A DNA stretch of 10,082 nt, taken from positions 1 to 10,082 of the forward strand of contig JAFAMS010000427.1 of the NCBI GenBank assembly GCA_019233165.1, given 5' to 3'. The stretch comes from Vulcanimicrobiota bacterium. Its GTDB lineage: Bacteria > Vulcanimicrobiota > Vulcanimicrobiia > Vulcanimicrobiales > Vulcanimicrobiaceae. Under the pieces are notes generated by a model. The model did not search any database, had not been told where the DNA came from, and saw nothing but the letters and a program-made list of their open reading frames with translations. How positions within the stretch are numbered: position 1 is the first letter of the stretch; each line of letters starts with the position of its first letter. Both the position numbers and the translations under genes were made by a program. Shown piece after piece: positions 1 through 10,082 of this stretch.

Positions 1-2
1 CG

Positions 3-299
3 GTCTTCGTCGTGCAGCCGGCGAGCGGCGCGCTGATCTCGCCCTGGAATTTCGTCGCCTATCACGACGAGCTCTTCGGCGGGCTCAACTCCGTGATGTG
101 TCCCGAGGGGACGCAACTCGGTTTGCACTTCCACGCCCGCAAGACGACCGAGACCAAAGGGTCGAAGGCGCCGATCCAGCACTACTTTCAGCGCTTCGCC
201 GCCAAGGATCGCGCGTGGCTGAACGCGCAGCGCCGCTTCGTCATCCGTCACACGCCGGATGGACCGCAGCTGCACGATCTCGGTCAGCTCGTCCCGTAA
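3..299 (+). CDS. methyltransferase-like protein, C-terminal part (5' end outside window)
   Basis: This is the last 98 codons of a gene that begins before the window; the frame is open from base 3 to the TAA at 297-299. The visible part contains WNFVAYHDELFGGLNSVMCP followed by TQLGLHFHARK and a Trp/Gln/Arg-rich tail. It aligns without gaps to the C-terminal end of the next gene, with about 44 identities over the first 90 residues (hand count). The two genes are therefore tandem paralogues, and this one is inferred to be the same SAM-dependent methyltransferase-like protein. The catalytic half is not visible, so the function comes only from the paralogue. Only 7 bases separate its stop from the likely GTG start of the next gene, which indicates co-transcription. 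Confidence 0.65.
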   Translation, partial: VFVVQPASGALISPWNFVAYHDELFGGLNSVMCPEGTQLGLHFHARKTTETKGSKAPIQHYFQRFAAKDRAWLNAQRRFVIRHTPDGPQLHDLGQLVP

Positions 300-306
300 A
301 CGCGCC

Positions 307-1131
307 GTGGGTCTCCCGCAGCAATCCCTGATCCCGCTTCTCCAAGATCATCGCGACGAGCCGTTCGCCGGCCCTGTTCTGCTTTTCGGAAATCCCGGCA
401 TGTCGCTTGGGCCGGACCGGGCCGTCGAGTTCTTGCGCGCGCAAGGGATCGAGCCTGAGCCGAGCGCCGTTCCACAGCTCGCCGGGATGGACGCGTCGCT
501 CGCAATTCAGGCGCGCGTTTTCTTCGAGCTGCTCGGGATCCCCGACGTCCACATGCTGGATATCGATGGATACCAAGGAGCCGACGTTATCGCCGATCTC
601 AATCAACCTGTGCCGGCCGAGCTGCAAGGGAGATTCCGGACGATCGTCGACGCGGGGACGCTCGAACACATCTTCGACGTGCGCATGTGTTTGACCAACA
701 TCGTGAAGATGCTCGCGGTCGGGGGACGGGTCGTTCACCAGAGTCCGTGCAACAATTACGTCAATCACGGATTCTACCAACTCTCTCCCACGTTGTTCTT
801 CGATTACTACGGGGCCAACGGATTCGAAGAGACGCACGCCGTATTCGTCGCGCAGCCGGTGCAGCAGGCGCTGACGACCATGTGGAATTTCCTGCTCTAC
901 GAAGACCGGTTCTTCAGCGGCCTGAATTCGGTCGTGTGTCCCTCCGACACGCAACTCAGCCTCCACTTTCACGCAAAGAAGGCTCGCCCGTCTGATGGAG
1001 ACAAGTTGCCGCTCCAAAACTATTTCCGCCGGGTCTTCGAGAACGACTTGGAGTGGATCTCGAACCAGCGGCATTACGTGATGGGGCATTCGACACAAGG
1101 TCTGAAGCTTGAAGAATTCGAGGTGAAGTGA
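307..1131 (+). CDS. SAM-dependent methyltransferase-like protein
   Basis: The protein has 274 residues from a GTG start at 307. An in-frame ATG at 259 would overlap the previous gene by 41 bases and add a Ser/Arg-rich leader with no family resemblance, so 307 is preferred. Residues 112-147 resemble the second half of a class I methyltransferase fold: VDAGTLEHIFDV, then NIVKMLAVGGRVVHQSP, which match the acidic-loop/EH and LxxGG elements. Residues 149-173 (NNYVNHGFYQLSPTLFFDYY) are typical of a methyltransferase-like family often found in surface-glycan loci. The glycine-rich SAM motif I is weak (LFGNPGMS at 26-33 is the nearest), so the cofactor or substrate may be unusual or the protein may be a pseudo-enzyme. 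The stop overlaps the amidase start (TGATG). The substrate is unknown, and a sugar or surface-polymer role is only inferred. Confidence 0.75.
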   Translation: MGLPQQSLIPLLQDHRDEPFAGPVLLFGNPGMSLGPDRAVEFLRAQGIEPEPSAVPQLAGMDASLAIQARVFFELLGIPDVHMLDIDGYQGADVIADLNQPVPAELQGRFRTIVDAGTLEHIFDVRMCLTNIVKMLAVGGRVVHQSPCNNYVNHGFYQLSPTLFFDYYGANGFEETHAVFVAQPVQQALTTMWNFLLYEDRFFSGLNSVVCPSDTQLSLHFHAKKARPSDGDKLPLQNYFRRVFENDLEWISNQRHYVMGHSTQGLKLEEFEVK

Positions 1132-2276
1132 TGGAGGATCGCGTCCGAGCTTGGGTCGTACGCGACGAGAGCGTGCCGGCTTCAGCGAAGCAATTCGGCG
1201 TCAAGGACATCATCGACGTCGCCGGCTTTGCGACCGCCTACGGCGTCGACTTCGCGACGACGCATCCGCACGTCGATGCCTGGTGCGTCAGCGCGCTACG
1301 CGCCGCGGGGTGGAGGCCGGCCGGAAAAACGCACACGACGGCGTTTGCGTTCCGCGATCCGGCGATCACGCGCAATCCGCGCGACCTCTCGCGCTCGCCG
1401 GGCGGCTCGAGTGCCGGGAGCGCCGCGGCGGTCGGCGCCGGCGACGTCCCGCTCGCGCTGGGAACGCAGACGCTCGGCTCGGTGCTGCGCCCGGCGGCGT
1501 ACTGCGGCGTCGTCGGTTACAAGCCGACGTGGGGGAAGATCCCGACGGTCGGAGTCTCGCCGTGCGCCCCGACGCTCGATACGGTCGGGCTTTTCGCCCG
1601 CGAGATGACGACGCTGCGCGAAGCGGCGGAAGCGTTGCTCGCGCTCGACGATGCCGGTTCGACGTCGCGCAATCCGCGTCTCGGTCTCGCGCTCGACTAC
1701 ATGCGCGAGCGGATCGAGCCGTCGACGCGCGCCGCGATCGAGCGCGCCGTGGCTCGCCTGCGGGAACGGGGCGTCGAGATCGTCGACCTCGCGCTCCCTG
1801 CATTCGTCGAAGAGTCGCTCGCGCACGCGCAACGGCTGCAGGCTGCCGAAACGTACGCCGCGACCGGCCGTTGGCTCGCCGGAAAACCCGTGCCGCCGTA
1901 CGTCGCGGGGCTCTTGCGCGAGGGAAGCGAGATCGATGCGGCCGCGTATCGGGCCGAGCGATCGTGGCGCGAGGCGCATCGTCCGCGCGTCGCCGCGATC
2001 TTTTCCGAGCGCGATCTCGACGCGCTGATCGCGCCCTGCGCAAACCTCGCGCCCGAATTCGGGACGACCGGCGACCCGTCGCCGCTCGCGCCGTGGACGT
2101 TCTTCGGGCTTCCCGCGCTCGCGCTTCCCATCGGCGACGATGCCGCGACGAAGCTCCCGTTTTCGATGCAAATTCTGGGACCGTACGGCGCGGACGGCCC
2201 GCTGCTCGAGGTCGCGACGCGTCTCGAAGCGGCGCTCGCAACCCCTGAAACCGCGGCAGCCGGAGGACGGTCGTAG
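1131..2276 (+). CDS. amidase-signature family hydrolase
   Basis: This 381-residue protein starts at ATG 1131, which overlaps the upstream TGA as TGATG; a GTG directly before it at 1128 is the alternative. The Ser-cisSer-Lys triad of the amidase signature family is intact: Lys25 in FGVKDIIDVAG, cis-Ser93 in PGGSSAGSAAAV and nucleophile Ser117 in LGTQTLGSVLRPAAYCG. The spacings (68 and 24 residues) fit the family. The C-terminal half keeps the usual LDALIAPC and FFGLPALALPIG segments and the QILGPYGADGPLLEVA end. The protein is shorter than the usual 450-480 residues because the helical N-terminal region before the catalytic Lys is almost absent. The family cleaves amide bonds in small molecules or in misacylated tRNA. 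The lack of gatB/gatC neighbours argues against GatA, and the substrate is unknown. It is probably cytoplasmic, since no signal peptide is seen. Confidence 0.9.
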   Translation: MEDRVRAWVVRDESVPASAKQFGVKDIIDVAGFATAYGVDFATTHPHVDAWCVSALRAAGWRPAGKTHTTAFAFRDPAITRNPRDLSRSPGGSSAGSAAAVGAGDVPLALGTQTLGSVLRPAAYCGVVGYKPTWGKIPTVGVSPCAPTLDTVGLFAREMTTLREAAEALLALDDAGSTSRNPRLGLALDYMRERIEPSTRAAIERAVARLRERGVEIVDLALPAFVEESLAHAQRLQAAETYAATGRWLAGKPVPPYVAGLLREGSEIDAAAYRAERSWREAHRPRVAAIFSERDLDALIAPCANLAPEFGTTGDPSPLAPWTFFGLPALALPIGDDAATKLPFSMQILGPYGADGPLLEVATRLEAALATPETAAAGGRS

Positions 2277-2310
2277 GCGACGCAAACACTACGACCATTT
2301 AGGGAGCGAC

Positions 2311-2745
2311 ATGGATTTAACCAAAACCTATCCGCGCAGCGTGCGTGAGAAATATCAAGGGCTGGTGCAACTCGGGCGGACGATCGACAAAGGGAAAGCC
2401 GAACTAGCCGGGACGCTCGGCGAATACCGCTACGACTGTCCGATGGATCAGCATCTGTTCGAGTATCTCGGGACGAACGGCAACGAGTTTCTCGACGCGA
2501 TCAAGAAGGGCGATGCTGCAATCGAAAGCTTCGTGAAATCGCTGCTCGCGAAGAAGACGCCGGCGGAGATCGAGGAGTTCAACCGGGAGTGGCTCGACCA
2601 CGGGCCCGCGCCCGGTTCCGACGGCGAAAAGTACTTCTTGAACCTGCGCAACGAGGTCGCGCCGGATCGCACCGACGTCAAGAGTTGGCCCGATCTGCTC
2701 GATCTCGACGAGAAGCGACCCGTTCCGCAACGGGCGCACGCCTAG
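2311..2745 (+). CDS. DUF5069 domain protein
   Basis: This 144-residue soluble protein starts at ATG 2311 with a clear ribosome binding site (AGGGAG at 2301-2306, 4 bases before the start). An upstream in-frame ATG at 2140 lies inside the amidase gene and is rejected. The N-terminus MDLTKTYPRSVREK, followed by GRTIDKGKAELAGTLGEY and YDCPMDQHLFEYLG, is the hallmark of the DUF5069 family, a small bacterial family of unknown function. The region after residue 85 is acidic, with a predicted helical segment (TPAEIEEFNREWL) and a DLLDLDE tail. It lies 34 bases after the amidase and 2 bases before the probable truA start, so it is probably co-transcribed with both. I see no catalytic motif, signal peptide or membrane segment, and I assign no function. 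Confidence 0.85.
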   Translation: MDLTKTYPRSVREKYQGLVQLGRTIDKGKAELAGTLGEYRYDCPMDQHLFEYLGTNGNEFLDAIKKGDAAIESFVKSLLAKKTPAEIEEFNREWLDHGPAPGSDGEKYFLNLRNEVAPDRTDVKSWPDLLDLDEKRPVPQRAHA

Positions 2746-2747
2746 CG

Positions 2748-3530
2748 CTGCCGACCTACCGGCTCGCCGTCGAATACGACGGGACCGAGTTTCACGGATT
2801 TCAGGTGCAGCCCGGGATCCGTACGGTCGGCGGCGAGCTGGAGGGCGCGCTCTGCGCGCTCTTTCACACGCAAATAGCGGTCTCTGCAGCAGGACGCACC
2901 GACGCGGGCGTCCACGCCAGCGGCCAAGTCGTTTCGTTCAAAAGCGAGCGCGAGTTTCCGGCCGGCCGGCTCGCGCTCGCCCTGAACGCGACGCTTCCCG
3001 ACGACCTGAGCGTACGCGAGGCTGCTCTCGTGGAATCGGGGTTTTCCGCGCGCTTCGACGCGCACGAGCGCGTCTACGAGTACGTGATCCTCAACCGGCC
3101 GATGCCGTCGGCGATCTGCGCGCGCTGGACCCATCACGTCCATCGTCCGATCGACGAGGCGCTCCTCGCGCGCGCCGCGCAAGACCTCGTGGGGCATCAC
3201 GACTTCGTTGCGTTCTGCGGCGTGCTCCCCGAATTCGGCGGCACCGCGCGAACGCTCAACGCGGTCGAGGTCGAGCGCGAAGGCGAGCTGGTCCGAATCA
3301 GGTTGCGCGCCGAGAGCTTCATCCACCGGATGGTGCGGATCGTGGTCGGAACGCTGGTCGAGATTGCGACCGGCCGCCGGGACCCCGAGGAGATCCCACG
3401 GATCCTCGCCTCGCGCGACCGCCGGGAAGCCGGGTACACGGCGCCGCCGGCGGGGCTGTTTCTCGCCGGCGTGCGCTATGCCGACTACGATTCGTACGCC
3501 CGGCCGAGGCTCGCTTATGCCGGGTCATAA
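2748..3530 (+). CDS. truA: tRNA pseudouridine synthase A
   Basis: TruA isomerises uridines 38-40 in the anticodon arm of tRNAs. The catalytic Asp52 sits in AAGRTDAGVHASGQVVSF. The N-terminal strand YRLAVEYDGTEFHGFQ, the FDAHERVYEYVI segment with its stacking Tyr, and SFIHRMVRIVVGTLVEIATG near the C-terminus are all standard TruA elements. Homology begins at LPTYRLAVEYDG, yet no ATG, GTG or TTG lies nearby. The nearest standard start is TTG 2685, 60 bases inside the DUF5069 gene, and it would add a low-complexity Arg/Ser leader. CTG 2748, two bases after the upstream stop, would give a 260-residue protein of normal length and is used here, with the start uncertain. Translation may be coupled to the DUF5069 gene. 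The gene ends at TAA 3530, ten bases before the rplM promoter. Confidence 0.93.
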   Translation: MPTYRLAVEYDGTEFHGFQVQPGIRTVGGELEGALCALFHTQIAVSAAGRTDAGVHASGQVVSFKSEREFPAGRLALALNATLPDDLSVREAALVESGFSARFDAHERVYEYVILNRPMPSAICARWTHHVHRPIDEALLARAAQDLVGHHDFVAFCGVLPEFGGTARTLNAVEVEREGELVRIRLRAESFIHRMVRIVVGTLVEIATGRRDPEEIPRILASRDRREAGYTAPPAGLFLAGVRYADYDSYARPRLAYAGS

Positions 3531-3539
3531 TCCAGGCGC

Positions 3540-3568
3540 TTGACGTTCCGGAAGCCGCCCCGTATACT
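3540..3568 (+). promoter_or_regulatory. sigma70-type promoter of rplM
   Basis: TTGACG (3540-3545) and TATACT (3563-3568) are separated by exactly 17 bases. Each box matches the housekeeping consensus at five of six positions. Transcription would start near 3574-3576, about 44 bases before the rplM ATG. The location in the only gap between truA and rplM supports it. Start-site mapping would confirm it. Confidence 0.8.
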
Positions 3569-3580
3569 ACCTTGGTCCCT

Positions 3581-3606
3581 CACCCCACCCCGGGGTGTTT
3601 TTCTCT
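3581..3606 (+). terminator. terminator-like hairpin in the rplM leader (possible attenuator)
   Basis: CACCCC (3581-3586) pairs with GGGGTG (3592-3597) around the loop ACCCC. It is followed at once by TTTTT (3598-3602) and CTCT. A 6-bp GC-rich stem plus a U run is the form of an intrinsic terminator. It lies downstream of the predicted rplM start site, so it could end transcripts arriving from truA, attenuate rplM transcription, or simply act as a 5' stabilising hairpin. The stem is short, so the termination role is uncertain. Confidence 0.55.
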
Positions 3607-3618
3607 GCCGTGGAGCCG

Positions 3619-4044
3619 ATGCGCACGTACCAACAGAAAACCGCCGAGACCAAACACGACTGGTACATCGTCGATGCAGCCGGTGCGCGTCTCGGCACGC
3701 TTGCAGTTCGGATCGCGCGGGCGCTCTCCGGGAAACACAAACCGACGTGGACGCCGCACATCGACGACGGCGATCACGTCGTCGTGGTGAACGCCGGCCA
3801 GGTCGAGCTGGGCGGGAAGAAGTGGGAGCAAAAAGAGTACCACCGCCACAACCAATATCCCGGCAACCTCAAGACCGAGACCGCCGAGCAGATTCGTGAG
3901 AAGAAGCCCGAGCGACTCGTCGAGATGGCGGTGCGTGGGATGCTTGCCCCCAATCGCATGCGCGCCGCGCAACTGCGCCGCTTGAAAGTTTACGCCGGCG
4001 CCGATCACGAGCACACCGCGCAAAAGCCGCAGCCGCTACCGTAG
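3619..4044 (+). CDS. rplM: 50S ribosomal protein L13
   Basis: L13 is an early-assembling protein of the large ribosomal subunit. The 141-residue product starts at ATG 3619 with GGAG at 3612-3615, just upstream though closely spaced. A GTG at 3595 in frame falls inside the leader hairpin and is rejected. The N-terminal [10 protein letters not shown] and [19 protein letters not shown], the central [22 protein letters not shown], and the C-terminal L13 signature ([18 protein letters not shown], then [19 protein letters not shown]) are all present and in the right order. Length is normal for bacteria (E. coli 142). It heads the rplM-rpsI unit behind its own promoter. The unusual point is the 125-base gap to rpsI, since these two genes are usually close together. 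Confidence 0.97.
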
Positions 4045-4050
4045 GAGATA

Positions 4051-4167
4051 ATGTTGTTACGAGCCCCCTCGGGGAATGTTTACTCTATCGCGATGAACCC
4101 GGGCTCGAAGGCCTGGGGGCCCCACACGAAGTGTGGGGGGCGCGGAGCCTGGGGCGGAGCGCCGTAA
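4051..4167 (+). CDS. possible 38-residue small ORF between rplM and rpsI
   Basis: An ATG at 4051 has a strong ribosome binding site (GGAG at 4044-4047, overlapping the rplM stop). The frame stays open for 38 codons to TAA at 4165-4167, two bases before the rpsI ATG. The predicted peptide begins [18 protein letters not shown] and ends in a Gly/Trp-rich tail ([11 protein letters not shown]) encoded by the palindromic DNA at 4111-4163. I do not recognise it. Its exact fit between the two ribosomal genes suggests translational coupling, either as a leader peptide or simply to keep ribosomes moving toward rpsI. It may also be a chance frame through an inserted repeat. No other genome was available to test conservation. 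Confidence 0.35.
4111..4163 (+). repeat. GC-rich palindromic element between rplM and rpsI
   Basis: CCCCACAC (4120-4127) and GTGTGGGG (4131-4138) form a perfect 8-bp stem with a GAA loop. A second, weaker stem pairs GGCGC (4139-4143) with GCGCC (4159-4163). GCCTGGGG occurs twice in the same orientation (4111-4118 and 4147-4154). No T run follows, so it is not a standard terminator. It resembles a dispersed palindromic (REP-like) unit, or an RNA structure that could stabilise the rplM message or control rpsI translation. Only one copy is seen in this window. Confidence 0.5.
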
Positions 4168-4169
4168 AA

Positions 4170-4562
4170 ATGGATCAGGATTTATTTTTAGGGACGGGGC
4201 GCCGCAAGCGTTCCGTCGCGCGCGTCAAGATCGCGCTTGGTTCGGGCCAAATCACGGTCAACAAGAAGTCGCTCGACGACTACTTTACGCGGGACAGCCT
4301 CAAGCAGATCGTCCGTCAGCCGCTCGAGGTGACGCAGAGCCTCAGCCGTTTCGACGTGATCGTAAAGACGGAAGGCGGCGGGATCGCCGGACAGGCCGGA
4401 GCCGTTCGCCACGGGATCGCTCGGGCGCTCGTTGAGATGGACGAGTCGCTGCGCGAGGTGCTACGCCGGAACGGGCTACTCACCCGCGACCCGCGCGAAA
4501 AAGAATCGAAGAAGTACGGACGCAAGCGCGCCCGCAAACGGTTCCAGTTCTCGAAGCGCTAG
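4170..4562 (+). CDS. rpsI: 30S ribosomal protein S9
   Basis: S9 binds the 3' domain of 16S rRNA in the small-subunit head, and its C-terminal tail touches P-site tRNA. The 130-residue product, the same length as in E. coli, starts at ATG 4170. Its ribosome binding site is distant (GGAG at 4156-4159), and the start lies two bases after a possible upstream small ORF. An in-frame GTG at 4131 lies inside the palindrome and is rejected. Key elements are [14 protein letters not shown] near the N-terminus, the S9 signature [19 protein letters not shown] at about residues 69-87, [20 protein letters not shown] and the strictly conserved SKR terminus. The stop overlaps by four bases with the stop of the convergent gene on the other strand, and no terminator is visible after it. 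Confidence 0.97.
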
Positions 4563-5005
4563 TGGCATTGCCACGCGCAACACCAGATCGCCGGGATTCC
4601 GTTCACATACCAATTCGAGGGACGGAACTCTAGCGAAGCGTCGAGGAGCGCCTGCGGAACGAGGAACGCGAGGTTTCCTTTGATTCGCTGTCGCGGTCCG
4701 AGCACGCCGCCCTCCGAGATGTCGATCGCGCCGAGACCAGGGCGCGCCACGGGATGGTACTTCTTCGAGCCGGCCGTTAGCGTGAAGTCGTCGAGGTTGT
4801 AGGAGACCGTCCCCTTCGACGCGTTCGGGATGACGACGTCCTGAATCACGAGATACTTCATCCCCGCATCTTTCGCCGGCGATTCGATGACGAAGCCGCG
4901 CGAGATCCCGGTTGGAACGCGGACGCATAGCGACTTCTCGGTCGTCGCCGCCGGCGGTGAGGCGTCCGCTGCGAGGATCGTCAGGGCAAACACGAGAGCC
5001 GTCAT
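4559..5005 (-). CDS. small secreted DUF4352-like protein
   Basis: This is a 148-residue protein on the minus strand. The start at 5005 is chosen because it gives a short signal peptide ([18 protein letters not shown], likely cleaved after ADA). Longer in-frame starts run into an Arg/Glu-rich stretch antisense to the flgB-like gene. The mature part alternates strands: [21 protein letters not shown], then [15 protein letters not shown], and later a [15 protein letters not shown] strand pair. That pattern matches the immunoglobulin-like DUF4352 family, which has a solvent-exposed Asn turn and a late GxxxxG-F/V-P motif. The C-terminus is odd, with a WCCAWQCH end rich in Cys and Trp that could form disulfides or bind metal. 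It is convergent with rpsI and divergent from the export operon, from which it is separated by only 36 bases. Function is unknown; an extracytoplasmic location is inferred. Confidence 0.6.
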
Positions 5006-5041
5006 TTTCCGTTCACCGTCCTGCAACGCGTACGAGGTAGC

Positions 5042-5248
5042 GTGTGCGGCATGGAGTCGAACAGTTTTGCCTTCGTTGGCGCGAAGGCCCTCGCCTCGCG
5101 GGACGAGTTGCTCGCGCTCGGCCGGGCTGCCGCGCACGACCGCGGCCCGCAGATCATGGCCGAGATCGGCAAAAGCGCGGTTTTCGAAGAAGCGTTGCTC
5201 GGAGCGCTGCACGCGCACCTAGCCGAGCTCAAAGCGGTGACGCGGTGA
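5042..5248 (+). CDS. flgB: FlgB-like miniature proximal-rod protein
   Basis: The 68-residue protein starts at GTG 5042, four bases after GAGG (5034-5037). ATG 5051 is the alternative but is too far from that site. In flagella FlgB forms the base of the rod on top of FliE. Residues 12-34 (VGAKALASRDELLALGRAAAHDR) look like the N-terminal helix of rod proteins. Residues 39-66 (MAEIGKSAVFEEALLGALHA followed by HLAELKAV) resemble the C-terminal FlgB helix, whose usual form is MA-x-x-A-x-x-x-x-x-Y-x-x-x-L. The roughly 70 intervening residues of normal FlgB (about 135 in total) are missing, including the NxANxxTP motif. Position directly before the flgC-like gene and fliE supports the call. It could also be an unrelated helical-hairpin subunit occupying the rod or needle slot. 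Confidence 0.6.
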   Translation: MCGMESNSFAFVGAKALASRDELLALGRAAAHDRGPQIMAEIGKSAVFEEALLGALHAHLAELKAVTR

Positions 5249-5481
5249 GCGAGCTCGAGCTGCTCGCGGCGGGCGCGGGCGGGATGGCTCGCGAGCGAGC
5301 GAAGCTCGAGGCGTCCGCCTACCGCGTCGCCGAGGCGCAGGTCACAGGTTCGAAGTTTTCCGATTCGCTCGGCGAGATGATCGCAATGCTCGACGCACAG
5401 CGCGCGTACGAGGCGTCGGCATCGGTCTTCGAGGTCGGAAAAAAGATCGCGGAACGAACGATCGATATCGGACGGCTATGA
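5245..5481 (+). CDS. flgC: FlgC-like miniature proximal-rod protein
   Basis: The 78-residue protein starts at GTG 5245, overlapping the upstream TGA as GTGA. Residues 41-77 (LGEMIAMLDAQRAYEASASV, then FEVGKKIAERTIDIGR) are a clear match to the C-terminal helix of FlgC, where the canonical form is EMVxMIxAxRAYxANxxV. Residues 7-32 (LAAGAGGMARERAKLEASAY and following) align with the N-terminal helix, but the usual NxANxxT turn is replaced. The central beta-rich part of normal FlgC (about 134 residues) is absent, so the two helices are joined almost directly. The result has the size and likely hairpin shape of an injectisome needle or inner-rod subunit. It would be exported by the adjacent apparatus and assembled above FliE. 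The next gene overlaps by ATGA. Confidence 0.75.
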   Translation: MSELELLAAGAGGMARERAKLEASAYRVAEAQVTGSKFSDSLGEMIAMLDAQRAYEASASVFEVGKKIAERTIDIGRL

Positions 5482-5747
5482 ACGTCACACCGCTCCAGCC
5501 CGACGCCGGTCCGCAGTCCGCATCGCCGGATGCCGTCGATGGCGAGCTTTTTGCGTCGATCCTCGACGGAGTCGGCACCGCGCTGGCTCGAGCCGATCGT
5601 GCCGAGCGCGCCTTCGCCGAGCGCAAAGGCGGGTTGGTCGAGATGATCGTCGAGCGCGCGGGAGCCGACGTGATGCTCGGGATTGCGGTTGCGGGCGCAC
5701 AGCGAACGACGCAAGCGATCTCGACGCTGCTGGGGATGCAGGTATGA
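5478..5747 (+). CDS. fliE: FliE, MS-ring to rod adapter
   Basis: FliE links the FliF ring to the proximal rod and is itself an export substrate. The 89-residue product (E. coli about 104) starts at ATG 5478, overlapping the flgC-like stop as ATGA. Residues 23-89 carry the family pattern: ELFASILDGVGTALARAD, then a charged stretch (ERAFAERKGG), LVEMIVERAGADVMLGIAVA and the closing QAISTLLGMQV, equivalent to the usual AYQEIMRMQV end. The N-terminal 20 residues are polar, flexible and Pro/Ala-rich, as is common for FliE. Length is only slightly reduced, in contrast to its two upstream neighbours. The stop overlaps the fliF start by ATGA. Similarity is concentrated in the last third, and gene order makes the assignment secure. 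Confidence 0.78.
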   Translation: MNVTPLQPDAGPQSASPDAVDGELFASILDGVGTALARADRAERAFAERKGGLVEMIVERAGADVMLGIAVAGAQRTTQAISTLLGMQV

Positions 5748-7024
5748 GGTTCGACGAGCTTGCGAACGTTTGGGAGCGGCTCGGAAAGCGAGGGCGGCTC
5801 GCGCTTGTAGCCGGCGCGGTCGCCCTTCTCACCGTTTCCGTCCTAATCTCTTCGGCGCTCCACGACAACCGCGTCGCCCTTTTCGCGAGCCCGCTTCAGG
5901 GAGACCAACTCGCCGAGGTCGATGCGCAGCTTTCGATGTGGAGCGTTCCGTTCGTGACCGTTGCCGACAACGTGCGGGTCGACCCCGGCCGGCGCGCCGA
6001 GCTGCTCGCGCGTCTCACGCTCGCCGGAGTCCCTCACGCGCACCTCGCCGGAACGAGCGAAGCGCTCGCGTCGCTCGGCGCGTTGACGCCGCAATCGATT
6101 TTGGACGCGCAGTCGCGCGCCGGACTCGAAGGCGATTTGAGCAAGGGCTTGCGCGGGATCGGTGAGATCGCGGATGCGCGCGTCATCATCGCGCCGGCGC
6201 ACGGCGGTCTCTTCGCCGACGAACCGCCGACGACGGCGAGCGCCAGCGTCCGGCTGACCGCGGTCGGCGGCGCGACGCTCTCGCCGGCGACGCTCGAGGC
6301 GGTTCGCGCGTTCGTCGCAGCGGGCGTCCCCGGATTGCGCGCCGAGCGCGTTACCGTCGTCGACGAGCGCGGTACCGTCGAGAGCGGCGGGGAGCGCGCG
6401 CTCGCCAACCGCCAAGGCGCGCTGCAAAGCGCGCTCGATGCGGCGTTCGGCCCCGGCGCGACGATCGTTCGCGTCCACCTCGACGGCGAGCGAACGACCG
6501 CAGCGGTGATCGTCGATGCCCGCCGCGCGCTCGATCTCGCCAAGATCAAAGAGGTTGCGGCCGCAACCGCCGGGATCGAGCCGCGGCGCGGCGACACGCT
6601 GAGCGTCGAGGAGGTCTCGTTCGATCGTCCGGAGAGCGCGGCTCCGTCCCCGCTCGGAAGAATGCTCGGAATCGCGGTCGAGGCGCTCCCCGTCGTGGCG
6701 ACCGCGGTCGTTGCGATCGTCGCGCTTCGCGCCGGCGCAGAACCGCTCGGCACCCTCGTGCGCGAGATCGTACGGCGCGTGCGCTTTGAGGGGCGCGCCG
6801 CGGAGGCCGTCGCCGGAAGCTTGTCGCCGGATGCAATTTTTGCGATCTTGCGTAACGAACCGCCGCATGCGGCCGCGGCGATAGTGGCAAAGCTCGAGGC
6901 GCCGCTCGCAGCTGCCGTGCTCGAAATGTACGAGCCGGAGCGGCGTCGTGCGATCGTCGCTCGGCTCGCGCGCCGCGTCTCGCCGCTCGTCCCCGACGCA
7001 CAAGCGCTGCTGCGCGATGCCTGA
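5744..7024 (+). CDS. fliF: compact FliF ring protein fused to a FliG middle-domain-like segment
   Basis: The protein has 426 residues (canonical FliF about 550). TM1 is at about 17-38. The first ring-building motif is at about 45-98 (LFASPLQGDQLAEVDAQLSM, then VPFVTVADNVRVD). The second is at about 127-212, with GLEGDLSKGLRGIGEIADAR, then the SASVRLTAVGGATLSPATLE region and RVTVVDERGTV. The third is at about 222-294, where VRVHLDGERTT joins directly to AAVIVDARRALDLAKIKEVA, so the usual beta-collar insertion is gone. TM2 is at about 308-329. After it, residues 356-425 (SLSPDAIFAILRNEPPHAAA, then AAAVLEMYEPERRRAIVARL and SPLVPDAQALL) match the FliG middle domain. The FliM-binding EHPQ motif reads EPPH. 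No separate fliG lies between this gene and fliH. It is predicted to form the inner-membrane ring and hold the cytoplasmic ring. Confidence 0.88.
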   Translation: MRFDELANVWERLGKRGRLALVAGAVALLTVSVLISSALHDNRVALFASPLQGDQLAEVDAQLSMWSVPFVTVADNVRVDPGRRAELLARLTLAGVPHAHLAGTSEALASLGALTPQSILDAQSRAGLEGDLSKGLRGIGEIADARVIIAPAHGGLFADEPPTTASASVRLTAVGGATLSPATLEAVRAFVAAGVPGLRAERVTVVDERGTVESGGERALANRQGALQSALDAAFGPGATIVRVHLDGERTTAAVIVDARRALDLAKIKEVAAATAGIEPRRGDTLSVEEVSFDRPESAAPSPLGRMLGIAVEALPVVATAVVAIVALRAGAEPLGTLVREIVRRVRFEGRAAEAVAGSLSPDAIFAILRNEPPHAAAAIVAKLEAPLAAAVLEMYEPERRRAIVARLARRVSPLVPDAQALLRDA

Positions 7025-7391
7025 GTTTACGAGCCTCGCCACGTTGCTGCGGCCGTCGCCGCCGATCTCGCCGCTGATCGCAGAGCCGAAGCCGCCGCCG
7101 CTGCGCCAGCGAAGCGATCGACTCGACGCCGCGCGAGCGGAAGAACGCTTCGAAGAGCGGTTGCAAATTCTGTTGCGCGAGATTGCGTGCGAGGTGCTCG
7201 GCCGCGAGCTCGTTCTTTCCCCGCCCGCGCTCGAAGAGATCGTCGAACGACTGCGCCGGCGCTATCCGCTGCAAGCCGCGGGCATCGTGCGCACTGCGCC
7301 GAACGGCGATTGCAGCATCGACTCCGACGACGGGCTCCTCGATGCATCGCTCGGACGAAGGCTCGCGGCGGCGCTCGACCGCTCGACGTGA
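7017..7391 (+). CDS. fliH: short FliH-like stator of the export ATPase
   Basis: FliH/SctL proteins hold the export ATPase at the cytoplasmic ring. The 124-residue product starts at ATG 7017, overlapping the fliF stop by eight bases (ATGCCTGA). Residues 1-33 are Pro-rich and flexible. Residues 36-57 form a short charged helix (RLDAARAEERFEERLQILLR). The C-terminal half has the FliH pattern: IACEVLGRELVLSPPALEEI, then a PNGDCSIDSDDGLLDASLGR stretch and RRLAAAL. Normal FliH has about 230 residues, with a long coiled coil of Ala/Gly-heptad type before this region; most of that stalk is missing here. The gene sits directly before fliI with a GTGA overlap, as expected. The identification rests on the C-terminal pattern and gene order. 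Confidence 0.78.
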   Translation: MPEFTSLATLLRPSPPISPLIAEPKPPPLRQRSDRLDAARAEERFEERLQILLREIACEVLGRELVLSPPALEEIVERLRRRYPLQAAGIVRTAPNGDCSIDSDDGLLDASLGRRLAAALDRST

Positions 7392-8602
7392 TCGCCGCTT
7401 GCGGAACGATCGTCGCCTGCCGTGCGCAAGCGCTCGAGGCACGCCTACCCGCGGGGAAGCTCGGCGCCCGCGTTCGCGTCGAAACCTGTCGCGGTGTCGT
7501 GTGGACGACGGTCGCGGCCCTCGAGGGTGCGCGCGCGACGTTGATCCCGCTCGACGATCACCGAAGCGCGGCGTGCGGCGATCGCGCGATCCTCGAAGAG
7601 GGCGCGGGCGGTGCCGTGGTCGGCACTGCGCTGCTGGGGCGCGCGATCGACGGTACGGGCTCTCCGCTCGACGGAGGCGAGCCGCCATCCGGTGTCGCGT
7701 TCGCGCAGGGACTCGACGCGCCCACACTCGGGGAGCGTCGCCTGCCGGCGGTTCCGCTTTGGACGGGACTGCGCGCGCTCGACGGGCTGCTGACGCTCGG
7801 TCGCGGCGGAAGAATCGGCGTTTTCGGGCCGCCCGGGACGGGGAAATCGTTGCTCCTCGAACGGATCGCGCGCGATGCCGACGCCGACGCGGTCGTGATC
7901 GCAGCGATCGGTGAACGCGGCTCGGAAGCGTATCGGCGCCTGCTCGCGCTCGACGCGCGCACGACGCTCGTCTGCGCCTCTTCCGATCGCACCGCCGGCG
8001 AGCGCATCGCCGCCGGAGAACTCGGTTTCGCGCACGCGGAGCGTTTGCGCGCGTACGGGCTCGACGTGCTCCTCGTCTTCGACAGTTTGGCGCGCTACGC
8101 GCAAGCGGGTCGAGAGATCGCGCTCGGGTGCGGTGAAGCGCCCGGCCGCGGCGGGTATCCGCCGAGCGTTCTCGCCCGGCTCGCAAAGCTCGTGGAGCGT
8201 GCCGGAGCGACGGAAAGCGGTTCGATCACGCTCGTTGCGAGCGTCCTAACGGAGGCGGACGACCCCGCCGACCCGCTCGCTGAAGCCGCGCGCTCGCTCC
8301 TCGACGGACACGTGCTGCTCTCGCGCGCGGCTGCCGACGCGGGGAGGTTTCCCGCCATCGATCCGGTCCGCAGCTTGAGCAGGACGATGCTGCAGGTCGT
8401 CGACGCCGGCCACGCCGCCGCAGCGACGCGGGTCCGCGCCGCCCTGGGGCGGCTGGAAGAGAGCCGCGACGCGCGGGCGGTCGGGATCACGGCCCCGGAC
8501 CCCGCCGAGCCCGCAATCGAAGCGTTCCTCCGGCAGGGCGAGGAGATCAGCGCGGCCGAGGAGACCCTGCGGTCCTTGGAGGCACTTGCCGATACCGTAT
8601 GA
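7388..8602 (+). CDS. fliI: flagellar/type III export ATPase FliI
   Basis: FliI is the F1-beta-like hexameric ATPase that unloads chaperone-substrate complexes and aids export. The 404-residue product starts at GTG 7388, overlapping the fliH stop as GTGA. An upstream GTG-initiated frame would run through fliH and is rejected. The Walker A loop is at 147-154 (GPPGTGKS). The catalytic Glu176 lies in GERGSE, and Asp232 is the Walker B residue in LLVFDSLARYAQAGREIAL. EAPGRGGYPPSVLARLAKLV, GSITLVASVLTEADDPADP and LLDGHVLLSR follow as in FliI/SctN. Arg332 in SLSRTM is the likely arginine finger. Compared with the usual 440-460 residues it lacks the N-terminal helix that normally binds FliH. The Walker loop is AAA-like (GPP) instead of the usual GGSGVGKS. 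It appears catalytically intact. Confidence 0.95.
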   Translation: MIAACGTIVACRAQALEARLPAGKLGARVRVETCRGVVWTTVAALEGARATLIPLDDHRSAACGDRAILEEGAGGAVVGTALLGRAIDGTGSPLDGGEPPSGVAFAQGLDAPTLGERRLPAVPLWTGLRALDGLLTLGRGGRIGVFGPPGTGKSLLLERIARDADADAVVIAAIGERGSEAYRRLLALDARTTLVCASSDRTAGERIAAGELGFAHAERLRAYGLDVLLVFDSLARYAQAGREIALGCGEAPGRGGYPPSVLARLAKLVERAGATESGSITLVASVLTEADDPADPLAEAARSLLDGHVLLSRAAADAGRFPAIDPVRSLSRTMLQVVDAGHAAAATRVRAALGRLEESRDARAVGITAPDPAEPAIEAFLRQGEEISAAEETLRSLEALADTV

Positions 8603-9192
8603 GCATGGATTTCGAGTCCGATATTTTGCGCGTCCAGAGCCGGATCGCCGAGATCTTCGGCGTCCCGGCCGAAGCCGACCCGGCAGGTTCCGCGGGGAAC
8701 CTCGGCCCAGGCCACGGCCGTTTTTCCGCAATGGTCAATCAGGCGCTCGCGGGGAACGCCGCAACGGGAGGCCAGGAGACGGCACAAGCCGCGCTCCCGC
8801 CCGAACACATCGAGCAGCTCGTGCAATCGAACGCCTCGGCATGGCAAGTCGATCCCGCGCTGGTCCGTGCGATCATGGCGAATGAGTCGGCGTTCGATCC
8901 GAACGCGACTTCGAAAGTCGGCGCGCAAGGGCTCATGCAACTGATGCCGGAGACCGCAGCCTCGCTTGGCGTGACGAACAGTTACGACCCGGAGCAGAAC
9001 GTGTGGGGCGGGACGCGGTACCTGCGCTCGTTGCTCGACCGCTTCGGCGGTGACCTCACCAAGGCGGTCGCGGCGTACAATGCAGGTCCCGGGGCCGTCG
9101 AGAAGTACGGTGGCGTACCGCCGTACTCGGAGACCCAAGCTTACGTCAAAAACGTCTTGGACTCGTACCAGCAATACAAAGGACAGCCCTAG
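8599..9192 (+). CDS. lytic transglycosylase (SLT domain) of the export operon
   Basis: The 197-residue protein starts at ATG 8599, overlapping the fliI stop as ATGA; a second ATG follows at 8605. Residues about 78-190 form an SLT-type lytic transglycosylase domain. Catalytic Glu96 is in IMANESAFDPNA, followed by GAQGLMQLMPETAASLGV, DPEQNVWGGTRYLRSLLDRF and AVAAYNAGPGAVEKYGGVPP. The enzyme cleaves peptidoglycan between MurNAc and GlcNAc, in this context to open the wall for a rod or needle. The first 75 residues are polar, Gly/Ala/Gln-rich and probably disordered. No Sec signal peptide or membrane segment is seen. Export through the type III apparatus encoded next door, as for FlgJ, is a reasonable inference. 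Its position at the end of the overlapping operon supports a role in assembly. Confidence 0.92.
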   Translation: MSMDFESDILRVQSRIAEIFGVPAEADPAGSAGNLGPGHGRFSAMVNQALAGNAATGGQETAQAALPPEHIEQLVQSNASAWQVDPALVRAIMANESAFDPNATSKVGAQGLMQLMPETAASLGVTNSYDPEQNVWGGTRYLRSLLDRFGGDLTKAVAAYNAGPGAVEKYGGVPPYSETQAYVKNVLDSYQQYKGQP

Positions 9193-10082
9193 ACCGCTAG
9201 CGGCGCTCGCCGCCGGCGCATCGTTTCTTCTGCTTATCGCCGCCGGTCCGCGGCCGGCGCCGCTTCCGTCGGCTGCCGAACTGCTGCAGCGCTACGCGGC
9301 GGCGACCGATTTCCCCGGTGCCGTTCCGATCGAGCGACTCGAGATCTCCGGGCGCGTCAGCGGCTCGGGACTGCAAGGCCGCTTTCATCTCTGGCGCGAC
9401 GGCGCGCACGAGCGGCACGACAGCTCGCTGGGTCCGCGTACCGAGCGCGTCCTCTTCAGCGGCGGGCGCACGACGATCGATGACGGGAACGGCGACGTTC
9501 GCGAGCTGCGAGGGATCGGAGCGCGTCGCGACCGCACGCAGCGTTTCATCGATTCCGGCGAATTCGTCGCGCACCCCGAGAACGTAAAGGTAACCGAAAA
9601 GACCGTCCTGCGCGGCCGCGATGCCTTCGTCCTCGAGGTGACGGCGCCGCAAGGCGAGCCTGAGACGCTCGTCCTCGACGTGGCGAGCGCGCGTCCGCTG
9701 CGCGAGGAATATATCGAAGGCGACGGCCCGCTGACCGTCGACTTCGATTCGTATCGCGAGATCCAGGGGCATCTCTTCCCGTGGCAAACGACGATCTCCG
9801 ACGGAGAGCACGCGTTCGACTTCGTCGAGACGACCGAACGGGTCTCGATCGACGGTCCGCTGCCCGACGACGTCTTCGCGCCCTTCGTCCCACGTTATTT
9901 CGAGCTCGATGCGCCGGTCTCGATTCCGATCGTGGAGCAAGGCGCGCATCTCGTTTGCGATGCGACGGTGGGAACCAAGACGTACCGGTTTCTGATCGAT
10001 TCCGGCGCTTCGGGGATCGTCCTCGATTCGCGGATCGTCCGCGAGCAACGGATGCGCGAAGAGGGTTCGCTCGAAGTCCGCG
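9110..10082 (+). CDS. exported LolA-like / retropepsin-type aspartic protease (3' end outside window)
   Basis: The frame is open from GTG 9110 to the end of the window. GTG 9110 is the only standard start before the signal-like segment; it overlaps the transglycosylase gene by 83 bases, so the start is uncertain and a rare start nearer 9190 is possible. A basic Arg-Pro stretch is followed by LAALAAGASFLLLIAAG (about 9197-9247), a Sec-type signal or anchor. Bases about 9275-9890 encode a beta-rich domain (LEISGRVSGSG, TVLRGRDAFVLEV, ARPLREEYIEGDGPLTVDFD, then FPWQTTISDG) resembling LolA/outer-membrane lipoprotein-sorting folds. A retropepsin-like domain then starts, with FLIDSGASGIVLDS; the catalytic Asp is at 9998-10000. 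Such single-domain proteases act as dimers, and a PDZ domain may follow downstream. Whether it belongs to the export operon is unknown. Confidence 0.75.
   Translation, partial: MAYRRTRRPKLTSKTSWTRTSNTKDSPRPLAALAAGASFLLLIAAGPRPAPLPSAAELLQRYAAATDFPGAVPIERLEISGRVSGSGLQGRFHLWRDGAHERHDSSLGPRTERVLFSGGRTTIDDGNGDVRELRGIGARRDRTQRFIDSGEFVAHPENVKVTEKTVLRGRDAFVLEVTAPQGEPETLVLDVASARPLREEYIEGDGPLTVDFDSYREIQGHLFPWQTTISDGEHAFDFVETTERVSIDGPLPDDVFAPFVPRYFELDAPVSIPIVEQGAHLVCDATVGTKTYRFLIDSGASGIVLDSRIVREQRMREEGSLEVR

Follow-up and report, generated by a model that had tools for sequence, protein, structure and literature searches.

The window analysed here, a 10,082-nt stretch of a Vulcanimicrobiota genome, carries an operon in flagellar gene order whose structural parts are nearly all shortened, which raises the question of whether such a set belongs to a compact flagellum, to another machine derived from one, or to a relic. 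The evidence presented below suggests that the operon is, rather probably, one half of a non-motile, flagellum-derived, rod-building type III export machine exapted within the phylum.

Gene content of the operon

Seven open frames, flgB-flgC-fliE-fliF-fliH-fliI-SLT, were found at positions 5042..9192, each overlapping the next (by 4, 4, 4, 8, 4, and 4 bases in gene order). The first-pass annotation had described seven genes in canonical flagellar order with 4- to 8-base overlaps, reduced rod proteins, a FliH of about half length, and an ATPase with its catalytic motifs kept, and all of these descriptions were borne out (Table 1).

Table 1. Features of the window, with strand and supporting evidence
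Feature	Position	Strand	Evidence
Syntenic anchor truA-rplM-rpsI	2742..4562	+	5' of operon
FlgB-like proximal rod protein, 65 aa helical remnant	5051..5248 (GTG alternative start 5042)	+	position, size gradation
FlgC-like rod protein, 78 aa helical hairpin	5245..5481	+	Pfam PF06429 9e-07
FliE	5478..5747	+	no Pfam match of its own; relatives match PF02049
FliF without beta-collar, fused FliG middle domain (about residues 362-425)	5744..7024	+	Pfam, alignment, model, profile comparison
FliH, about half length	7017..7391	+	PF02108 0.0014, below cut-off
FliI-type ATPase	7388..8602	+	PF00006 1.8e-63; motif alignment
SLT lytic transglycosylase	8599..9192	+	PF01464 5.2e-32
LolA-like and aspartyl-protease-like protein, hydrophobic start	9197..10082, runs off contig	+	weak Asp_protease_2 0.0041

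The Pfam scan of the window returned no match for FlgB or FliE, and none of the short-type FlgBs scanned, from the window and its relatives, gave one. The gene was named FlgB because of its position and a size gradation from 154 aa in the outgroup genome G058 through 108 aa in one f3 genome to about 71 aa in f1. Its place is constant, and its own profile finds it, in most loci of f1 and f2. Relatives of FliE match PF02049 at 4.9e-06 and 2e-06 and a relative of FliH matches PF02108 at 1.2e-08, all over the cut-off, and the 109-aa FlgC relative in G018 also gave a weak Flg_bb_rod match, below the cut-off. FliI carries the Walker A motif GPPGTGKS together with GERG and VFDSLAR, and the catalytic motifs are intact in all nine reduced FliIs aligned. 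The apparent loss of a catalytic motif in f3 FliIs was an artefact of the search pattern, as the alignment shows the motifs to be present.

The SLT enzyme, which presumably opens the cell wall for the rod, has a homologue in the corresponding cluster of G058. The protease-like gene that follows has an uncertain start codon (its frame is open from 9050); it is the next gene after SLT in many relatives and is missing in others, and a full-length relative of its product matches Asp_protease_2 at 7.9e-20. In most of the fetched loci with enough sequence on that side, the truA-rplM-rpsI genes lie 5' of the cluster.

The complete cluster and the FliF-FliG fusion

The operon opens a conserved cluster, of which it makes up the first half, with the order truA-rplM-rpsI-flgB-flgC-fliE-fliF::fliG_M-fliH-fliI-SLT-(protease)-fliK-flgE-like-fliM-fliN-fliP-(metF)-fliQ-fliR-flhB-flhA. 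The entire cluster lies on a single contig in G018, and most of the 55 named loci share its order as far as their contigs reach. The export gate genes (flhA, flhB, fliP, fliQ, and fliR), for which the first-pass annotation had advised a search, are found on a different contig of the window's genome, C522. The genes flgF and flgG lie with a sigma factor gene at another locus, and the rod set FliE, FlgB, FlgC, FlgF, and FlgG is present, with FlgB recognised by position and size gradation only. In the outgroup genome G058 a similar gene order is made up of full-size parts, and G022 has two clusters, one of them without fliI. The FliM-like protein was compared with FliM at an hhalign probability of 97.5 and the FlgE-like protein with less reduced FlgE/F/G at 99.8; the latter also matches solved FlgE at 5.9e-14, and its predicted structure (pLDDT 90.8) matches distal-rod and hook chains. 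The name FliK has Pfam support in 3 of 21 members. The Asn-Pro of the FlhB cleavage site is kept in all ten reduced sequences inspected, the next two residues being varied in nine.

The fusion of FliG to FliF, also described at first pass, is confirmed by Pfam, which recognised FliF (PF01514 1.2e-19, PF08345 1.7e-05) and FliG_M (PF14841 2.7e-08) in one protein of the window. Likewise, a profile of 88 FliFs aligns with solved FliF chains and its end with FliG chains. FliG_M on FliF is the only FliG part of the cluster, and G058 has a complete FliG. The predicted structure of the window FliF (mean pLDDT 83.4, pTM 0.40) runs through TM1, RBM1, RBM2, an RBM3 core, TM2, and FliG-type helices, with a tight hairpin in place of the RBM3 collar; these domain names are our interpretation of the structural elements. 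The collar segment is kept in 66 of 77 FliF rows of the alignment (79 rows less L129 and L146, removed for false N-terminal extensions), and its state has changed at least five times. Since P0034, P0068, and P0104 were picked as short rows, the 11 collar-less rows of 77 are not a frequency, and in two of them, L141 and L144, the segment is missing in part only. The loss of the beta-collar, which the first-pass annotation had given without restriction, thus holds for the window FliF and a few lineages and not for the family as a whole. The 18-row FliF alignment A1 includes the broken FliF frame of G019, a row excluded from the FliF trees.

Distribution and the machine that the cluster may encode

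A short FliF was detected in 103 of the 117 genomes of the class, so that the reduced set recurs in relatives as the first-pass annotation had proposed to check. Flagellin (PF00669) is over the cut-off in 46 of these 103 and under it or absent in 57, seven of which have sub-cut-off matches; the profile matched 68 genomes, 61 over the cut-off, and the seven weakest were taken as sub-cut-off by subtraction. These seven are among the 18 genomes of one genus (g36), and the source of the weak match was not among the ten cluster and rod-locus proteins scanned in two g36 genomes. The short FliF is missing from 14 class genomes, of which four have flagellin. Within a set of 60 genomes, 28 have the short-FliF system and no match to flagellin, the stator MotB plug, the hook cap FlgD, or the P-ring protein FlgI (0 of 28 for each). 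FlhA is present in 27 of the 28, broken or split in four and missing from G054, and 24 have exactly three Flg_bbr_C matches. One of them, G008, is very probably the cultured species Vulcanimicrobium alpinum (V. alpinus), represented in culture by WC8-2, which is reported without flagella, moves by type IV pili, and has an outer membrane.

The analysis shows the gene content, homology, and synteny of the cluster, its class-wide conservation, purifying selection, and flagellar ancestry, and the 28 genomes without a match to filament, stator-plug, hook-cap, or P-ring families. We infer a machine that assembles a rod, exports further proteins under a ruler switch, and does not rotate. FliP, FliQ, FliR, FlhB, and FlhA would form the gate within a small FliF MS ring (collar-less in the window member), and the fused FliG remnant with FliM and FliN would form a C-ring to which FliH/FliI and substrates are recruited and for which the cluster encodes no torque domain. 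FliE, FlgB, FlgC, FlgF, FlgG, and the small FlgE-like protein would be exported and stacked into a short hollow rod crossing the wall at the opening cut by the SLT enzyme, after which the FliK-like ruler and FlhB may turn export over to later, putative substrates. Secretion of anything beyond the rod itself is conjectural. No P ring was found in the 28 genomes and no secretin was noticed in the G018 cluster between rpsI and flhA, although an outer membrane is present in the cultured relative, which counts against this scheme.

The missing P ring would also suit a periplasmic structural or signalling device, in which the rod is built, nothing else is exported, and the gate components may even work for a different machine, for instance type IV pili, as is reported of Lysobacter enzymogenes. 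FlhA, FlhB, FliI, and FliR of that species influence twitching (PMC7277350), and V. alpinus too moves by type IV pili. We nevertheless consider such a device unlikely, since the retained FliK-like protein and FlhB Asn-Pro argue for a switch to late substrates, and flgB and fliE are kept here but lost in Lysobacter (PMC9927559). Less likely still is a compact true flagellum with a divergent filament protein and stators that escaped recognition. It would explain the retained rod genes, the FlgE-like and FliK-like proteins, and the weak flagellin-like matches in g36; however, the cluster has the FliG middle domain alone, the 28 genomes have no MotB plug or FlgD match, V. alpinus has no observed flagella, and 46 genomes hold the reduced system alongside flagellin. 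The first-pass annotation had left the choice between a compact flagellum and a non-flagellar secretion system, of which the former is unlikely for the 28 genomes.

Among known systems, the bacterial flagellum shares homologous parts and the gene order (flgB-flgC-fliE-fliF...fliI-fliK-flgE-fliM-fliN-fliP-Q-R-flhB-flhA) with the reduced system, which differs from it in its miniaturised cluster parts, in a FliG middle domain carried on FliF, and in the families without a match in the 28 genomes. These 28 fit the Buchnera and Lysobacter kind, in which export genes are kept and flagellin and stator lost, FlhA being found in 27. As described in PMC8109811, Buchnera basal bodies likewise retain basal body and export genes after the loss of flagellin and motor genes, whereas there the parts keep their usual size, flgH and some hook genes among them; the Vulcanimicrobiota system is class-wide, shrunken, and sometimes found alongside flagellin. 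L. enzymogenes, a soil bacterium, resembles it in having flagellar export genes, functional there, in a non-flagellated bacterium with type IV pili, but has lost flgB, fliE, fliG, and fliM (PMC9927559 and PMC7277350), whereas rod and C-ring genes are kept here.

Selection and ancestry

Purifying selection acts on every gene that gave a finite estimate: dN/dS of the cluster genes compared, which were those other than flhA, is 0.05-0.36 in the three closer pairs. A fourth pair, L158/L134, lies close to saturation, and flgB, for which this was the sole comparison, gave no finite dS. A decaying relic or an assembly artefact might be suspected from the very short parts of the window member and from its draft genome (541 contigs, 80% complete), but with the system in 103 of 117 class genomes, this selection, and a reduction identical in kind in single-contig and long-contig genomes, that explanation is highly improbable. 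The coherent reduction without decay proposed at first pass is therefore upheld, also by the FliI motifs and the export gate on C522. A second full-length set beside a rare and decaying copy had been named as evidence to the contrary; the second set exists in part, as the window's genome also encodes a full-length FliF, flagellin, FlgI, and, identified by eye, a separate FliG beside that FliF, while rarity and decay were refuted.

Phylogenetic analysis placed the reduced FlhAs in one clade within flagella, apart from injectisomes. FlhA and FlhB group with flagella and apart from the injectisome outgroup with support of 100/100 and 100/99, against four and two injectisome rows, respectively. 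In the FlhA tree the reduced clade is sister to the outgroup FlhAs (100/99), a relation that FlhB does not settle (p-AU 0.219). In Abby and Rocha (2012; PMC3459982), an NF-T3SS is recognised by at least seven of the eight core genes sctJNQRSTUV, the absence of flgB, flgC, and fliE, and a secretin; its ancestor is there reconstructed as having no secretin and a structure in the periplasm or outside the cell. By our own profiles, and not those of that study, fliF, fliI, fliN/M, fliP, fliQ, fliR, flhB, and flhA occur in one cluster, as do flgC and fliE (by Pfam) and flgB (by position). Although the conserved export gate and ATPase, the non-motile fate, and the lack of a filament would resemble an injectisome-lineage member whose secretin was lost, as in the Myxo systems, this is scarcely credible given these trees and the rod genes, which are absent from NF-T3SS by that rule. 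By our reading of the trees, the Vulcanimicrobiota system would have an origin separate from NF-T3SS and injectisomes, in line with the independence suggested at first pass, within the limits of four and two injectisome sequences.

What is understood of the passage from flagellum to dedicated secretion system comes mainly from a single lineage, that of the injectisomes (Abby and Rocha, PMC3459982). Vulcanimicrobiota carry a conserved, shrunken export base derived from the flagellum, in many of them with no filament, stator, or P-ring genes found, which suggests that a flagellum was put to work as something besides a propeller, on a path separate from that of the injection needles. Whether this is a second, independent exaptation to a dedicated non-motile secretion machine, with its own substrate class and intermediate grades in one phylum, we regard as evenly balanced. 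If it is, the sequence in which parts were lost and the smallest set that works would become directly testable. One of the carriers is, very probably, a species in culture that is reported to have no flagella. The grades in question would run from systems of full length in outgroup families (G058 and others), where flagellin has no match, through a fused FliG and shrunken rod in f3 to further shrinkage in f1 and collar loss in single lineages. Sources label the cluster genes 'flagellar', and a gene-count rule of the type in PMC3459982 might score a flagellum; motility may therefore be over-predicted in the phylum.

Gene content and order

The window spans the whole of contig C352 (10,082 bases), which belongs to a draft genome of 2.79 Mb, 541 contigs and 80% completeness. 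The overlaps of 4 to 8 bases that the first-pass annotation described between the seven frames are seen in its sequence. Four of the seven operon products have a flagellar, ATPase or lytic transglycosylase (SLT) domain that scores over its Pfam cut-off and FliH scored just under its own cut-off, while FlgB and FliE had no Pfam match and are named by position and relatives. FlgB (65 aa), FlgC (78 aa) and FliF (426 aa) of the window are smaller than those of family f1.

The export-gate genes, for which the first-pass annotation had advised a search, are present in the window's genome on a second contig, C522, which carries the second half of the cluster from a FliK-like frame through flhA. The arrangement was read on a single contig of genome G018, where rplM and rpsI are followed by DUF3810, flgB, flgC, fliE, fliF, fliH, fliI, the FliK-like frame, an axial protein of 237 aa, a SpoA protein resembling FliM, fliN, fliP, metF, fliQ, fliR, flhB, and flhA. 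This order was recovered with iterated profiles in the other class loci examined, with gaps where contigs end. Rearranged loci also exist (e.g., L140, L160), and in f3 genomes the cluster is split between two places, with no FlgB profile match in most f3 loci. In many f1 loci (L036, L002, and most others), metF, encoding methylenetetrahydrofolate reductase, lies between fliP and fliQ; it was not found within the export-gate run of the f2 loci L049, L050, L154, and L155. The DUF3810 protein carries an HEWxH motif, read by eye, and is presumably a protease.

The 237-aa protein is FlgE-like: its profile matched a solved FlgE (5.9e-14) and aligned over its full length with less reduced FlgE/F/G proteins, and the model of a named relative (pLDDT 90.8), with N- and C-terminal helices around a beta domain, matched distal-rod and hook chains. 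The alignment of the FliM-like protein with FliM spans 222 columns. Flg_hook matches in 3 of 21 members weakly support the identity of FliK. A second locus encodes FlgF-like and FlgG-like proteins and a sigma-70-type factor, with a weak rod-binding (FlgJ N-type) match (0.0066) in one f3 genome; in the window's genome such a flgF/flgG locus was read by eye on contig C423. In f1 and f3 genomes (L086, L087, L088, L092), this locus lies near divIVA, named by Pfam (DivIVA), and near sepF and yggS, named by eye.

Positions of the cluster and of two neighbouring genes
Feature	Location	Strand	Remarks
Reduced flagellar-type operon	window 5042..9192	+	flgB, flgC, fliE, fliF::fliG_M, fliH, fliI, SLT
Small protein	window 4559-5005	-	start looks signal-like by eye; oriented divergently to flgB, ~45 bases apart; profile relatives near the cluster in L046, L051, L052, L123, L127, L184
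DUF3810 membrane protein	L036:17814-18860		in many f1 loci lies upstream of flgB, often adjoining it

Distribution and grades of reduction

A 60-genome set, which included the window's own genome, held 55 class members (G000-G054), and the short FliF was found by profile search in 52 of these and not in G005, G025, and G034. In 28 short-FliF genomes of the set (14 of family f1 and 14 of f3), no match was found to flagellin, FlgI, the MotB plug or FlgD. FlhA was detected in 27 of these 28, partial or split in four and absent from G054, and exactly three Flg_bbr_C matches occurred in 24, corresponding by place, where inspected, to FlgC and the FlgF/FlgG pair.

The first-pass annotation had also proposed searching related genomes for the reduced set, and a survey of 149 genomes across the phylum yielded the short FliF in 103 of 117 class genomes. 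FliF was scored as short where its best E did not exceed 1e-78, which left four class genomes with best E of 1e-22 to 1e-28 uncounted; the best FliF outside the class reached 1.4e-50. Flagellin exceeded the cut-off in 46 of the 103 and not in 57, seven of which had a sub-cut-off match. Flagellin without the short FliF was seen in four further class genomes, and ten contain neither of the two; the reduced system is thus commoner in the class than flagellin (103 versus 50 genomes). Seven of the 18 genomes of genus g36 (G075, G076, G078, G080, G081, G082, G084) gave sub-cut-off Flagellin_N matches of about 1e-5 to 4e-4, and none of the 18 has flagellin over the cut-off; these weak matches possibly reflect a divergent axial substrate. 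Scanning ten proteins of the cluster and the rod locus from two g36 genomes did not reveal their source. The 55 named loci found with the window FliF profile are titled mostly Ca. Eremiobacterota, the remainder being Eremiobacteria, Rhodospirillales, UBP12 or just bacterium, and the sources name relatives of the window FliF as Candidatus Eremiobacteraeota, Vulcanimicrobiaceae and the like; these names place the system in the phylum Vulcanimicrobiota (Eremiobacterota).

Reduction is graded. Genome G058 (family f7, 86% complete) shows a like gene order on two contigs with full-length parts, namely FlgB of 154 aa (by position), FlgC of 151, FliF of 574, and a complete FliG of 320, together with FliJ, FliM and, within that cluster, SLT. 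Flagellin, FlgI, the MotB plug, and FlgD had no match in the four genomes G058, G055, G057, and G059, which are 62-90% complete. Outside the class, 29 genomes of the phylum gave a FliF match, and 18 of these lacked one to flagellin. In f3 clusters FliG is present only as the FliF tail, with FlgB of 108 aa and FlgC of 131 in one genome; in f1 they measure ~71 and ~109. A FliF segment of ~61 residues absent from the window is predicted to sit between two RBM3 strands. On a tree made without those columns its presence and absence require six changes, five of them forced by well-supported branches, and repeated deletions would be the simplest history.

Ancestry, selection and proposed function

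In a 50-sequence FlhA tree with four injectisome SctVs as the root, all 18 reduced FlhAs (f1, f2, f3) grouped together (100/100) on a long stem on the flagellar side. Their neighbours (100/99) were FlhAs from three further families of the phylum, while the canonical f1 and f2 FlhAs formed a separate clade. An FlhB tree of 54 sequences placed 27 reduced FlhBs together (92/85), likewise on the flagellar side, with no resolved sister group. Both trees were flagged for long branches and residue composition. Judged from these sequences, the system is flagellar by descent. FlhA matches covering only the C-terminal part, the membrane half being absent, were seen in G002, G055, G056, G057, and G058, with several in G057.

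Three pairs of loci, two of them close and the third of moderate divergence (L154/L155, L158/L120, L154/L049), gave dN/dS of 0.05 to 0.36 for the cluster genes compared, against 0.02 to 0.15 for ribosomal genes; FlgB gave no finite estimate and FlhA lay outside the comparison. Both Walker motifs (A and B) and the catalytic glutamate are kept in all nine reduced FliIs aligned with three flagellar FliIs, and the Asn-Pro of the FlhB cleavage site is kept in 10 of 10 reduced sequences inspected, with Thr-His varying. By these signatures the cluster is not decaying. The system is real, intact, conserved, and old.

The export gate would sit inside a small MS ring, and the ATPase and FliH, with a C-ring without the torque domain, may drive the export of rod subunits. 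FliK and FlhB would then switch export to later substrates, and the SLT enzyme may open the cell wall. No P ring was found by the FlgI search in the 28 short-FliF genomes of the 60-genome set described above. The absence of FliG_C from the cluster and of a MotB plug match argues against rotation, and by gene content the system is probably non-motile in at least 28 genomes.

Known systems and coexistence with flagellar genes

No published account of this system was found in the titles and opening abstract lines of the open-licence papers retrieved on Eremiobacterota, WPS-2, and Vulcanimicrobiota. Abby and Rocha (PMC3459982) treat FlgB, FlgC, and FliE as flagellum-specific and call a cluster a flagellum when it has ten or more flagellar genes and lacks a secretin; therefore, the present cluster might be scored as one. 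They infer an injectisome ancestor without a secretin, of which the Vulcanimicrobiota system would, in our reading, be an independent analogue. The nearest cases found of flagellar export without a filament are Buchnera (PMC8109811) and Lysobacter (PMC9927559, PMC7277350).

Genome G008 consists of a single contig (3,508,363 bases), with 69% G+C in the stretches examined and two type II reaction-centre matches, none occurring in the other five genomes queried. Vulcanimicrobium alpinus WC8-2, a name reportedly since corrected to alpinum, is reported to be a phototroph with a complete 3.50-Mb genome (68.4% G+C), an outer membrane covered with LPS, and type IV pili, in which neither flagella nor a flagellin gene was seen (PMC9758169), and we infer that G008 is this strain. 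It carries the cluster with an FlhA of its own, and its only FliF is of the short type; flagellin, FlgI, the MotB plug, and FlgD were not matched in it.

Genome G022 holds two diverged reduced clusters (L053, L104), the L053 copy without fliI, and has MotB plug and FlgD matches and no flagellin match. The window's genome also contains a full-length FliF, with FliG adjoining it by eye, flagellin, and FlgI; searches of this 80% draft found no MotB plug, no FlgD, and no canonical FlhA. All of canonical FlhA, flagellin, FlgI, the MotB plug, and FlgD are present in G001, a genome of the window's genus.
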